From positions 6,281,501-6,345,500 of the forward strand of contig NZ_CP030771.1 of the NCBI RefSeq assembly GCF_006088715.1: DNA of 64,000 nucleotides, given 5' to 3'. The notes under the pieces are model-generated. The model was not told the origin of the DNA. It made no database searches and saw nothing but the letters and a program-made list of their open reading frames with translations. This DNA comes from Streptomyces sp. YIM 121038. GTDB taxonomy: Bacteria; Actinomycetota; Actinomycetes; Streptomycetales; Streptomycetaceae. The position numbers and the translations under genes were made by a program. Positions 1 through 64,000 of the stretch are shown here, in pieces; the first letter of the stretch is position 1, and the number at the start of each line of letters is the position of its first letter.

Positions 1-27
1 GCGCTGCGGCAGGAGCTGTCGGCGTAG
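1..27 (+). CDS. possible 3' end of an upstream gene (8 codons)
   Basis: The first 27 bases read as eight sense codons (ALRQELSA) followed by TAG. Nothing more of this frame is visible, so the product cannot be named. It is listed only because the window could begin inside a gene; the stop may be coincidental. Confidence 0.2.
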   Translation, partial: ALRQELSA

Positions 28-159
28 CGGCCCTGTGAAGGCGGCCGGGCCCGCACGGGGCAGCCGGTGCCGGGCCGGGGCCCCTGGCGGACCGGTCGCC
101 CGCCGCGACGGAAGGGATTTGCGCTGGTCGTGGGCTTGGCGTACTGTTGGTTTCACCGA

Positions 160-233
160 CGCGGGGTGGAGCAGCTCGGTAGCTCGCTGGGCTCATAACC
201 CAGAGGTCGCAGGTTCAAATCCTGTCCCCGCTA
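160..233 (+). tRNA. initiator tRNA-fMet (CAT anticodon)
   Basis: The sequence folds as a standard cloverleaf: acceptor strand CGCGGGG against CCCCGCT, D arm GAGC/GCTC, anticodon stem CTGGG/CCCAG around a CTCATAA loop (anticodon CAT), and a T arm with TTCAAAT in the loop. Three consecutive G:C pairs in the anticodon stem and an unpaired first position (C1 opposite T72) are hallmarks of bacterial initiator tRNA rather than elongator tRNA-Met or tRNA-Ile. The genomic copy ends without an encoded CCA. A strong hairpin follows at once. Confidence 0.95.
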
Positions 234-240
234 CTGAAGG

Positions 241-277
241 CCGAAGGCCCGGAACCGAAGAGGTTCCGGGCCTTCGG
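241..277. terminator. hairpin terminator after tRNA-fMet
   Basis: Positions 241-256 and 262-277 form a perfect 16-bp inverted repeat with a five-base loop, eight bases past the tRNA. There is no T-tract, as is usual for Streptomyces hairpin terminators. Confidence 0.75.
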
Positions 278-297
278 TGTGTCCGGGCGCGCCCGGA

Positions 298-340
298 ACG
301 AGTGAGGCCCGGCACCCCAGGGGTGCCGGGCCTCACTCGT
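298..340. terminator. hairpin terminator at the 3' end of catR
   Basis: A near-perfect palindrome of about 20 bp per arm (298-318 with 320-340) lies just beyond the stop codon of the leftward catR gene. It can stop transcription from both sides, separating catR from the tRNA unit. Confidence 0.7.
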
Positions 341-349
341 GTCGTCTGC

Positions 350-769
350 TCAGGCGCTCGTCGCGCACCCGGGGCACACGCCCCGGTACGTGACCTCCAC
401 GTCCGAGATCGTGAAGCCGAAGCGCTCGGAGTCGGGGAGGACCGACAGCGGGTTGCCCGTCGGGTGGACGTCACGGATCGCGCCGCACCGGGAGCACACC
501 AGGTGCTGGTGCGGCCGGTGCGCGTTCGGGTCGTACCGCTTGGCTCTGCGGTCCGTGCTGACCTCGAGGATCTCGCCGAGCGAGACCAGCTCGCCCAGCG
601 TGTTGTAGACGGTCGCCCGGGAGATCTCCGGCAGCTTCACGACGGCACGGGCATGCACCTCGTCCGCCGTCAGATGTACGTGGTCCCCATCGAGGACCTC
701 GGCCACGACGCGCCGCTGTGCGGTCATCCGCCAGCCGCGTCCGCGCAGTCGTTCCAACAGGTCGCTCAT
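350..769 (-). CDS. catR: Fur/PerR-family peroxide repressor CatR
   Basis: This 139-residue protein is full length for the Fur family. The N-terminal winged helix (about residues 1-80) contains the recognition segment ISRATVYNTLGEL. The C-terminal metal and dimer domain has the histidine cluster NAHRPHQH (84-89) and two CxxC pairs (Cys92/95 and Cys132/135), as in zinc-containing peroxide sensors. It is divergent from catalase, which is the classic CatR-catA arrangement of Streptomyces: the repressor is inactivated by peroxide and catalase is induced. The 125-bp intergenic region carries a palindrome on the catalase promoter that is its likely operator. No good Shine-Dalgarno precedes the ATG; a TAGGCT box lies close upstream, so a leaderless message is possible. 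Confidence 0.9.
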   Translation of the reverse strand: MSDLLERLRGRGWRMTAQRRVVAEVLDGDHVHLTADEVHARAVVKLPEISRATVYNTLGELVSLGEILEVSTDRRAKRYDPNAHRPHQHLVCSRCGAIRDVHPTGNPLSVLPDSERFGFTISDVEVTYRGVCPGCATSA

Positions 770-789
770 GAATCCAGCCTAACAGGCAG

Positions 790-803
790 GGGACCTAGGT
801 CCC
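790..803. repeat. 14-bp perfect palindrome in the catR-catA intergenic region
   Basis: GGGACCTAGGTCCC reads the same on both strands and lies 20 bases upstream of the catR ATG. It could be an operator or a structure in the catR leader. It is unlike the AT-rich Fur-type palindrome beside the catA promoter, so I do not assign a protein to it. Confidence 0.4.
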
Positions 804-829
804 GACTCAGTGTGACTTTGGAAGGCCAC

Positions 830-857
830 TTGACTTAGACAATGTCTATCGTAGGAT
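830..857 (+). promoter_or_regulatory. catA promoter with overlapping CatR operator
   Basis: TTGACT (830-835) and TAGGAT (852-857) form a vegetative-type promoter with a 16-bp spacer. The spacer is filled by the near-perfect palindrome TAGACAATGTCTA (836-848). A Fur-family repressor bound there would block RNA polymerase, which fits peroxide control by the divergent catR product. The operator assignment is inferred from position and symmetry. Confidence 0.65.
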
Positions 858-912
858 CGAGTTCGGCAAACGCCAAGGGACAGGACTTGCAGTAATGACG
901 CAGGAGGCGCAC

Positions 913-2364
913 GTGACGCAGGGACACCTCACCACCGAGGCCGGAGCGCCGGTCGCCGACAACCAGAACAGCGAGACCGCGGGCGTCGGCGGTCCCATGC
1001 TGCTCCAGGACCAGCACCTCCTGGAGAAGCTGGCGCACTTCAACCGCGAGCGCATCCCGGAGCGCGTGGTGCACGCGCGGGGCGCGGGCGCTTACGGCAC
1101 GTTCACGGCGACGGCGGACGTCACTCCGTACACGCGCGCCGCGTTCCTCTCCGAGATCGGCAAGGAGACCGAGGTCTTCCTGCGCTTCTCCACGGTCGCG
1201 GGCAACCTCGGCGCGGCCGACGCGGTGCGTGACCCGCGCGGCTTCTCGCTGAAGTTCTACACCGAGGAGGGCAACTACGACCTCGTCGGCAACAACACCC
1301 CGGTGTTCTTCATCCGGGACGCCATCAAGTTCCCCGACTTCATCCACACGCAGAAGCGCGACCCGTACACGGGCTCGCAGGAGGCCGACAACGTGTGGGA
1401 CTTCTGGGGGCTGAGCCCGGAGACCACCCACCAGGTGACCTGGCTGTTCGGTGACCGCGGCATCCCGGCGTCGTACCGCCACATGGACGGCTTCGGCTCG
1501 CACACCTTCCAGTGGAGCAACGAGGCGGGCGAGGTCTTCTGGGTCAAGTACCACTTCAAGACCGACCAGGGCATCAAGAACCTGACCGCCCGGGAGGCGG
1601 AGGCGCTCGCGGGCAAGGACCCCGACTCGCACCAGCGCGACCTGCGCGAGTCCATCGAGCGCGGCGAGTTCCCGACCTGGACCGTGCAGGTCCAGATCAT
1701 GCCCGCGGCCGACGCGGCGACCTACCGCTTCAACCCGTTCGACCTCACCAAGGTGTGGCCGCACGCGGACTACCCGCCGGTCGAGATCGGCAAGCTGGAG
1801 CTCAACCGCAACCCGGAGAACGTCTTCGCCGAGGTCGAGCAGGCGATCTTCTCGCCCGCGCACTTCGTCCCCGGCATCGGCCCCTCGCCGGACAAGATGC
1901 TCCAGGGCCGCCTCTTCGCGTACGCCGACGCCCACCGCTACCGGGTCGGCATCAACGCCGACCACCTGCCGGTGAACCGCCCGCACGCCACGGAGGCCCG
2001 TTCCTACGGCCGTGACGGCCACCTGTACGACGGCCGCCACAAGGGCGCCAAGAACTACGAGCCGAACTCCTTCGGGGGCCCGGCCCAGACCGGCCGGCCG
2101 CTGTGGGAGCCGACCGCCGTCACCGGGAGCACGGGCAACCACGTGACGCCCGTGCACGCCGAGGACGACGACTTCGTCCAGGCGGGCAACCTGTACCGCC
2201 TGATGGCCGAGGACGAGAAGGAGCGGCTGATCGAGAACCTCGCGGGCAACATCGCGGGCGTCTCGCGTGCCGACATCGCCGAGCGCGCCATCGGCAACTT
2301 CCGCCGGGCGGACGAAGACTTCGGCAAGCGCCTGGAGGCCGCGGTCCAGGCCCTGCGCGGCTGA
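913..2364 (+). CDS. catA: monofunctional heme catalase CatA
   Basis: The protein (about 483 residues) is a small-subunit clade catalase converting hydrogen peroxide to water and oxygen. Visible landmarks are the distal histidine in [13 protein letters not shown] (His54), the [11 protein letters not shown] segment and the proximal heme tyrosine in [12 protein letters not shown]. The GTG at 913 was chosen because AGGAGG at 902-907 lies five bases upstream; an in-frame ATG at 895 lacks such a site and would add six residues. It is divergent from catR and preceded by a promoter with a CatR-like operator, so it is the main peroxide-inducible vegetative catalase. A strong hairpin follows the stop. 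Confidence 0.95.
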
Positions 2365-2390
2365 GAACCCAAGCCCTTGCCGTAGGTGAC

Positions 2391-2419
2391 GGGCCGGGCC
2401 CCCTCGGGGGTCCGGCCCG
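2391..2419. terminator. hairpin terminator after catA
   Basis: A 13-bp GC-rich stem (2391-2403 with 2406-2418, one G-T wobble) with a very short loop lies 26 bases after the catA stop. It is also downstream of the leftward CBS gene and may serve both. Confidence 0.7.
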
Positions 2420-2467
2420 TTCGCCGTGTCCGGGCGGCGGTGCTCGGCGCGGCGCCCGGGGTGGTGC

Positions 2468-2881
2468 TCAGGTGGCCGTGAACTCGGCCACCGGGGCGGG
2501 GTGGCGACGGCCCGGCGCCCAGCAGCGGATGATGTCGCGCACGGAGACGATGCCCACCGGCTCGTCGTGGTCGAGCACGACGAGGTGCCGGAAGCCGCCG
2601 TGGGTCATCGCCTCGGCGGCGTCCTCCAGGGTCCAGGCGGGGCCCGCGTAGACGACGGAGGTCGTCGTGTGCGCGCTCGCGGTCTCGAAGTCCGGGTTCT
2701 GGCCGCGGCCGAGGGAGTTGAGGACGTCGCGCTCGGTCAGGATGCCGAGGCCGCAGGTGTCGGGGTCCAGGACGACGGCCGCGCCGACGCGGCGCGCCGA
2801 CATCAGTCGGGCCGCCTGACGGAGGGTGTGCGCGGGGCCGATGGTGAGGACCAATGTGCTCATGGCGTCACGGACGAGCAT
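2468..2881 (-). CDS. tandem CBS-domain protein
   Basis: This is a 137-residue protein made of two CBS motifs, one around VRDAMSTLVLTIGPAHTL to GILTERDVL and one ending in GIVSVRDIIRCW. Such stand-alone CBS pairs bind adenine nucleotides and act as small energy or ligand sensors; the partner is not evident. The ATG at 2881 is used because AGGAGG (2894-2899) lies upstream, although the 12-base spacing is long. An upstream in-frame extension to 2950 has no conserved look. It converges on catA. Confidence 0.8.
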   Translation of the reverse strand: MLVRDAMSTLVLTIGPAHTLRQAARLMSARRVGAAVVLDPDTCGLGILTERDVLNSLGRGQNPDFETASAHTTTSVVYAGPAWTLEDAAEAMTHGGFRHLVVLDHDEPVGIVSVRDIIRCWAPGRRHPAPVAEFTAT

Positions 2882-3129
2882 GGGCTTGAGCCACCTCCTT
2901 GGGGAGTCCTTTGCCCTCGGCATGCCTGGAGCGGGGAACCGCATTGCCAAGAGAAGGGATTCACAAGTTCACAAGCGGGGGGACTCTCAGAGTCGCAGCG
3001 AAACGGAATGCCAACAAGGGGGCGCGTGCGCCCAGTTCGGGGGCGCGCGGCCCCAGGCTCGATTCCGATGCCGACCGGGCTCAGGCCCGCGGGCGGTTCA
3101 GCTCCGGCCTACGGGGATTCAGGTCCGGC

Positions 3130-3927
3130 CTACGGGCGGTTCAGATAGGCCAGCATCTCGTCGTGGAGCAGCCCGTTCGACGCCGCCGCGTTGCCGCTGT
3201 GCGGGCCGGGGGTGCCGTCGAGGCCGGTGAAGCGGCCGCCCGCCTCCGTCACCACGATCGCGTTCGCCGCCATGTCCCACAGGGACAGCTCCGGCTCCGC
3301 GCAGAAGTCGATCGAGCCCTCGGCGACCATCATGTACGGCCAGAAGTCGCCGTACGCGCGCGTGCGCCAGCAGGCGCGGGTGAGGTCGAGGAAGGAGTTC
3401 AGACGCCCCCGCTCCTCCCAGCCGCTGAGCGAGGAGTACGCGAAGGACGCGTCCTGGAGCCCGCTCACCTCGGAGACGCGCAGCCGGGTCGCGGACGACA
3501 GGCTGCGGCCGGTGTACGCGCCGCCGCCCTTCGCGGCCCACCAGCGGCGGCCGAGCGCGGGCGCGGAGACGACGCCGACCACCGGCTGGTAGCCCCCCTC
3601 GCCCGCCTCCATCAGGGAGATGAGCGTGGCCCAGACCGGCACGCCGCGCACGTAGTTCTTCGTGCCGTCGATCGGGTCGATGACCCAGCGGCGCGGGCCC
3701 GTGCCCTCGATGCCGTACTCCTCGCCGAGGATCGCGTCCCGCGGCCGGGCGCGCTGGAGCTGTCCGCGGATCAGCTCCTCCGCGGCCTTGTCCGCCTCGC
3801 TGACCGGCGTCATGTCCGGCTTGGTCTCCACCCGGAGGTCGAGGGCCTTGAACCGCCCCATCGTCGCGGCGTCGGCGGCGTCCGCGAGGACGTGGGCGAG
3901 GCGCAGATCATCGTGATAGTCGGGCAT
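3130..3927 (-). CDS. hisN: inositol-monophosphatase-family phosphatase, probably histidinol-phosphatase HisN
   Basis: The 265-residue protein has all metal-binding motifs of the IMPase superfamily: GEEYG, the signature [12 protein letters not shown] and the late LSLWDMAA motif. In actinobacteria this subgroup (typical start [16 protein letters not shown]) supplies histidinol-phosphate phosphatase; a general inositol or fructose phosphatase is the alternative. The ATG at 3927 has no Shine-Dalgarno but a GATACT box lies just upstream, suggesting a leaderless transcript. It stands alone, divergent from a TetR gene. Confidence 0.85.
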
Positions 3928-4073
3928 GGGTGAACAGTATCGATCTCGTTTCGCGCGAGCCACAGCGCGTATCGGGCGGCGCCCGCCGTACCCCTTGACA
4001 GTGCCTCGTGGCGCGTCAAACCTGGCCAGCAGAACCGCACGGGCCGCCCGGCCCTGGGCAGCGGGAGGCGACG

Positions 4074-4703
4074 ATGCCTGCAGCGCGGGAATCACTGCTC
4101 GACGCGGCGTACACCGCACTGGCCCGCAGGCCGTGGGCGGGTGTGCGCATGGTCGACGTGGCGGCGGTCGCCGGGGTGTCCCGGCAGACCCTGTACAACG
4201 AGTTCGGCAGCAAGGACGGCCTCGCGCGGGCCCTGCTCCGGCGCGAGACCGACACCTATCTGCGGGGGGTGGAGCGGGCGCTCGCGCAGGCCCGCGACCC
4301 CGTGGACCGGCTGGCCGCGGTGAGCGCGTGGACGATCGGCGCCGCCCGCGACAACGCCCTGGTGCGGGCGGTGCTCACCGGCTTCTGGAGCGAGCGCCTG
4401 CCCGCGCCGAGCCGGGCCGTGGTGTCCAGCTCGCCGGTGCCCGCGCAGCGCCGCGCGGACGCGGGCGTGCCGAGCCCGGCCGAGCTGCTCGTCCAGGTGC
4501 GCGACCGGGCGATGGCCGCGCTGACCGAGCGGGGCCGCCCCTCGGAGACGGAGGAGCTGGCGCGGGCCTGCGAGAGCGCGGTGCGCGTCGCGCTGTCCTA
4601 CGTCGTGGCGCCCGGCGGGCGGGACGAGGACTCGGTCCAGCTGGTCAGGCGGGTGGTGCTGCGCGGTCTCAGTGGGCCGAGCCCGACAGCTGGAGGCCGA
4701 TGA
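4074..4703 (+). CDS. TetR/AcrR-family regulator
   Basis: This 209-residue protein has a TetR helix-turn-helix at about residues 25-50 ([19 protein letters not shown]). Its ligand domain is not recognisable to family level. The ATG at 4074 follows GGGAGG at a proper distance. It converges with, and overlaps by 35 bp, the small multidrug-resistance gene on the other strand; such pairs commonly mean that the regulator controls the pump. A glycine/arginine-rich upstream extension of the frame is rejected for lack of a ribosome site. Confidence 0.85.
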
Positions 4704-4992
4704 CGCCGAGGATCACCAGCGAGATCGAGAGGATCTTGAGGGTGGAGACCAGGTCGCCGAGGAAGATCATGCCGTAGATGGCCGTGCCCGCGGCGCCGAT
4801 GCCCGTCCACACCGCGTACGCCGGGCCCACGTCCAGCTTCTTCAGGGCCAGCGTGAGCAGGCCGAAGCTGCCGAGCGCGAAACAGGCGAAGGCGATGGTG
4901 GGCCAGACGCGGGTGAAGCCGTGCGACAGCTTCAGGCAGACCGCGAAGCCCGTCTCTAGGATCCCGGCGACGATGACCAGCAGCCACGCCAT
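4669..4992 (-). CDS. small multidrug resistance (SMR) protein, SugE/Gdx-like
   Basis: The 107-residue protein has four hydrophobic helices and the essential membrane glutamate in AGILETGFAVCLK (Glu13), the coupling residue of dual-topology SMR antiporters. The GILETG motif and overall length favour the SugE/Gdx guanidinium-exporter branch over EmrE drug pumps. Its 3' end overlaps the convergent TetR gene. The upstream region contains the direct repeat CCGTACG twice (around 5010-5025), a possible regulator site. I saw no guanidine riboswitch consensus upstream. Confidence 0.85.
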   Translation of the reverse strand: MAWLLVIVAGILETGFAVCLKLSHGFTRVWPTIAFACFALGSFGLLTLALKKLDVGPAYAVWTGIGAAGTAIYGMIFLGDLVSTLKILSISLVILGVIGLQLSGSAH

Positions 4993-5161
4993 GGTTGTGC
5001 CTCCCGCATCCGTACGACCCGTACGTTCCGTGACTGCTTCGCCAAAGCTTGGAACAATCTTGGTGCGATTATGCACTTACCGAAGCGGCGCGGGCGTAAA
5101 CAACGCGAAGGTCGGGTCACCCGGGGGAGATCCGGTCCGCCGACGGGCGGCCCCCGCGCGG

Positions 5162-6172
5162 TCAGTCGCCCTCGCGCCGCTCCCGGGTGGCGAGCAGTCG
5201 GCGCAGCGAGTAGAGCCGCGCCGGATCCGCGTGGCCCTCGGCCACCCACGCGTCGAGCGCGCAGTCGGGCTCGTCGTGGCTGCACGCGCGCGGGCAGTTC
5301 TCGGTGCCGGGTTCCAGGTCGGGGAAGGCGTGGATGACGCGCGAGGGGTCCACGTGGTGCAGGCCGAAGGAGCGCACGCCCGGGGTGTCGATCACCCAGC
5401 CCTCGCCGTCCGCCAGCGGCAGGGCGAGCGCGGACGTGGTGGTGTGCCGGCCGCGGCCGGTCACCGCGTTCACATGGCCGGTGCTGCGCCGCCGCTCCTC
5501 GGGGACCAGGGCGTTCACGAGGGTGGTCTTGCCGACGCCGGAGTGCCCGACGAACGCCGTGACCTTGCCGTCGAGTTCGGCGCGCACCCGGGCCACCGCC
5601 GCGCCGCTCTCCAGCTCCTCGCGGCTCGTGACGACGTACGGGATGTCCAGGTCGCCGTAGAGCTCCAGGAGCTTGTCCGGCGGGGCGAGGTCGGACTTCG
5701 TCATGACGAGGAGCGGGGTGAGCCCGCCGTCGTACGCGGCGACCAGACAGCGGTCGATCAGGCGCGGGCGCGGCTCGGGGTCGGCGAGCGCGGTGACGAT
5801 GGCGAGCTGGTCGGCGTTGGCGACGGCCACGCGCTCGAACGGGTCGTCGTCGTCCGCCGTGCGGCGCAGCACCGAGGTGCGCTTCGCGATGCGGACGATG
5901 CGGGCGAGGGTGTCCTTGTCGCCGGACAGATCGCCCACGAGGGCCACCTGGTCGCCGACCACCGCGGCCTTGCGGCCCAGCTCGCGGGCCTTCATCGCGA
6001 CCACGATCCGGTCGTCGACCAGACAGGTCAGCCGGCCGCGGTCGACGGTGAGGACCATTCCGTCGGCCGCGTCCTCGTGCTTGGGACGGATGTTCGTACG
6101 GGGACGGTTGCCCTTGCGGTTGGGGCGGACCCGGACGTCGTCCTCGTCGGTGTGCTTGCCGTAGCGGCGCAT
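5162..6172 (-). CDS. rsgA: ribosome small-subunit-dependent GTPase RsgA
   Basis: The 336-residue circularly permuted GTPase assists late 30S maturation. The order is OB-fold, then G4 (VMTKSDL, about 156-162), G1 (GHSGVGKTTL, 209-218), G3 (DTPG, 262-265) and a zinc-binding tail with CPRACSHDEPDCAL. That permutation is diagnostic for RsgA/YjeQ. It begins 16 bp after the aroA stop on the same strand, so the two are co-transcribed. Confidence 0.95.
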   Translation of the reverse strand: MRRYGKHTDEDDVRVRPNRKGNRPRTNIRPKHEDAADGMVLTVDRGRLTCLVDDRIVVAMKARELGRKAAVVGDQVALVGDLSGDKDTLARIVRIAKRTSVLRRTADDDDPFERVAVANADQLAIVTALADPEPRPRLIDRCLVAAYDGGLTPLLVMTKSDLAPPDKLLELYGDLDIPYVVTSREELESGAAVARVRAELDGKVTAFVGHSGVGKTTLVNALVPEERRRSTGHVNAVTGRGRHTTTSALALPLADGEGWVIDTPGVRSFGLHHVDPSRVIHAFPDLEPGTENCPRACSHDEPDCALDAWVAEGHADPARLYSLRRLLATRERREGD

Positions 6173-6188
6173 GGTTCCAGTCCGCCCG

Positions 6189-7529
6189 TCAGTTCCCGAG
6201 CATCCCGGTCCACAGGTCGGGGAAGTCGGGCAGCGTCTTCGCCGTCGTCGCGACGTTCTCGATCTGTACGCCCGGCACGGCGAGGCCGATGATCGCGCCC
6301 GCCGTGGCCATGCGGTGGTCGTCGTAGGTGTGGAAGATGCCGCCGTGCAGCTTGCGCGGGCGGATGTGCAGGCCGTCGGCGGTCTCGGTGACGTCGCCGC
6401 CCAGCTCGTTGATCTCCTTGGTGAGGGCGGCGAGCCGGTCCGTCTCGTGCAGCCGCAGATGGGCGACGCCGCGCAGCGTGGACGGGGAGTCGGCGAGGGC
6501 CGCGACGGCGGCGATGCCCGGGGTCAGCTCGCCGACCTCGCTGAGGTCGGCGTCGATGCCGTGCACCGAGCCGGAGCCGGTGAACGTCAGGCCGTGCTCG
6601 GTCAGCTCGCAGGAGCCGCCCATCTCGGTGAACAGCTGCCGCAGCGCGTCACCGGGCTGGGTGGTGCGCGTGGGCCAGTCGGGGATGGTCACGCGGCCGC
6701 CGGTGATCAGGGCCGCCGCCAGGAACGGCTGGGCGTTGGACAGGTCGGGCTCGATCGTCAGGTCGCGGCCGAGCAGGGCGCCCGGCGTGACCCGCCAGAC
6801 GTTCGGCTCGCCGCCCGCCTCGGGGGTGTCGACCTGGGCGCCCGCGGAGCGCAGCATGTCGACGGTCATGCGGATGTGCGGCATGGACGGCAGGGTGCTG
6901 CCCACGTGCCGCACCTCCACGCCCTGGTTGAAGCGCGGGCCCGAGAGCAGCAGCGCGCTCACGAACTGCGACGAGGAGGAGGCGTCGATCTCGACCTGGC
7001 CGCCGTCCAGGGCGCCGCCGCCGTGCACCGTCAGGGGCAGCGCGCCGCGGCCGTCGTCGTCGACGCGGGCGCCGAGGGCGCGCAGGGCGTCGATCACGCC
7101 GTGCAGCGGGCGCTCGTAGGAACGGGGGTCGCCGTCGAAGCGGATCGGGCCGTCGGCCAGGGCCGCGACCGGCGGCAGGAAGCGCATCACCGTGCCCGCG
7201 TTGCCCACGTCGACCGTGACCGGGCCGTGCAGGCCCGACGGGATGACGCGCCAGGCCTCGCCGGAGGCGTCCGGGCCCCCCGCGGCGGTGGAGCTGGACG
7301 AGACCGTCTCCTCGATGCCGACGCCCATGGCGCGCAGGGCGCCCGCCATGAGGAGGGTGTCGCGGGAGCGCAGCGGGCGGCGCAGCCAGCCGGGCTCGGC
7401 GGCGAGGGCGGCCAGGACGAGGGCGCGGTTGGTGACCGACTTGGAGCCCGGCACGTGGACCGTCGCGGCGACGGCTCCGCTCGCGTGCGGGGCGGGCCAG
7501 AGGGCGGTGTGCGTCGGGTTCACGGTCAT
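6189..7529 (-). CDS. aroA: EPSP synthase (3-phosphoshikimate 1-carboxyvinyltransferase)
   Basis: The 446-residue enzyme catalyses the sixth shikimate step, joining phosphoenolpyruvate to shikimate-3-phosphate. Landmarks are [17 protein letters not shown] at the N-terminus, [12 protein letters not shown], the catalytic DLS region, and LRLHETDRL and [10 protein letters not shown] near the C-terminus. The ATG at 7529 follows GAGGGG. A long open frame continues upstream on this strand but is antisense to other genes and is rejected. Followed by rsgA. Confidence 0.97.
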
Positions 7530-7708
7530 GCCCCTCACTTTAGTGGTTGGCGACGACCACAGATCTTGATCAAAAGTGGCGAAATCCAGGCGAAACCGCG
7601 AAGCGCGGAGCGGTTCCCGGGAATTGCCGTAGTGGGCCGCAGGCCGCCCGGGGCCCTTCGGGGCCGCTGTGCCCGCGCGGCGCGGCGGCACGGCCCCGTG
7701 GTGCCGGG

Positions 7709-8431
7709 TCACACGGTGAGCAGCCAGCGCCCGCCGCCTATCAGCGAGCACAGCGACACGGCGTGGAACAGGGAGAGCCACAGGCCCGCAGGGACGTGCG
7801 TCAGCCGGGCCAGCTGGTCCGCGTCGGAGTCCCCGGCGCCCCCGTGCCGCCGCTTGGCCTGGAGCTCGAAGGCGGGCCGCACGCCGCCCAGGAGCAGGAA
7901 CCACACCACCGCGTACGCGAAGGCGGCCTGCACGTCGGTGCTCGCCAGCCAGGAGACGACCAGGAAGGCGCCGCCCGCCAGGACCATCGTGAGCGCGCCG
8001 TACGCGTTGCGGATCATCACCAGCATCGCGGCGAGCAGGGCCGTGGCGATCCACAGGAAGGCCGTGATGTGCCCCTGGGAGAGCAGCGCCGCGCCGCCGA
8101 GGCCGAGCAGCGGGGGAGCGGTGTAGCCCGCGGCGGCGGTGAGGACCATGCCGAGGCCGGAGGGCTTGCCGCGGCTGACGGTCAGGCCGCTGGTGTCGGA
8201 GTGCAGCCGGATGCCGTCCAGGCGGCGCCCGGTGAGCAGGGCGACCAGGCCGTGGCCGCCCTCGTGCGCGATGGTGATGGCGTTGCGGGCCACGCGCCAG
8301 ACGCCGTGCGGGACGACGGCGGCGAGCGCGACGACGCCGGTGGCGATCACCAGCCACTGCTCGGGCGCGGACTGCGTGCCGAAGACGCGGTCCCACAGGT
8401 CGCTCAGGCTGGCGGAAGCGGTGGTGTGCAT
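7709..8431 (-). CDS. M50B-like membrane zinc peptidase family protein
   Basis: The protein is 240 residues with about six membrane segments. The zinc-metalloprotease motif HEGGH (56-60) sits within a hydrophobic helix, as in site-2-type M50 peptidases. Only the HExxH-type half is obvious; a clear NPDG motif is not seen, so proteolytic activity is uncertain. It is divergent from the YedK gene, with 49 bp between the starts, and substrates are unknown. Confidence 0.8.
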
Positions 8432-8480
8432 TGCTCGGTTGGCTCCCTGTCGTGTGCCGCGGCGTGGCAGTGTTGCACGT

Positions 8481-9296
8481 ATGTGCGGACGGTATGCATC
8501 GAGTCGTAGGCCCGAGGATCTCGCAGGAATCTTCGAGGTCCAGAAGTGGGAGCCGGAAGAGGCCCTGGAGGCGGACTACAACGTCGCTCCCACGAAAGAG
8601 GTCTACGCCGTCCTCGACCGTCCCCTGAAAGACGCCGCGGACAAGGCTCCGGTTCGCCAGCTGCGCAAGCTGAAGTGGGGACTCGTACCGTCCTGGGCCA
8701 AGACGCCGGAGGGCGGCGCGCGGATGATCAACGCGCGCGCCGAGACGGTGCACGAGAAGCCCTCCTACCGCCGGGCCTTCGCCGCGCGGCGCTGCATCCT
8801 GCCGGCCGACGGCTATTACGAGTGGGTGACCGCGGCCGCCGAGCGCGAGCTGGAGGTCGAGGGCAAGAAGAAGCGGCCCCGCAAGCAGCCGTACTTCGTG
8901 CTGCCCGCCGACGGCTCCGTGTTCGCGATGGCGGGCCTGTACGAGTTCTGGCGGGACCGCACGCTGCCCGACGAGCACCCGCTCGCCTGGTGGGTGACCT
9001 GCTCGGTGATCACCACGGAGGCGGAGACCACCCCGCTCGCCGTCGCCCCGGAGGGCGGGCCCGGCTCGCTCGCGGACATCCACCCGCGCATGCCGCTGAT
9101 GCTCACGCCCGACCGCTGGGACGCCTGGCTCGACCCGGCGCGCACCGACGTCGAGGACGTGCGCCCGCTCCTGGAGCCGCCGCCCGCCGGGCTCATGCGC
9201 GCCTTCCCCGTCTCGACGGCCGTCAGCAACGTCCGCAACAACGGTCCGGAGCTGCTGAAGGAACTGGACGGCCCCGAAGAGGGCACACTCTTCTGA
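8481..9296 (+). CDS. SOS-response-associated YedK/HMCES-type protein
   Basis: The 271-residue protein starts MCGRY: after Met removal Cys2 forms a thiazolidine crosslink with abasic sites in single-stranded DNA. Other family residues are visible in YNVAPT, the INARAET segment, GYYEW (the catalytic glutamate) and DIHPRMP (the catalytic histidine). The start is fixed by the need for Cys2. No Shine-Dalgarno is present and the leader is short. It is followed after one base by an alpha/beta hydrolase gene, so they are probably co-transcribed. Confidence 0.93.
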
Positions 9297-9297
9297 C

Positions 9298-10008
9298 GTG
9301 ACGCACAGTGAGACCCACAGCGAAGTCGTCGAGACCGACGCCGGGACCGCCCGGATCACCTGGCACCCCGCCGAGCGGCCCCGGGCCGTCCTGGCCGTCG
9401 GCCACGGGGCGGGCGGCGGCATCGAGGCCCGCGACCTCCAGGCCATCGCCGCCGTCCTGCCCGCGCACGGCGTGACCGTCGCCCTGGTGGAGCAGCCCTG
9501 GCGGGTCGCGGGCAAGAAGGTGGCGCCCGCGCCGAAGACGCTCGACACCGGGTGGCGCGGCCTGTGGCCCGCCCTCGCGAAGCCCGGCCTGCCGGTGATC
9601 GCGGGCGGTCGCAGCGCCGGGGCCCGCGTGGCCTGCCGCACGGCCACCGAGCTCGGCGCGGCCGCCGTGCTCGCGCTGAGCTTCCCGCTGCACCCGCCGG
9701 GCAGGCCGGAGAGGTCCCGCGCCGACGAGCTGCTCGGCGCCGGGGTGCCGACGCTCGTGGTGCAGGGCGGCAACGACCCCTTCGGCAAGCCCGCGGAATT
9801 CCCCGGTATCGAGGGGGGCCGCGCGCGGCGCGACGGGACAAGGGCGGTGGTGGGAGACGGGTGGGCGTACGACCTCGTCGAGGTTCCCTTCGGCGACCAC
9901 TCCTTCGCCGTGCCCAAGCGGGCGGACATCGGCCAGGAGGAGGCTGTGAAGCGGATCACGGACGCCGTCGTCGCCTGGACGGCCGCTACGGGAATGTTGA
10001 GCGCGTGA
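9298..10008 (+). CDS. alpha/beta-hydrolase of the KANL3/Tex30 type
   Basis: The 236-residue protein has the hydrolase fold: oxyanion region [10 protein letters not shown], nucleophile elbow GGRSAGAR (Ser), an acidic residue after QGGNDPFG and the terminal histidine in GDHSF. The substrate is unknown. It starts at a GTG one base after the YedK stop, implying translational coupling. Its last 20 bases contain the SigR-type promoter that drives the downstream sigma gene. Confidence 0.8.
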
Positions 10009-10016
10009 CCTCTGTT
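9990..10016 (+). promoter_or_regulatory. SigR-dependent autoregulatory promoter (sigRp2-like)
   Basis: GGGAAT (9990-9995) and GTT (10014-10016) are separated by 18 bp, matching the known SigR consensus GGAAT-N18-GTT. The box lies in the 3' end of the upstream hydrolase gene, about 50 bp before the ATG of the extended SigR form. This is the expected positive feedback loop of the thiol-stress response. Confidence 0.85.
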
Positions 10017-10064
10017 GTCGCGAACAGACCGCAAACAGTGTTCGTAGAAGAGGGGGCCGCCCGC

Positions 10065-10913
10065 ATGGGATCGACCATCTGCCCGAACCGCTCCAAGTCC
10101 TCTGACCTGGAGTGGAGCGTGCTGAGCGCGCCCAAGGCGACCCCTATTCGAGCGGCGGGCAAAGCGGGTCGTCGTCTATCCTCCGAAACCAGTGGGACCG
10201 GCTACGGCCCCACCACGTCGTTGGAGGAGGTGGGTCCGGTCACTGGGACCGACGCAGGCACTGAGCACGGTCACTCCGAGCAGCCGGAGCGTTCCGGCAA
10301 GGACGCCGAGACGGCCGCGGAGCGCACGGCCCGCTTCGAGCGGGACGCGCTGATGTTCCTCGACCAGATGTATTCGGCCGCGCTGCGTATGACGCGCAAT
10401 CCCGCGGACGCGGAGGACCTGGTCCAGGAGACCTACGCGAAGGCGTACGCGTCGTTCCACCAGTTCCGCGAGGGCACCAACCTCAAGGCCTGGCTGTACC
10501 GCATCCTCACGAACACGTTCATCAACTCGTACCGCAAGAAGCAGCGCGAGCCCCAGCGCAGTGCCGCCGAGGAGATCGAGGACTGGCAGCTGGCGCGCGC
10601 CGAGTCGCACATGTCCACCGGACTGCGCTCGGCCGAGTCGCAGGCGCTCGACCACCTGCCGGACTCCGACGTGAAGAACGCGCTCCAGGCGATCCCGGAG
10701 GAATTCCGCATCGCCGTGTATCTGGCGGACGTGGAGGGCTTTGCGTACAAGGAGATCGCGGACATCATGGGTACACCCATCGGTACGGTGATGTCCCGTC
10801 TCCACCGGGGCCGCCGCCAACTCCGCGGCATGCTCGAGGACTACGCGCGTGACCGCGGCCTGGTCCCGGCCGGTGCCGGAGACTCGAACGAAGCGAAAGG
10901 CTCGGGCTCATGA
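10065..10913 (+). other. sigR: alternative long reading of sigR (SigR' isoform)
   Basis: An in-frame ATG at 10065 lies exactly 55 codons upstream of the GTG start of SigR. In S. coelicolor a stress-induced, protease-sensitive SigR' isoform carries an N-terminal extension of about 55 residues translated from the SigR-dependent transcript. Here the ATG lies just downstream of the SigR-type promoter, so the same negative feedback device is probably conserved. The extension begins [17 protein letters not shown] and has no domain of its own. Confidence 0.7.
10230..10913 (+). CDS. sigR: ECF sigma factor SigR (thiol-oxidative stress)
   Basis: The 227-residue ECF sigma factor directs transcription of thioredoxin, mycothiol and protein-quality genes after disulfide stress. 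Region 2 is at [19 protein letters not shown] and [16 protein letters not shown]; region 4 is at [20 protein letters not shown] and [15 protein letters not shown]. The length equals that of S. coelicolor SigR when the GTG at 10230 is used; this GTG directly follows GGAGGAG. The stop overlaps the rsrA ATG by four bases (ATGA), coupling sigma and anti-sigma synthesis. Confidence 0.95.
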
Positions 10914-11209
10914 GCTGCGGAGAGCCGCACGAGACTGACTGCAGTGAGGTCCTGGACCACCTCTATGAGTTCCTGGACCGGGAGATGCCGGACAGCGACT
11001 GCACCAAGTTCGAGACGCACTTCGAGGAGTGCTCCCCGTGCCTGGAGAAGTACGGCCTCGAACAGGCGGTGAAGAAGCTCGTCAAGCGCTGCTGCGGCCA
11101 TGACGACGTACCCGCCGACCTGCGGGCGAAGGTCATGGGCCGGATCGACCTGATCCGCTCCGGGCAGGCCGTTCCGGACGAGGGCGTGGATCTGGCGCCC
11201 GGCTCCTGA
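10910..11209 (+). CDS. rsrA: zinc redox anti-sigma factor RsrA
   Basis: The 99-residue ZAS protein binds and inhibits SigR when reduced and releases it on disulfide formation. All seven cysteines known for S. coelicolor RsrA are present at the same positions: 3, 11, 31, 41, 44, 61 and 62, with His37 in the H-x3-C-x2-C zinc motif (HFEECSPC). The start overlaps the sigR stop. Confidence 0.96.
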
Positions 11210-11212
11210 GCG

Positions 11213-11278
11213 GAGGCGCCCCGCGGGTTCCTGGGGGGCGGTGCCCCGCGGGTTCCTGAGCGGAGGTGCTCCGCGGCC
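11213..11278. repeat. short degenerate tandem repeat after rsrA
   Basis: Three copies of a roughly 23-26-bp unit built on GGAGGCGCCCCGCGGGTTCC follow the rsrA stop. The units can fold back on each other because CCGCGG is self-complementary. It may act as a terminator or be a replication-slippage product. Confidence 0.5.
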
Positions 11279-11427
11279 CCCGAAGGGCCGCTGTTCACCC
11301 GCTAGTTGAACGTTTCTCTCTGTTTCTTCTGGGGTTTCTCACTCGAAGGTGCTAATTCGCGCCCGCGCCCGCCGAGGCGGTCGGGGCCCGTTCTACTCTC
11401 CCGACCTGGATCGGGAGGAGAACCCCT

Positions 11428-12825
11428 ATGCGGTCGGTGCCGGTGTGGGCCCGAGGCTACGTCCTGTGCGCCGCGCTCGGCGGGGCCGTCTGCGCGGCGC
11501 CCGCGTTCGGCCCCGGCACGCCATGGACCGTCGTCGGGCTGCTCGCCCTGCTGCACGCGGCCGGGGAGCGCACCGTCGTCCGCGGCGGCCCGGCCGTACC
11601 CGCCTTCTACCCGGTGCTGCTCGCCGCGGTGTTCCTGCTGCCGCCCGCCGCGGCCGCGCTCGTCGCCGTCCCCGGCGCCCTGCTCGCCCGCGTCCCCCGG
11701 CGCCCCCGGGGCCTTCGCCGCCTCTGGCGAGGCGCCCAGCCGGCCCTCGCCGCCTGGTCCTCGGGGTGGACGTACGCCGTGCTCGGCGGTCCCGGCGCGG
11801 CCTCGGCGCCGCCCGACTTCCCCGCCGTGCTGCTGCCCGCGGCGGTCGCCGTGCTCTGCTTCGCCGCGGTCGTCGCCGCCCTCGACGGCGGCATCCTGAT
11901 GGCGGCGGAGCGGGTGCCGCCGCGGCACGCCTGGCGCGGACTGCTGCCGGGCTCGCTCGCGCCCGTCGCCGTGCACGGCCTGGCCGGGGTGATGATGGCG
12001 GTCCTCTGGAACAGCCGGTACGGCCCGCCGGCCGCGCTGCTCGTGCTGCTCCCGATGGGCGTCTCGTGCTGGGTGTTCGCCCAGTACCACCGCGAGCGCG
12101 CCGCGCACCAGGCCACCATCCGCGCGCTCGTGCAGGCCGTCGACATCAAGGACCGCTACACCCGGGGCCACAGCGAGCGGGTCGGCCGCGCCTCCGTGCT
12201 GATCGCCCGCGAGCTGGGCATGGACGACCGGCGCGTGGAGCTGCTCCGCTTCGCCGGGATCCTGCACGACGTGGGCAAGCTCGGCGTCCCCACCCGGCTC
12301 CTTCGCAAGGAGGGGCCGCTGACCCCGCAGGAGCGGCGCGTGATCGAGCTGCACCCCGAGTACGGCCACGAGATGGTGCGCGGCATCGGCTTCCTCGGGG
12401 AGGCCAGGGCGGCGATCCTGCACCACCACGAGCGCATCGACGGCAGCGGCTACCCCTATGGCCTGATGGGTCGTCAAATCCCGGAGTGCGCCCGGGTGGT
12501 GGCCGTCGCCGACGCCTTCGACGCCATGACGTCCTCGCGCTCCTACCGCCGGGCACGACCGGTCGAGGCCGCCGTCGCCGAACTGCGCAGATGCGCCGGG
12601 GCCCAGTTCGACCCGGCCATGGTCGGCGCCCTCGCGCGGGCCCTCGACCGGTGCGGATGGGACGCGGAGGTCACGGCCGGGGGCGGCGGAAACGCTTCAC
12701 CGGGCGAGCCGCGTGAGCCGCGCGGGCCGCGTGAGCCCGGCCTGCCGGTGGAGCCGAGCGTGCCGGGCCCGGTCGGCGGTGTGGCGTCCGGCGCCCCCGC
12801 GGCCCGCGGCCCGGCCGCCCGGTGA
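11428..12825 (+). CDS. membrane HD-GYP domain protein
   Basis: The 465-residue protein has an N-terminal block of about six to seven hydrophobic segments (1-220) and a C-terminal HD-GYP domain. Key residues are the HD dyad in GILHDVGKLGVP (280-281) and HHHERIDGSGYPYG (332-345), so metal binding looks intact. HD-GYP proteins hydrolyse cyclic dinucleotides, but in streptomycetes the substrate of this family is not settled. A proline/glycine-rich tail (about 415-465) is probably disordered. The ATG follows GGGAGGAG. The stop overlaps the next gene's GTG (GTGA). Confidence 0.85.
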   Translation: MRSVPVWARGYVLCAALGGAVCAAPAFGPGTPWTVVGLLALLHAAGERTVVRGGPAVPAFYPVLLAAVFLLPPAAAALVAVPGALLARVPRRPRGLRRLWRGAQPALAAWSSGWTYAVLGGPGAASAPPDFPAVLLPAAVAVLCFAAVVAALDGGILMAAERVPPRHAWRGLLPGSLAPVAVHGLAGVMMAVLWNSRYGPPAALLVLLPMGVSCWVFAQYHRERAAHQATIRALVQAVDIKDRYTRGHSERVGRASVLIARELGMDDRRVELLRFAGILHDVGKLGVPTRLLRKEGPLTPQERRVIELHPEYGHEMVRGIGFLGEARAAILHHHERIDGSGYPYGLMGRQIPECARVVAVADAFDAMTSSRSYRRARPVEAAVAELRRCAGAQFDPAMVGALARALDRCGWDAEVTAGGGGNASPGEPREPRGPREPGLPVEPSVPGPVGGVASGAPAARGPAAR

Positions 12826-14078
12826 CGCGCGAGCCCGCGGGGCGGCTCGCCGCAGCGATGGCCGCCGCGCTCCGCGGCGCCGCCCTCCTCACCGCGCTCG
12901 CCGCGCTCGGGGCCACGCTCTGGCGCGGCGTCGAGGAGCCCGGGACCGCCCTCGCCTTCGGCGCGCTCATCGCCGTGGGCGACCTGGCCCGGTGGGGGAG
13001 CGGCGGCGAGCGGGAGCCCGCGCCCCTGGGGGCCGCGGGCGCGCTGGCGTACGCCCTGCTGGGGGAGAGCGGCGGGCGGGCGACCCACCATGGGGTCCTC
13101 CAGGTGGTCGCCGTGGTCGTGGCGGCGGGGCTCGTCGGCGCCGTGCCGCACGTCGCGCTCGGGCGCGGGCCCGCGCCCGACGCCCTGGCCCGGCGCGTGC
13201 TCACCGTCGCGTTCGCCGCCGTGTGCTTCCAGCCGCTGTACAACTCGGGCCGCCTACAGGCCCTGGCGGGCTACGGCAGCTGGTACGCCCTCGTCGTCGT
13301 GGCCCTGCTCGCGCTCACCGCGCTGTGCGACGCCGTGCTCGCGGCGGCCCTGGCGCACGCCCGCCGGGGGTGGCCGTTCGGGCCGCTGCTCCGCGACGAG
13401 CTGCGGCGCATGCCCGGCATCGGCTCCGCCGTGTGCGCCACGGGGGCCGTGATGGCGCTCGCCGTCGCCGTGGCGGGGCTGTGGGCGCTGCCGGTGCTCA
13501 GCTGCCCGCTGCTGCTCACCCAGCTGGCCGTCCGCCGCTACGCCGCCGTGCGGGCCACCTACCGGCAGACCATCGCCTCGCTGGCCCGCGCCACCGAGAT
13601 CGCCGGGTACACCCCCGCGGGGCACGCCAGACGCGTCGCGGACCTCAGCCGGGCCATGGGGCGTGAGCTGGGGCTCTGTGGAGCGGACCTCACCGTCCTC
13701 GAGTACGCGGCGCTGATGCACGACATCGGGCAGCTCTCCCTGGTCGACCCCGTGCCCGCGGGCGCCACCGCCCGCCTGCCCGCCACCGAGCAGCGGCGCA
13801 TCGCCCTGCTCGGCGGGGCCGTGGTCCGGCAGACCGGGGTGGCCGCCGACGTCGCCGTCGTCGTGGAGCGCCAGGCCGATCCGTACCGCGAGCAGCCGCT
13901 CACCGCCCGTATCGTGCGGACCGCGAACGCATACGACGAGATGGCACGGGAACACGGGCCCCAAGGACCACTGGCCGCCCTGGAGCGGCTGCGGCTCGGG
14001 ACCGGGCGCGAGTACCAGACAGAGGTGGTCGAGGCCCTGGCCCGGGCCCTGGCGGGGGCGCCCCGCCGGGCCCGTTAG
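12822..14078 (+). CDS. membrane protein with a degenerate HD-GYP domain
   Basis: The 418-residue protein is paralogous in layout to the gene before it: membrane segments over residues 1-240 and then an HD-like domain. The HD dyad survives (ALMHDIGQLSLV, about 300-301), but the HHERxDGxGYP part is replaced by VVVERQADPYREQPL, so the second metal cluster and GYP loop are lost. It is probably a catalytically weak or regulatory partner of the upstream protein, to which it is translationally coupled by a GTGA overlap. Confidence 0.8.
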   Translation: MTREPAGRLAAAMAAALRGAALLTALAALGATLWRGVEEPGTALAFGALIAVGDLARWGSGGEREPAPLGAAGALAYALLGESGGRATHHGVLQVVAVVVAAGLVGAVPHVALGRGPAPDALARRVLTVAFAAVCFQPLYNSGRLQALAGYGSWYALVVVALLALTALCDAVLAAALAHARRGWPFGPLLRDELRRMPGIGSAVCATGAVMALAVAVAGLWALPVLSCPLLLTQLAVRRYAAVRATYRQTIASLARATEIAGYTPAGHARRVADLSRAMGRELGLCGADLTVLEYAALMHDIGQLSLVDPVPAGATARLPATEQRRIALLGGAVVRQTGVAADVAVVVERQADPYREQPLTARIVRTANAYDEMAREHGPQGPLAALERLRLGTGREYQTEVVEALARALAGAPRRAR

Positions 14079-14350
14079 CGCGCTGGGGGCACGGGTGCCC
14101 CGGCCGCCGACCGGTACGGCCCCTGACACGATCGGGGGGTCCGGCCGCGGCCCCGCCGAGGCGGCGGGGGGCGGGTCCCGGCCGCTCCGCGAAGGCGCCG
14201 GGGACGGGTCGTCTGACCTCGGGCCCCGCTGGGTAACCCATGGGTAATGAGCGGCCGTCCGACCGTACGTGGTTGGATGCGAAAGAGAAGCGGGGCCGCG
14301 CGGCAGCGCGGCGGCGGGGACATCCCGACAAGAGCTGGCAGGCGGGAATC

Positions 14351-15331
14351 GTGAGGATCTTCGGCAAGGGACGGCACCGGCCCTCCGCCTCCTGGCGGCA
14401 GGCCACCGACAGGGCGTTCACGCTCATCGGCGACGGTCGCTACGAGGACGCGGGCGCGCTCCTGACGCGCGCCGCCGATCTCGAACCCTGGCTTTCGGAG
14501 TCCTGGTTCAACCTCGCGCTGCTGCACAAGTTCCGGCACGACTGGGAGCAGGCGCGGGCCGCGGGCCTGCGGGCCGTGGCGCTGCTGGACCGCTCGGCGG
14601 GCGCCCCCGACTGGTGGAACGTGGGCATCGCGGCGACCGCCCTGCAGGACTGGCCGCTGGCGCGCAGGGCCTGGCAGGCGTACGGCCTCAAGGTGCCCGG
14701 CGGGGTCGCCGCGACGGGTGAGCCCGCGGGGATGGACCTGGGCAGTGCGGCCGTGCGGCTCTCGCCGGAGGGCGAGGCGGAGGTCGTCTGGGGCCGCAGG
14801 CTGGACCCGGCCCGCATGGAGGTGCTGTCGATTCCGCTGCCGTCCTCCGGGCGGCGCTGGGGCGAGGTCGTCCTGCACGACGGGGTGCCGCACGGCGAGC
14901 GGACCACGGCCGCCGGGCACGCGTACCCCGTCTTCGACGAGATCGAGCTGTGGGCGCCGTCGCCCGTGCCCACCTGGGTCGTCCTCCTGGAGGCCGCGAC
15001 CGAGGAGGACCGGGACGCCCTGGAGAAGCTCGCCGCCGACGCCGGTTTCGCCGCCGAGGACTGGTCGTCGTCCGTGCGGCTGCTCTGCCGGATGTGCTCG
15101 GAGTCGCGGATGCCCAGCGACGAGGGCGACGGGGAGCACCTGGACCCGCACGACCACAGCGAGCCGGGGCACCCCGGGCCGCTCGGCCACCGCAGCCCGG
15201 GAGCGCTGTGGGTCCCCGAGCGGGAGTGCGGCCTGGCCGCCCCCGCGGGGCTCGTGCGCGGCCTGCTCGACGGCTGGGTCGCCGACAGCCCGGACTCCCG
15301 GGCCTGGCGCGACCTCGAAGAGGTCTGCTAG
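14351..15331 (+). CDS. tetratricopeptide-repeat-like protein
   Basis: The 326-residue protein begins with helical repeats: RAFTLIGDGRYEDAGALLTR, LEPWLSESWFNLALLHKF and the following WEQARAAGLRAVALLDRS match the TPR pattern. A C-terminal segment carries a CRMCSES cysteine motif and a histidine/aspartate-rich stretch. The GTG at 14351 is preferred because conserved-looking sequence (RIFGKGRHRPSAS) starts there; an ATG at 14240 would add 37 basic residues. The function is unknown. It sits between the HD-domain pair and peptide deformylase, an order I recall as conserved in streptomycetes. Confidence 0.75.
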   Translation: MRIFGKGRHRPSASWRQATDRAFTLIGDGRYEDAGALLTRAADLEPWLSESWFNLALLHKFRHDWEQARAAGLRAVALLDRSAGAPDWWNVGIAATALQDWPLARRAWQAYGLKVPGGVAATGEPAGMDLGSAAVRLSPEGEAEVVWGRRLDPARMEVLSIPLPSSGRRWGEVVLHDGVPHGERTTAAGHAYPVFDEIELWAPSPVPTWVVLLEAATEEDRDALEKLAADAGFAAEDWSSSVRLLCRMCSESRMPSDEGDGEHLDPHDHSEPGHPGPLGHRSPGALWVPERECGLAAPAGLVRGLLDGWVADSPDSRAWRDLEEVC

Positions 15332-15427
15332 CCCCCCGGCGAGCGCCGGAGGCCGGTGCCCCGACGGGGAGCTGCCCGTACCCTGTACGGGCAGTACACG
15401 GACCCAGGAAGAAGGCATACGGCGGAC

Positions 15428-16078
15428 ATGGCGCAGGACACTGAGCAGAGTTACGCGGACGGAGTGCTCCCGGTCGACGACGAGGGCTTCGTCATCGACA
15501 CGGAAGACTGCGAGGAGCGGGAGACGGCTTACCGCGAGCGCGGCACGTCCCGGCCCATCACGGTCGTCGGCAATCCGGTGCTGCACAAGGAGTGCAAGGA
15601 CGTCACGGCCTTCGACGACGAGCTCGCGAAGCTGGTCGACGACATGTTCGCGAGCCAGCGCGTCGCCCAGGGCGTCGGTGTCGCCGCCAACCAGGTCGGC
15701 GTCGACCTGAAGGTCTTCGTGTACGACTGCATGGACGACGAGGGCGTGCGGCACGTGGGCGTCGTCTGCAACCCGGTCCTCCAGGAGCTGCCCGCGGACC
15801 GCCGCCGCCTGGACGACTCGGGCGAGGGCTGCCTGTCCGTGCCGACGGCGTACGCGCCGCTGGCCCGCCCCGACTACGCGGTCGTGACCGGTCAGGACGA
15901 GAAGGGCAACCCCATCAAGGTGCGCGGCACGGGCTACTTCGCCCGCTGCCTCCAGCACGAGACGGACCACCTGTACGGGTATCTGTACATCGACCGCCTC
16001 TCCAAGCGGGAGCGCAAGGACGCGCTGCGGCAGATGGCGGAGGGCACGCCGCGCTACCCCGTGGTGCCGAATGACTGA
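15428..16078 (+). CDS. def: peptide deformylase
   Basis: The 216-residue metalloenzyme removes the formyl group from nascent protein N-termini. All three motifs are present: [17 protein letters not shown] and QHETDHLYG (metal ligands Cys, His, His and catalytic Glu). An acidic N-terminal extension of about 45 residues precedes the catalytic core, typical of one of the actinobacterial paralogues. The ATG at 15428 is used. A strong terminator follows. Confidence 0.95.
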
Positions 16079-16120
16079 ACTGCGCCACGGCTGAGGCGCG
16101 CGGTGAGCGCGTGACGACAG

Positions 16121-16158
16121 CGGCCCCTGGTCGGGAGCACCCCACTGACCAGGGGCCG
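16121..16158. terminator. hairpin terminator after def
   Basis: A perfect 12-bp stem (16121-16132 with 16147-16158) and 14-base loop lie 42 bases after the def stop. Confidence 0.75.
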
Positions 16159-16505
16159 TTGGTGTACCCGCTCAGAACCGGACAGGACTAGCCCACGATC
16201 AGCCGCCCGTGATCCAGATTCAGTCACGTAAGGGGATGTTCTCGGCACGCTGGGGTAGTGAATGGCGCAAATGTGTTCCCTGAACGGTCAGTTGTGGTGC
16301 TGAATGGAAAGCGCGGGGATACGCAACGGCGCGCGCCCGGCACGGCAACAGGGGCGTGGGCCTCAGCGCGGTCGAGAGGGGTTTGTTCGTGCCTGCTTCC
16401 TCACACAGCACTTCACAGTCGGACTGGGCGACACGTGCCGCGGCACGCGTTCCGGCATATGCAGCGGAACGCGTCCCGAGGCAACGACAGAAGCCGTCCG
16501 AGTCG
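16159..16505. other. gene-free leader upstream of the sesquiterpene synthase
   Basis: These 347 bases contain no convincing gene. The terpene synthase frame stays open back to about 16356, but the residues there are not conserved in family members as I remember them, so the stretch is treated as leader. It must contain the cluster promoter; I see no strong vegetative promoter pair and name none. Confidence 0.4.
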
Positions 16506-17618
16506 ATGCACTCACCAGTTCGACAGGCGGTATCGGTGCCGCCCGCACTGGCCCTTCCGGTGGTGGAGTCGGAGTTTCCCCGGCATCTGCATCCGTATTG
16601 GCCAAAGCTTCAGGAGAAGTCCCGGGCGTGGCTCCTGGAAAAGCGCCTCATGCCCCCGGACAAGGTCGCGGCATATGCCGACAGCCTGTGCTACACGGAC
16701 TTGGTGGCCGGGTACTACATCGGGGCCCCCGATGCGCTGCTCGCCGCCATCGCGGACCTCAGCTCGTGGTTCTTCGGCTGGGACGACCGGCACGACCGGG
16801 ACGCGGTGCACGGCAGGACCGCGGGCTGGCGGCACCTGTGCGTCGGCCTGCACGAGACACTCCAGGACCCGCACGCGCAGCTGCACCACAAGGACCCCCT
16901 GGTCGCGGGGTTCGCAGACTGTGTCCTGAGGCTGTACGCGCACCTCGGGCCGCGGTGGAACGCGCGCTTCGCCCGGCACTTCCACCCGGTGATCGACGCC
17001 TACGACCACGAGTTCGGCAACCGCCGCACCGGGACGGTGCCGAGCGTCGAGGCGTACGTCGAGCTGCGCCGGCTCACCTTCGCGCACTGGGTCTGGATCG
17101 ACCTGCTCGAACCCACCGCGCGCCAGGAACTGCCGGACGCGGTGCGGAAACACCCCGCCTATCGCGCGGCGGCACTCGCGACCCAGGATTTCTCCGCCTG
17201 GTACAACGACCTCTGCTCGCTGCCGAAGGAATTGGCGGGAGACGAGGTGCACAACCTCGGAATTTCCCTCATCCACCATGAAGGTCTTTCGTTGCAGCAG
17301 GCGGTGGCGGAAGTGCACCGGCGCGTCAGTGACTGTGTAACTGATTTTCTCGCGGTGGAACCGGAAGTACTGGGTCTGGCGGATGAATTGATCGACGGCA
17401 GCGCGGCGGGCAGGAAGGCGAGTGCCGCGCTGCAATCCTGCGTCTTCAACATGCGGAACTGGTTCAGTTCCGTCTACTGGTTCCACCACGAATCCGGCAG
17501 ATATCGCGTCGACAACTGGGACGACCGATCCTTGCCCCCGTACGTGTCCGACGCTCCGGGACCCGAGCTCCCGGAATGTGAATTGGCAGGCCCCGAACTG
17601 GCAGGAGGCCAGGAATGA
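16506..17618 (+). CDS. cyc2: epi-isozizaene synthase (class I sesquiterpene cyclase)
   Basis: The 370-residue protein cyclises farnesyl diphosphate to the tricyclic hydrocarbon epi-isozizaene, the albaflavenone precursor. The aspartate-rich motif DDRHD (93-97) and the NSE motif NDLCSLPKE (234-242) supply the three magnesium sites; ELRRLTFAHW and the terminal NMRNWFSSVYWFHHESGRY agree closely with the S. coelicolor enzyme as I recall it. The ATG at 16506 gives a length near the known 361. No strong ribosome site is visible. The stop overlaps the P450 start (ATGA). Confidence 0.92.
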   Translation: MHSPVRQAVSVPPALALPVVESEFPRHLHPYWPKLQEKSRAWLLEKRLMPPDKVAAYADSLCYTDLVAGYYIGAPDALLAAIADLSSWFFGWDDRHDRDAVHGRTAGWRHLCVGLHETLQDPHAQLHHKDPLVAGFADCVLRLYAHLGPRWNARFARHFHPVIDAYDHEFGNRRTGTVPSVEAYVELRRLTFAHWVWIDLLEPTARQELPDAVRKHPAYRAAALATQDFSAWYNDLCSLPKELAGDEVHNLGISLIHHEGLSLQQAVAEVHRRVSDCVTDFLAVEPEVLGLADELIDGSAAGRKASAALQSCVFNMRNWFSSVYWFHHESGRYRVDNWDDRSLPPYVSDAPGPELPECELAGPELAGGQE

Positions 17619-18994
17619 CCGTCGAATCCACAGCGTCCGCCATACCCGCACCGGCCGGTTCGCAGCGGCTGAATACGCCGCCGCTGGTCCCCGGTGGAGC
17701 GCCACTTCTCGGCCACGCCTGGAACCTGGTGCGCGACCCGCTCGGCTTCCTCGCCGATCTGCGGGACCACGGCGATCTCGTCCGGATCCGACTAGGGCCC
17801 AAAACGGCGTACGCGGTGTGCGCCCCGGACCTCGTCGGCGCCCTCCTCAAGAGCCCGGAGTACGCCGTCGGCGGGCCGCTCTGGGACACCCTGGAGGTGC
17901 TCCTCGGCAAGGGCGTGGCGACCAGCAACGGCCCGCTGCACCGGCGCCAGCGGCGCATGATGCAGCCCGCGTTCCGGCCCGAGCGCATCGCCGACTACGC
18001 GCGCGTGATGGAGGAGGAGGCCCAGGCGACGGCGGGCCGCTGGAGTGACGGGGAGGCGGTGGACATCAGCGCGGAGATGTTCCGCACGGCCGTGCGCGTC
18101 GTCTCCCGCTCACTGCTCGAAGTCGACTCGATCGGCGAGAAGGCGGACCGCATCTGCGAGTCGCTGCACACCGTCTTCGAGGGCCTGTACCGCCGCATGG
18201 TCCTTTCCGTCGGGCCGCTGTACCGCGTGCCGACGCCCGCCAACCGGCGCTTCGAGCGCGCGCTCGCCGATCTGCACGCGCTCGTCGACGAGATCATCGC
18301 CGAACGCCGGCGCTGCGGAAACGGCACGGAAGAGGACTTGCTGGCCGTATTGCTCGCCGCCCGCGACGAATCGGGACGGCCGCTGACGGACCAGGAGATC
18401 CATGACCACGTCGTCTCGCTCGTCGTGGCGGGCGCCGAGAATGTCGCCTCGACACTGGCATGGGTCTTCCATCTGCTCACCGAACATCCGGCCCACGAAA
18501 GGCGGTTGGTTGAAGAGGTAAATTCCGTGACGGGAGGGCGTCCCGTCGCCTTCGCCGATCTCGGCGAGCTGCGGCACACGCGCAATGTCGTCACGGAGGC
18601 GATGCGTATACGACCGGCCGCCTGGATTTTCACGCGGAGGTCCGTGGCCGAGACCACCCTCGGCGGCTATCGCATTCCGGCCGACGCGGACATCGTGTAC
18701 AGCGTGTACGCGATGCAGCGCGATCCGCGTTCCTTCGAGCGGCATCTGGAGTTCGACCCGGACCGGTGGAATCCGGAACGTGCGGCGCGCGTACCGGAGT
18801 TCGCCATGATGCCCTTCGGCGTGGGCAACCGTAAGTGCCCCGGCGATCACTTCAGCCTGGTGGAACTCACCCTCATCCTGGCCACGATCGCCGCCACCTG
18901 GCGGCTCGACCCCACGGCGCGGACCGACACGCGCACGAAGGTCGGCATCACGCTGCACCCGCGGGATCTGGTGCTGCGCGCCACGGCGCGCTGA
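17615..18994 (+). CDS. cytochrome P450 CYP170A-type albaflavenone synthase
   Basis: The 459-residue P450 oxidises epi-isozizaene in two steps to albaflavenone. Motifs are the I-helix VVAGAENVAS (271-280), the K-helix EAMR (328-331) and the heme loop FGVGNRKCPGD with Cys408 as ligand. The I-helix position usually held by threonine is Asn276. S. coelicolor CYP170A1 also has a moonlighting farnesene synthase site built on an aspartate-rich motif; the only comparable stretch here is EEDLL (239-243), so conservation of that activity is doubtful. Translationally coupled to the cyclase. Confidence 0.92.
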   Translation: MTVESTASAIPAPAGSQRLNTPPLVPGGAPLLGHAWNLVRDPLGFLADLRDHGDLVRIRLGPKTAYAVCAPDLVGALLKSPEYAVGGPLWDTLEVLLGKGVATSNGPLHRRQRRMMQPAFRPERIADYARVMEEEAQATAGRWSDGEAVDISAEMFRTAVRVVSRSLLEVDSIGEKADRICESLHTVFEGLYRRMVLSVGPLYRVPTPANRRFERALADLHALVDEIIAERRRCGNGTEEDLLAVLLAARDESGRPLTDQEIHDHVVSLVVAGAENVASTLAWVFHLLTEHPAHERRLVEEVNSVTGGRPVAFADLGELRHTRNVVTEAMRIRPAAWIFTRRSVAETTLGGYRIPADADIVYSVYAMQRDPRSFERHLEFDPDRWNPERAARVPEFAMMPFGVGNRKCPGDHFSLVELTLILATIAATWRLDPTARTDTRTKVGITLHPRDLVLRATAR

Positions 18995-19047
18995 CACCGG
19001 CGCACCGCGTGCCCGCACCGGCCCCGGCGTCGGTGCGGGCACGCGCG

Positions 19048-20019
19048 TCAGGCCGCCGGCTCGGCCCCGGGCCCGCGGAACGTACGCCGGTACGCGTTCG
19101 GCGTGGTGCCGAGCACGCGGACGAACTGGTGGCGCAGCGCGGCCGCGTTCGGGAAGCCGGAGCGCCACGCGACCGCGTCCACGGTCTCGTCCGTAGCCTC
19201 CAGCAACTCCTGGGCGCGCAGCAGGCGTTGGCGCAGCAGCCAGCGGTACGGCGTGGTGCCGGTCTCCTGCTGGAAGCGGCGCGCGAAGGTGCGCGGCGAC
19301 ATGTGGGCGCGGGCGGCGAGCCGGTCGACGGCGAGCTCCTGGTCGAGGTGGCGCTCCATCCAGGCCAGGACCTCGCCGACGGTGTCGCAGCGGCCGCGCG
19401 GCAGCGGGCGCTCGATGTACTGGGCCTGGCCGCCGTCGCGGTGCGGCGGCACGATCATGCGGCGGGCGATGGCGTTGGCGACCTCCACGCCGTCCTCCCT
19501 GCGGACCAGGTGCAGGGCGGCGTCGATGCCCGCGGCGGTGCCCGCGGAGGTGATCACCGGGTCCTCGTCGACGTACAGCACGTCCGGTTCGACCACGGCC
19601 CGCGGACAGCGGCGCATGAGCTGGTCGGCGTGGCGCCAGTGCACCGCGCAGCGCCGCCCGTCCAGGAGCCCGGCCGCCGCGAGCACGAAGGCGCCGGTGC
19701 AGACGCTGAGCACCCGGGTGCCGCGCTCGGTGGCGCGGCGCAGGGCGTCGAGCAGCGCGGGCGGGAAGTCCCGCGTCACATAGGAGTCGCCCGCGGGGAC
19801 GGTGATCAGATCGGCCTCTTCGAGGCGGTCCAGGCCGTACGGCGTGGAGATGGTGAAGCCCGCGTGCGTGGAGAGCGTGGGGCCCTCGGCCGACACGAGC
19901 GCGAAGTCGTACACCGGAAGGCCCTCGTCGCTGCGGTCGAGGCCGAACACCTCGGACACCACGCCGAGTTCGAAGGGATGCACACCGTCCAGGGCGACGG
20001 CGGCCACGTTCCTCAACAT
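19048..20019 (-). CDS. nrdS: AraC-type regulator with DJ-1/PfpI N-domain, NrdS
   Basis: The 323-residue protein has an N-terminal DJ-1/PfpI-like domain (to about 190, including LSVCTGAFVLAAAGLLDGRR) and a C-terminal AraC double helix-turn-helix (LAARAHMSPRTFARRF and AWRSGFPNAAALRHQF). It is the third gene behind nrdA and nrdB on the same strand. In S. coelicolor the AraC-like gene of the class Ia reductase operon is called nrdS, and I use that name on position and architecture. A 236-bp gap separates it from nrdB, so an additional promoter is possible. The ATG at 20019 was chosen because similarity to GlxA-type regulators starts there. Confidence 0.8.
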   Translation of the reverse strand: MLRNVAAVALDGVHPFELGVVSEVFGLDRSDEGLPVYDFALVSAEGPTLSTHAGFTISTPYGLDRLEEADLITVPAGDSYVTRDFPPALLDALRRATERGTRVLSVCTGAFVLAAAGLLDGRRCAVHWRHADQLMRRCPRAVVEPDVLYVDEDPVITSAGTAAGIDAALHLVRREDGVEVANAIARRMIVPPHRDGGQAQYIERPLPRGRCDTVGEVLAWMERHLDQELAVDRLAARAHMSPRTFARRFQQETGTTPYRWLLRQRLLRAQELLEATDETVDAVAWRSGFPNAAALRHQFVRVLGTTPNAYRRTFRGPGAEPAA

Positions 20020-20112
20020 GAGGACAGTGTGCCGCGCCGTTGGCAGGAAATCGAGGGTGTGCGGCAGTCCTGCCACTGATGCCGGAGGACGGCCGGCGCG
20101 AGAGTGGTCGTC

Positions 20113-20343
20113 ATGAACGCACACGACGCACTCGACACGCTGGCCGTCCTCGGGGTCTTCCTGCTCATGGCCCTGCCGTCACTGATCGGCCACGCCCACG
20201 ACCGCCGGATCGACCGGGAGCTGCGGGAGGCCGAGCGCGGGCCCGGGCCGCGGGATCAGAACTCGTCGTCGAAGGAGACCGAGCCCTCCACGGCGACCTG
20301 GTACGCGGACGGGCGCCGCTCGAAGAAGTTGGTCAGCTCCTGA
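20113..20343 (+). CDS. putative small membrane protein, antisense-overlapping nrdB
   Basis: A 76-residue frame begins MNAHDALDTLAVLGVFLLMALPSL with one clear hydrophobic helix followed by a charged segment. It lies in the nrdB-nrdS gap on the opposite strand and overlaps the 3' end of nrdB by 88 bp; the overlapping part is low in recognisable structure. The ribosome site is weak. I regard it as a probable small protein because the helix looks designed, but chance cannot be excluded. Confidence 0.45.
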   Translation: MNAHDALDTLAVLGVFLLMALPSLIGHAHDRRIDRELREAERGPGPRDQNSSSKETEPSTATWYADGRRSKKLVSS

Positions 20344-21293
20344 ACGCCCTGGAGCTCCATGAACGAGAACGGGTTCTCGGAGCCGAACACCGGCGCGAAG
20401 CCCAGGCGCGTCAGACGCTGGTCGGCGACGCACTGGAGGTACTCGCGCATCGACTCGGTGTTCATGCCGGGCAGGCCGTCGCCGCACAGGTCGCGCGCGA
20501 ACTGCAGCTCGGCGTCGACCGCCTCCTTCAGCATGTCCGTGACCTGCTGCTGGAGCTGGTCGTCGAACAGCTCCGGCTCCTCCTTGCGGACGGTGTCCAC
20601 GACCTCGAAGGCGAAGCTCATGTGCATCGTCTCGTCGCGGAACACCCAGTTGGTGCCGGTCGCGAGGCCGTGCAGCAGACCGCGGCTGCGCAGCCAGTAG
20701 ACGTACGCGAAGGCACCGTAGAAGAACAGGCCCTCGATGCACGCCGCGAAGCAGATCAGGTTCAGCACGAAGCGGCGCCGGTCGGCCTGCGACTCCAGGC
20801 GGTCCAGCTTCTCCACCGAGTCCATCCACTTGAAGCAGAACTCGGCCTTCTCCCGGATGGAGGGGATGTTCTCCACGGCGGCGAAGGCGGCGGCGCGGTC
20901 GTCCGGGTCGGGGAGATAGGTGTCGAGCAGCGTCAGATAGAACTGGACGTGCACGGCCTCCTCGAACAGCTGCCGGCTCAGATAGAGCCGCGCCTCGGGG
21001 GAGTTGATGTGCTTGTAGAGGGTGAGCACGAGGTTGTTCGCCACGATCGAGTCGCCGGTCGCGAAGAACGCGACCAGGCGGCCGATCAGGTGCTGCTCCT
21101 CGGGCGTCAGCTTGGCGAGGTCGGCCACGTCCGAGTGGAGGTCGACCTCCTCCACGGTCCAGGTGTTCTTGATCGCGTCCCGGTAGCGCTCGTAGAAGTC
21201 CGGGTAGCGCATCGGGCGGAGCGTCAGCTCGAAGCCCGGGTCGAGCAGGTTCTTCTCGCCCGTCGAGGTGGTGTGCATTTCCGACTGGGACAT
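20256..21293 (-). CDS. nrdB: class I ribonucleotide reductase beta subunit
   Basis: The 345-residue radical-generating subunit has iron-ligand motifs in LFEEAVHVQFY, the ACIEGLFFYGAFAY helix and FRDETMHMSFAFEVV, plus the extreme C-terminal acidic tail that docks to the alpha subunit. It partners NrdA in making deoxynucleotides under aerobic growth. Its ATG overlaps the nrdA stop by one base (TAATG), giving tight coupling. Confidence 0.95.
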   Translation of the reverse strand: MSQSEMHTTSTGEKNLLDPGFELTLRPMRYPDFYERYRDAIKNTWTVEEVDLHSDVADLAKLTPEEQHLIGRLVAFFATGDSIVANNLVLTLYKHINSPEARLYLSRQLFEEAVHVQFYLTLLDTYLPDPDDRAAAFAAVENIPSIREKAEFCFKWMDSVEKLDRLESQADRRRFVLNLICFAACIEGLFFYGAFAYVYWLRSRGLLHGLATGTNWVFRDETMHMSFAFEVVDTVRKEEPELFDDQLQQQVTDMLKEAVDAELQFARDLCGDGLPGMNTESMREYLQCVADQRLTRLGFAPVFGSENPFSFMELQGVQELTNFFERRPSAYQVAVEGSVSFDDEF

Positions 21294-23704
21294 TACTGGC
21301 AGGCCTCGCAGGACTCGGGGTTTTCCAGGGAGCAGGCGATCGCCTCGGGGTCGGTCACCTGCTGGGGGACGGGGGCGGCCGCGGCGGCGGAGCCCCCGGC
21401 GGCGCGGGCGATGCGCGTCGCGGGGCGCGAGCGCAGGTAGTACGTGGTCTTGAGGCCCTGCTGCCAGGCGTAGGCGTACATCGAGGAGAGCTTGCCGATG
21501 GTCGGCGTCTCCAGGAACAGGTTCAGGGACTGCGACTGGTCGAGGTACGGCGTGCGCGCGGCGGCCATGTCGATCAGGCCGCGCTGCGGGATCTCCCAGG
21601 CCGTGCGGTACAGGTTCCGCACGTCGGCGGGCACCCAGGTGAAGCCCTGCACCGAGCCGTTGGACTCGCGCAGCGCCTCACGGGTCTGCGCGTCCCAGAC
21701 GCCGAGCTTCTTGAGGTCCTGCACCAGGTAGGAGTTCACCTGGAGGAACTCGCCGGACAGCGTCTCGCGCTTGAAGAGGTTGGAGACCTGCGGCTCGATG
21801 CACTCGTAGACGCCCGCGATGGACGCGATGGTGGCCGTCGGGGCGATGGCGAGGAGCAGCGAGTTGCGCATGCCGACCTTGCCGATGCGCGCCCGCAGGG
21901 CCTCCCAGCGCTCGGGCCAGGCCCGCTCCGTCTCGTAGTGGTCGGGGTGCAGGACACCGCGCGCCGTGCGGGTCTTCTCCCAGGCGGGCAGCGGCCCGTG
22001 GCGCTCGGCGAGGTCCGCGGACGCCTCGTACGCGGCGAGCATGATCCGCTCGGCGATCCGGGTGGACAGCGCCTTGGCCTCGGGGGAGTCGAAGGGCAGC
22101 CGCAGCTGGAAGAAGACGTCCTGCAGGCCCATGGCGCCGAGGCCCACCGGGCGCCACTTGGCGTTGGAGCGCCCGGCCTGCTCGGTCGGGTAGAAGTTGA
22201 TGTCCACGACGCGGTCGAGGAACGTCACGGCGGTGCGGACGGTGGCGTCCAGGCGCTCCCAGTCGATGTCCCCGTCGGCCACGAAGGCCCCGAGGTTCAC
22301 CGAGCCGAGGTTGCACACGGCCGTCTCGCCGTCGTCCGTGACCTCCAGGATCTCCGTGCACAGATTCGAGGAGTGCACGGTGTGGCCGGGCTCGGCGGTC
22401 TGGTTGGCGGTGCGGTTGGAGGCGTCCTTGAAGGTCATCCAGCCGTTGCCGGTCTGCGCGAGGGTGCGCATCATGCGGCCGTACAGATCGCGGGCGGGCA
22501 TGGTCTTCTGCGCCAGGCCCTTGGCCTCGGCCGCGCGGTAGGCCGTGTCGAACTCCTCGCCCCACAGGTCGACGAGCTCGGGCACGTCGGCGGGGGAGAA
22601 CAGCGACCACTCCTGGTCGGCGGCGACCCGGCGCATGAACTCGTCCGGGATCCAGTGCGCCAGGTTCAGGTTGTGGGTGCGCCGGGCGTCCTCGCCGGTG
22701 TTGTCCCGCAGCTCCAGGAACTCCTCGATGTCGGAGTGCCAGGTCTCCAGGTAGACGGCGGCGGCGCCCTTGCGGCGGCCGCCCTGGTTCACGGCGGCGA
22801 CGGAGGCGTCGAGCGTCTTCAGGAACGGCACGATGCCGTTGGAGTGGCCGTTCGTGCCGCGGATCAGCGAACCGCGCGAGCGGATGCGGGAGTACGACAG
22901 GCCGATGCCGCCCGCGTGCTTCGACAGGCGCGCCACCTGGTGGTAGCGGTCGTAGATCGAGTCCAGCTCGTCGAGCGGGGAGTCGAGCAGGTAGCAGCTC
23001 GACATCTGCGGGTGGCGGGTGCCGGAGTTGAAGAGCGTCGGCGACGACGGCAGGTAGTCGAGGCGGCTCATCAGGCCGTACAGCGCGGCGACCTCGTCGA
23101 GGGCGCGCACGGAGTCGTCCTCGGCGAGACCGGTGGCCACGCGCAGCATGAAGTGCTGCGGCGTCTCGATGACCTTGCGGGTGATCGGGTGGCGCAGCAG
23201 GTAGCGGCTGTGCAGCGTGCGCAGGCCGAAGTAGCCGAAGCGGCGGTCGGCGCCGTCGGCCAGCGCGGCCTCCACGAGGGCGTCCAGACGGGTGCCGTGC
23301 AGGGCCGCGAAGTCGGCGGTGCGGTCGGCGATCAGGCCCTCGCGGTGGCCGACCGCGACGGACTCGGAGAACGACGTGACGCCCTGCGAGGCGGCCTCCT
23401 CGCGGATGCCGACGCTCAGGAGCCGGGCGGCGAGCCGGGAGTACGCGGGGTCCTCGGAGATGAGCCCGGCGGCCGCCTCGGTGGCGAGCTCCCGCAACTC
23501 CGCCTCGTCGGCCTTCGCCGAGCGGCCGCGCAGCGCGGCCGCGGCGACGCGTCCGGGGTCGGCGTCGGGAAGGTCGGCGGTGAGGTCGGTCAGGGTGCGC
23601 AGCAGGGCGGCGCCGGGCCCGTCGGTGGACGGGGCGGACTGCTCGGCGTGCTGCTGACCGGCTTCGGCCTGCGCTGACGCGGGCTCGGCGGGCGCGATGG
23701 TCAC
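21293..23704 (-). CDS. nrdA: class Ia ribonucleotide reductase alpha subunit
   Basis: The 803-residue catalytic subunit contains the substrate-site cysteines in MSSCYLLDSPLDE and HSSNLCTEIL, NLGSVNLGAF, the radical-path tyrosines near the C-terminus and the terminal redox pair in ESCEACQ. The GTG at 23704 follows GAGGGAGA at good spacing. Expression is expected to be repressed by adenosylcobalamin through the riboswitch upstream, so that this B12-independent enzyme is made when the class II B12-dependent enzyme cannot work, and by NrdR through the paired boxes. Confidence 0.96.
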   Translation of the reverse strand: MTIAPAEPASAQAEAGQQHAEQSAPSTDGPGAALLRTLTDLTADLPDADPGRVAAAALRGRSAKADEAELRELATEAAAGLISEDPAYSRLAARLLSVGIREEAASQGVTSFSESVAVGHREGLIADRTADFAALHGTRLDALVEAALADGADRRFGYFGLRTLHSRYLLRHPITRKVIETPQHFMLRVATGLAEDDSVRALDEVAALYGLMSRLDYLPSSPTLFNSGTRHPQMSSCYLLDSPLDELDSIYDRYHQVARLSKHAGGIGLSYSRIRSRGSLIRGTNGHSNGIVPFLKTLDASVAAVNQGGRRKGAAAVYLETWHSDIEEFLELRDNTGEDARRTHNLNLAHWIPDEFMRRVAADQEWSLFSPADVPELVDLWGEEFDTAYRAAEAKGLAQKTMPARDLYGRMMRTLAQTGNGWMTFKDASNRTANQTAEPGHTVHSSNLCTEILEVTDDGETAVCNLGSVNLGAFVADGDIDWERLDATVRTAVTFLDRVVDINFYPTEQAGRSNAKWRPVGLGAMGLQDVFFQLRLPFDSPEAKALSTRIAERIMLAAYEASADLAERHGPLPAWEKTRTARGVLHPDHYETERAWPERWEALRARIGKVGMRNSLLLAIAPTATIASIAGVYECIEPQVSNLFKRETLSGEFLQVNSYLVQDLKKLGVWDAQTREALRESNGSVQGFTWVPADVRNLYRTAWEIPQRGLIDMAAARTPYLDQSQSLNLFLETPTIGKLSSMYAYAWQQGLKTTYYLRSRPATRIARAAGGSAAAAAPVPQQVTDPEAIACSLENPESCEACQ

Positions 23705-23823
23705 GTGGTGCTCTCCCTCGCTCGGCTCTGGGCATCGAGGCAGGCGGAGGCACACGGGCGCGACCGCGCGAGGCGGTACGTACGCCGCGTCCACCAGCCC
23801 ATGTCCACGAGGCCCGGACGTCT

Positions 23824-23960
23824 GCACCCGGACCGGGCGGCACGGGTGCGCTGTCGGCAGGTCCTCGGACTTTGTGGGTACGCAAATGCGCACACGTACA
23901 CCGTTGCGGGACAGTTCCGGACTTCCACCGGATTCCCCTGCGGCGACAGCGAGGACGAGC
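23824..23960 (-). promoter_or_regulatory. cobalamin (B12) riboswitch upstream of nrdABS
   Basis: Read on the minus strand, the leader contains the invariant core of the cobalamin aptamer: GGGGAAUCCGGUG, then CCGGAACUG, then CCCGCAACGGU (positions 23940 down to 23901), and further on GUCCGAGGACCUGCC (23870 to 23856). The segments GUCCUCG and CGAGGAC that flank the core can pair. A hairpin with GCACCCG/CGGGUGC arms (23849 to 23824) is a candidate expression platform. B12 control of Streptomyces nrdABS is established; exact ends here are estimated. Confidence 0.9.
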
Positions 23961-24005
23961 ATACATCTTGTGCCGGGTTTCGGTGGCGCCCCTAGATGTT
24001 GTGTC
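23960..24005. promoter_or_regulatory. tandem NrdR-box-like sites
   Basis: Two related elements, CATACATCTTGTG (23960-23972) and CTAGATGTTGTGTC (23992-24005), share the TTGTG end and lie 31 bp apart (23968 versus 23999), three helical turns. NrdR binds paired boxes with this spacing in front of reductase operons. They lie immediately upstream of the riboswitch, where the nrdA promoter must be; TATGCT on the minus strand (about 23963-23958) is a candidate -10. The site assignment is inference. Confidence 0.6.
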
Positions 24006-24214
24006 GGAGGTGACCGTTCCCTCACGGGGTGTGGTCGCTCGGGAGCAGGTCGGAGCGTCAACTCGCCAGGGAGAAAGGCCGGACCGGGGGACGGATACCG
24101 GGTCCGGAGCGGGGCGCGGAGGGGTTGGGGCGGGGCCCGGCGCGGGGCGTGGAGGGCTGCGGCGGGGCGTGGAGGCCTGGGCCGGGGCCCGGCGCGGCCG
24201 GGGGTGCCGGTCGG

Positions 24215-24850
24215 TCAGCCGCCCGCGCCCGGGGGGTCCTGCGGGGCGCCGTCGCCGTTCGGCGGCAGGTCGCCGCGCTCCGCGGGGCGGCCCGTGTCGC
24301 CGCCGTCCGTGGGCAGGCCCTCGGGGTCGGCCGTCTCGGGCAGGGTCGCGTCGAGTTCGCGGTCGTCGGCGCGGTGGGCGGTCTCGGCGGCGGCGCGCAG
24401 CACCGCGCGGCTCACCGCGCCGCGGTCGGCGGCGAGCTGGATGCGCAGCCCGTTCTCCGAGCGGACGTACTCGTGCCGGGAGCCCGTGCGGCGGTACCAG
24501 CCCTTGCCGTCCTTCTCGCAGCGCGTGGCGGCGGGCGGGACCGTGCGGCAGTTCCCGTCGGTGACGGTGCCCCGGTCGACGGAGAGCGTGAGCTGCGCGC
24601 CGCCCTCGTCCCGTACGTAGGTGGACTGGAAGCCGTAGTCGCCGATCACGCCCACCGACTGCCGGGCCAGCTCGAAGCCGTCGGCCTCCGTCACGTAGAC
24701 GTGCTCCACGACGGTCTGCGCCGCCTCGGCGCGGGCCTTCAGCTCGGCGCGGTCCGGCGGCGCCGCGCTGTCGAGGCTGTCCGAACCGCAGCCGGTGAGG
24801 GCGAGGGGGGCGAGGAGCAGGGCCGGGAGGAGGCGGCGGGAACGTCTCAT
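24215..24850 (-). CDS. putative lipoprotein
   Basis: The protein is about 211 residues with a basic start, hydrophobic core and lipobox LALTGC, so it is exported and lipid-anchored at Cys. The mature part has no family I recognise; the last 50 residues are rich in Pro, Gly and Asp. The ATG at 24850 follows AAAGGA; an ATG at 24868 would add six residues. It lies upstream of the nrdA leader on the same strand but has its own spacer of about 500 bp, including the riboswitch. Confidence 0.8.
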   Translation of the reverse strand: MRRSRRLLPALLLAPLALTGCGSDSLDSAAPPDRAELKARAEAAQTVVEHVYVTEADGFELARQSVGVIGDYGFQSTYVRDEGGAQLTLSVDRGTVTDGNCRTVPPAATRCEKDGKGWYRRTGSRHEYVRSENGLRIQLAADRGAVSRAVLRAAAETAHRADDRELDATLPETADPEGLPTDGGDTGRPAERGDLPPNGDGAPQDPPGAGG

Positions 24851-24918
24851 GCGCACATCCTTTCGCATGCGTCCGCCGCCGTGCCCCGCCCGGCCCTGTC
24901 GGTCCGTGCCGCCTCGGC

Positions 24919-26538
24919 TCAGTGGCCCGCCCCCACCTTGGGCAGCTCGACGGCCACGCCCTTGTCACCGGCGTCCGCCGTGTAGTCCTCGGGGGAGGTC
25001 TCGTCGACGCCCTCGGGGGCCTTGAACGCCTTCAGGACGAAGGTGAGGACGACCGTCACGACCACGTTCAGGACGAACGCCGTCAGGCCGATGTAGCCGA
25101 TCTCACCGATGCCGGGGATCTCCTTGGAGGACCCGCCGAAGTGCGCCTGCGTCGGCGAGGCGACGCCGTAGGCGGCCACCGTGCCGTAGATCATGCCGGC
25201 CGCCCACCCGGCGAGCAGCGCCCACCGGTGGAACCACCGCGTGAACAGGCCGCCGACGAGCGCGGGCATGGTCTGCAGGATCCAGATGCCGCCCAGGAGC
25301 TGGAAGTTGATGGCGACGGTCTTGTCCATGGTGAGCACGAAGGCGAGGGCGCCCACCTTCACCAGGAGCGAGACCAGCTTGGAGACCTTGGTCTCCTGCT
25401 CGGGCGTCGCGTCCGGCTTGAGGAAGTCCTTGTAGATGTTGCGCGTGAAGAGGTTCGCGGCCGCGATGGACATGATGGCGGCGGGCACGAGCGCGCCGAT
25501 GCCGATGGCCGCGAAGGCCACGCCGGTGAACCAGTCGGGGAACATGTCCTCGAACAGCTGCGGAATCGCCAGCTGCCCGTTGTCGACCTTCACCCCGGCC
25601 GCGATCGCCATGAACCCGAGCAGCGCGAGCAGGCCCAGCATCAGCGAGTACAGCGGCAGGATGGTGGTGTTGCGGCGGATCACGTCCCGGCTGCGCGAGG
25701 ACAGCGTCGCGGTGATCGAGTGCGGGTACATGAAGAGCGCGAGCGCCGAGCCGAGCGCCAGGGTCGCGTACGTCCAGGTCCCCGCGTCGCCGGGCACGAG
25801 CGCGCCGACGGGCTTGCCGGTCGCCTCGTTGGTCGCCGAGAACTTCTCGCTCGCCGCGTGGAAGACGTCGTCGAACCCGCCGAGTTTGATCGGGATGTAG
25901 ATGATGGCCACCACGATCACGATGTAGATCAGGGTGTCCTTCACGAACGCGATCAGCGCCGGGGCCCTCAGGCCCGAGGAGTAGGTGTACGCGGCGAGCA
26001 CGCCGAAGGCGATGAGCAGCGGCAGGTCCTTGACGAACCAGTTGGTGTCGTCGCCGCCGCCGACGCCCATCACGTCCAGGACGGCCTGGATGCCGACGAG
26101 TTGGAGCGCGATGTAGGGCATCGTCGCGAGGATGCCGGTGACGGCCACCGCGAGCGAGAGGCCCTTGGAGCCGAAGCGCCCGCGCACGAAGTCGGACGTG
26201 GTCACATAGCCGTGCTTGTGCGAGACCGACCAGAGCCGGGGCAGGAAGGTGAAGATCAGCGGATAGACGAGGATGGTGTACGGCACCGCGAAGAACCCGG
26301 CGGCGCCCGCCGCGTAGATCGCCGCGGGCACGGCCACGAAGGTGTACGCCGTGTAGAGGTCGCCGCCGAGCAGGAACCACGTCACCCAGGTGCCGAACGA
26401 CCGGCCGCCGAGACCCCATTCGTCGAGGCTGTCGCTCTCGGCCCGGCGCCAGCGGGCGGCGAGGAAGCCCATGACGGTGACCGCGAGGAAGAAGAAGATG
26501 AAGACGGCGAGCGCGACGCCGTTCACGCCGTCGTTCAT
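24919..26538 (-). CDS. sodium:solute symporter (SSS family, monocarboxylate/MctC-like)
   Basis: The 539-residue integral membrane protein has about 13 hydrophobic segments. The start GVALAVFIFFFLAVTVMGF and the LGGRSFGTWVTWFLLGGD motif are typical of the SSS family branch containing acetate and pyruvate transporters (ActP/MctC). The substrate is inferred only from that resemblance. Its ATG overlaps the stop of the upstream DUF3311 gene, its usual small partner. Confidence 0.85.
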   Translation of the reverse strand: MNDGVNGVALAVFIFFFLAVTVMGFLAARWRRAESDSLDEWGLGGRSFGTWVTWFLLGGDLYTAYTFVAVPAAIYAAGAAGFFAVPYTILVYPLIFTFLPRLWSVSHKHGYVTTSDFVRGRFGSKGLSLAVAVTGILATMPYIALQLVGIQAVLDVMGVGGGDDTNWFVKDLPLLIAFGVLAAYTYSSGLRAPALIAFVKDTLIYIVIVVAIIYIPIKLGGFDDVFHAASEKFSATNEATGKPVGALVPGDAGTWTYATLALGSALALFMYPHSITATLSSRSRDVIRRNTTILPLYSLMLGLLALLGFMAIAAGVKVDNGQLAIPQLFEDMFPDWFTGVAFAAIGIGALVPAAIMSIAAANLFTRNIYKDFLKPDATPEQETKVSKLVSLLVKVGALAFVLTMDKTVAINFQLLGGIWILQTMPALVGGLFTRWFHRWALLAGWAAGMIYGTVAAYGVASPTQAHFGGSSKEIPGIGEIGYIGLTAFVLNVVVTVVLTFVLKAFKAPEGVDETSPEDYTADAGDKGVAVELPKVGAGH

Positions 26539-26822
26539 GACCGCGCACCCCCCTGGCCGCGGGCGGCCTTGCGGGCGCGCATGTCGCGCTGCCACAGCTG
26601 ATAGGCGATCATCGTGAGCGCGGTCGAGATCAGCACCCACAGCATCTGGTACCAGTAGAAGAACGGGATGCCGATGAAGGCCGGGTCGGCCTTCGCGTAG
26701 GAGCTCACCCAGAGCATGGCCACGAAGGGCGCCGCGAGACAGAGGGCGACGACCACACGGACCGGTGTGACCACCGGCTGTCTCACTTCAGGCGCAACCG
26801 GCACTTCAGGCACATCTGGCAT
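26535..26822 (-). CDS. DUF3311 small membrane subunit of the symporter
   Basis: This 95-residue protein has two membrane helices; FIGIPFFYWYQMLWVLIST is the family signature. DUF3311 genes almost always precede SSS symporters of this type and are thought to be accessory subunits. The ATG at 26822 follows GGAG seven bases upstream; a GTG at 26843 is the alternative. It overlaps the symporter start by four bases. Confidence 0.85.
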   Translation of the reverse strand: MPDVPEVPVAPEVRQPVVTPVRVVVALCLAAPFVAMLWVSSYAKADPAFIGIPFFYWYQMLWVLISTALTMIAYQLWQRDMRARKAARGQGGARS

Positions 26823-26942
26823 ACCGCGGCTCCGTTCGCTCACTTATCCCGTGTTTAACGTGCGGGAAATCTAAGCGACGGTCTTGGCCTACGGAACCCC
26901 TGTCCGTATAACGGACGGGCCACAGAGGGGTCTTCAGCGCCC

Positions 26943-27143
26943 TCAGCAGCAGCGGAAGCCCTGCCGCGGGTCCGACTCCTGGCGGTCCGTCCGCATACGC
27001 TCGAACGCCCTCCGGGTCGGCACGGCCGCGGCCGGATGCTCCTTGCGCACGTGCGCCACGTACCGCTCGTACGCGGACTCGTCCGTCAACTCCCGTACGT
27101 ACCAGCGGACGGCGCGCAGCGCGCGGCGCAGCGGGCCGGTCAC
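26943..27143 (-). CDS. YbdD/YjiX family small protein
   Basis: The 66-residue protein contains the family pattern VRWYVRELTDESAYERYV and the invariant tail ESDPRQGFRCC. YbdD-type proteins are always encoded next to CstA/BtsT pyruvate or peptide transporters and modulate them. It starts with GTG overlapping the cstA stop (GTGA). Confidence 0.9.
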   Translation of the reverse strand: MTGPLRRALRAVRWYVRELTDESAYERYVAHVRKEHPAAAVPTRRAFERMRTDRQESDPRQGFRCC

Positions 27144-29281
27144 GAGGGGCCCGCCTGCGCGCGTTCGTAGGCCACCAGCTCCGCCTTCTCCTCCTTCGTG
27201 GCGACGAGCCCGGCGGGCGCGACGGTCCTCGACTCCACGAACGGCGCCTCGCTCAGGCGCGAGGACAGCGGGTCGCGGACGTGCCGGACGCAGACGCGGG
27301 CCGCGTCCACGAGCACGATCACGACGAGGACCGCGAGGGCCGCCGAAAGGACGCCGTCCACCGTGGAGTTGGTGACGACGGTGTGCATGTCGTCCATGGT
27401 CTTGGCGGGCGGCAGGACCTTGCCGTCGTCGATGGCGTCCCGGTAGACCGAGCGCTGCTTGAAGAAGCCCACGCGCGGGTCGTTGGAGAACACCTTCTGC
27501 CAGCTCGCCGTGAGCGTCACCGTCGCGTCCCAGACCAGGGGGACCCCGGTGATCCAGGCCCACTTGAGCCGTCCGGACTTCACCAGGAGCGTGGTGCACA
27601 CGGCGAGGGCCACGGCGGCGAGCAGCTGGTTGGCGATGCCGAAGATCGGGAAGAGCTGGTTGATGCCGCCGAGCGGCTCGTGCACGCCGACCCAGAGGAA
27701 GTAGCCCCACAGGCCGGTCACGACCGCGCTGGTCAGCACCAGGCCCGGCTTCCAGCTCACGTTCTTGAAGGGTTTATAGACGTTGCCCAGCATGTCCTGG
27801 AGCATGAACCGGCCCACGCGCGTGCCCGCGTCGAGCGCGGTGAGGATGAAAAGGGCCTCAAACATGATCGCGAAGTGGTACCAGAACGCCCGCAGCGAGT
27901 CCCCGGTGACCTTGGAGAAGATCTCCGAGACGCCGATCGCCAGGGTCGGCGCGCCGCCCGTGCGCGAGAGCAGCGAGCTCTCCTCGACGTTCTCGGCGGC
28001 CCGCGCGAGGTCCTCGGGGGAGATGGTGTACCCGAAGTTCGCGACCGCCCGGGACGCCTCCTGGACGGTGTCGCCGACCACGCCCGCGGGCGCGTTCATC
28101 GCGAAGTACAGGCCCGGGTCGATGATGCTCGCCGCGACCAGGGCCATGACCGCCACGGACGACTCCATCAGCATGGAGCCGTAGCCGATCATCCGGACCT
28201 GGGTCTCCTTCTGGATCATCTTCGGCGTCGTGCCGGAGGAGATCAGGGCGTGGAAGCCGGAGAGCGCGCCGCACGCGATCGTGATGAACACGAACGGGAA
28301 GAGCGAGCCCGCGAAGACCGGCCCGTCGCCGCGCGAGGCGAAGTCGGTGACCGGGTCCATCTTCAGCGTCGGCAGGGTGAGGACCACACCGAGCGCGAGC
28401 AGCACGATCGTGCCGATCTTCATGAACGTGGACAGGTAGTCGCGCGGCGCGAGCAGCATCCACACCGGCAGGATCGAGGCGATGAAGCCGTACGCCACCA
28501 GCCAGATGACCAGCGTCGAGGGGGCGAGCGTGAAGGCCTCCGCCCAGGAGGACTCCGCCACCCAGCGGCCCGCGACCAGCGCGAGCAGCAGCAGGCCGAT
28601 GCCGATGAACGAGACCTCGCTGACCCGGCCCGGGCGCAGGATCCGCAGGTAGAAGCCCATGAACAGGGCGATCGGGATCGTCATCGCGATCGAGAAGGTG
28701 CCCCAGGGCGAGTCGGCGAGGGCGTTCACGATCACGAGCGCGAGCACGCCAAGGAGGATGATCATGATGGCGAAGGTGGCGAGCAGCGCCGCGGCCCCGC
28801 CGAACGGGCCGATCTCGTCCCGCGCCATCTGACCGAGGGACTTGCCGTCGCGGCGGGTGGAGAAGAACAGGACCACCATGTCCTGCACGGCCCCCGCGAA
28901 GATCACCCCCGCGATGATCCAGATGGTGCCGGGCAAATACCCCATCTGGGCGGCGAGCACGGGCCCCACCAGGGGCCCCGCGCCCGCGATCGCCGCGAAG
29001 TGGTGGCCGAGCAGTACGCGCCGGTCGGTCGGGTGGAAGTCGATGCCGTTGTCGAGCCGCTCGGCGGGCGTGGCCCTGCGCTTGTCGACGCGCAGGACCT
29101 TGTGCGCGATGAACTTCGCGTAGAAGCGGTAGGCGATGGCGTACGAGCCGAGGGCGGCGGCCACCATCCAGGCGGCGGACACCTCCTCGTCCCGGGAGAG
29201 CGCGAGCACGGTCCAGCCCGCGGCGCCGACCAGCGCGACGAGGCTCCAGATGACTAGGGTCTTGGGGGTCGCTGTGCGCAC
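27140..29281 (-). CDS. cstA: CstA-family carbon starvation transporter
   Basis: The membrane protein is about 713 residues with some 16 to 18 helices. Typical CstA sequences are visible: LDNGIDFHPTDRRVLLGHHF, AGPLVGPVLAAQMGYLPG and SGFHALISSGTTPKMI. The family takes up pyruvate or peptides under carbon limitation. The GTG at 29281 was chosen because GGGAGGA lies six bases upstream; an ATG at 29350 would add 23 residues but has no ribosome site. It is coupled to ybdD downstream. Confidence 0.9.
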   Translation of the reverse strand: MRTATPKTLVIWSLVALVGAAGWTVLALSRDEEVSAAWMVAAALGSYAIAYRFYAKFIAHKVLRVDKRRATPAERLDNGIDFHPTDRRVLLGHHFAAIAGAGPLVGPVLAAQMGYLPGTIWIIAGVIFAGAVQDMVVLFFSTRRDGKSLGQMARDEIGPFGGAAALLATFAIMIILLGVLALVIVNALADSPWGTFSIAMTIPIALFMGFYLRILRPGRVSEVSFIGIGLLLLALVAGRWVAESSWAEAFTLAPSTLVIWLVAYGFIASILPVWMLLAPRDYLSTFMKIGTIVLLALGVVLTLPTLKMDPVTDFASRGDGPVFAGSLFPFVFITIACGALSGFHALISSGTTPKMIQKETQVRMIGYGSMLMESSVAVMALVAASIIDPGLYFAMNAPAGVVGDTVQEASRAVANFGYTISPEDLARAAENVEESSLLSRTGGAPTLAIGVSEIFSKVTGDSLRAFWYHFAIMFEALFILTALDAGTRVGRFMLQDMLGNVYKPFKNVSWKPGLVLTSAVVTGLWGYFLWVGVHEPLGGINQLFPIFGIANQLLAAVALAVCTTLLVKSGRLKWAWITGVPLVWDATVTLTASWQKVFSNDPRVGFFKQRSVYRDAIDDGKVLPPAKTMDDMHTVVTNSTVDGVLSAALAVLVVIVLVDAARVCVRHVRDPLSSRLSEAPFVESRTVAPAGLVATKEEKAELVAYERAQAGPS

Positions 29282-29376
29282 GGGCCGTCCTCCCGGTCGC
29301 GTGTCTGCGGTGACGGGAGGACGGTAGGGCAGGAAGGTGATCTGCGCCATGGGGCGGACAGGGTGAAACGCGGTGC

Positions 29377-29470
29377 GGGCCGGGGCCCGGGGCGTGACGG
29401 GCGGGGTCCGGGGCATGGCGGGCGGGGCCCGGGGAGTGGCAGTCGGGGCCCGGGGAGTGGCGGTCGGGGC
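29377..29470. repeat. 21-bp tandem repeat between cstA and dasR
   Basis: Four to five copies of a 21-bp unit, GGGCGGGGCCCGGGGAGTGG plus one base, run through the 323-bp spacer between two leftward genes. The copies differ by a few bases. The spacer holds no gene that I can support. Confidence 0.7.
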
Positions 29471-29604
29471 GAATCGCGGTGTCGCCCGGGCGCGGGGCGT
29501 GACGGCCGGGCGCGCCTCGCTCCCGTGCCCCGGCCCGGTGGTGCCGGTGCCGCCGGGCGCCGGCGCGCGACGGCGGCACCGCGGCGGTGCCGGTCCTGGT
29601 GGTC

Positions 29605-30658
<1,054 letters not shown>

Positions 30659-30667
30659 CTCCCCCGT

Positions 30668-30683
30668 ACTGGTCTACACCATT
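30668..30683. promoter_or_regulatory. DasR-responsive element (dre) 2, dasA side
   Basis: ACTGGTCTACACCATT differs from the dre consensus ACTGGTCTAGACCA(A/C)T at only two core positions. It lies 92 bp before the dasA start. A further half-site, AGACCAGGTCC, follows at about 30686. Confidence 0.85.
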
Positions 30684-30774
30684 AAAGACCAGGTCCAGTC
30701 CCACGGGCAGTCTTTCGGTCCTCTTGGTCGCTGCGGGTGGGGGGTTGGCTGGGTGGCATCCAAAGGAGGATGAC

Positions 30775-32049
30775 GTGAAGCGCAAGCTCATAGCGGCTAT
30801 CGGTGTCGCGGGCATGTTGGTCTCGATCGCGGCCTGTGGTGGCGACAGCGACGACGACAAGAAGTCCGGGGCGGACGGCTTCAAGGGCGAGACGCTGACG
30901 CTCTGGGCCATGGACGGCTCGACGCCGGACACCTGGACCAAGGACGTCAAGGCGGCCTTCGAGAAGAAGACCGGCGCGAAGCTCAAGCTCGAGGTCCAGG
31001 ACTGGAACGGCATCCAGCAGAAGCTGACCGCCGCCCTCTCCGAGGAGAACCCGCCGGACGTCTTCGAGATCGGCAACACCCAGACGGCCGCCTACGCCAA
31101 GTCCGGCGGCCTCGCCGACCTGAGTGACCTCAAGGAGTCCCTCGGCGCCGACTGGACCGATTCGATCAACAAGTCCACGGTCGTCGACGGCAAGCAGTAC
31201 GCCGCCCCGTGGTTCGTCCTGAACCGCGTCGTGCTCTACAACAAGAAGGTCTGGGCCGACGCGGGCATCAAGAAGACGCCCAAGACCCGTGACGAGTTCT
31301 ACGCCGACCTGAAGAAGATCGGCGACAAGACCGACGCGGAGCCGATCTACCTGCCGGGCCAGAACTGGTACCACTTCGTGGGCCTCGTCATCGGCGAGGG
31401 CGGCGAGCTGGTCAAGAAGGACGGCGACAAGTACGTCTCCAACCTGGCCGACCCGAAGGTCGCCAAGGCCGCGGAGACCTACAAGAAGTTCCAGGCCCTG
31501 TCCAAGGCGCCGAAGAACAAGGACGAGGCCACCCCGCAGCAGGCCGAGGTCTTCGCCAAGGGCAAGACCGGCGCCTTCATCGGCATGAGCTGGGAGGCCG
31601 CCACGGCCATCAAGGCCAACAAGAAGATCGAGAAGGACATCGGCTACTTCACGATCCCCGGCGCCGCGGCCGACAAGCCCGAGGGCGTCTTCCTCGGCGG
31701 CTCCAACCTCGCCGTCGCCGCCACCAGCAAGAAGCAGGAGCTCGCCAAGGAGTTCCTGAAGATCGCCCTGTCCGACAAGTTCGAGGGCGCGCTCGCCAAG
31801 GAAGGCGGCGTGATCCCGAACAAGCAGGCCCTGGAGTCCAACCTCAAGGGCAACCCGGCCGCCGAGGCCATGGCCCCGGCCGCCGCCGGCGGTGGCATCA
31901 CCCCGCTGATCCCGGAGTGGGCCGCCGTGGAGAACGAGCCCAACCCGATCAAGAGCTACCTGACCGCGGTCATGAACGGCGAATCGCCCGCCGACGCCGC
32001 CAAGAAGGTCGAGGGCGAGTTCAACAAGCGCCTGTCGCAGAAGCAGTAA
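30775..32049 (+). CDS. dasA: chitobiose-binding lipoprotein DasA
   Basis: The 424-residue extracellular solute-binding protein of the carbohydrate ABC class has a lipoprotein signal peptide ending VSIAAC. In the family it captures N,N'-diacetylchitobiose for the DasBC permease; the ATPase MsiK is encoded elsewhere. The GTG at 30775 follows a perfect AAAGGAGG. It is the first gene of dasABC-hexosaminidase and is preceded by dre sites. A long stem-loop separates it from dasB, which probably makes the binding protein more abundant than the permease. Confidence 0.95.
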   Translation: MKRKLIAAIGVAGMLVSIAACGGDSDDDKKSGADGFKGETLTLWAMDGSTPDTWTKDVKAAFEKKTGAKLKLEVQDWNGIQQKLTAALSEENPPDVFEIGNTQTAAYAKSGGLADLSDLKESLGADWTDSINKSTVVDGKQYAAPWFVLNRVVLYNKKVWADAGIKKTPKTRDEFYADLKKIGDKTDAEPIYLPGQNWYHFVGLVIGEGGELVKKDGDKYVSNLADPKVAKAAETYKKFQALSKAPKNKDEATPQQAEVFAKGKTGAFIGMSWEAATAIKANKKIEKDIGYFTIPGAAADKPEGVFLGGSNLAVAATSKKQELAKEFLKIALSDKFEGALAKEGGVIPNKQALESNLKGNPAAEAMAPAAAGGGITPLIPEWAAVENEPNPIKSYLTAVMNGESPADAAKKVEGEFNKRLSQKQ

Positions 32050-32059
32050 GGAAGCGCCC

Positions 32060-32117
32060 CGCCGGGGGCGGTGACACCAGGGTCGTGCCCGCGACCCCCA
32101 CCTCGCCGCCCCCGGCG
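32060..32117 (+). terminator. attenuating stem-loop between dasA and dasB
   Basis: Arms 32060-32074 and 32103-32117 pair over 15 bp with one mismatch or wobble; an inner pair GGGTCG/CGACCC (32080-32085, 32092-32097) extends the structure. Placed between a binding-protein gene and its permease genes, such hairpins protect upstream mRNA or reduce read-through. Confidence 0.6.
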
Positions 32118-32155
32118 CATTCCTGTGTGACGTGCCGATGAGAGAGATGGCGAGC

Positions 32156-33136
32156 ATGACCGTACAGACCGAACGGCCGCCCTCCGGCCCGCCGGAGGTA
32201 GTGAAGTCGGGCGGCGGGCGCAGCGGGGCCCCGCGCACGCCCCGGGCCAGGGCCGGGGCCCTCGCGCCCTATCTGCTGCTGCTTCCCGCGCTCGTGGCGA
32301 CCCTGCTGTTCCTCGGCTGGCCGCTGGTGAACAACGGGATCCTGTCGTTCCAGAACCTCAACATGAGACAGGTCATCCTGCATCTCACCGAGTGGAACGG
32401 CATCGACAACTACAAGGAGGTCCTCAAGAGCGAGGACTTCTGGCGCGTCACCGGGCGGTCGATCGTCTTCACCGCCATCAACGTCGTCCTCATCATGGCG
32501 CTCGGCACCCTCATCGGACTGCTGCTCGCCAAGCTCGGCACCAAGATGCGACGGCTGCTCCTGTTCGGCCTCGTCCTCGCCTGGGCCATGCCCGTCGTCG
32601 CGGGCACCACGGTCTACCAGTGGCTGTTCGCGCAGCGCTTCGGCGTCGTCAACTGGGTGCTCGCCAAGATCGGCTTCAGCTCCATGGCCGACTACGACTG
32701 GTTCGGCGGCCAGTACTCCACCTTCTTCGTGATCATCACGCTGATCGTGTGGATGTCGATCCCCTTCGTGGCGATCAACCTGTACGCCGCCACCACGACC
32801 ATCCCCAAGGAGCTCTACGAGGCCGCGTCGCTCGACGGCGCGGGCGCCTGGAAGCAGTTCACCTCGGTGACCCTGCCGTTCCTGCGGCCCTTCCTCTACG
32901 CCACGACCTTCCTCGAGGTCATCTGGGTCTTCAAGGCCCTCGTCCAGGTCTACGCCATCAACAAGGGCGGCCCCGACCGGCTCACGGAGATCCTGCCCGT
33001 GTACGCCTACATCGAGGGCTCGGGCAACCAGCACTACGGCATGGGCTCCGCCATCGCCATGCTGACCATCATCATCATGCTCTTCCTGACCGCGTACCAC
33101 CTGCGCATCGTGCTCAAGCAAGAGGAGGACGCGTGA
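32156..33136 (+). CDS. dasB: chitobiose ABC transporter permease DasB
   Basis: This is a 326-residue MalF-type permease with six helices and the cytoplasmic loop EAASLDGAGAWKQFTSVTLP, the EAA motif that docks the ATPase. The ATG at 32156 is preferred of several nearby; starts at 32132, 32138 and 32147 are possible. The stop overlaps the dasC GTG (GTGA). Confidence 0.93.
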   Translation: MTVQTERPPSGPPEVVKSGGGRSGAPRTPRARAGALAPYLLLLPALVATLLFLGWPLVNNGILSFQNLNMRQVILHLTEWNGIDNYKEVLKSEDFWRVTGRSIVFTAINVVLIMALGTLIGLLLAKLGTKMRRLLLFGLVLAWAMPVVAGTTVYQWLFAQRFGVVNWVLAKIGFSSMADYDWFGGQYSTFFVIITLIVWMSIPFVAINLYAATTTIPKELYEAASLDGAGAWKQFTSVTLPFLRPFLYATTFLEVIWVFKALVQVYAINKGGPDRLTEILPVYAYIEGSGNQHYGMGSAIAMLTIIIMLFLTAYHLRIVLKQEEDA

Positions 33137-33963
33137 AGCGCTCCTGGTTCGGCCGCACCTGGCCCAACGTCGTCGCCGTCGTCCTCTTCATCGGCCTGGT
33201 CTTCCCCGTCTACTGGATGTTCGCCACGGCCTTCAAGCCGACCGGCGACATCATCAGCGAGGACCCGGTCTGGATCCCCTTCGACTTCACCGTCGAGCAC
33301 TTCAAGACGGCCGTCGACGCCGACCACTTCTGGCAGATGGTCAGGAACTCGGTGACCGTCACCGTCCTCGCGGTCGTCTTCTCCCTCGCCATCGCCCTGC
33401 TGTCGGCCTTCGCGCTCGCCCGCATGCGGTTCAAGGGCCGCCGGGGCTTCATCATCGGCTTCATGCTGGCCCAGATGGCGCCCTGGGAAGTCATGGTCAT
33501 CTCGATCTACATGATCGTGCGCGACGCCGAGATGCTGAACAGCCTGGTGCCGCTGACGCTCTTCTACATGGTGATGATCCTGCCCTTCACGATCCTCACG
33601 CTGCGCGGCTTCGTCGCCGCCGTGCCCAAGGAGCTGGAGGAGTCCGCGATGGTCGACGGCTGCACCCGTATGCAGGCGTTCCGCCGCGTCATCCTGCCGC
33701 TGCTCGCCCCCGGCCTGATGTCCACCTCGCTCTTCGGCTTCATCACCGCCTGGAACGAGTTCCCCATCGCCCTCCTCGTCAACAAGGACCCGGAGTCGAA
33801 GACGCTCCCGACGTGGCTGTCGAGCTTCCAGACCGTCTACGGCGACGACTGGGGTGCCACCATGGCCGCGTCCTCGATCTTCGCCATCCCGATCCTGCTC
33901 CTCTTCGTCTTCCTCCAGCGGCGCGCCGTCGCCGGTCTGACCGACGGTGCCGTGAAGGGATAA
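33133..33963 (+). CDS. dasC: chitobiose ABC transporter permease DasC
   Basis: This is a 276-residue MalG-type permease with six helices; the EAA loop reads EESAMVDGCTRMQAFRRV. AGAGGAGG precedes the GTG start, which overlaps the dasB stop. It forms the heterodimeric membrane channel with DasB. Confidence 0.94.
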   Translation: MKRSWFGRTWPNVVAVVLFIGLVFPVYWMFATAFKPTGDIISEDPVWIPFDFTVEHFKTAVDADHFWQMVRNSVTVTVLAVVFSLAIALLSAFALARMRFKGRRGFIIGFMLAQMAPWEVMVISIYMIVRDAEMLNSLVPLTLFYMVMILPFTILTLRGFVAAVPKELEESAMVDGCTRMQAFRRVILPLLAPGLMSTSLFGFITAWNEFPIALLVNKDPESKTLPTWLSSFQTVYGDDWGATMAASSIFAIPILLLFVFLQRRAVAGLTDGAVKG

Positions 33964-33972
33964 CGCACACTC

Positions 33973-35466
33973 ATGAGCTCTACCGCATCCACGCCGGACG
34001 CCCTGACGCGTGACGCCCTCACCGTCCTCCAGCCCGGCTTCGGCGGCACCACCGCCCCCGACTGGCTGCTCCGCCACATCGGCGAGGGCCTGGCCGCCGT
34101 GGGCCTGTTCGGCCGCAACGTCGAGACGCCCGAGCAGGTGGCCGCGCTCACCGCGCAGCTGCGCGCCGAGCGCGAGGACCTCATCGTCGCCATCGACGAG
34201 GAGAGCGGGGACGTCACCCGCCTCGAGGTGCGCACCGGCTCGTCCTTCCCCGGCAACCACGCCCTCGGGGCGGTGGACGACACCGCGCTCACCCGTGGCG
34301 TCGCCGCCGAGCTGGGCCGCCGCCTCGCCGAGTGCGGCGTCACCTTCAACTGGGCGCCGTCCGCGGACGTCAACTCCGACCCGGACAACCCGGTCATCGG
34401 CGTACGCTCCTTCGGCGCGGACCCCGATCTGGTGGCCCGGCACACCGCCGCGTACATCGAGGGCCTGCAGTCCTCCGGCGTCGCCGCCTGCGCCAAGCAC
34501 TTCCCGGGCCACGGCGACACCGCCGTCGACTCGCACCACGCCGTGCCGCACATCGGCGTCGACGCGGACGTCCTGGGCGCCCGCGAACTCGCCCCCTTCC
34601 GGGCCGCCATCGCCGCGGGCACGCAGGCCGTGATGAGCGCCCACATCAGCGTCCCGGCGCTCGACGCCGCGTACCCGGCGACGCTCTCCCGGCGCATCCT
34701 CACCGACCTGCTCCGCGGCGAGCTCGGCTTCGACGGCCTCATCGTCACCGACGGCATCGAGATGCAGGCCATCTCCTCGACGTACGGCATCGAACGCGGC
34801 ACCGTCCTCGCCATCGCCGCCGGCTGCGACGCCATCTGCGTCGGCGGCGGCCTCCACGACGAGCTGACCGTACGCCGTCTGCGCGACGCCCTCGTGGCGG
34901 CCGTGCGCGCGGGCGAGCTGCCCGAGGAGCGGCTCGCCGACGCGGCCGCCCGGGTCCGGGCGCTCGCGCACTGGACCTCGGTGTCGGGCGCGGCCGGGCG
35001 TTCGGGGGGCGTGCCCGACACCGAGATCGGCCTGCGCGCGGCCCGCCGCGCCCTGACGGTCACCCACAGCGAGACCTACGCCGGTCCGCTGACCAGCGCC
35101 CCCTACGTCGCCGCCTTCACGCCGGTGGCCAACATCGCGGTCGGCGACGAGACCCCGTGGGGCGTCGCCGCCGAACTCGGCCGCCGTCTGCCCGGCACCG
35201 AGACCGGCTCCTTCACCGGCGCCGACGCGGGCCGCGAGGCCCTGGCCGCCGCGGGGGACCGGCGCATCGTCGCCGTCGTCCGCGACGCCCACCGCCACCC
35301 CTGGATGACGGCCGCCGTGGACCACCTGCTCGCCGCCCGCCCCGACACCGTCGTGGTCGAGATGGGCGTCCCGCAGGCCAAGCCCACCGGCGCCCTGCAC
35401 ATCGCCACCCACGGCGCGGCCCGCGTCTGCGGCATCGCGGCAGCGGAGACGATCACCGGCGCGTAG
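33973..35466 (+). CDS. GH3 beta-N-acetylhexosaminidase (NagZ-like)
   Basis: The 497-residue protein has the NagZ subfamily signature KHFPGHGDTAVDSHHAVP, whose flexible loop carries the His-Asp acid/base dyad, and the nucleophile region GLIVTDGIEMQA. There is no signal peptide, so it acts in the cytoplasm, probably cutting imported chitobiose to GlcNAc. It starts nine bases after dasC and belongs to the same transcript. A perfect 18-bp terminator follows. Confidence 0.92.
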   Translation: MSSTASTPDALTRDALTVLQPGFGGTTAPDWLLRHIGEGLAAVGLFGRNVETPEQVAALTAQLRAEREDLIVAIDEESGDVTRLEVRTGSSFPGNHALGAVDDTALTRGVAAELGRRLAECGVTFNWAPSADVNSDPDNPVIGVRSFGADPDLVARHTAAYIEGLQSSGVAACAKHFPGHGDTAVDSHHAVPHIGVDADVLGARELAPFRAAIAAGTQAVMSAHISVPALDAAYPATLSRRILTDLLRGELGFDGLIVTDGIEMQAISSTYGIERGTVLAIAAGCDAICVGGGLHDELTVRRLRDALVAAVRAGELPEERLADAAARVRALAHWTSVSGAAGRSGGVPDTEIGLRAARRALTVTHSETYAGPLTSAPYVAAFTPVANIAVGDETPWGVAAELGRRLPGTETGSFTGADAGREALAAAGDRRIVAVVRDAHRHPWMTAAVDHLLAARPDTVVVEMGVPQAKPTGALHIATHGAARVCGIAAAETITGA

Positions 35467-35493
35467 CACGGAGGCCGAGGGCCGCCAGAGACG

Positions 35494-35534
35494 AAGGCGC
35501 CGGCCGCCCCACCGAGTGGGGCGGCCGGCGCCTT
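35494..35534. terminator. bidirectional hairpin terminator
   Basis: A perfect 18-bp stem (35494-35511 with 35517-35534) with a five-base loop lies between the convergent hexosaminidase and nagB genes. It starts AA and ends TT, so it works in both directions. Confidence 0.85.
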
Positions 35535-35555
35535 GCGCGTACCCGGGTCCGAGGC

Positions 35556-36341
35556 CTAGAGCCCCTGCCACGCGGGCTTGTTGGCGTAGGTGTGCCGGAA
35601 GTACTCCGCCAGCTTCAGCTTGGACGCCGCGGCCTCGTCCACCACGACCGTCGCGTGCGGGTGCAGCTGGAGCGCCGACGCGGGCACGAGGGATGCCACC
35701 GGCCCCTCGACCGTGGCCGCCACGGCGTCCGCCTTGCCCTCGCCCGTCGCGAGCAGCACCAGGTGCCGCGCCTCCAGGATCGTGCCGATGCCCTGCGTGA
35801 TGACGTGGTGCGGGACCTGGTCGATGTCCCCGTCGAAGAACCGCGCGTTGTCCACGCGGGTCTGCTCGGTCAGGGTCTTGATCCGCGTCCGCGAGGCCAG
35901 CGACGAGCAGGGCTCGTTGAACCCGATGTGCCCGTCCGTGCCGATCCCGAGCAGCTGGAGGTCCACCCCGCCCGCCTCGGCGAGCGCGCGGTCGTACGCC
36001 TCGCAGGCGCCCTGGACGTCCTCGGCGCTGCCGTCAGGACCCATGAAGGCCGACTCGCTCAGTCCGAGCGGCTCGACGACCTCCCGGAGCACCACCGAGC
36101 GGTACGACTCCGGGTGCCCGACCGGAAGCCCGACGTACTCGTCGAGCTGGCAGATCCGCGCCCGCGCCACATCCACGGCACCGCCGCGGACCTTGGCGGC
36201 CAGGGCCTCGTAGATGGGCAGCGGGGTCGAGCCGGTGGCGACACCGAGCAGGGCGTCAGGCTTGCGGCGCACCAGGGCGGCCATGGCCTCCGCGATGAGC
36301 TCGCCGCCTGCCTTGGCGTCCGGGACGATGACAACTTCCAC
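35556..36341 (-). CDS. nagB: glucosamine-6-phosphate deaminase NagB
   Basis: This 261-residue enzyme converts glucosamine-6-phosphate to fructose-6-phosphate and ammonia. Motifs are LGVATGSTPLPIYEAL (phosphate loop), CQLDEYVGL (catalytic Asp) and LLGIGTDGHIGFNEPCSS. It removes the DasR effector and so closes the induction loop. A dre site lies about 33 bp upstream of the start. Confidence 0.95.
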   Translation of the reverse strand: MEVVIVPDAKAGGELIAEAMAALVRRKPDALLGVATGSTPLPIYEALAAKVRGGAVDVARARICQLDEYVGLPVGHPESYRSVVLREVVEPLGLSESAFMGPDGSAEDVQGACEAYDRALAEAGGVDLQLLGIGTDGHIGFNEPCSSLASRTRIKTLTEQTRVDNARFFDGDIDQVPHHVITQGIGTILEARHLVLLATGEGKADAVAATVEGPVASLVPASALQLHPHATVVVDEAAASKLKLAEYFRHTYANKPAWQGL

Positions 36342-36373
36342 GCTGGGCCTGCCGATCTGGAGAAGGGGGACGG

Positions 36374-36389
36374 TGTGGTATAGACCAAT
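36374..36389. promoter_or_regulatory. dre site upstream of nagB
   Basis: TGTGGTATAGACCAAT matches the dre consensus in 12 or 13 of 16 positions, including GGT and TAGACCAAT. On the minus strand it overlaps a TATACC box that could be the nagB -10, consistent with repression by DasR. Confidence 0.8.
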
Positions 36390-36560
36390 CTAGCAGAGCT
36401 GCCCCCAGGGAGCGCAGCCCTCTCACACCCATGCTTCCGGCTCCCCACCCACCACGCCCGGCGAACCGGGCACACCTGCGGGGGCGCCCCGGGGCGAGGA
36501 CGGGACGCTTGCGGCGGGGCGGGCGGGGCGAAGCCTGCCTGGGCGGCAGCCTTGACCCTC

Positions 36561-36652
36561 CCGAGCTGAGGGCAGCGCCCCTGAAGCCCGCCGGAGCCGG
36601 GGCGGCGGTCCGGTGCCCCCCGGAGCTGAGGGCGGCGACCCTGAAGCCTGCC
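36561..36652. repeat. 60-bp-period direct repeat in the nagB/sugar-isomerase spacer
   Basis: A 32-bp unit containing GAGCTGAGGGC occurs at 36561-36592 and again at 36621-36652 with a few changes. The 416-bp spacer otherwise holds the nagB dre site and no gene. Confidence 0.6.
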
Positions 36653-36757
36653 TGGGCTGAGGGTGCCGCGTCCTGAGCCCATCGAGGCCCGCCCGGCCCC
36701 AGGGCCCCGTGTCCGAGCCCCCTGAACAAGGAGCGCTCACGGCCGGGAGCGAGCAGA

Positions 36758-37837
36758 GTGGTACGCATGACCGTGACCCCCTCCTCCCCGTACAGCGAGC
36801 AGCCGGGCCGCATCATGTCCCGGGAGATGGCCGAGCAGCCCGACGTGCTGCGGCGCATCCTCGACGTCGGCGCTCCCGGGATCCGCCGGACCGCCGAAGA
36901 GGTCGCGGCGAAGCGCCCCCGCTTCGTGCTGCTCACAGCCCGCGGCACCTCCGACCACGCCGCGCTCTACGCCAAGTACCTCCTCGAAGTCCGCCTCGGC
37001 CTGCCCTGCGGGCTGACCTCCATGTCCACGACCACGGCCTACAGCGCCACGCCCGACCTCCGGGACGTCCTCGTCATCACCGTGAGCCAGTCGGGCGGCT
37101 CCCCGGACCTGGTGGCCTCCACCCAGGCCGCCCGCGAGGCCGGTGCCGTCACCCTCGCCGTCACCAACAACCCGGACTCGCCCCTCGCGGCCGTCTCCGA
37201 GCACCACATCGACATCCTCGCGGGCCCGGAGAAGGCCCTCCCGGCGACGAAGACCTACACGGCGTCCCTGCTCGCCCTGTACCTCTTCGTCGAGGGCCTG
37301 CGCGGGAGCGACGGCGCTCAGGCCGGTGCCCTGCCCGGCCTCGCCGCGGACCTCCTGGCGCGGCAGGAGGAGATCCGCGCCCTCGCCGCGCGCTACCGCT
37401 TCGCCGAACGCATGGTGATCACCTCTCGCGGCTACGGCTACCCCACCGCCAAGGAAGCCGCCCTGAAGCTGATGGAGACCAGCTACATCCCCGCCCTCGC
37501 CTACTCCGGCGCCGACCTCCTGCACGGCCCTCTCGCCATGGTCGACAACATCTCGCCCGTCATCGCGGTGGTGACCGACGGCAGGGGAGGGGAGGCGCTC
37601 CAGCCCGTCCTCGACCGGCTGCGCGGCCGCGGTGCCGACCTGGTGGTCATCGGCCCCAAGGCCCAGGTCGAGCAGGCGTCCGCCGGATTCGTACTCCCGA
37701 CGGAGGACGTGGCCGAGGAGCTTCAGCCGATCCTGGAGATCATCCCCCTGCAACTCCTCGCCTACGAGGTCACCATCGCGCGCGGCCAGGATCCCGACGC
37801 GCCCAGGGCGCTGGCGAAGGTGACGGAGACCCGCTGA
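36758..37837 (+). CDS. SIS-domain aminosugar isomerase/deaminase
   Basis: The 359-residue protein comprises two SIS domains like the isomerase half of GlmS but with no glutaminase domain. Motifs are TARGTSDHAALYAKYL, the phosphosugar-binding TVSQSGGSPDLVAS and SRGYGYPTAKEAALKLMET. Such proteins include alternative glucosamine-6-phosphate deaminases (NagB-II) and AgaS; the neighbouring nagB and das genes support an aminosugar phosphate. GTG 36758 or ATG 36767 may be the start. Confidence 0.85.
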   Translation: MVRMTVTPSSPYSEQPGRIMSREMAEQPDVLRRILDVGAPGIRRTAEEVAAKRPRFVLLTARGTSDHAALYAKYLLEVRLGLPCGLTSMSTTTAYSATPDLRDVLVITVSQSGGSPDLVASTQAAREAGAVTLAVTNNPDSPLAAVSEHHIDILAGPEKALPATKTYTASLLALYLFVEGLRGSDGAQAGALPGLAADLLARQEEIRALAARYRFAERMVITSRGYGYPTAKEAALKLMETSYIPALAYSGADLLHGPLAMVDNISPVIAVVTDGRGGEALQPVLDRLRGRGADLVVIGPKAQVEQASAGFVLPTEDVAEELQPILEIIPLQLLAYEVTIARGQDPDAPRALAKVTETR

Positions 37838-37894
37838 CCGGCCGAGGCCCCGCCGGGGGCCGGGGTCGAAGGCGGGAGCCGGGGCCGGGACCGC

Positions 37895-38737
37895 TCAGGC
37901 CAGCGAGCCCCCCGTGGCGTCGAGCCACTGGCCCGTCACCCAGCGGCCGTCCGGCGAGGCGAGGAAGGCGACCACGTCGGCTATGTCCTCCACGGTGCCG
38001 ACCTTGCCGAGGGCGGACAGCGCCGCCGCGCCCGCCCACGCCTCCTTGTTCTCCTCGCCGCGCAGCCAGGCGGCGTTGATGTCCGTGTCCACCACCCCCG
38101 GGGCGACCGAGTTCACCGTGATGCCCCGGGGGCCGAGGACCTTCGACAGATTCCGGGTGAAGACGTCCAGGGCGCCCTTCGTCATCGCGTACGTCATGAT
38201 GTCCGGCATGACGGCGGCGCGGGAGACGCCGGACGAGATGTTGATGATCCGGCCGCCGTCGCGCAGGCGCTCCGCGCCGAGCTGCGTGATGAAGTACGGC
38301 GCCTTGGCGTTCACCGCGAAGAGCCGGTCGAACTCCGCCTCGTCGGTGTCCGCGAAGGGGTGTGACGTGCCGATCCCCGCGTTGTTCACCAGGATGTCGA
38401 GGCCGTCCGCGTGGGCGTCGAACGCCGACCACAGCGCCTGTGCGTCTCCCGGCGTCCCCAGATGCGCGCCGATCGCGAACGCCGAGCCGCCCGCCCGCTC
38501 GATCGCCGCCACCGTCTCCTTCGCGGCCGCCGCGTTGCTGCCGTAGTGCACCGCGACGCGGGCGCCGTCCCGGCCGAGCCGCTCGGCGATCCCCCGCCCG
38601 ATGCCCCGGCTGCCGCCCGTGACGAGCGCGGTCCTCCCCGCGAGCCGCCCCGCCGCCGGTCCGGCCGCCGGAGCGCTCGCCCCCGGCGCCGTCTCCCCGA
38701 GAGCCGTCCCCGTCTCATTCCCCTTCAGCGCACCCAT
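37895..38737 (-). CDS. short-chain dehydrogenase/reductase
   Basis: The 280-residue classical SDR has the cofactor loop TGGSRGIGRG, the NNAG motif and the catalytic Ser...Tyr-x3-Lys (ISSGVS and YAMTK). The first 30 residues are Ala/Gly/Pro-rich and probably disordered. The substrate is unknown. It is divergent from a TetR gene; two copies of one palindrome in the 95-bp spacer make it the likely target of that repressor. Confidence 0.88.
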   Translation of the reverse strand: MGALKGNETGTALGETAPGASAPAAGPAAGRLAGRTALVTGGSRGIGRGIAERLGRDGARVAVHYGSNAAAAKETVAAIERAGGSAFAIGAHLGTPGDAQALWSAFDAHADGLDILVNNAGIGTSHPFADTDEAEFDRLFAVNAKAPYFITQLGAERLRDGGRIINISSGVSRAAVMPDIMTYAMTKGALDVFTRNLSKVLGPRGITVNSVAPGVVDTDINAAWLRGEENKEAWAGAAALSALGKVGTVEDIADVVAFLASPDGRWVTGQWLDATGGSLA

Positions 38738-38758
38738 GACCAGGCGCCCCCCTCTTTC

Positions 38759-38819
38759 TCTAGCGGTCGCTACACAAAGACCGTACCCGATCTCCCTCCC
38801 TCTTTTCTAGCGCCCGCTA
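38759..38819. promoter_or_regulatory. paired TetR-type operators between SDR and TetR genes
   Basis: TCTAGCGGTCGCTA (38759-38772) and TCTAGCGCCCGCTA (38806-38819) are two copies of one inverted repeat, TAGCG-NN-CGCTA, 47 bp apart. The second overlaps a TATAGA box (38818-38823) 9 bp before the TetR ATG; the first lies on the SDR side. This fits autoregulation and control of the SDR gene. Confidence 0.75.
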
Positions 38820-38832
38820 TAGAATTTTTCCC

Positions 38833-39450
38833 ATGGCGACGAAACAGCGAGGCAGGCCCCGCTCCTTCGACCGTGAGACGGCCCTGGAGAAGGCCCTGCG
38901 CACGTTCTGGGAGCAGGGGTACGAGACGACGTCCGTGTCCGACCTCACCCGCGAGCTCGGCATCGGCGCGCCCAGCCTGTACGCGGCCTTCGGCGACAAG
39001 CGGACCCTGTTCGCCGAGGTCCTCCAGCGCTACGCCGTCTCGTACGGAGCCTTCGGCGCCCGCGCCCTGGACGAGGAGCCGACCGTCCGCGCGGGCGTCG
39101 AGCGCATGCTGCGCGAGGCGGCCGCGGAGTACACGGACCCGACGCATCCGCACGGCTGCCTCGTCATCCACGCCGCGGTCAACTGCGCGACGCCCGAGGT
39201 CGAGCAGACCCTGCGCGACCAGCGCAACGCGAACGTGGCCTCGTTCGAGGACCGCATCAAGGCGGCCGTGGCGAGCGGCGAGCTGCCCCGGGGCACGGAC
39301 ACGGCGGCGCTCGCCCGCTATGTGGGCGCCGTCCTGCAGGGCCTGTCCCAGCAGTCGAGGGACGGCGCCACCCGCGAGGAGCTGGAGGCCGTCGCGGAGC
39401 TGGCGATGCGGGCCTGGCCGGCGCCCGAGCCGGTGGCCGCCGCGCACTGA
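38833..39450 (+). CDS. TetR-family regulator
   Basis: The 205-residue protein has an N-terminal helix-turn-helix (TSVSDLTRELGIGAPSLYAAF). The ligand domain contains HPHGCLVIHAAVNCA, a cysteine-containing segment common in TetR proteins beside quinone or aldehyde reductases (the TetR_C_33-like group). It probably represses itself and the divergent SDR through the two TAGCG-NN-CGCTA sites. The TATAGA box is so close to the ATG that the mRNA is nearly leaderless. Confidence 0.88.
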   Translation: MATKQRGRPRSFDRETALEKALRTFWEQGYETTSVSDLTRELGIGAPSLYAAFGDKRTLFAEVLQRYAVSYGAFGARALDEEPTVRAGVERMLREAAAEYTDPTHPHGCLVIHAAVNCATPEVEQTLRDQRNANVASFEDRIKAAVASGELPRGTDTAALARYVGAVLQGLSQQSRDGATREELEAVAELAMRAWPAPEPVAAAH

Positions 39451-39590
39451 GCTGTCGGTCTTCACGCGCCGGGCCGTCGGCCTTCGCGCGTTGAGCCGTC
39501 GGCCTCCCCGCACCGAGCCGTCGGGCCCCGCCTGCTGGGCCGACGGGTCCACCTCTCCTGGGCCGTCGGGTTCCGCAGGCCGCGACGGCG
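39450..39590. repeat. degenerate tandem repeat, about 22-bp unit
   Basis: Six imperfect copies built on GAGCCGTCGGCC follow the TetR stop. It is non-coding in appearance. It fills the first third of the 472-bp spacer before the histidine kinase. Confidence 0.6.
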
Positions 39591-39650
39591 TGTCCCGGGC
39601 CCCCGCGCACGGCACCGCGACAAACATCTCCCCGTACGTAGACAGACGAG

Positions 39651-39679
39651 AATGGTCTAGTCCACAATGCGGGTATAAG
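39651..39679 (+). promoter_or_regulatory. dre-like DasR site on a candidate pdtaS promoter
   Basis: AATGGTCTAGTCCACA (39651-39666) contains TGGTCTAG-CCA, differing from the dre core at one base. A TATAAG box (39674-39679) follows, so DasR would cover the -35 region of a rightward promoter. The next rightward gene is the PdtaS-like kinase at 39923, about 240 bp downstream. Control of that gene by DasR is inference. Confidence 0.6.
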
Positions 39680-39922
39680 CCCCGCCCTCCCCGCACAGGA
39701 GAGCGGACCGAGGATCCGGCGCTCTCTGCCCTGACCGCGTCGGCTTCTCCCGAATCGGCGGCCGATACCGCACAGTCCGGCTGTCGATGCACCAAAGGGC
39801 TGCGGTGTTGGGGACGGGTTGAGGGTCCCGCCCTGGCGCCGCGGCCCGTCGGGGCGCCCGCCGCCCCCGCGCGGGGGAGCGGACCCCGGGCCCCGCCCGG
39901 GCCGCCAGGTACGCTCGCACAC

Positions 39923-41398
39923 GTGCCCTCCATGAACGACCTCGTACGTCAGCACACAGCCCTCGGCGACTCCGACCTCGAGTGGCTGCACCTGCTGGTC
40001 TCGGAGTGGCAGCTGCTCTCCGACCTGTCCTTCGCCGACCTCGTCCTGTGGGTCCCCACGCGCGACGGCACCCGCTATGTCTCCGTGGCGCAGATGCGGC
40101 CCAACACCGGCCCCACCTCCTACCAGGACGACATGGTCGGCCACCTCGTCCCGCGCGGCCGCCGCCCGCTCCTGGACGCCGCCCTCGACGAGGGCCGCAT
40201 CGTGCGCGAGGGCGACCCGGAGTGGCGCGAGGAGGTCCCCGTACGGGTCGAGTCCATCCCCGTGCGCCGGGAAGGACGCGTCCTCGGGGTCATCGCCCGC
40301 AACACCAACCTGCTGACGGTGCGCACCCCTTCACGCCTGGAGCTCACCTACCTCCAGTCGGCCTCCGACCTGGCGCAGATGATCGCGGCGGGCTCCTTCC
40401 CGTTCCCCGACCAGCAGGTCGACATGGACGCCTCCCCGCGCGTGGGGGACGGTCTGATCCGGCTCGACGCGGACGGCATCGTGCAGTACGCGTCGCCGAA
40501 CGCCCTGTCCGCGTACCACCGCCTCGGTCTCGCCGCCGACCTCGTGGGCCACCACCTCGGCAAGGCGACCGCCGAACTCGCCCCGTCCCGGGGGCCGGTG
40601 GACGAGGCGCTGATCAAGCTCGCCAGCGGCTGGGCGCCCCGCGAGTTCGAGATCGAGGGCGGCGACGGCGTGATCCAGCTGCGCGCCATCCCGCTCAAGC
40701 CCAAGGGCCCGCGCATCGGTTCGCTCGTGCTCCTGCGCGACGTCACCGAACTGCGCCGCCGCGAGCGCGAGTTGATCACCAAGGACGCCACCATCCGGGA
40801 GATCCACCACCGGGTGAAGAACAACCTCCAGACGGTCGCGGCCCTGCTGCGCCTCCAGGCGCGCCGCATCGACTCCGTATCGGGTCGCGAGGCGCTCGAA
40901 GAGGCGGTCCGCCGGGTGGGCTCCATCGCCATCGTCCACGAGACGCTCTCGCAGAACCTGGACGAGCGCGTGGAGTTCGACGACATCGCCGACCGCGTCC
41001 TCGCGATGGTCGCGGAGATCTCGCCCGGCAAGGTGACGGGCCGCCGCACGGGCCGCTTCGGCATCCTCGACGCCGAGGTCGCCACTCCGCTGTCGATGGT
41101 CCTCACCGAGGTCCTGCAGAACGCCCTGGAGCACGGTTTCCGCGAGGGTGACACCGGCACCGTCGAGGTGTCCGCGGTGCGCGGCGGCACCACCAAGGAC
41201 GCCCGCCTGCTGATCACCGTCCAGGACGACGGCGTCGGCCTGCCGGAAGGCTTCGATCCGCACCGCGCGGGCAATCTCGGTCTGCAAATCGTCCGCACCC
41301 TTGTCGAGGGCGAACTGGGCGGCACGTTCGACATGGTCCGCGCCCCGGAGCGCGGTACGCGCGTCGTCCTGGACATTCCGGTACGCGCCGACAAGTGA
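39923..41398 (+). CDS. pdtaS: PdtaS-like sensor histidine kinase (GAF-PAS-HisKA_2)
   Basis: The protein has about 491 residues and is soluble. An N-terminal GAF-like domain (LSFADLVLWVPTRDGTRY, QMRPNTGPT) is followed by a PAS domain (LIRLDADGIVQYASPNAL) and a HisKA_2 kinase with the phosphoacceptor motif EIHHRVKNNLQTVAALLRL and ATP-binding boxes LTEVLQNALEHGF and QDDGVGLP. The order and the adjacent WhiB-type gene match mycobacterial pdtaS (Rv3220c), whose partner is the RNA-binding antiterminator PdtaR encoded elsewhere. A TACGCT box seven bases before the GTG suggests a leaderless start; ATG 39932 is the alternative. Confidence 0.88.
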   Translation: MPSMNDLVRQHTALGDSDLEWLHLLVSEWQLLSDLSFADLVLWVPTRDGTRYVSVAQMRPNTGPTSYQDDMVGHLVPRGRRPLLDAALDEGRIVREGDPEWREEVPVRVESIPVRREGRVLGVIARNTNLLTVRTPSRLELTYLQSASDLAQMIAAGSFPFPDQQVDMDASPRVGDGLIRLDADGIVQYASPNALSAYHRLGLAADLVGHHLGKATAELAPSRGPVDEALIKLASGWAPREFEIEGGDGVIQLRAIPLKPKGPRIGSLVLLRDVTELRRRERELITKDATIREIHHRVKNNLQTVAALLRLQARRIDSVSGREALEEAVRRVGSIAIVHETLSQNLDERVEFDDIADRVLAMVAEISPGKVTGRRTGRFGILDAEVATPLSMVLTEVLQNALEHGFREGDTGTVEVSAVRGGTTKDARLLITVQDDGVGLPEGFDPHRAGNLGLQIVRTLVEGELGGTFDMVRAPERGTRVVLDIPVRADK

Positions 41399-41486
41399 CG
41401 CCGGGGCCCAGCGCCGGAGCCCCCGAAGGACGGCCGCCGCGGCGGCCGACACCGCGCGCGGCGGCAACCCCGGCCCGCGCGCACAG

Positions 41487-41523
41487 CGAGAAGCCCCGGA
41501 CCGGGTGGGTCCGGGGCTTCTCG
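41487..41523. terminator. bidirectional hairpin terminator, pdtaS/wblE
   Basis: A perfect 16-bp stem (41487-41502 with 41508-41523) and five-base loop lie between the convergent genes. Confidence 0.85.
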
Positions 41524-41629
41524 TTCACGTTGCGATGCGCACCGGGGGTGCTGCGCGGCTGCGGCTCGGGGGCGGGGGTTGCGTACGCGCTGTACGCGCC
41601 GCCGGGCTCAGGCTCGTGGGGCGTGGGCG

Positions 41630-41887
41630 TCAGGCGCTGGCCTGGCGCGCCCGGTTGCGGGCGGCGCGGCGCTTCATCGCGCGGCGCTCGTCCTCGCTGA
41701 GGCCACCCCAGACGCCGGAGTCCTGACCGGACTCGAGCGCCCACTGCAGGCACTGCTCAATGACAGGGCAGCGACGGCAGACGGCCTTGGCTTCCTCGAT
41801 CTGCAGCAGCGCAGGACCGGTGTTGCCGATGGGGAAGAACAGCTCGGGGTCTTCCTCGCGGCAAACGGCGTTGTGACGCCAGTCCAT
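41630..41887 (-). CDS. wblE: WhiB-like iron-sulfur regulator WblE
   Basis: The 85-residue protein has the four cluster cysteines (Cys9, then CRRCPVIEQC), the GVWGG turn and a basic C-terminus, all diagnostic of Wbl proteins. Sequence and neighbourhood make it the WblE/WhiB1 orthologue, a nitric-oxide-sensitive, generally essential regulator that binds the principal sigma factor. AAGGAGAGG precedes the ATG at 41887. Confidence 0.95.
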   Translation of the reverse strand: MDWRHNAVCREEDPELFFPIGNTGPALLQIEEAKAVCRRCPVIEQCLQWALESGQDSGVWGGLSEDERRAMKRRAARNRARQASA

Positions 41888-41932
41888 GGCTGCTACCTCT
41901 CCTTGGGTCTTACATGCAGGGTGCTTGTGAAT

Positions 41933-41946
41933 GTGAACGCTTTCAC
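41933..41946. promoter_or_regulatory. palindrome in the wblE leader
   Basis: GTGAACGCTTTCAC is an inverted repeat (GTGAA-N4-TTCAC) about 46 bases upstream of the wblE start, inside the transcribed leader. It could be an operator or an mRNA hairpin; no protein is assigned. Confidence 0.45.
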
Positions 41947-42065
41947 GAATCCCTCCGCGCGGGAAGGGCCGACTCCCAGTTGCCTGGTGTGGACCTTGTG
42001 GTGAGAGGAGGGGTTCTGGCGGTCTGTAGAGGCCGGTGTTGCGGGCCGTCCCGATCGCCACCTAG

Positions 42066-42116
42066 AGATTCGCAAACCTCGGCGGCGGATACAACCCCTT
42101 CCGGAAAGTTTTTTTT
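42066..42116 (-). promoter_or_regulatory. candidate wblE promoter with A-tract
   Basis: On the minus strand TTGTAT (42094-42089) and GAATCT (42071-42066) are 17 bp apart. An eight-base A-tract (42116-42109), rare in this GC-rich DNA, lies just upstream like an UP element. Transcription would give a leader of about 170 bases. The -10 is a poor match. Confidence 0.35.
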
Positions 42117-42207
42117 GATTCCTTAGTGTCGACTGGGTCACAGCCGTACTTCCATGGGGTGGATCCTGGCCTAAACGTTCGAGTGAAAGGACTTTAGGCC
42201 CTTCCAC

Positions 42208-43176
42208 TCACACAATCACACGCAGTGCGCGGCGTACGCCTGTGAACGTCACGCTCGTCCGCAGCCCCAGGTGGTCGCCGTCCATCTGGAGGGGCAGAGG
42301 CGCCTTCGAATGCAAGGTGAAGTCCGTCAGGTCGTGCAGCGAGACCGCGTTCTTCCCGTGCGGCCCCCGTTCGGGGGTCGAGCGCAGCAGTTGGGTGCCG
42401 TAACGGGCCACCGAAGCGGTCGAAAGACGCTTCAGTCCGAGGACGTCGAGACCGGTGTCGAACGACGCCTGCGGGGAGGCGTACAGGGGGCGATTGCCCA
42501 GGTAGGACCAGGGGGAGGTGTTGCAGATTATGGACATCACGAGGTCCGTCACCGGCTCCTCGCCCGCCCGCTCCAGGGTGATCGCCCCGTGCCGGCGGTC
42601 GCTCTCGCCGAGGAGCTGGCGTACCACCTGGCGTACGTAAAGGGCGTGCGTCGATTTCTTGCCTCGCTCGCGGTGCTGTTCGACGCGGCCGACCACGCCC
42701 GCGTCGAAGCCGAGCCCGGCCGCGAAGGTGAACCAGCGCGCCGGAACCGCCTCGTCCTCGGTCCCCGGAGTGCCCGAGACCCGGCCGAGGCTCACCGTCC
42801 GTTCGCTTCCCTCACGCAGCGCGTCCAGGATGGCGCCGGTCGCCTCCACGGCGTCGTTCGGCAGCCCCAGGGCGCGCGCGAACACATTGGTCGAGCCCCC
42901 GGGGACGACGGCCAGGCGGGGCAGGTTCTCCGGAGAGGGGCCGTTGTGCAGGAGACCGTTGACGACTTCGTTGACGGTGCCGTCGCCGCCGAGGGCGACG
43001 ACCAGCTCGACGTCCTCGCTCTCCGCGGCCTGCCGGCCGAGGTCGCGGGCGTGACCGCGGTACTCCGTAGTCACCGCTTCCAGCTTCATCTCGCTCGCCA
43101 GCGCGTGGATCAGTACGTCACGCGTGCGCGCACTGGTGGTAGTAGCCGCCGGATTGACCACGAGGAGAGCACGCAT
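42208..43176 (-). CDS. diacylglycerol/lipid kinase family protein
   Basis: The 322-residue protein has the kinase catalytic motif ALGGDGTVNEVVNGLL, PGGSTNVFARALGLP and the C-terminal QMDGDHLGLR, typical of the DgkB/YegS family that phosphorylates diacylglycerol or related lipids. It is transcribed toward wblE on the same strand but separated by a 320-bp spacer with its own promoter-like sequence. Confidence 0.9.
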   Translation of the reverse strand: MRALLVVNPAATTTSARTRDVLIHALASEMKLEAVTTEYRGHARDLGRQAAESEDVELVVALGGDGTVNEVVNGLLHNGPSPENLPRLAVVPGGSTNVFARALGLPNDAVEATGAILDALREGSERTVSLGRVSGTPGTEDEAVPARWFTFAAGLGFDAGVVGRVEQHRERGKKSTHALYVRQVVRQLLGESDRRHGAITLERAGEEPVTDLVMSIICNTSPWSYLGNRPLYASPQASFDTGLDVLGLKRLSTASVARYGTQLLRSTPERGPHGKNAVSLHDLTDFTLHSKAPLPLQMDGDHLGLRTSVTFTGVRRALRVIV

Positions 43177-43280
43177 GCGCAGCAGACTACCTAGCCGCCT
43201 TTACCCGGCCCAGACCGAGGTCTCGCCCGGGCCTCACCCACGGTGCCCGCGTCGGCGCCGCCCGCGGCTACCCTCGATGC

Positions 43281-43733
43281 GTGAGCACTGAGCCGAAGAC
43301 CACCCCCGAAGCCCCGGAAACAGGGCCGCGTCCCGGGCGCCTGACGGCCGCCGCGGCGCTCGCCGCGCTGGAGGGCCTCGCCCTCGTCGTCGGCGGTGCG
43401 TACATGCTCGTGATGGGTCTGGCGGGCGATCCCGACAACCCGCGGCAGGCCACGACCGGCGGGGTCACGCTGATCGTCCTCGCGCTGCTGCCGCTGATCG
43501 CCGCGCGCGGCCTGCTGCGGCTGCGCCGGTGGGCCCGCGGCCCCGCGATCATCACGCAGATCATGGCGCTGCCGGTGGCCTGGCAGCTGCTGCAGGCGGA
43601 CAGCGCGATGATCCCCGGCGGTATCGCGCTCGCGGCGATCGCGATCGCCACGCTCGTCCTCCTCGTGAACCCCGCGGCGACCGAGGCGCTGGGCATCGGC
43701 GGGCCCGGCTCCGTACAGGAAGACGGCAAGTAG
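43281..43733 (+). CDS. integral membrane protein
   Basis: The 150-residue protein has four predicted helices and a Pro/Thr-rich N-terminus. No known domain is recognised. The GTG start lies six bases after a TACCCT box, a typical leaderless arrangement. It is divergent from the lipid kinase and convergent with sigH. Confidence 0.8.
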   Translation: MSTEPKTTPEAPETGPRPGRLTAAAALAALEGLALVVGGAYMLVMGLAGDPDNPRQATTGGVTLIVLALLPLIAARGLLRLRRWARGPAIITQIMALPVAWQLLQADSAMIPGGIALAAIAIATLVLLVNPAATEALGIGGPGSVQEDGK

Positions 43734-43765
43734 CCCCCGACAAGACGGCAGGTAGCCCCCGACCC
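43722..43765. repeat. 22-bp direct repeat spanning a stop codon
   Basis: GACGGCAAGTAGCCCCCGAC and a copy with one change (GACGGCAGGTAG...) lie back to back at the 3' end of the membrane-protein gene; the duplication includes the TAG stop. Confidence 0.6.
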
Positions 43766-43825
43766 CTCACAGGGGCGGGAAGGCCGTGGCCCCCGCGTGC
43801 GGCGCGTCGCCGCGCGCGGGGACGG

Positions 43826-45007
43826 TCACTCCTCCACGAGGAGCTTCTCCCGCAGCTGGGCCAGTGTGCGGGCGAGTAGCCGGGAGACGTGCATCTGGGA
43901 GATGCCGACCTCCTGGGCGATCTGCGACTGCGTCATGTTGCCGAAGAAGCGCAGGAGCAGGATCCGCTTCTCCCGGGGCGGCAGGTCCTCCAGGAGCGGC
44001 TTGAGGGACTCGCGGTACTCGACGCCCTCCAGGGCCTCGTCCTCGGCGCCGAGGGTGTCCGCGACGGCCGGGGACTCGTCGTCCGTGTCCGGGACGTCCA
44101 GGGACAGCGTGGAGTACGCGTTGGCCGACTCGAGGCCCTCCAGGACCTCCTCCTCGGAGATCGCCAGCTTCTCGGCCAGCTCGTGCACGGTGGGGGAGCG
44201 GCCGTGCAGCTGGGAGAGCTCGGCGGTCGCCGTCGTCAGGGCCAGGCGCAGCTCCTGCAGCCGCCGCGGGACGCGCACCGCCCAGCCCTTGTCGCGGAAG
44301 TGGCGCTTGATCTCGCCGACGACCGTCGGCGTCGCGTACGTCGAGAACTCCACGCCGCGGTCCGGGTCGAAGCGGTCCACGGACTTGATCAGGCCGATCG
44401 TGGCGACCTGCGTCAGGTCGTCCAGGGGTTCGCCGCGGTTGCGGAAGCGGCGGGCCAGGTGCTCCACGAGCGGCAGGTGCATGCGGACCAGCCGGTTGCG
44501 CAGCTCCGCGTACTCCGGGCTGCCGTCCGTCAGCGCGCGCAGTTCCACGAACATCGCTCGCGCGCCGCTGCGGTCCTGTGGATCGTGTCGGCTGTGCTGC
44601 TCGTGCTCGCTCATCGTCCCGCCCGTCACCAGCCGCCGCCCTTCTGGGGTCGCGCCCCCAGTGCTGGACGCCCGGGGGGACCCCCTGCGTGCGGCGCCTA
44701 CTCGGTCCTTTCGCCCCCCGCCCGGGCCGGACAGCCCGTCGAGCCCGTCCTCGGCGGTCGGCTCTGCCTCATCCGGCATCGCTGTCTTCTCGGCCACCGT
44801 CAGCGGACCCGACTGCTCCGGGTCCTGCGGGTGGGGCCTCGCCTGCTGCTCGGGGATGCCTCCGGGGGCAGGCCCCGGCTCCGCGGGACCGCCGCGCCCC
44901 GCGACCGGGCGCGTGCCGCCCCTGCCGCGGCCGGGCAGGCCGTGGGTGCCGTGTTTGCCGGGTGTTCCGCGCTCTTCGTCCCGCACCGGCCCGTCCCCGT
45001 TCCTCAC
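43826..45007 (-). CDS. sigH: SigB/SigF-type sigma factor, SigH-like (long form)
   Basis: The full reading is 393 residues. The sigma core (region 2 PLVEHLARRFRNRGEPLDDL, region 3 and region 4 LPPREKRILLLRFFGNMTQS then SQMHVSRLLARTL) is that of stress and differentiation sigma factors of the SigB/SigF group. GTG 45007 overlaps the anti-sigma stop by four bases, so the long form would be translationally coupled; its first 130 residues are Gly/Pro/Arg-rich and disordered. An internal ATG at 44614 gives a 262-residue short form starting at the conserved part. S. coelicolor SigH is known as several isoforms, so both may be made. Confidence 0.85.
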   Translation of the reverse strand: MRNGDGPVRDEERGTPGKHGTHGLPGRGRGGTRPVAGRGGPAEPGPAPGGIPEQQARPHPQDPEQSGPLTVAEKTAMPDEAEPTAEDGLDGLSGPGGGRKDRVGAARRGSPRASSTGGATPEGRRLVTGGTMSEHEQHSRHDPQDRSGARAMFVELRALTDGSPEYAELRNRLVRMHLPLVEHLARRFRNRGEPLDDLTQVATIGLIKSVDRFDPDRGVEFSTYATPTVVGEIKRHFRDKGWAVRVPRRLQELRLALTTATAELSQLHGRSPTVHELAEKLAISEEEVLEGLESANAYSTLSLDVPDTDDESPAVADTLGAEDEALEGVEYRESLKPLLEDLPPREKRILLLRFFGNMTQSQIAQEVGISQMHVSRLLARTLAQLREKLLVEE

Positions 45008-45417
45008 GCCGGCCCGGGTCCCGCGCCGCGTTGTTTGTAGAGGCTGATCGAAACGGTTTTGTCGTCGCCGACCGAGGAGTCGACCTTGCCCGCGAGGGCC
45101 GAGAGCACAGTCCAGGCGAAGGTGTCCCGCTCCGGAGCGCGGCCGTCGGTGGTGGGGGCCGACACGGTCACCTCCAACGAGTCGTCGACGAGCCGGAAGA
45201 CGCAGCTGAGCACGGAGCCGGGCACGGCCTGCTGGAGCAGGATCGCGCAGGCCTCGTCGACCGCGATGCGGAGGTCCTCGATCTCGTCCAGGGTGAAGTC
45301 CAAGCGCGCCGCGAGGCCGGCCGTGGCCGTACGCAGCACCGACAGGTAGGCACCCGCAGCCGGAAGGCGGACCTCTACGAAGTCCTGATTCCCGGGCTCG
45401 CCTGCGATCTGGGACAC
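45004..45417 (-). CDS. RsbW-type anti-sigma factor (PrsH/UshX-like)
   Basis: The 137-residue protein has a GHKL ATPase/kinase fold: DEIEDLRIAVDEACAILL carries the N-box region and FAWTVLSALAGKVD lies near the end. It should bind the sigma factor encoded immediately downstream. GTG 45417 was chosen because GGAGG lies five bases upstream and the conserved sequence (SQIAGEP) begins there; the frame is open to an ATG at 45576, which would add 53 disordered residues. Confidence 0.9.
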   Translation of the reverse strand: MSQIAGEPGNQDFVEVRLPAAGAYLSVLRTATAGLAARLDFTLDEIEDLRIAVDEACAILLQQAVPGSVLSCVFRLVDDSLEVTVSAPTTDGRAPERDTFAWTVLSALAGKVDSSVGDDKTVSISLYKQRGAGPGPA

Positions 45418-45649
45418 CCTCACCTCCAAGGTGGTACAAGCACTTTCGGGGCTCCGGGGCCGCTCTCCGGCGGCCCGGACTGCGTCACTCGGGTAACGCA
45501 CCTCGTCTTTCAGCGGTGACGCTACCGCGCTGCTCAGTTCCGTGTCCCGGGGCCCCGCCCCGTTGCTGTCACTCATAGTAAGCCTACGGGTACGGACAGT
45601 GGCTAGGGGTTTTGCGGGCCCAATTGGAAAGAACGAGCGTCGGGTTGAC

Positions 45650-45675
45650 GTACCCAGGCCTCAGACGATCGAACC
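45650..45675 (-). promoter_or_regulatory. candidate SigB/SigH-type promoter of the anti-sigma/sigH operon
   Basis: On the minus strand GGTTC (45675-45671) and GGGTAC (45655-45650) are 15 bp apart, close to the SigB/SigH-group pattern GNNTN-N14-16-GGGTAC. It overlaps the end of the UBP zinc-finger gene and points to the sigma operon, which suggests autoregulation. Confidence 0.5.
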
Positions 45676-45921
45676 GTCGACAAAGCACCAACGCCAGCTT
45701 TCACCCGGCTCGAAGGACCGCATCACGGGGTGACCGGTCTCCTTGAAGTGCGCCGTCGCGTGCTGGAACGGGGAGGAGTCGCAGCACCCCACGTGCCCGC
45801 ACGTCAGGCACAGCCGCAGTTGTACGGGGTGGCTGCCGGCCGCGAGGCACTCCGGGCAGGTTTCGCCCAGCGGCTCGGGTTCGGGGTGGGGCAGCGCGCT
45901 GACGTGCGGACACTCGTTCAT
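45661..45921 (-). CDS. UBP-type zinc-finger protein
   Basis: The 86-residue protein is a single ZnF-UBP domain: TCPECLAAG, LCLTCGHVGCCDSS, HFKETGHPVM and WRWCFVD carry the expected Cys/His ligands. Its function in bacteria is unknown. The TAACCT box seven bases before the ATG points to a leaderless mRNA. It is divergent from the antiporter with 45 bp between starts, but lies on the same strand as the sigH operon downstream. Confidence 0.88.
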   Translation of the reverse strand: MNECPHVSALPHPEPEPLGETCPECLAAGSHPVQLRLCLTCGHVGCCDSSPFQHATAHFKETGHPVMRSFEPGESWRWCFVDGSIV

Positions 45922-45966
45922 GATGGCCAGGTTACGACGGGCGAGCGGACGGCGGAGGGCCTTGCC

Positions 45967-47565
45967 ATGGACGTACTGCCACTGGTGGCGTTGATCGCGG
46001 CGAGCGCCGCCGTAGCCGGTGCGGCGCGCCGCACCCCGGTGCCCGCACCGCTGCTCCTGGTGGGCGTCGGGCTGATCGCGGCCTATCTGCCCGGGGTGCC
46101 GGACTACCACCTCGACCCGCACATCGTGCTGCCTCTCGTGCTGCCGCCGCTGTTGCACACGGCCGCCCTGGAGAGCTCGTATCTGGACCTGCGGGCCAAC
46201 GTGCGGCCCGTGGCGCTGCTGTCCGTCGGTTACGTTCTGTTCGCGACGGTCGTCGTCGGCTGGCTCGCGTACCTGCTGATCCCCGATCTTCCGCTGACCG
46301 CCGCGCTCGTCCTCGGGGCGGTGATCGCGCCGCCGGACGCCGTCGCCGCCACCGCGATCGCGCGGCGGGTGGGGCTGCCGTCGCGCATCACCACGATCCT
46401 CCAGGGCGAGTCCCTGGTGAACGACGCGACCGCGATCACCGCCTACAAGGTGGCGCTCGCGGCGGCCGTCGGCGAGGGCGCGAGCTGGGCGGGCGGCATC
46501 AAGGAGTTCCTGGTGGCCGCGGTGGGCGGCGTCGCCATCGGCCTCCTTCTGATGGTGCCGATCCACTGGCTGCGCACCCACCTGAAGGAAGCGCTCCTGC
46601 AGAACACGCTGTCGCTGCTCATCCCCTTCGTGGCGTACGCCGTCGCGGAGCAGGTGCACGCCTCCGGAGTGCTCGCCGTGGTCGTGGTGGCCCTCTACTT
46701 GGGGCACCGCTCCTGGCAGGTCGACTTCGAGACGCGGCTCCAGGAGGCCGCGGTGTGGCGGGTCGTCGGCTTCCTCCTGGAGTCGGCGGTGTTCGCGCTC
46801 ATCGGCCTCCAGCTCCCGATCGTCCTCAGGGACCTCGGGGAGTACAGCGTGGGGCAGGCCGTCTGGTACGCCCTGGGGGTCTTCGTCCTCGTGGTGGTGG
46901 TGCGCTTCGCGTGGTCCTATCCGGCGACGTACCTGCCGCGGGTCGTGTCGCCGCGGATCAGGGAGCGCGAGAGCGAGACGGACTGGCGGCGGCCGCTGGT
47001 CGTCAGCTGGGCCGGGATGCGAGGTGTCGTGTCGCTGGCGATCGCGTTCTCCATTCCGCTCGTCATGGACGACGGCGAGCCCTTCCCCGCCCGCAACCTG
47101 GTGCTCTTCCTGACCTTCACGACCGTCATCGGCACGCTCGTGGTGCAGGGCCTTTCGCTGCCGTGGCTGATCCGGGTGCTGCGGCTGCCCGGCCCCGACG
47201 CGCGGGCGCAGACGCTCGCCGAGGCACAGGCGCAGAACGCCGCCTCACAGGCCGCGGAGGCCCGTCTGGACGAACTGATGGCGGACGAGCGCAACCGCCT
47301 CCCAGGGCCCCTCCAGGACCGTCTGCGCACGGTTCTGGAGCGGCGCCGCAACTCCGTGTGGGAGCGGCTCGGCCAGCCCAACCCCGTGACGGGCGAGACC
47401 GCGGACGACACCTACCGCAGGCTCACGCGCGAGGCCATCGCCGCCGAGCGCGAGGTGTTCGTGCGGCTGCGGGACGAGCGGCGCATCGACGACGAGCTGT
47501 TGCGGACGCTGCTGCGGAAGCTGGACCTGGAGGAGGCCGCGGCCTATCGGGAGGTCGAGGAGTGA
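45967..47565 (+). CDS. CPA1-type Na+/H+ antiporter
   Basis: The 532-residue protein has about 12 helices followed by a soluble C-terminal tail (about 410-532) rich in charged helices. The CPA1 motif GAVIAPPDAVAATAIA and the ion-site GESLVNDATA are intact. It exchanges sodium or potassium for protons. GGAGGG lies seven bases before the ATG. The 3' end overlaps the convergent PLP gene by 22 bp. Confidence 0.92.
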   Translation: MDVLPLVALIAASAAVAGAARRTPVPAPLLLVGVGLIAAYLPGVPDYHLDPHIVLPLVLPPLLHTAALESSYLDLRANVRPVALLSVGYVLFATVVVGWLAYLLIPDLPLTAALVLGAVIAPPDAVAATAIARRVGLPSRITTILQGESLVNDATAITAYKVALAAAVGEGASWAGGIKEFLVAAVGGVAIGLLLMVPIHWLRTHLKEALLQNTLSLLIPFVAYAVAEQVHASGVLAVVVVALYLGHRSWQVDFETRLQEAAVWRVVGFLLESAVFALIGLQLPIVLRDLGEYSVGQAVWYALGVFVLVVVVRFAWSYPATYLPRVVSPRIRERESETDWRRPLVVSWAGMRGVVSLAIAFSIPLVMDDGEPFPARNLVLFLTFTTVIGTLVVQGLSLPWLIRVLRLPGPDARAQTLAEAQAQNAASQAAEARLDELMADERNRLPGPLQDRLRTVLERRRNSVWERLGQPNPVTGETADDTYRRLTREAIAAEREVFVRLRDERRIDDELLRTLLRKLDLEEAAAYREVEE

Positions 47566-48479
47566 GCCGGGCCCAGCGCGGGCGGAGTGCCGGTGACGAC
47601 GGCCGTGACCGTGGTCCCGGGAGCGAAGGCGCCCTCTTCGGAGAGGGCGGTCAGCGCGTACAGGAGCTTGGCCACGTAGACGCGCTCCACGGGGAGGCCG
47701 TGCCGGTCCTCGAAGTCGTCGGCGAAGGCGGTGAGGGCGTCGGGGACCCGGGCGTAGCCGCCGCAGTGGAAGCGCTCGTCGAGGCTCCAGTTGGGTGTGG
47801 GGGAGCCGAGGGCGGCGTCCTGGAGCCGCCGTATCTCCTCGCCCAGGAAGCCGCCCTTGAGGACGGGTATGCCGAGGGCGCGCTGCCCCGGGGCGAGGCC
47901 CGCCGCCAGGCCCGCGAGGGTGCCGCCGGTGCCGCAGGCCACGGCCGCGACGTCCGTGTGCCCGCGCAGCTCCGCGCCCAGGGCCGCGCAGCCGCGCACG
48001 GCGAGGGCGTTGCTGCCGCCTTCGGGGATGACGTACGCCTCCTGTGTGGCGGTCGCGCGCTGGAGGGCCGCCAGGACGGCGGGCTCGTGCTTGCGTCGGT
48101 ACGTCGACCTGTCGACGAAGTGCAGCCGCATGCCGTCGGCCGCGCACTGGGCGAGTGACGCGTTGAGGGGGCGGTCTGCCAGCTCCTCGCCGCGGACGAC
48201 GCCGACGGTGGCGAAGCCGAGCAGGCGGCCCGCGGCGGCCGTGGCCCGCAGATGGTTGGAGTAGGCGCCGCCGAACGTCAGCAGGGTGCCGTGGCCCGCC
48301 GTCCGCGCCCGCTCCAGGTTCAGGACGAGCTTGCGGTACTTGTTGCCCGGCAGGGCCGGGTGGATCCGGTCGTCGCGCTTGAGGAGGAGGCGGACGCCGT
48401 GCGCGGCGAAGCGGGGGTCGGTGACCGGCTGGAGGGGTGTGGGCAGCCGGGGTGTGAGGGCGGGCGGGGTGGGCGGCAC
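47544..48479 (-). CDS. PLP-dependent deaminase (D-cysteine desulfhydrase/ACC deaminase family)
   Basis: The 311-residue fold-type II PLP enzyme has the Schiff-base lysine region LPGNKYRKL, followed by FGGAYSNHLRATAAAG and the phosphate-binding CGTGGTLAG. The family covers D-cysteine desulfhydrase and 1-aminocyclopropane-1-carboxylate deaminase; I cannot choose from sequence alone. It lies on the opposite strand to the antiporter and 31 bp after the amidase stop, so it may be transcribed with the amidase. Confidence 0.87.
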   Translation of the reverse strand: MPPTPPALTPRLPTPLQPVTDPRFAAHGVRLLLKRDDRIHPALPGNKYRKLVLNLERARTAGHGTLLTFGGAYSNHLRATAAAGRLLGFATVGVVRGEELADRPLNASLAQCAADGMRLHFVDRSTYRRKHEPAVLAALQRATATQEAYVIPEGGSNALAVRGCAALGAELRGHTDVAAVACGTGGTLAGLAAGLAPGQRALGIPVLKGGFLGEEIRRLQDAALGSPTPNWSLDERFHCGGYARVPDALTAFADDFEDRHGLPVERVYVAKLLYALTALSEEGAFAPGTTVTAVVTGTPPALGPAHSSTSR

Positions 48480-48510
48480 CCCGCCATTGTCCCTCTGCCT
48501 CTCCTCGGGG

Positions 48511-49101
48511 TTACTTCAGGCGCTCGTGGACGCGGGCCCGCATCGCGTCCATCGTGAAGCCCTTGGGGTCTATCTTTCCGGGCTGCCACTCCAGGTGTCC
48601 GATGACGGAGCGGGCCGTCCACTCGTGGTGGCGGCAGATCGCCGCGGAGACCCTTTCGACGGCGTCCAGCTGGGCCTCCGGCCAGGGGTCCTCGCCGTCG
48701 CCGAGGTTCTCGCACTCGAAGCCGTAGAAGTGGCGGTTGCCGTCGGTGTTGGCCTCGTTGTCCGGGGGCAGGGCCTTCTCGGCGATGACGGCGCGCAGCA
48801 CGTCGTCGTCGCCGAGGCCCGCGTGGTTGGCGCGGCCGTAGCCGACGAGGTGGACGGTGCCGTCCTTGGTGATGACGCCGTGGCACAGGGGCCCCGGCAG
48901 GCCCTCGTAGCCCTCGCGGCAGATCCGTACGGTCTTCTCGGCGCCGGACGTCACCGTGTGGTGGATCATCACGCCGTGCACCGGGCCCCAGGGGCCCTTG
49001 TGGTTGCGGTTGTGCGTGCGCCAGTCGCCGACTTCGACGACCGTGACGCCTTCGTCGCGCAACGCGTCCAGGAATCTGTTCGCGGACATGGGTGTGGCCA
49101 T
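48511..49101 (-). CDS. N-acetylmuramoyl-L-alanine amidase (Amidase_2)
   Basis: The 196-residue protein has zinc ligands in VMIHHTVTSG and IGHLEWQPGKIDPKG, and RANHAG, FYGFECEN as in peptidoglycan-recognition-type amidases. No signal peptide is visible, so export is unexplained. GAAGGAGGCGG precedes the ATG. It may act in wall recycling or be phage-derived. Confidence 0.88.
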   Translation of the reverse strand: MATPMSANRFLDALRDEGVTVVEVGDWRTHNRNHKGPWGPVHGVMIHHTVTSGAEKTVRICREGYEGLPGPLCHGVITKDGTVHLVGYGRANHAGLGDDDVLRAVIAEKALPPDNEANTDGNRHFYGFECENLGDGEDPWPEAQLDAVERVSAAICRHHEWTARSVIGHLEWQPGKIDPKGFTMDAMRARVHERLK

Positions 49102-49263
49102 GGCCGCCTCCTTCGGGGAACGCGACGGCCGCCCGTCGCGGTCCGCCTCGTACGCAGCTTGTACCGAACAGCAGAGGCCCGAACTACCTGTTCGACGGCT
49201 GTTCGGGCCACTGTGCGAGCTGATTCGGTCAGCTACGGGGACGGCGCGCTACGCGGAAGGTGA

Positions 49264-49497
49264 TCAGGCGCGCAGAAAACCGTCGCCGTGGGTCGCGATG
49301 TGGGACTCCAGGGCCGTGAGGGCCTGCTGCGTGGCGTCGGGGGTGCCGCTGCCGCGGCGCTCCGCGTAGTACGCCGCGCCGAGCTGCTTCAGGAGGTCGT
49401 TGCCCGCGCGCTGGGCCTGGACCTCGTCGATCTTCTGCTTGCCCTGGTTGAGCCCCTGCTGCACCTGTTCTCTTGCGCGGTCCAGGAAGCCTGCCAT
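49264..49497 (-). CDS. small helical protein of unknown function
   Basis: A 77-residue hydrophilic protein rich in Gln, Ala and Lys is predicted to be largely helical (FLDRAREQVQQGLNQGKQKI). AGGAGA precedes the ATG at 49497. It is not assigned to a family; similar small proteins are common in Streptomyces. Confidence 0.7.
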   Translation of the reverse strand: MAGFLDRAREQVQQGLNQGKQKIDEVQAQRAGNDLLKQLGAAYYAERRGSGTPDATQQALTALESHIATHGDGFLRA

Positions 49498-49581
49498 GTG
49501 CTTTCTCCTGACGGTTGGTGCGCTCGCTGCGTACGTGTGGTGCAACGAGCGCGCGGATCTTGCAGTTCCCCTCCCACCGCC

Positions 49582-52179
49582 CTACGCGGTCAGCTTGCGC
49601 ATCAGACGGACTCCTTGGGCTGCCGACAGGTGCGGCAGATATGCCTTGCCGATCGCGCGCGTGATGCTCGGAAGCGCCGCGGGATCGGGGTAGCACATGT
49701 ACATCGGGTGGTACTCGGGCTGGAACTTGGCTTTGAAGTGGAGCAGGGAGCGGAAGCCGTATACGGGCTCCAGGGCGCGGCCCGCGCAGTCGAGGAGCCG
49801 TTGCAGCGCGGCAGTGGGTTCCGCGGCGTCGGCGCGGGCGAGCGGAGCGCCCGACAGGCTCAGGAACTGGGCGCCTTCCTCCTGGAACCCCAGGGCGGCG
49901 GACGCGATCAAGAACTCCATCACACCCCGGAACCCGTCCGACCGCCTCCGCATGAAGTCAAGGGTCCACCCCACGGGTTGGCCTGAATCGTATGCCCCAT
50001 TTGCTCCATGGACGGGCATCCAGCTCGTCACGCCGTGCACCGTGCGGCGCTCGTCGACCGCCAGGAGACAGCGCACGTGCGGATCGTCGAGTTCGGCGAG
50101 GCCCCCGAGCGTGAAGCCCATCTCCGGCAGCCCCTTGTCGGCGACCCACTCCTCGGAGATCGAGCGGATCTGGTCCGTGAGGTCCAGGGGCGCCTCGGGG
50201 AAGACGTGCCACTCGGCGGTGATGCCCTGCTTCTTGGCCTTGTTCAGGGCGGTGCGCACGTCCTGCCACTTCTTGCCGGTGAACGCGAGGTCCGGCAGCG
50301 GTACGACGGTGTCCTCGGCGACCTGCACCGCGCTCCAGCCGAACGCGTCCGTGCGGGCCTTGGTGGCGGCGGTGACGCTGTAGAAGCACGGGGTCAGGCC
50401 GTGCTCGTCGCAGAAGGCGGCGAACCCCTCGACCGCGTCCCCGCGCGCGGAGGGCACGCCGAACGGGTCACCCGTGGTGAGCGCGACCGTGGACCGCACC
50501 CGGTAGGCGACCGCGGCCCTGCCGTCGGCGGTGAACCAGTAGTCGTTGCCGTCCCACATCGCCAGGTACGACAACGTGCCGCCGCCCTGCGTGGTGAGCA
50601 GGGCACGCGCGCGTGCCGCCGCGCCCGCGTCGTGGCGTACCGAAGGCCGCCGGAACGCCACGAGAAGAGCGACCAGGGCGACCACCCAGAAGACCACGCC
50701 GCAGTACTCGTACAGGGACAGCGCCGTGCCGCCGACCGGCACCGGGGAGCTGCCCCTGAAGAACAGCGGTTCGTAGCTGGGCGGCAGGAACTGCGCGGGC
50801 AGCCCCGCGACGAGCCGCCCGAAGGTGGCGTCCGGGGCGAACTGGTCGCGCACCGCGTAGCCGATGCCCACGTAGGCGGCGCAGCAGAGCAGCAGCGTCC
50901 CGCCGATGACCCCGGTCAGCGTCGTCACGGCGGCGCGGCCGAGGCGCTGGTCGAAGCGTCGGCGGGTCCCCAGGAGCAGCACCAGCACGAACAGGGGGAG
51001 CAGCGCCTGCTCGACCACCGCCTGGACCATCGCCGCCTTCCGGTCGGCGGCCTCGCTCCCTTCGAGGACGTAGTGGCCGGGGTGCGCGGTGATGTCGCTC
51101 AGGAGGTACGCCATGAGGACGAGCCACACCAGGTGCGCGGCCACCGCGATCCGCCAGGCGGGCCGCAGCCCGCGGCGCAGCCCTTCGGCGAGGACGAGGA
51201 GCAGCAGGGGGATGGCGACGCCCATGAGCATCGCCGGAGAGCCGTAGAAGCGGTCCTGGGCGCGCACGCGGGCGCAGTCGGGGCCGGGCCCGGCACAGGC
51301 GTCGGCGATCTCCTGGGGGTCCGGCCCTCCGGAGACGTACAGGTCGAGCACGTCGAAGGGGCCGAGCGCGTCCCTGTAGAGGGTGGCGATCAGAGGGCCG
51401 AGGGCCGAGGCCGCGACGGTGAGGGCCACCAGGACGCGACCCTCGGTGTGCGAGGCGTGGGGCACGCGCAGCCGGCGCGCGTCCCGGTGCGCGAGCGCGC
51501 CCAGGGCGAGGCCCACGACCGTGCCCGCGAACCGCAGCACGTCCTGGAGGTGTCCTACGTAGAGGGCGAGCGTCAGCGGGAACACGATCAGCGCGAGCTG
51601 GAGCCTGCGCCGCCACAGGGCGCTCAGCCGGAAGCTCAGGAAGGCGCCCACCGCGCAGGCCGCGATGCCCGGTGTCGCGGTGAGCTCCTGGGCGAGCGCG
51701 GTGGGCCAGTCGTCGCCCGCCAGCTCGCTGACCTTGACCGCGCCGGTGCCGAGCAGCGCCCCGAGCACCTGGCCGACGACGAGGAGCACGGCGGTGCGCA
51801 CGGAGCCCATACGGATCTCGGCGGCCGGGCCGATCAGCAGCAACAGCAGCGTGGACCCCACGTAGTTGCCGATTCCGGAGCACCACAGGATCGAGGTGAG
51901 GGGCGTCCACCAGCGGCCCTCGGCGAGCGCGGGCACGCCCACGCCGACATCGGAGAGCAGCCTGTCGGCGGGCCCTCCGCCGAGGCTGCCGGTGAACAGG
52001 CCGACGGCCCACAGGGCCACGACGAGGAACACCGTCACGGGCGCGTGGCTCACCGGCGCGAAGGCGCGTTCGGCGGCGCGCAACCAGCGCAGGGGCCCCC
52101 GCTCGCCCGGCGGCGCGAGCGGCGGCCCCTGCGCCGGCTCCGTGGCGGCGGCGCCCGCCGGGCCCTCGGGGGTGCTCAT
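49582..52179 (-). CDS. rhomboid-like/DUF2156 (MprF C-domain) membrane protein
   Basis: The 865-residue protein has a rhomboid-like N-terminal membrane block (about 40-260), further helices to about 540 and a soluble C-terminal GNAT-fold domain (about 560-865) of the DUF2156 class found in lysyl-phosphatidylglycerol synthases: [49 protein letters not shown] and [16 protein letters not shown]. It probably transfers an aminoacyl group from tRNA to a membrane lipid. No GxSG serine is evident where the rhomboid nucleophile is expected ([16 protein letters not shown]), so proteolysis is unlikely. Divergent from the encapsulin. Confidence 0.82.
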
Positions 52180-52409
52180 TCACCGAGCGCATCAGGAGGC
52201 CGCCGCGGGCACATCCGGGGCTGAGCCGAACGGGTGACGCGCGCCCCGACACCGACCTTGGACGAACGTACGAAGGATCGCGCCTGGTAAACGGCAGCGT
52301 GCCCCGTCCGCCCCGATCCATTCCCGCTCATTTGTGTAATGGCGCCCGTACTCACCGCGCTGAAAGGCTGACGAACGCACGCCATTACGGGATCGGGAGG
52401 GCATTGTCC

Positions 52410-53816
52410 ATGTCGGTAGGCGAAGAAATCCGTACGGACGAAGACAGGCCGCAGCAGAGTCTCGGCACTTCTGCCGCGCGGAATCTGGCCACCACCACCA
52501 AGTCCGCGCCGCAGATGCAGGAGATCAGCTCGCGCTGGCTGCTGCGGATGCTGCCCTGGGTCCAGGTGCAGGGCGGCACGTACCGAGTGAACCGAAGGAC
52601 GAGTTACTCGGTCGGTGACGGGCGGGTCACGTTCATCAAGACAGGGGACCGCGTCGAGGTCATCCCGGCCGAGCTCGGCGAGCTGCCGGTGCTGCGGGAC
52701 TTCGAGGACCAGGACGTGCTCGCGGAGCTGGCACAGCGCTGCCAGCAGCGGGAGTTCGAGGCCGGTGCGGTGCTCGCGTCCTTCGGCAGCCAGGCGGACG
52801 AGGTGTTCCTGCTGGCCCACGGCCGCGTCGAGCAGATCGGCACCGGCCCCTACGGCGACGACACGGTCCTCGCCACCCTCGCCGACGGTGCTTACTTCGG
52901 TGACCATGCGCTGATCGATGCGGAGACCATCTGGGAGTACACCGTCCGCGCGGTGACCGCGTGCACGGTCCTCACGCTCCCGCGCCAGGACCTGGAGCAG
53001 GTCGCGGAGCGCTCCGAGTCCCTGCGCGCCCACCTCCAGGGAGTGCGGTCCGTCCCGTCCCAGCGCACCAACGACTACGGAGAGGCGGCCATCGACCTCT
53101 CCGCGGGCCACGTCGGCGAGGCCGTCCTGCCCGGCACCTACGTGGACTACGAGGCGAGGCCGCGCGAGTACGAACTGAGCGTCGCCCAGACGGTCCTGCG
53201 CATCCACACGCGCGTGGCGGACCTCTACAACCAGCCGATGAACCAGACCGAGGAGCAGCTGCGCCTCACCGTGGAGGCGCTGAAGGAGCGCCAGGAGCAC
53301 GAACTCATCAACAACCGCGAGTTCGGACTGCTCAACAACTGCGAGTACGACCAGCGGATCCAGCCGCACGACGGCGTACCCAGCCCGGACGACCTGGACG
53401 AACTGCTCAGCCGCAGGCGCGGATCGAAGCTGTTCCTCGCCCACCCGCGCGCGATCGCCGCGTTCGGCCGCGAGTGCAACAAGCGCGGACTCGTCCCGGA
53501 GACCATCGACATGTCCGGGCACCGCATCCCGACCTGGCGCGGTGTGCCGATCTTCCCGTGCAACAAGATCCCGGTGACCGAGGCCCGCACCTCCTCGATC
53601 ATCTGCATGCGTACGGGCGAGGACGAGCAGGGCGTCATCGGGCTGCACCAGGCGGGCATCCCGGACGAGATCGAGCCGAGCCTGTCCGTGCGCTTCATGG
53701 GCATCAGCGAGCAGGCGATCATCTCCTACCTGGTCTCGACGTACTACTCGGCGGCCGTCCTGGTTCCGGACGCGCTCGGCGTCCTGGAGAACGTCGAGAT
53801 CGGCCGCTGGAGGTGA
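52410..53816 (+). CDS. Family 2B encapsulin shell protein (EshA-like, cNMP-domain)
   Basis: This 468-residue protein belongs to the SrpI/EshA family now recognised as HK97-fold encapsulins. The N-terminal arm contains [13 protein letters not shown] (about 51-63); a cyclic-nucleotide-binding-like domain spans about 95-210 with the cassette [10 protein letters not shown] and [15 protein letters not shown]; the HK97 part fills about 220-468 (DEVEP-like [19 protein letters not shown] and the terminal [20 protein letters not shown]). Such proteins self-assemble into about 24-30-nm shells. GGGAGGG precedes the ATG. The next gene, 129 bp downstream, is a polyprenyl synthase, a known Family 2B cargo class. 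Confidence 0.88.
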
Positions 53817-53945
53817 CCCGCCGCCCCTGCCCGTGGGGACAGCGCCGCCGCCCGTGTCCCTTGCAGCGACGCCGGGCACACCCGTCCTGCACGCGCCCGG
53901 AGACCAAGGACCGGCCACCGTCCGCCTCCACGCCGGAGTAGGTCC

Positions 53946-55022
53946 ATGACGGACACCACGGACGTGACGGAGCGCGTGCGGGCACCCCGGAGCCACGGCC
54001 CTCCGGAAGGGGGCGAGGCGGCGGACATCCTCGCCGGGGCCCGCGGGTGCGTCGACCCGGAGCTGCGCCGTGCCGTTGAGTCGCTGCCCGGTTCGATGCG
54101 CCGCGTCGCGCTCTACCACTTCGGCTGGGAGCGCGCGGACGGCACGCCCGCGGCGGGAGACGCGGGCAAGGCCATCCGGCCCGCGCTCGTCCTGGCCGCG
54201 GTGCGGGCGCTCGGCGGCGATCCGCGCGCGGCCGTCCGGGCGGCGGCGGCCGTGGAGTTGACCCACCACTTCACGCTGCTGCACGACGACGTCATGGACC
54301 GGGGCGCCACCCGTGGGCGCCGTCCCACCGCGTGGACCGTGTTCGGCGACGCCGACGCGATCCTCGCGGGGGACGCCCTCCAGGACCTGGCACAGCGGCT
54401 GCTCGCCGAGGACCCCCACCCGGGGGCCGCGGTGGCCGCCACCCGCCTGGCCGCCTGCGTCGTGGAACTGTGCGCCGGGCAGCGGGCGGACCGCGCCCTG
54501 GAGCGGCGCGCCCCCGGGGAGGTCTCGCTCGCCGAGTGCCTCGCCACGGCCGAAGCCAGGACCGGGGCGCTGCTCGGCTGCGCCTGTGCGATCGGGGCGG
54601 TGTACGCGGGCGCGGGCGTGGAGACCGCCGATGCCCTCGACGGGTTCGGGAGGCAGGCCGGGCTCGCCTTCCGGCTCATCGACGACGTGATCGGGATCTG
54701 GGGAGATCCCGCACGCACGGGCAGGCCCGGGTGGGCGGACCTCGCGGCTCGCAGGAAGTCGCTGCCGGTGGTCGCCGCGCTCGCCTCCGGCACCCCGGAC
54801 GGCGCAGCCCTGGCCGTGCTGTACGACCGTAGGGCGCGGACGGGAGACCTGGACCGGATGGCCCGCGCGGTCGAGGGCGCCGGAGGGCGGGACTGGGCGC
54901 AGGCGCAGGCCGCCGACCGGATGTCCCGCGCCCTGCAGGAGGTCGCCCGCGCGGTGCCGGACCCCGAGCGGGCGGGGGGTCTGCTGACGCTCGCGGAGTT
55001 CGTCACCCGGCGATCCCACTGA
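53946..55022 (+). CDS. polyprenyl diphosphate synthase, probable encapsulin cargo
   Basis: The 358-residue class I isoprenyl synthase has KAIRPALVLAAV, the first aspartate-rich motif LLHDDVMDRG and the second DDVIGIWGD, where the last Asp of DDxxD is replaced by Gly, as in some bacterial geranylgeranyl-type synthases. The first 35 residues (rich in Thr, Pro, Gly) look disordered and could carry the encapsulation signal. It follows the Family 2B encapsulin on the same strand, the arrangement known for polyprenyl-transferase cargo. Chain length cannot be read from sequence. Confidence 0.88.
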   Translation: MTDTTDVTERVRAPRSHGPPEGGEAADILAGARGCVDPELRRAVESLPGSMRRVALYHFGWERADGTPAAGDAGKAIRPALVLAAVRALGGDPRAAVRAAAAVELTHHFTLLHDDVMDRGATRGRRPTAWTVFGDADAILAGDALQDLAQRLLAEDPHPGAAVAATRLAACVVELCAGQRADRALERRAPGEVSLAECLATAEARTGALLGCACAIGAVYAGAGVETADALDGFGRQAGLAFRLIDDVIGIWGDPARTGRPGWADLAARRKSLPVVAALASGTPDGAALAVLYDRRARTGDLDRMARAVEGAGGRDWAQAQAADRMSRALQEVARAVPDPERAGGLLTLAEFVTRRSH

Positions 55023-55201
55023 CGACCGGCCCGAGGGGGGTGCCCGGTGGGTGGGGGTCCGTGGTGCCGCGCCATGCGGCCCGCGGACCCCGCCCGCCGG
55101 GCGTTCGGACCGCCGTACCACCGCGTCGCCGCGTACGAAACGATCACTTAGGCTGCAACCGGCAGCACGGGGGGAGGAGTTGACGGTGAAGGGGTGGGGT
55201 C

Positions 55202-55807
55202 GTGGGAGTGGCGATACGGAGAGCGGTCGAGCGTGACCGGGCGGACGTCGTCCGGCTGATGAACGAGTCGTTCCACCGGGACCCGGTGAGCAGCTGGCTG
55301 TTCCCGGACGAGGAGCGCCGACGGAGCAGGCACGGCGCGCTGATGAGCGCCTTCCTCGATCTCGCGTTCGCGGAGGGGTACGTGGACATCGCCGAGGACG
55401 GCTCGGCGGTGGCCCTGTGGTGGTCGGTTCCCGCGGGCGCGGGGCACGGGGACGGCGCGCCCGAGGACGGGCCCGCGCAGCTCCGGGAGGCCGTCGACCC
55501 GGCGAACGAACGGGTGGAGGTGATCGGCCAGTTGACGTCCGACATCCATCCGACCGACCGGCCGCACCAGTATCTGCACATGATCGCCGTGCGGCCCGAC
55601 CGGCAGGGGCAGGGGCTCGGCACGGCGCTCGTCGCCTCCGTCCTCGAACGGTGCGACCGCGACGGGCTGCACGCCTATCTGGAGGCGAGCAACGCGCGCA
55701 GCCGCGCGCTGTACCTGCGCCTCGGCTTCACCGATCTGGGGGCGGCGCTCGACCTCCCGGACGGGCCCACGATGTGGCCCATGTGGCGCGAGCCGAAGGC
55801 ATCCTGA
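55202..55807 (+). CDS. GNAT-family N-acetyltransferase
   Basis: The 201-residue protein has the acetyl-CoA motif A, IAVRPDRQGQGLGTALV, followed by motif B with ASNARSRALYLRLGF. The substrate is unknown. It starts at GTG and lies 180 bp after the polyprenyl synthase; membership of the encapsulin locus is possible but unsupported. Confidence 0.87.
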   Translation: MGVAIRRAVERDRADVVRLMNESFHRDPVSSWLFPDEERRRSRHGALMSAFLDLAFAEGYVDIAEDGSAVALWWSVPAGAGHGDGAPEDGPAQLREAVDPANERVEVIGQLTSDIHPTDRPHQYLHMIAVRPDRQGQGLGTALVASVLERCDRDGLHAYLEASNARSRALYLRLGFTDLGAALDLPDGPTMWPMWREPKAS

Positions 55808-55896
55808 ACCGACGGAACTCCCTGCACGTCCCGCCTGGAGGGTGGCGGAAGCGGCCCTCCGCGCCCGCTCACCCGCCGTCTCGGAGAGGTCCCGGC

Positions 55897-56493
55897 TTGC
55901 GCAAGCTCACCTACTTCGTCGCCGTCTCGATCGACGGGTTCATCGGTGACCCGAGCGGAGACGCCAACTCCTACATGGCGTACGTGGACGAGGAGTTCCT
56001 GGAGTTCCTGAAGACGGAGTACCCGGAGACGATCTCCGTCGCCGGACGTCGCGTCCTCGGCTTCGACGGAGCGCCGAACCAGAAGTTCGACACCGTCATC
56101 CAGGGCATGAACACCTACCAGGTCGGCCTGGACGAGGGCATCGCGAGCCCGTACGCGCATCTGCGCGAGTACGTCGCCTCGCGCAGCCTGGGCGCGGCGC
56201 CCGACCCGAAGGTGCAGGTCATCGCCGACGACCTCATCGGCAAGGTCCGCGAACTCAAGGCCGAGGACAGCGGCCTCGACATCTGGCTGTGCGGCGGCGC
56301 GCGGCTCGCGGGCCTGCTGCGCGACGAGATCGACGAGCTCGTGCTGAAGACGTATCCGGTGCTGCTCGGCTCCGGCATGCCGATGTTCACGGGCGTGGAG
56401 TCCGCCGTCAGCGGCTTCGCGCTGACCTCGTCCCGGGTCTTCGGCAACGGAGTCGTCGTACGGAACTACGCGCGGCAGCCCGCGGACGGGTGA
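55897..56493 (+). CDS. dihydrofolate-reductase-fold (RibD C-domain) protein
   Basis: The 198-residue protein begins LRKLTYFVAVSIDGFIGD and contains WLCGGARLAGLL and LLGSGMPMF, the RibD_C/YwjB pattern of NADPH-dependent reductases. The TTG at 55897 is the best start: GAGAGGT lies seven bases upstream and family members begin at this point. The substrate is unknown. Confidence 0.85.
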   Translation: MRKLTYFVAVSIDGFIGDPSGDANSYMAYVDEEFLEFLKTEYPETISVAGRRVLGFDGAPNQKFDTVIQGMNTYQVGLDEGIASPYAHLREYVASRSLGAAPDPKVQVIADDLIGKVRELKAEDSGLDIWLCGGARLAGLLRDEIDELVLKTYPVLLGSGMPMFTGVESAVSGFALTSSRVFGNGVVVRNYARQPADG

Positions 56494-56580
56494 CCCCCGG
56501 ACCGCAACCCGACACCGCTCGGGCCGAAGCAGGCACCCCTCGGGCTGTGCGGCCCCCATAAATCGCCATATCCTGGCCTT

Positions 56581-56898
56581 ATGGGCACTGATGGGAGCCG
56601 GTCCGTCCCCCGTCCCGAGGGTGAGCACGTCTGCCCCAGCTGTGGACGGCAGGTCGGCACGGCCGTCAAGCGGCGCAAAGTGCTCGGGGTCTTCGTCCCC
56701 GTCTGGGGACCGGCCCCGTGCCACAACCCCGCGTGTGACGCGTGCGTCACCGAGGAGCAGTCCGAGGACCGGGGCAGGCGCGGTCACAAGAGCAGGCGGC
56801 GGAGCGCTCCGCCGCAGAAGGCGCGCCCCCGGGCGCCCGGCCCCGCCGAGGCCGACACCAAGTCGGTCGTGGAGACGGAACCGGACCCCGGCGCCTGA
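56581..56898 (+). CDS. small cysteine-motif protein
   Basis: A 105-residue protein has CPSCGRQVG and, 30 residues on, CHNPACDAC, which together may bind zinc. A basic Pro/Ala-rich tail follows. A TATCCT box six bases before the ATG suggests a leaderless mRNA. The family is not recognised. Confidence 0.7.
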   Translation: MGTDGSRSVPRPEGEHVCPSCGRQVGTAVKRRKVLGVFVPVWGPAPCHNPACDACVTEEQSEDRGRRGHKSRRRSAPPQKARPRAPGPAEADTKSVVETEPDPGA

Positions 56899-57012
56899 GC
56901 CGTCGGCGCCCGGGGCTCCCGACGGGGTCGCCGGGTTCTCGGCTGGGTGCTGAACCCCCAACTGACCTGCGCGGACGGCCGATTGTCAGTGGGCGCCGAT
57001 AAGGTCGCGGGC

Positions 57013-57987
57013 ATGAAGGTCACATGGGGGAAGCGGTGGGCCGCCGCGCTGGTGGCGGTGGTGGCCCTCGCCGGGTGCGGGGCCGGAGGCGGCGGCCGGG
57101 ACGGTGCCGGTGTGTCGGCCCGTGGCGCGCGGCTGTCCGGAGCGCCCGAGGTCGACTCGGAGCGTGACCTTCCGGAACTGCCCCTGGACCGCTACGAGTT
57201 CAGTCGGCGCGACTACGACCGACAGGAGGCCGCCACCCTGCGCCTCACCCAGGTCTGCATGAAGTCCTACGGCTTCGCCGACTTCCCCCTGCACTGGCGC
57301 GAGCGCGACGCCACCCTGGGCGGCGTCGCCGTCGCAGCGGTCATCTCGACCACGCTCACCGGCTCGCTCGACCTGGACCGGGCCCGGCGCTTGGGGTACG
57401 GCGTGGACGGCGACGCACTGAAGGAGTACCGCGAGCGGCGGCTCCCGAAGGGGCGCCTGATCACACAGGACGAGTACGCGGTGCTGCGCGGCGTGGGCGA
57501 GGGCCCGAGCGGCGGCGGTTTCAAGGTCGACGGCCGGGAGGTGCCGAGCGGCGGCTGCTCCCAGCGCGGCGCGCGGCAGCTGAGGGCCGACGTCAAGGAC
57601 GAGCCGCGCCTGACCTGGTACGTCACGAAGCGCCGCACGGCACTCGACAAGGCCGTCGCCAAGGACCGGCGGATGCGGCGCGCCCTCGACGTCTGGGCCG
57701 ACTGCGTCGAGGACAAGGGCTTCGCCCGCTACGCCAGCCCGGAAGCCGCCTTCCGGGACAAGGCCTGGCGGCGCGGCGGCGACGGGCGGACCGGGCACAC
57801 GCCCCGGGAGCGCGGCACGGCCGTCGCCGACATCGAGTGCAAGCGCGAGCACAACACGGCGGGAGTGTGGTGGACCGTGGCCGCCGAGAAGCAGCGGTAC
57901 GACATATCCCGGCACCAGGCGTCGTACGACGCGGTCCGTGCCGACCTGGAGCGGGTGCGGGCGGCGGTGCGGCGGGCGCTCGCCTAG
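57013..57987 (+). CDS. putative secreted lipoprotein
   Basis: The 324-residue protein has a signal peptide with lipobox VALAGC. The mature part has paired cysteines (QVCMKSYGF, DCVEDKGF, DIECKREH) as in a family of Streptomyces lipoproteins of unknown function. The ATG at 57013 starts the signal peptide. It is convergent with the CGNR gene eight bp away. Confidence 0.78.
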   Translation: MKVTWGKRWAAALVAVVALAGCGAGGGGRDGAGVSARGARLSGAPEVDSERDLPELPLDRYEFSRRDYDRQEAATLRLTQVCMKSYGFADFPLHWRERDATLGGVAVAAVISTTLTGSLDLDRARRLGYGVDGDALKEYRERRLPKGRLITQDEYAVLRGVGEGPSGGGFKVDGREVPSGGCSQRGARQLRADVKDEPRLTWYVTKRRTALDKAVAKDRRMRRALDVWADCVEDKGFARYASPEAAFRDKAWRRGGDGRTGHTPRERGTAVADIECKREHNTAGVWWTVAAEKQRYDISRHQASYDAVRADLERVRAAVRRALA

Positions 57988-57994
57988 CGGCCGT

Positions 57995-58705
57995 TCACCG
58001 CGGGCGGCGCGCCCGGTGCCGGGCCACCGCGTCGTTGTTGGCACACCGCACCGAGCAGTACGCGCGACGGCCCGCGCGCGAGGTGTCCACGAAGGCGCGG
58101 CCGCAGCCCGCGCGGGCGCAGCGGCCCAGGCGGCGGGCGTCCGCGTGGCACGCGATGTACGCGAGCCCGGCCGCCGTCAGGGCGCGGACGTGGGCCACGG
58201 GGTCGGCGCCGGGCGCGCTGTAGTGGAAGTGCGGGGTGCCGTCGTGCAGGGCGATGTACGGGCGGCTCGACGCCTCTTCGAGGAGCCGGTTGAGACGGGC
58301 GCAGCGCTCCGCGAGGTCCTGCGGGCCGAAGCAGTCGGCGAGGCGGCGGGCCCAGGTCCGGAGGTCCCGCCGCTGCGCGGGGCCGAGCGCGTGCTCCACG
58401 ACGCCGTGCGCGGCGAGCAGGGCGGAGGGGTCGTCGGCCGTGGCCGTGTCGCCTGGGCCCGCGCCTCTCGGGTCCGCCTCGCCCGGGCCCACGCCGTCGC
58501 GGCCCGTGCCGTCGCGGCCCCCGCCGTCAGGGCTCGCCTCACCCAGGCCCGCGCCACCCGGGCCCGCGCCATCCGGGCCCGCCTCGCCCAGATCCGCCTC
58601 ACCCGGGCCGGCCCCGTTCGGGCCAGCCCCGTCCGGGCCCGCATACGCGTTCACCAGGTCCGCGGCGAGCAGCGCTGCCTCGCCTCCGTAATGGTTGAAA
58701 TGCAT
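57995..58705 (-). CDS. CGNR zinc-finger (ABATE-domain) regulator with repeat insertion
   Basis: The 236-residue protein has a C-terminal CGNR-type zinc finger, CARAGCGRAFVDTS then YCSVRCANNDAVARHR, a putative DNA-binding element, behind an ABATE domain (LDxVNAY-like DLVNAYA and RPYIALHDG). Residues 22-92 are a low-complexity Gly/Pro/Ala/Asp insertion made of five-residue units such as GPDGA and GPGEA, encoded by a 15-bp repeat. It is divergent from the EamA exporter, with only 25 bp between starts. Confidence 0.82.
   Translation of the reverse strand: MHFNHYGGEAALLAADLVNAYAGPDGAGPNGAGPGEADLGEAGPDGAGPGGAGLGEASPDGGGRDGTGRDGVGPGEADPRGAGPGDTATADDPSALLAAHGVVEHALGPAQRRDLRTWARRLADCFGPQDLAERCARLNRLLEEASSRPYIALHDGTPHFHYSAPGADPVAHVRALTAAGLAYIACHADARRLGRCARAGCGRAFVDTSRAGRRAYCSVRCANNDAVARHRARRPR
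58425..58642. repeat. 15-bp in-frame minisatellite inside the CGNR gene
   Basis: About 14 imperfect copies of a 15-bp unit (for example CGCCTCGCCCGGGCC on the plus strand) lie within the coding sequence and keep frame. This adds about 70 residues to the protein. Confidence 0.75.
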
Positions 58706-58730
58706 AAGGGCATGACATCACGCTGGGCCC

Positions 58731-59735
58731 ATGGGGAACACTCGCGCCGCGCGCGGCGCCCTCGGCCTGGTGCTCGCGCAGGTGGTCAGCCTGCAGGCGG
58801 GCGCGGCGGTCGCCAAGGCCGCGTACGGGCAGGTGAGTCCGACCGCCCTCGCGGGCCTGCGGCTGGGGTTCGCGGCCCTCGTGCTGTGGTGCGTGGTGCG
58901 GCCCCGGCCCCGGCGGTTCACGGCCGAGCGGTGGTGGGCCGCCGTGGGGCTCGGCGTGGTCCTCGCCGCCATGAACACGGCGTACTTCCAGGCCATCGGG
59001 AAGCTGCCGCTCGGGGTCGCCGCCACCCTCGAACTGCTCGGGCCGCTCCTGCTCGCCCTGGCGCTCTCGCGCAGCCCGGCACAGCTGTGCGCGGGGCTGC
59101 TAGCCCTCGCGGGGGTGCTGCTGCTCGCGGCGCCGGGCGGGGCGCTGCCGGTCGCGGGGCTCGCGCTCGGCGCGCTCGCCGCGGGCTGCCGGGCCGCGTA
59201 CGTGGTGCTCAACCGGCGCGTGGGGCGGCTCTTCCCGGACTGGTCCGGGCTCACGGTGGCGCTGGCGGTGGGCGCGCTGCTCCTGGTGCCGGTCGCGGTG
59301 TTCACCGACGGCGCGGCCGTCGCCCGGCACCCGGGAGTCCTCGCCACCGGCCTCCTCGTCGCGCTCCTCTCGTCCCTGATCCCGTACTCCCTCGACCTGC
59401 TCGCCCTGCGTCGCATCGGCGTCCGCGCCTTCGGCGTCCTGCTGGCCCTCGGGCCCGCGGCGGGCGCGGCCGTCGGCTTCGTCGCCCTCGGTGAGCGGCT
59501 GAACGCCCGGCAGTGCGGGGCGGTGGCGCTCGTGGTCGTGGCCTGCGCGTGGGCGGTGTGGTCGGGGGACGGAGGCCGCGGCACCGAGACCGGGGGCCGT
59601 TCCGCCGGGGAGGGAGGCCGCGCAACCGGGGACGGGGGCCGCACCGCCACCGGCGAAGGCCGCGCCGCCGAGGCCGGGGGCCGTACCGCCACCGGCGAAG
59701 GGCGTGGTGGCCAGGGGCAGGGCTGGGGCGGTTGA
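58731..59735 (+). CDS. EamA/RhtA-family exporter
   Basis: The 334-residue protein has ten helices in two EamA halves, for example GLRLGFAALVLWCV and KLPLGVAATLELLGPLLLAL, as in threonine/homoserine and metabolite exporters. Residues after about 280 form a Gly/Thr/Arg-rich repetitive tail. The CGNR gene is divergent and is a candidate regulator. Confidence 0.87.
   Translation: MGNTRAARGALGLVLAQVVSLQAGAAVAKAAYGQVSPTALAGLRLGFAALVLWCVVRPRPRRFTAERWWAAVGLGVVLAAMNTAYFQAIGKLPLGVAATLELLGPLLLALALSRSPAQLCAGLLALAGVLLLAAPGGALPVAGLALGALAAGCRAAYVVLNRRVGRLFPDWSGLTVALAVGALLLVPVAVFTDGAAVARHPGVLATGLLVALLSSLIPYSLDLLALRRIGVRAFGVLLALGPAAGAAVGFVALGERLNARQCGAVALVVVACAWAVWSGDGGRGTETGGRSAGEGGRATGDGGRTATGEGRAAEAGGRTATGEGRGGQGQGWGG
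59570..59733. repeat. in-frame repeats encoding the EamA tail
   Basis: Units encoding GGRTATGEGR (59635-59664 and 59680-59709) and related GGRSAGEGGR, GGRATGDGGR recur. The 3' end of the gene thus consists of a GC-rich repeat similar in style to that in the neighbouring gene. Confidence 0.7.
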
Positions 59736-59824
59736 GGGGGGCGGGCCTGGCGCGCGCACGGGCTCACCGGGCGGTGGGGTCGTGTGCATGATGGGGCCAT
59801 GACCCGACTCGAAGGCCTCATCCG

Positions 59825-60487
59825 GTGACCGACACCCAGGCAGGCCTCATACGCCCGGCCGACCCCGTGCGCCCCCGCCCCTTCGACGCCGTGCTCACCG
59901 ATCTCGACGGCGTCATCCGTTTCTACGACATGTCCCGCCTCACGGAGCTGGAGCGCGCGGCGGGGCTGCCCGAGGGGGCCACCGCCGAGATCGCCTTCGC
60001 GCCCGAGACCGATCTGCCGCTGATGCTCGGCCGGATCGGCAAGGACGAGTGGGTGGCGGCGATCGCCACCGGGCTCGCCGAACACCGGGGGCTCGACGCG
60101 GCGCGCGGCCACGAACTGGGGCTCGCGCTGGCCGAGTCGGCGTTCTGGGCCGACCGGACGGTCGTGGACCTGCTGGGCCGCGCCCGCGCCCACGTACCGG
60201 TGTCGATCGTCACCAACGCCACGCCCTGGCTGGACGAGGACCTGGCGCGGCTCGGCCTGACGGCCCTGGTGGACGACGTCGTCGGCAGCGCCGCGCTCGG
60301 CCTGGCCAAGCCCGACCGGCGGATCTACGAACTGGCCGCCGAGCGCGTCGGAGCCGCCGTCACGCGCTGCCTGTTCGTGGACGACCGCGAGGAGAACGTG
60401 GCCGCGGCGACCGCGCTCGGGATGAGGGGCGTGCTGTACCGCGGGCCGGACGACCTGCGGGCGGCCCTCGCACCCCTGCTCGGCTGA
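59825..60487 (+). CDS. HAD-superfamily hydrolase
   Basis: The 220-residue protein has motif I DLDGVI, motif II VTNAT, motif III lysine in LAKPD and motif IV VDDREENVAAA, so it is a type IA HAD phosphatase. The first nucleophile Asp and acid/base Asp are intact. The substrate is unknown. It starts at GTG 59825. Confidence 0.88.
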   Translation: MTDTQAGLIRPADPVRPRPFDAVLTDLDGVIRFYDMSRLTELERAAGLPEGATAEIAFAPETDLPLMLGRIGKDEWVAAIATGLAEHRGLDAARGHELGLALAESAFWADRTVVDLLGRARAHVPVSIVTNATPWLDEDLARLGLTALVDDVVGSAALGLAKPDRRIYELAAERVGAAVTRCLFVDDREENVAAATALGMRGVLYRGPDDLRAALAPLLG

Positions 60488-60779
60488 CCCGGGCGCGGGC
60501 GCCCCACCCCGTGTCGCCCGCCGCCGGGCGCGGTGGCCCCGTCACCCGGCCCGTCCGCCGGAGCGGGGCCGTCCGGTCGGTCGGGCCGGGGTCGGCACAC
60601 GCGCGTCCATCTGTCTGTCCTCCACATCACACGCAGGCCCATGTCACATTCGGGCGGGGATCGATACCGTGGACGTACCGCTTCGTGATCTTCTGGTCGG
60701 CGCCGCAGCGCGGCGGGTGACGCACCGCCGTTCTCGGTGTGTCGCTGCTTTGACGGATCGCGACGAAGGAATGTGACAG

Positions 60780-61706
60780 ATGGACGGAAGAGATCTCCTG
60801 GCGGAGCGCTTCGAGGAGCACAGGCCCCACCTGAAGGCCGTCGCGTACCGCATGCTGGGCTCCCTGAGCGAGGCCGAGGACGCCGTCCAGGAGACCTGGC
60901 TCAAGCTCAGCCGCACCGACAGCGACGCCGTGCAGAACCTGGGCGGCTGGCTGACGACCGTCGTGGGCCGCGTCTGCCTGGACCTGCTGCGCGCCCGCCA
61001 GCAGCGCGGCGAGCAGTCGCTCGACGTGCCCGACACCTATGTGCCCGACCCGCAGGTCAGCGCGCTGCCCGGGCGCCGCGAGACGGTCGACCCCGAAGAG
61101 GAGGCGCTGCTCACCGACTCGGTGGGGCTCGCCCTCCTCGTCGTCCTTGACACGCTCAGCCCGGCCGAGCGCCTGGCGTTCGTGCTGCACGACATGTTCG
61201 CCGTGCCGTTCGAGGACATCGCGCCCATCGTGGAGCGGGCCCCGGCCGCGACCCGGCAGCTGGCGAGCCGGGCCCGCCGCCGGGTGCGCGACGCGGCGCC
61301 GGTGCCGGACCCGGACCGGGCCAAGCAGCGCGAGGTCGTCGAGGCGTTCCTCGCGGCGGCGCGCGGCGGCGACTTCGACGCGCTGCTCGAACTCCTGGAC
61401 CCGGACGTGGTGCTGCGGGCCGACGGCGGCGAGGTCGCGGGCCTGTCGCGCCTGGTGCGGGGCGCCCAGGCGGTGGTGGCGGGGGCGCGTTCGTTCGCCA
61501 CCGTCGCGCTCGCCACGCACCTGGTGCTCGTCAACGGCAGGGTGGGCCAGCTCTCGGTGGTGGACGGCAAGCCGTTCTCCGTCGGCGAGTTCACGGTCCG
61601 CGACGGCCGGATCGTCGAGATCAACATCCTGGCGGACCACGACCGTCTCGCCGCCCTCCTGGACTCCGCCACGGTCACGGCCGTCACCGGGGAGGCCACG
61701 GACTGA
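60780..61706 (+). CDS. ECF41-type sigma factor with SnoaL-like C-domain (SigJ-like)
   Basis: The 308-residue protein has sigma2 (AVAYRMLGSLSEAEDAVQET), sigma4 (LSPAERLAFVLHDMFAVPFEDIAPI) and a C-terminal SnoaL-like domain of about 120 residues containing ADGGEV and the end motif INILADHDRL, the degenerate NPDKL of ECF41. The fused domain modulates the sigma activity in place of a separate anti-sigma. A TGTCACA (60642-60648) resembles the ECF41 -35 but no CGTC -10 is at the right spacing. GAAGGA precedes the ATG. Confidence 0.9.
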   Translation: MDGRDLLAERFEEHRPHLKAVAYRMLGSLSEAEDAVQETWLKLSRTDSDAVQNLGGWLTTVVGRVCLDLLRARQQRGEQSLDVPDTYVPDPQVSALPGRRETVDPEEEALLTDSVGLALLVVLDTLSPAERLAFVLHDMFAVPFEDIAPIVERAPAATRQLASRARRRVRDAAPVPDPDRAKQREVVEAFLAAARGGDFDALLELLDPDVVLRADGGEVAGLSRLVRGAQAVVAGARSFATVALATHLVLVNGRVGQLSVVDGKPFSVGEFTVRDGRIVEINILADHDRLAALLDSATVTAVTGEATD

Positions 61707-61783
61707 CGGGAGCCGTCCCCCGACCCCGGGGGACGGCGCCAGGCCGCCTGCGTCCGCCGTATCAGCCCGCCTGCGTCCGCGCG

Positions 61784-63594
61784 TCAGCCCACCCGGGTCC
61801 GCCGCGTGACCCGCCGCACGTACTCCTTCCGGTCCAGGGGGTCGTGGTCCGTGCGCGGGCGCTCCGGCGGTGCCCCGCGCACCGGCTCGTAGCGCTCGAA
61901 GGCGGACTCCAGCTCGCCCTCGCCGCGCGTGAGTCCGGGCAGGAGCCGCTCCAGCTCGTGCACGCGCGCGGCCGGGACCACGCCGTCGAGCACGTACGCC
62001 GGGCCGTGCACCGTCGGCGCGTACGGCACCGCGCCGATCCGCCCGAGCGCGGGCAGCAGGGTGCCGAACACATCGGCGGGCACGGTCAGCCGGAACCGGT
62101 GCACCGGCTCGTGCACCCGCGTGCCCGCCGCCCGCAGCGCGGCCATGAGGACGAGCGGCGTCAGCCGGCGGAAGTCCCCGGCCGTGCTCGACATGCTCTT
62201 GTCGAAGACCGCGTGCGCGTGGCTCTGCCGCGGCCATTACCCGCAGCGCGTCAGGGTGACGAGGCAGTCGGAGACCTCCCAGCCGTGCAGGCCCTGTCGC
62301 AGCGTCTCCCGCACGGTCTCCTCGACCGCCGCGAAGAACGCGTACGGCATCGAGCCCAGCTCGACGCCGAGGCGGAACGCCACCCCGGACCCCGGCGGCG
62401 AGGGCGCCACGCGCAGGCCCACCGTGGCGAGGAACGGATTGAGGTCCGTGTCGATGACCTCGACGTGCGTGCCGGTCCCGACGACCCGCTCCACGCACAG
62501 CGCCGTGGTCGCGCGGAAGTCGACGCCGACGCCGAACTTCTCGGCGAGCGTGGTCTCGATGACCTCCTTCTGGACCTCGCCGTACAGCGATACGGAGACC
62601 TCCTGGCGCAGCGGGTCCTGGCGCAGGCCGATCAGCGGGTCCTGCTCGGCGAGCCGGGTGAGCGCGGTGTGCAGCGCGCCCCTGTCGCCCGGGCGGCGCG
62701 GCTCGACGACGGTCTCCAGGGTGGGCGGCGCGAAGTGCCGCCGCGGCGCGTGCCGTTCCGGTACGGCGCGCACCTCGCCGAGCACGTCCCCGATCCGTAC
62801 GTCGCCGAGCCCCCACACCCGGGCGATCTGCCCGGCGACGGCGGCCTCGCGGCGCACGGCCGTGCCCTGCTCGAAGACGCCGACCGCGGTGACCTTGCCG
62901 GGCTCCGCGCGGCCCCCGAAGGGCACCCGGTCGCGCACGCGCAGCGTGCCGGAGTACAGGCGCGTGTACGCCACCTTCTCGCCCGCGGCGCCGCGCTCGA
63001 CCTTGAAGACGGTGCCCGCGAGCGGCCCCTCCGGGCTGCCGGTGGCCCGGGGCAGCAGTTCCTTGACGGCGTCCGTCAGCGCGTCGAGGCCGGTGCCCGT
63101 GATGGCCGAGCCGAAGAGCACCGGGTGCGCCTCGGCCCGCCGCGTCTGCTCCGCCAGGGCCGCGCGCAGCCGCGCGTACGTGAGAGTGGCGTGGTCGTCC
63201 ACGACGTACGCGGCGAGCAGCGCGTCGTCCCGCTCGGCGAGCGACTCGGCGAGCAGGGCGCGGAAGCGGGCGTCCTCGGGCGCGTGGCGGACGGCGCGCG
63301 CGCCCCGCGTACCGGGGGAGTGGACCGTGCCCAGGGCGACGGCGGCCGGGGTCAGTTTCCGGCCGATCTCGGCGCGTACGCGCTCGATGTCGGCACCCCG
63401 GCGGACTTGATGGTGATCCCGCGCCGCCGCTCCAGGGCGAGCGAGTCGGTGAGGGTGCTGCCGTCGTCGACGCTGCCGAGCTCGTCGACGACACCGGCGG
63501 CGTGCAGGAGCCGCTCGGTCAGGCTGGTCTTACCGGCGTCTACGTGCGCCAGGATCCCCAAGTTCAGCAAGGGTGAAGGGGTGTGCGACGGCAC
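61784..63594 (-). pseudogene. broken ribosomal-protection (OtrA/TetM-like) translation factor
   Basis: Three pieces of one EF-G-like protein lie in order. The N-terminal piece (63594-63352) has [15 protein letters not shown] and [10 protein letters not shown]. It then jumps, in another frame, to [15 protein letters not shown] (about 63395), which in intact relatives follows NKIDR. So roughly 80-90 codons holding the DTPGH and NKID nucleotide motifs are missing and the frame is shifted. Domains II to IV follow to 62237, where TAA stands at the expected Tyr of the GYWPRQSHAH motif; the same frame then continues with WPRQSHAHAVFDKSM to 61784. With a deletion, a shift and a nonsense codon the product cannot work. 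Confidence 0.85.
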
Positions 63595-63756
63595 AGGGCG
63601 TCATGTCCTCGTGATGGGGGGCGATTCCTTTCCGGCGGGACATGGACGTCTGGCGCATCTGAGGTCTCCTGGTCGGGGAGGTACGGGCGGGACACGACCA
63701 GCGCAGCAGGGGGCGCGGCGGCGGAGCAACCGATTTCCGCGGCCGCGGCATGGCGA

Positions 63757-63790
63757 AGGGGCCCGGCCGGATCGCTCCTGCCGGGCCCCT
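63757..63790. terminator. hairpin terminator after sodN
   Basis: An 11-bp GC-rich stem (63757-63767 with 63780-63790) with a 12-base loop lies 23 bases past the sodN stop. Confidence 0.7.
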
Positions 63791-63812
63791 CCACGTGTGA
63801 ACCGCCCTGGGA

Positions 63813-64000
63813 TCAGGCCTTCTTGGTCTCCCAGAAGATGCGGTCGATCTCGGCGATGAGCTCCAGGGCCTTCTCGCCGGTCTTCGGGTCCGTCGACGCC
63901 TTGGCGGCCGACAGGGCCTTCAGGGTGTCGTTGACCAGCACGTGCAGCTGCGGGTACTTCTCGAAGTGCGGCGGCTTGAAGTAGTCGCTCCACAGCACCG
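63813..64000 (-). CDS. sodN: nickel superoxide dismutase SodN (3' part)
   Basis: The visible C-terminal 61 residues read LWSDYFKPPHFEKYPQLH and end KALELIAEIDRIFWETKKA, matching the end of Streptomyces nickel superoxide dismutase as I recall it. The N-terminal nickel hook (HCDLPCG) lies beyond the window. The gene enters from the right edge, so this is a partial gene, not a truncated one. Confidence 0.93.
   Translation of the reverse strand, partial: VLWSDYFKPPHFEKYPQLHVLVNDTLKALSAAKASTDPKTGEKALELIAEIDRIFWETKKA

Follow-up and report, generated by a model that had tools for sequence, protein, structure and literature searches.

Results

Gene organization at the locus

The DNA under analysis (hereafter, the window) is a stretch of 64,000 nucleotides from Streptomyces sp. 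YIM 121038, and the locus of interest consists of two co-directional genes separated by 129 bp (Table 1). The product of the first gene is a Family 2B encapsulin shell, as a sequence-only reading had proposed: the family 2B shell model NF041163 matched residues 17-466 with 784.7 bits (cut-off, 400), the Pfam SrpI-like model PF19307 scored 463 bits, and the solved chains 9bhu_A, 9bje_A and 9bix_A matched nearly the whole length with 678, 638 and 622 bits, respectively. The gene runs from an ATG at 52410 to 53816, while the mechanical open reading frame starts at a GTG at 52299. The second gene encodes the polyprenyl diphosphate synthase (PT) that the same reading had placed beside the shell, with a PF00348 match of 150 bits on the + strand. 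A scan of the locus for sigma-70 promoters and terminators gave nothing informative.

Table 1. Features of the shell-PT locus, in window coordinates.
Feature	Position	Strand	Basis
Family 2B encapsulin shell, EshB type, 468 aa	52410..53816	+	NF041163, PF19307, PDB 9bhu/9bje/9bix, orthologues
Shell N-arm, residues 15-31, conserved	52452..52502	+	Alignment of 25 shells
Cyclic-nucleotide-binding-like insertion, residues 114-201 (Pfam envelope)	52749..53012	+	PF00027
HK97-fold (SrpI-like) domain (predicted), residues 216-466	53055..53807	+	PF19307; homology to solved shells
Intergenic gap, 129 bp	53817..53945	+	No terminator-like site on + strand
Polyprenyl diphosphate synthase, putative cargo or partner, 358 aa	53946..55022	+	PF00348, NF041169, AF2
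Disordered N-terminal PT tail (predicted), residues 1-22	53946..54011	+	AF2 model
First Asp-rich motif DDVMD, residues 114-118, intact	54285..54299	+	Homologue comparison
RGR, residues 123-125 (RR in readable relatives; R124 is Gly here)	54312..54320	+	Homologue comparison
Second Asp-rich motif DDVIG, residues 246-250, intact	54681..54695	+	Homologue comparison

The shell protein

Homology to solved shells over nearly the full length points to an HK97 fold. The AF2 model of the shell, computed from 25 close orthologues with 76-97% identity (alignment A2), is of low confidence (pLDDT 50.3) and was used neither for nor against this fold; its sole well-modelled part comprises residues 71-210, with ten-residue means of 65-94. 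In the same alignment all N-arm residues except residue 21 are invariant. The sequence LGT[SA]AAR was found in 83 of the 92 N-arms that could be read among 109 shells, the other 17 having no match to the AARNL anchor. The Family 2B cargo-motif consensus given in PMC8346489 is GPTGLGTSAAR, and it has LGTSAAR in common with the shell N-arm.

The protein had been described as EshA-like, yet it is not this paralogue. Four shells are encoded in the YIM 121038 genome, and the EshA-type one (L019, at C1:9.751 Mb) lies elsewhere, adjoining a cargo2-type (2-MIB-type) terpene cyclase; the window shell is of the EshB type. EshA/2-MIB-synthase operons involve the same shell family, but the cargo beside L019 carries GPSGLGTAA, a motif missing from the window PT. 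Of the nine own-genome cyclase loci, L171, L172 and L174-L176 were removed by the ORF filter; among the others, GPSGLGTAA was present in the N-terminal tail of the 2-MIB-type cyclase and the motif was absent from two, as it was from the window's own cyclase. The two-component Family 2B shells of S. lydicus, as described in excerpts of PMC12407261, share the family and the insertion domain; here there is one shell gene. By eye, the window shell is Enc2-like in diagnostic motif 1 (RRRG) and nearer to Enc1 in motif 2 (IDMSGHRIP); the 9bje chain contains the Sl-Enc1 motif TVWK.

An internal cyclic-nucleotide-binding-like domain, also foreseen by the sequence-only reading, was confirmed by PF00027 (cNMP_binding; 63 bits, cut-off 27.5). 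That it senses a ligand is, however, doubtful. Its phosphate-binding cassette has Asp and Trp where the CRP type has Glu and Arg (which we take to be Glu72 and Arg82), so that the canonical ligand residues are absent in an alignment to CRP made by eye. The tryptophan, W175, is invariant among the 25 aligned shells. In addition, PMC12407261 reports that cyclic nucleotides are not bound by an insertion domain of Family 2B.

The shell-PT pair is conserved in Streptomyces

The pair was found in 46 of 61 Streptomyces genomes. All 46 PTs considered in these genomes, namely the 45 that exceed the cut-off of NF041169 ('family 2 encapsulin cargo polyprenyl transferase') in as many of the 61 and the window's own, have a co-directional shell gene 51-472 bp upstream. 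In a second set, anchored on the PT, the shell was present in 79 of 80 named loci, and in the exception (L088) the PT lies at a contig edge. The pairing is therefore far beyond chance. Other genes are often shared among the 80 loci: a PLP-enzyme gene (74), an amidase gene (57) and a GNAT gene (49). The mprF-like gene upstream was rejected as a part of the system, as it was found in 1 of 80 loci. Nor was a terpene cyclase seen beside the PT-linked pair: queries of the 2-MIB, geosmin-synthase and cysteine-desulfurase types had no match in the 80 loci, each taken with at most 8 kb of flanking DNA.

The shell can nevertheless outlive its PT. In genome G005 a shell with 78% identity stays at the same locus without a PT, a case which shows that loss of the PT does not always entail loss of the eshB shell. 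In G049, G042 and G009, shells with 69-79% identity adjoin a geosmin-synthase-like cyclase and no PT.

Membership of a recognised class of putative Family 2B cargo, another claim of the initial reading, is borne out by Andreas and Giessen 2021 (PMC8346489), which catalogues 900 Family 2B operons with a polyprenyl transferase, 888 of them in Actinobacteria. As in those operons, the window has a shell with a CBD-like domain and an operon PT, and belongs to an actinobacterium; many PT orthologues bear the NCBI label 'family 2 encapsulin cargo polyprenyl transferase'. The form of compartmentalisation is thus not new, as it was proposed in 2021. In S. coelicolor, SCO5249 is named eshB (excerpt of PMC3878966) and SCO5250 is listed among terpenoid-precursor pathway genes (excerpt of PMC7494193); this would be the corresponding pair, likewise with an Esh paralogue other than eshA, if the type of locus and these two sources are taken as the guide to orthology. 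The locus is an EshB-type, ordinary member of a catalogued class that is conserved in Streptomyces.

The synthase has drifted at conserved positions

Unlike the catalogued class, the window PT falls just below the NF041169 cut-off (438 bits against 450) and has changed at conserved positions. It departs from the consensus at 10 of 185 near-invariant positions, while the median among 201 sequences is 1. The altered positions include R124G, K205R, Q243R, K260R, K270R, D120G, N108H and H125R. At the R124 site RR was found in all 118 readable sequences of 120 homologues, and the residue before the second Asp-rich motif is R243 here and Gln in nearly all relatives. The best solved match (3nf2, 'putative polyprenyl synthetase', 235 bits), presumably from S. 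coelicolor, retains Asn108, Asp120, Arg124, His125, Lys205, Gln243, Lys260 and Lys270, all of which are changed in the window PT. Sequencing error is an unlikely source of this drift, as 8 of the 10 changes are common to P0007, which is 96% identical; R124G and A147D are absent in that form from the P0007 PT.

Comparison with the L053 orthologues gave a dN/dS of 0.31 for the PT, with 13 of 180 conserved columns changed, and of 0.11 for the shell, with 3 of 269 changed. A value of 0.31 is not exceptional by itself because the neighbouring GNAT gene has 0.27. On this comparison, the PT is less constrained than the shell in the window lineage. Because conserved positions have drifted, prenyl diphosphate synthesis by the shell partner, which the sequence-only reading had assumed, is uncertain in YIM 121038.

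The N-terminal tail of the synthase is short and variable

The AF2 model of the PT is nearly all helix (pLDDT 84.5). Residues 1-21 have pLDDT values below 50, and helix A spans residues 23-45. A disordered tail had been proposed and is indeed predicted, but with 22 residues rather than 35; deletion of the first 35 residues would take about 13 residues of helix A. Tail lengths in related loci rest on guessed starts, and therefore an upper bound set by in-frame stops was used for 79 loci: the tail does not exceed 15 aa in 10 of them, and best guesses span 3 to 192 aa. The start was not located in L044, which was left out of one comparison. PMC8346489 reports disordered N-termini of 50-100 residues for the PT cargo; among annotated PT relatives, tails of at least 50 aa (50-60) were seen in 13 of the 107 measured, out of 120 PTs listed among 5765 matches. 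The tails show the codon bias of coding sequence (GC3 of 0.84 vs 0.79 in the gap).

The tail of the window PT has no known cargo motif; among relatives, there were matches in 2 of the 120 tails listed and 3 weak ones upstream in 111. No family-wide N-terminal motif was found in the PTs, and the recurring elements are limited to MTxT starts and to EAA..LLER where helix A begins. In one subclade MGEF precedes MTETKQ, and this stretch may be the ribosome-binding site of a second ATG. A tail of 22 residues here, with an upper bound of 15 in 10 of the 79 loci and no motif across the family, is therefore not a conserved loading domain of either 35 or 50-100 residues. PTs of this class may enter the shell by other means than a long N-terminal domain.

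Geosmin synthases carry a cargo-like motif

A geosmin synthase was found in 60 of the 61 Streptomyces genomes searched, with its gene mostly away from shell genes. One protein from each of these 60 genomes and one from each of 50 others made up a set of 110; further Streptomyces of the 94 mentioned below lay outside the reading, as did the second gene of G052 and the second rows of G310, G335, G364, G391 and G447, and the broken gene of L252 was scored as a miss. The observations were as follows:

(i). A relaxed Family 2B cargo-like pattern, which was broadened after the sequences had been read, occurs in 106 of 110 proteins and in about 16 after residue shuffling. Elsewhere in the same proteins it gave 10 matches in 95,083 residues.

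(ii). The strict form LGT[SA]A occurs in 62 of 110 (0.2 in shuffles), and GT[SA]A in 86 of 110 (2.8 in shuffles).

(iii). The published core GLGT was found in 24 of 60 Streptomyces proteins vs 46 of 50 elsewhere; the motif is thus looser where the gene is unlinked.

(iv). Among 393 genomes, all 94 that have a geosmin synthase also have a shell, although vertical inheritance inflates every co-occurrence count. In 21 Streptomyces genomes the PT-linked shell is the only shell listed (some drafts, such as G016 and G027, have more than 1000 contigs); all 21 have a geosmin synthase, and 19 of these carry the relaxed motif.

On these patterns, geosmin synthase may be an encapsulin cargo loaded in trans. 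It need not use EshB, however, since it is also present with other Family 2B shells (G030, for instance, has no EshB-type shell).

Discussion

We favor, at about even confidence, an EshB-type Family 2B locus with a PT partner whose shell may also take terpene cyclases supplied in trans. The shell and the downstream PT are kept as a unit at a conserved chromosomal site, and the window shell would assemble like its solved relatives. The PT, by its motif a C15-C20 chain builder, would serve terpenoid metabolism as the shell partner, either inside the shell through a determinant other than a long N-terminal domain or outside as a supplier of precursors. Terpene cyclases with a GPTGLGTSAAR-type peptide may enter the shell, the best candidate being geosmin synthase, in trans.

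A tentative alternative is that geosmin synthase is the true EshB cargo by virtue of such peptides, the PT being only a precursor supplier. Besides the motif and co-occurrence counts, the cyclases linked to relatives of the window shell would fit this explanation. So would the two 'cnb' genes that follow geoA in cyanobacteria and Deltaproteobacteria, an arrangement reported as not widely conserved in Actinobacteria (both from PMC7251104); these 'cnb' genes are probably Family 2B shells. Encapsulins are also said, in a passage of PMC12224551, to be in myxobacterial geosmin clusters. However, the relaxed pattern was broadened post hoc, GLGT is in a minority of Streptomyces proteins, the pattern is missing from the sequence read for 3 of 9 shell-linked 2-MIB-like cyclases, and other Family 2B shells could serve. 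Many of the non-Streptomyces cases are no test of trans loading because they are physically linked.

It seems unlikely that the PT is the dedicated and sole cargo, loaded by its disordered tail into a shell that produces prenyl diphosphates with the CBD as its gate. Near-perfect pairing is the usual sign of a native cargo, a point against the favored reading, and the PT could still prove to be the principal cargo; this adjacency, the cargo class and long tails of the 2021 survey, the existence of tails of 50-60 aa and of best guesses up to 192 aa, and the coding bias of the tails would agree with the sole-cargo explanation. Against it stand the short tail found here and in related loci, the scarcity of a motif, the PT-less shell of G005, and the drift of PT positions in the window lineage alongside a conserved shell.

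A joint reading, which we likewise regard as improbable, would make EshB shells the compartment for geosmin in many streptomycetes: the synthase of this compound would be loaded in trans via peptides of its interdomain linker and C-tail that mimic the N-arm sequence SLGT[SA]AAR, the adjacent PT would feed or accompany it, and in the window lineage the PT would be on its way to catalytic inactivity, with the shell retained. The historical view of EshA, in which the shell protein regulates development or responds to a ligand as a regulator and shell form and cargo are incidental, is very unlikely here: the eshB and eshA promoters do go up during S. coelicolor development (PMC3878966), but close relatives have solved structures, Family 2B proteins from S. 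lydicus assemble into shells and the insertion domain reportedly binds no cyclic nucleotides (PMC12407261), and the cassette residues are altered in the window shell.

Although the locus belongs to a catalogued class and is ordinary within it, its comparison yields testable corrections, among them the survival of a shell without its PT. What is new are the doubts on entry of the PT by a long tail and the hints that geosmin synthase is a candidate shell cargo encoded elsewhere: in 60 of 61 Streptomyces genomes there is a geosmin synthase, and this enzyme has a peptide resembling the targeting motif of shells to which it is mostly not adjacent. If it were loaded in trans, this would explain where the shell partner of the actinomycete geosmin synthase lies, and the assignment of encapsulin cargo would extend past neighbouring genes.

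Conservation and type of the shell–synthase pair

In the window (C1:6281501–6345500 of an 11.1-Mb, two-contig genome), a Family 2B encapsulin shell gene with a co-directional polyprenyl diphosphate synthase (PT) gene had been observed from the sequence alone, and rightly so. The shell scores 784.7 bits against a cut-off of 400 (NCBIfam family 2B shell model), carries a cyclic-nucleotide-binding-like insertion domain (CBD), and aligns with solved relatives along almost its full length. The PT matches PF00348 and reaches 438 bits, below the cut-off of 450, with the ‘family 2 encapsulin cargo polyprenyl transferase’ model.

Among 61 same-genus genomes (60 drawn plus the one under study), the shell was above its cut-off in 60 and the PT above the cargo cut-off in 45; a co-directional shell lay 51–472 bp upstream in 46/46 cases, counting the 45 cut-off PTs and the window's own. 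A PT alignment search gave 588 loci, and in the best 80 of these a shell adjoined the PT in 79, the exception being a PT at a contig edge. Almost all of these 80 loci come from Streptomyces, and on this ground the window is assigned to that genus. Flanks in common in the same best 80 were a PLP-dependent enzyme (74), an amidase (57) and a GNAT gene (49). An MprF/LysX-like lysyl-phosphatidylglycerol synthase gene (window 49582–52179) separates shell from amidase, an arrangement found in 1/80 related loci only.

That PTs are a recognised Family 2B cargo class agrees with the cargo PT names already given by NCBI to many of the 120 homologues listed, and with the 900 PT operons, 888 of them in Actinobacteria, catalogued in a survey (PMC8346489). 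Polyprenyl diphosphate synthase is the commonest Family 2b neighbour according to an eLife paper (PMC8049743). The pair at this locus, a Family 2B encapsulin of EshB type with its PT, is real, well conserved and ordinary, and belongs to an already known class.

Four full Family 2B shells are found in this genome, each with a different neighbour. In S. venezuelae, mibA-mibB form one operon with eshA (PMC6428758), and SCO7699 is eshA and SCO5249 its paralogue eshB in S. coelicolor (PMC3878966). Since another shell (L019) adjoins a 2-MIB-type cyclase, as eshA does, we take the window shell to be of EshB type, and not EshA-like as the sequence-only reading had it; the assignment comes from neighbours and literature.

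Features of the shell–PT locus and the four Family 2B shells of the genome
Feature	Position	Strand	Description or neighbour
Shell gene	window 52410-53816	+	Family 2B encapsulin shell
CBD-like insertion	shell residues 114-201
PT gene	window 53946-55022	+	polyprenyl synthase
Window shell	C1:6.334M		PT
L019 shell	C1 9.751M		2-MIB-type cyclase (495 bits; cargo2 model cut-off 400)
L020 shell	C1 4.734M		near dnaX; no cargo recognised
L021 shell	C1 7.903M		cysteine desulfurase

Shell and PT can separate. Comparison of 15 other genomes lacking a cargo-grade PT revealed an EshB-type shell (78% identical) at the usual locus with the PT gone (G005, locus L163), and a geosmin-synthase-like cyclase beside the shell in three (G049, 79% identical; G042, 69%; G009, 74%). 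One genome (G007) had neither shell nor geosmin synthase above the thresholds used.

Loading signal, insertion domain and PT divergence

Packaging of the PT inside the shell is plausible; the proposed loading signal is weak. Best-guess tails at 79 loci ran from 3 to 192 residues (median 28), and the longest possible in-frame tail was at most 15 residues in 10/79 and at most 23 in 13/79. Annotated tails of 107 measured homologues spanned 3 to 60 (median 31), with at least 50 in 13. The Family 2B cargo motif was essentially absent: 111 upstream regions yielded only 3 weak matches, and 120 tails only 2. The 2021 survey did not find a PT targeting motif either (PMC8346489). PTs of this clade thus do not consistently possess a long N-terminal loading domain. 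The disordered PT N-terminus proposed earlier is present in the model (pLDDT 84.5), but covers residues 1–21 and not 35; because a helix begins at residue 23, the 35-residue deletion suggested would harm the PT fold.

In the CRP-type cassette of the window shell, FGD and Trp175 stand, in a by-eye alignment, at the positions of CRP cassette residues Glu72 and Arg82. The domain that had been put forward as ligand-sensing is there, but these CRP residues are replaced, and a Family 2B shell's insertion domain is reported to show no cyclic nucleotide binding (PMC12407261). As Trp175 is invariant across 25 aligned shells, the CBD may possibly bind some ligand.

Alignment of 201 PTs (the window's and 200 others) gave 185 columns at least 95% conserved. 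The two PTs with most departures are P0007 (12), a 96% identical sister, and the window PT (10); the median is 1, also the value for the 91% identical PT of locus L053. The window PT's changes include N108H, D120G, R124G, H125R, K205R, Q243R, K260R and K270R (window 54267–54757), mostly shared with P0007; among them, D120G, R124G, K205R, Q243R, K260R and K270R lie near substrate-binding motifs. Within the locus set only, the window PT is off at 13/180 columns (maximum in any other PT, 7), and the window shell at 3/269 (maximum in any shell, 8). On the evidence of these alignments, the PT of this lineage is drifting at conserved positions. Its dN to outgroup L054 is 0.103, against 0.083 from L053. 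Against L053, dN/dS comes to 0.31 in the PT, 0.27 in the GNAT gene, 0.16 in the amidase and 0.11 in the shell, so that the PT ratio by itself is unexceptional. Since both Asp-rich motifs are intact, loss of PT activity can be offered as a hypothesis only.

The 968-kb contig C2 carries 11/17 PF00348 matches of the genome, which suggests a replicon rich in terpenoid pathways.

Geosmin synthase as a possible trans cargo

The motif GPTGLGTSAAR was described in shell-linked cyclases (PMC8346489), and we found it in 6/9 shell-linked 2-MIB-like cyclases read. Geosmin synthase is present in 60/61 Streptomyces genomes; in only 5/60 does a listed shell lie on its contig at a distance of 20 kb or less. 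The motif was read in these 60 genes and in 50 from other actinomycetes. A relaxed pattern, widened after the sequences were inspected and searched in linker and C-tail, matched 106/110, against about 16 in residue-shuffled segments; elsewhere in the 110 proteins it gave 10 matches per 95,083 residues. GT[SA]A occurred in 47/60 Streptomyces and 39/50 others (2.8/110 expected), LGT[SA]A in 24/60 and 38/50 (62/110; 0.2 expected), and the published core GLGT in 24/60 and 46/50 (1.1 expected). By these counts the signal is far above chance. In Streptomyces, whose geosmin synthase gene is not usually linked to a shell gene, the motif is looser, which counts against trans loading.

Three other terpene cyclases of the genome, the window's own included, lack the cargo motif. 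The latter is a terpene-cyclase-like ORF of 420 aa (window 16356–17618), separated from the shell by about 35 kb.

Geosmin synthase occurs in 94 of 393 actinomycete genomes, every one of which also has a shell match at E 1e-60 or better (above the model cut-off in 92, fragmentary in 2). A shell match without geosmin synthase occurred in 25, of which 10 fell below E 1e-200 and 15, probably Family 2A, near 1e-100; 274 had neither. These co-occurrence counts are inflated by relatedness among genomes; by genus, geosmin synthase is found in 20/122 and shell matches in 27. Outside Streptomyces many geosmin synthase–shell pairs are linked, but not all: in two genomes they share one contig about 0.6 Mb (G269) and 1.2 Mb (G385) apart. 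The most telling subset for trans loading is 21 Streptomyces in which the PT-linked shell is the sole Family 2B shell listed: geosmin synthase is present in 21/21 and the relaxed motif in 19/21.

LGTSAAR is common to the cargo consensus and the shell N-arm, QSLGT[SA]AARNL. This N-arm hardly varies among PT-linked shells and occurs, with variants, in other shell types; seven cysteine-desulfurase-linked shells (L021, L285-L290) have SL[AGS]P[DE][AS]ARQL, versus mostly SL[GS]TxAAR[NQ]L elsewhere. We hypothesise that cargo might dock by mimicking the N-arm. Neither this mimicry nor trans loading of geosmin synthase was found stated in the literature searched, which covered parts of PMC8346489 and PMC12224551. 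Geosmin synthase may possibly be a trans cargo of EshB-type shells, and this possibility is a more interesting consequence than the PT pair itself.
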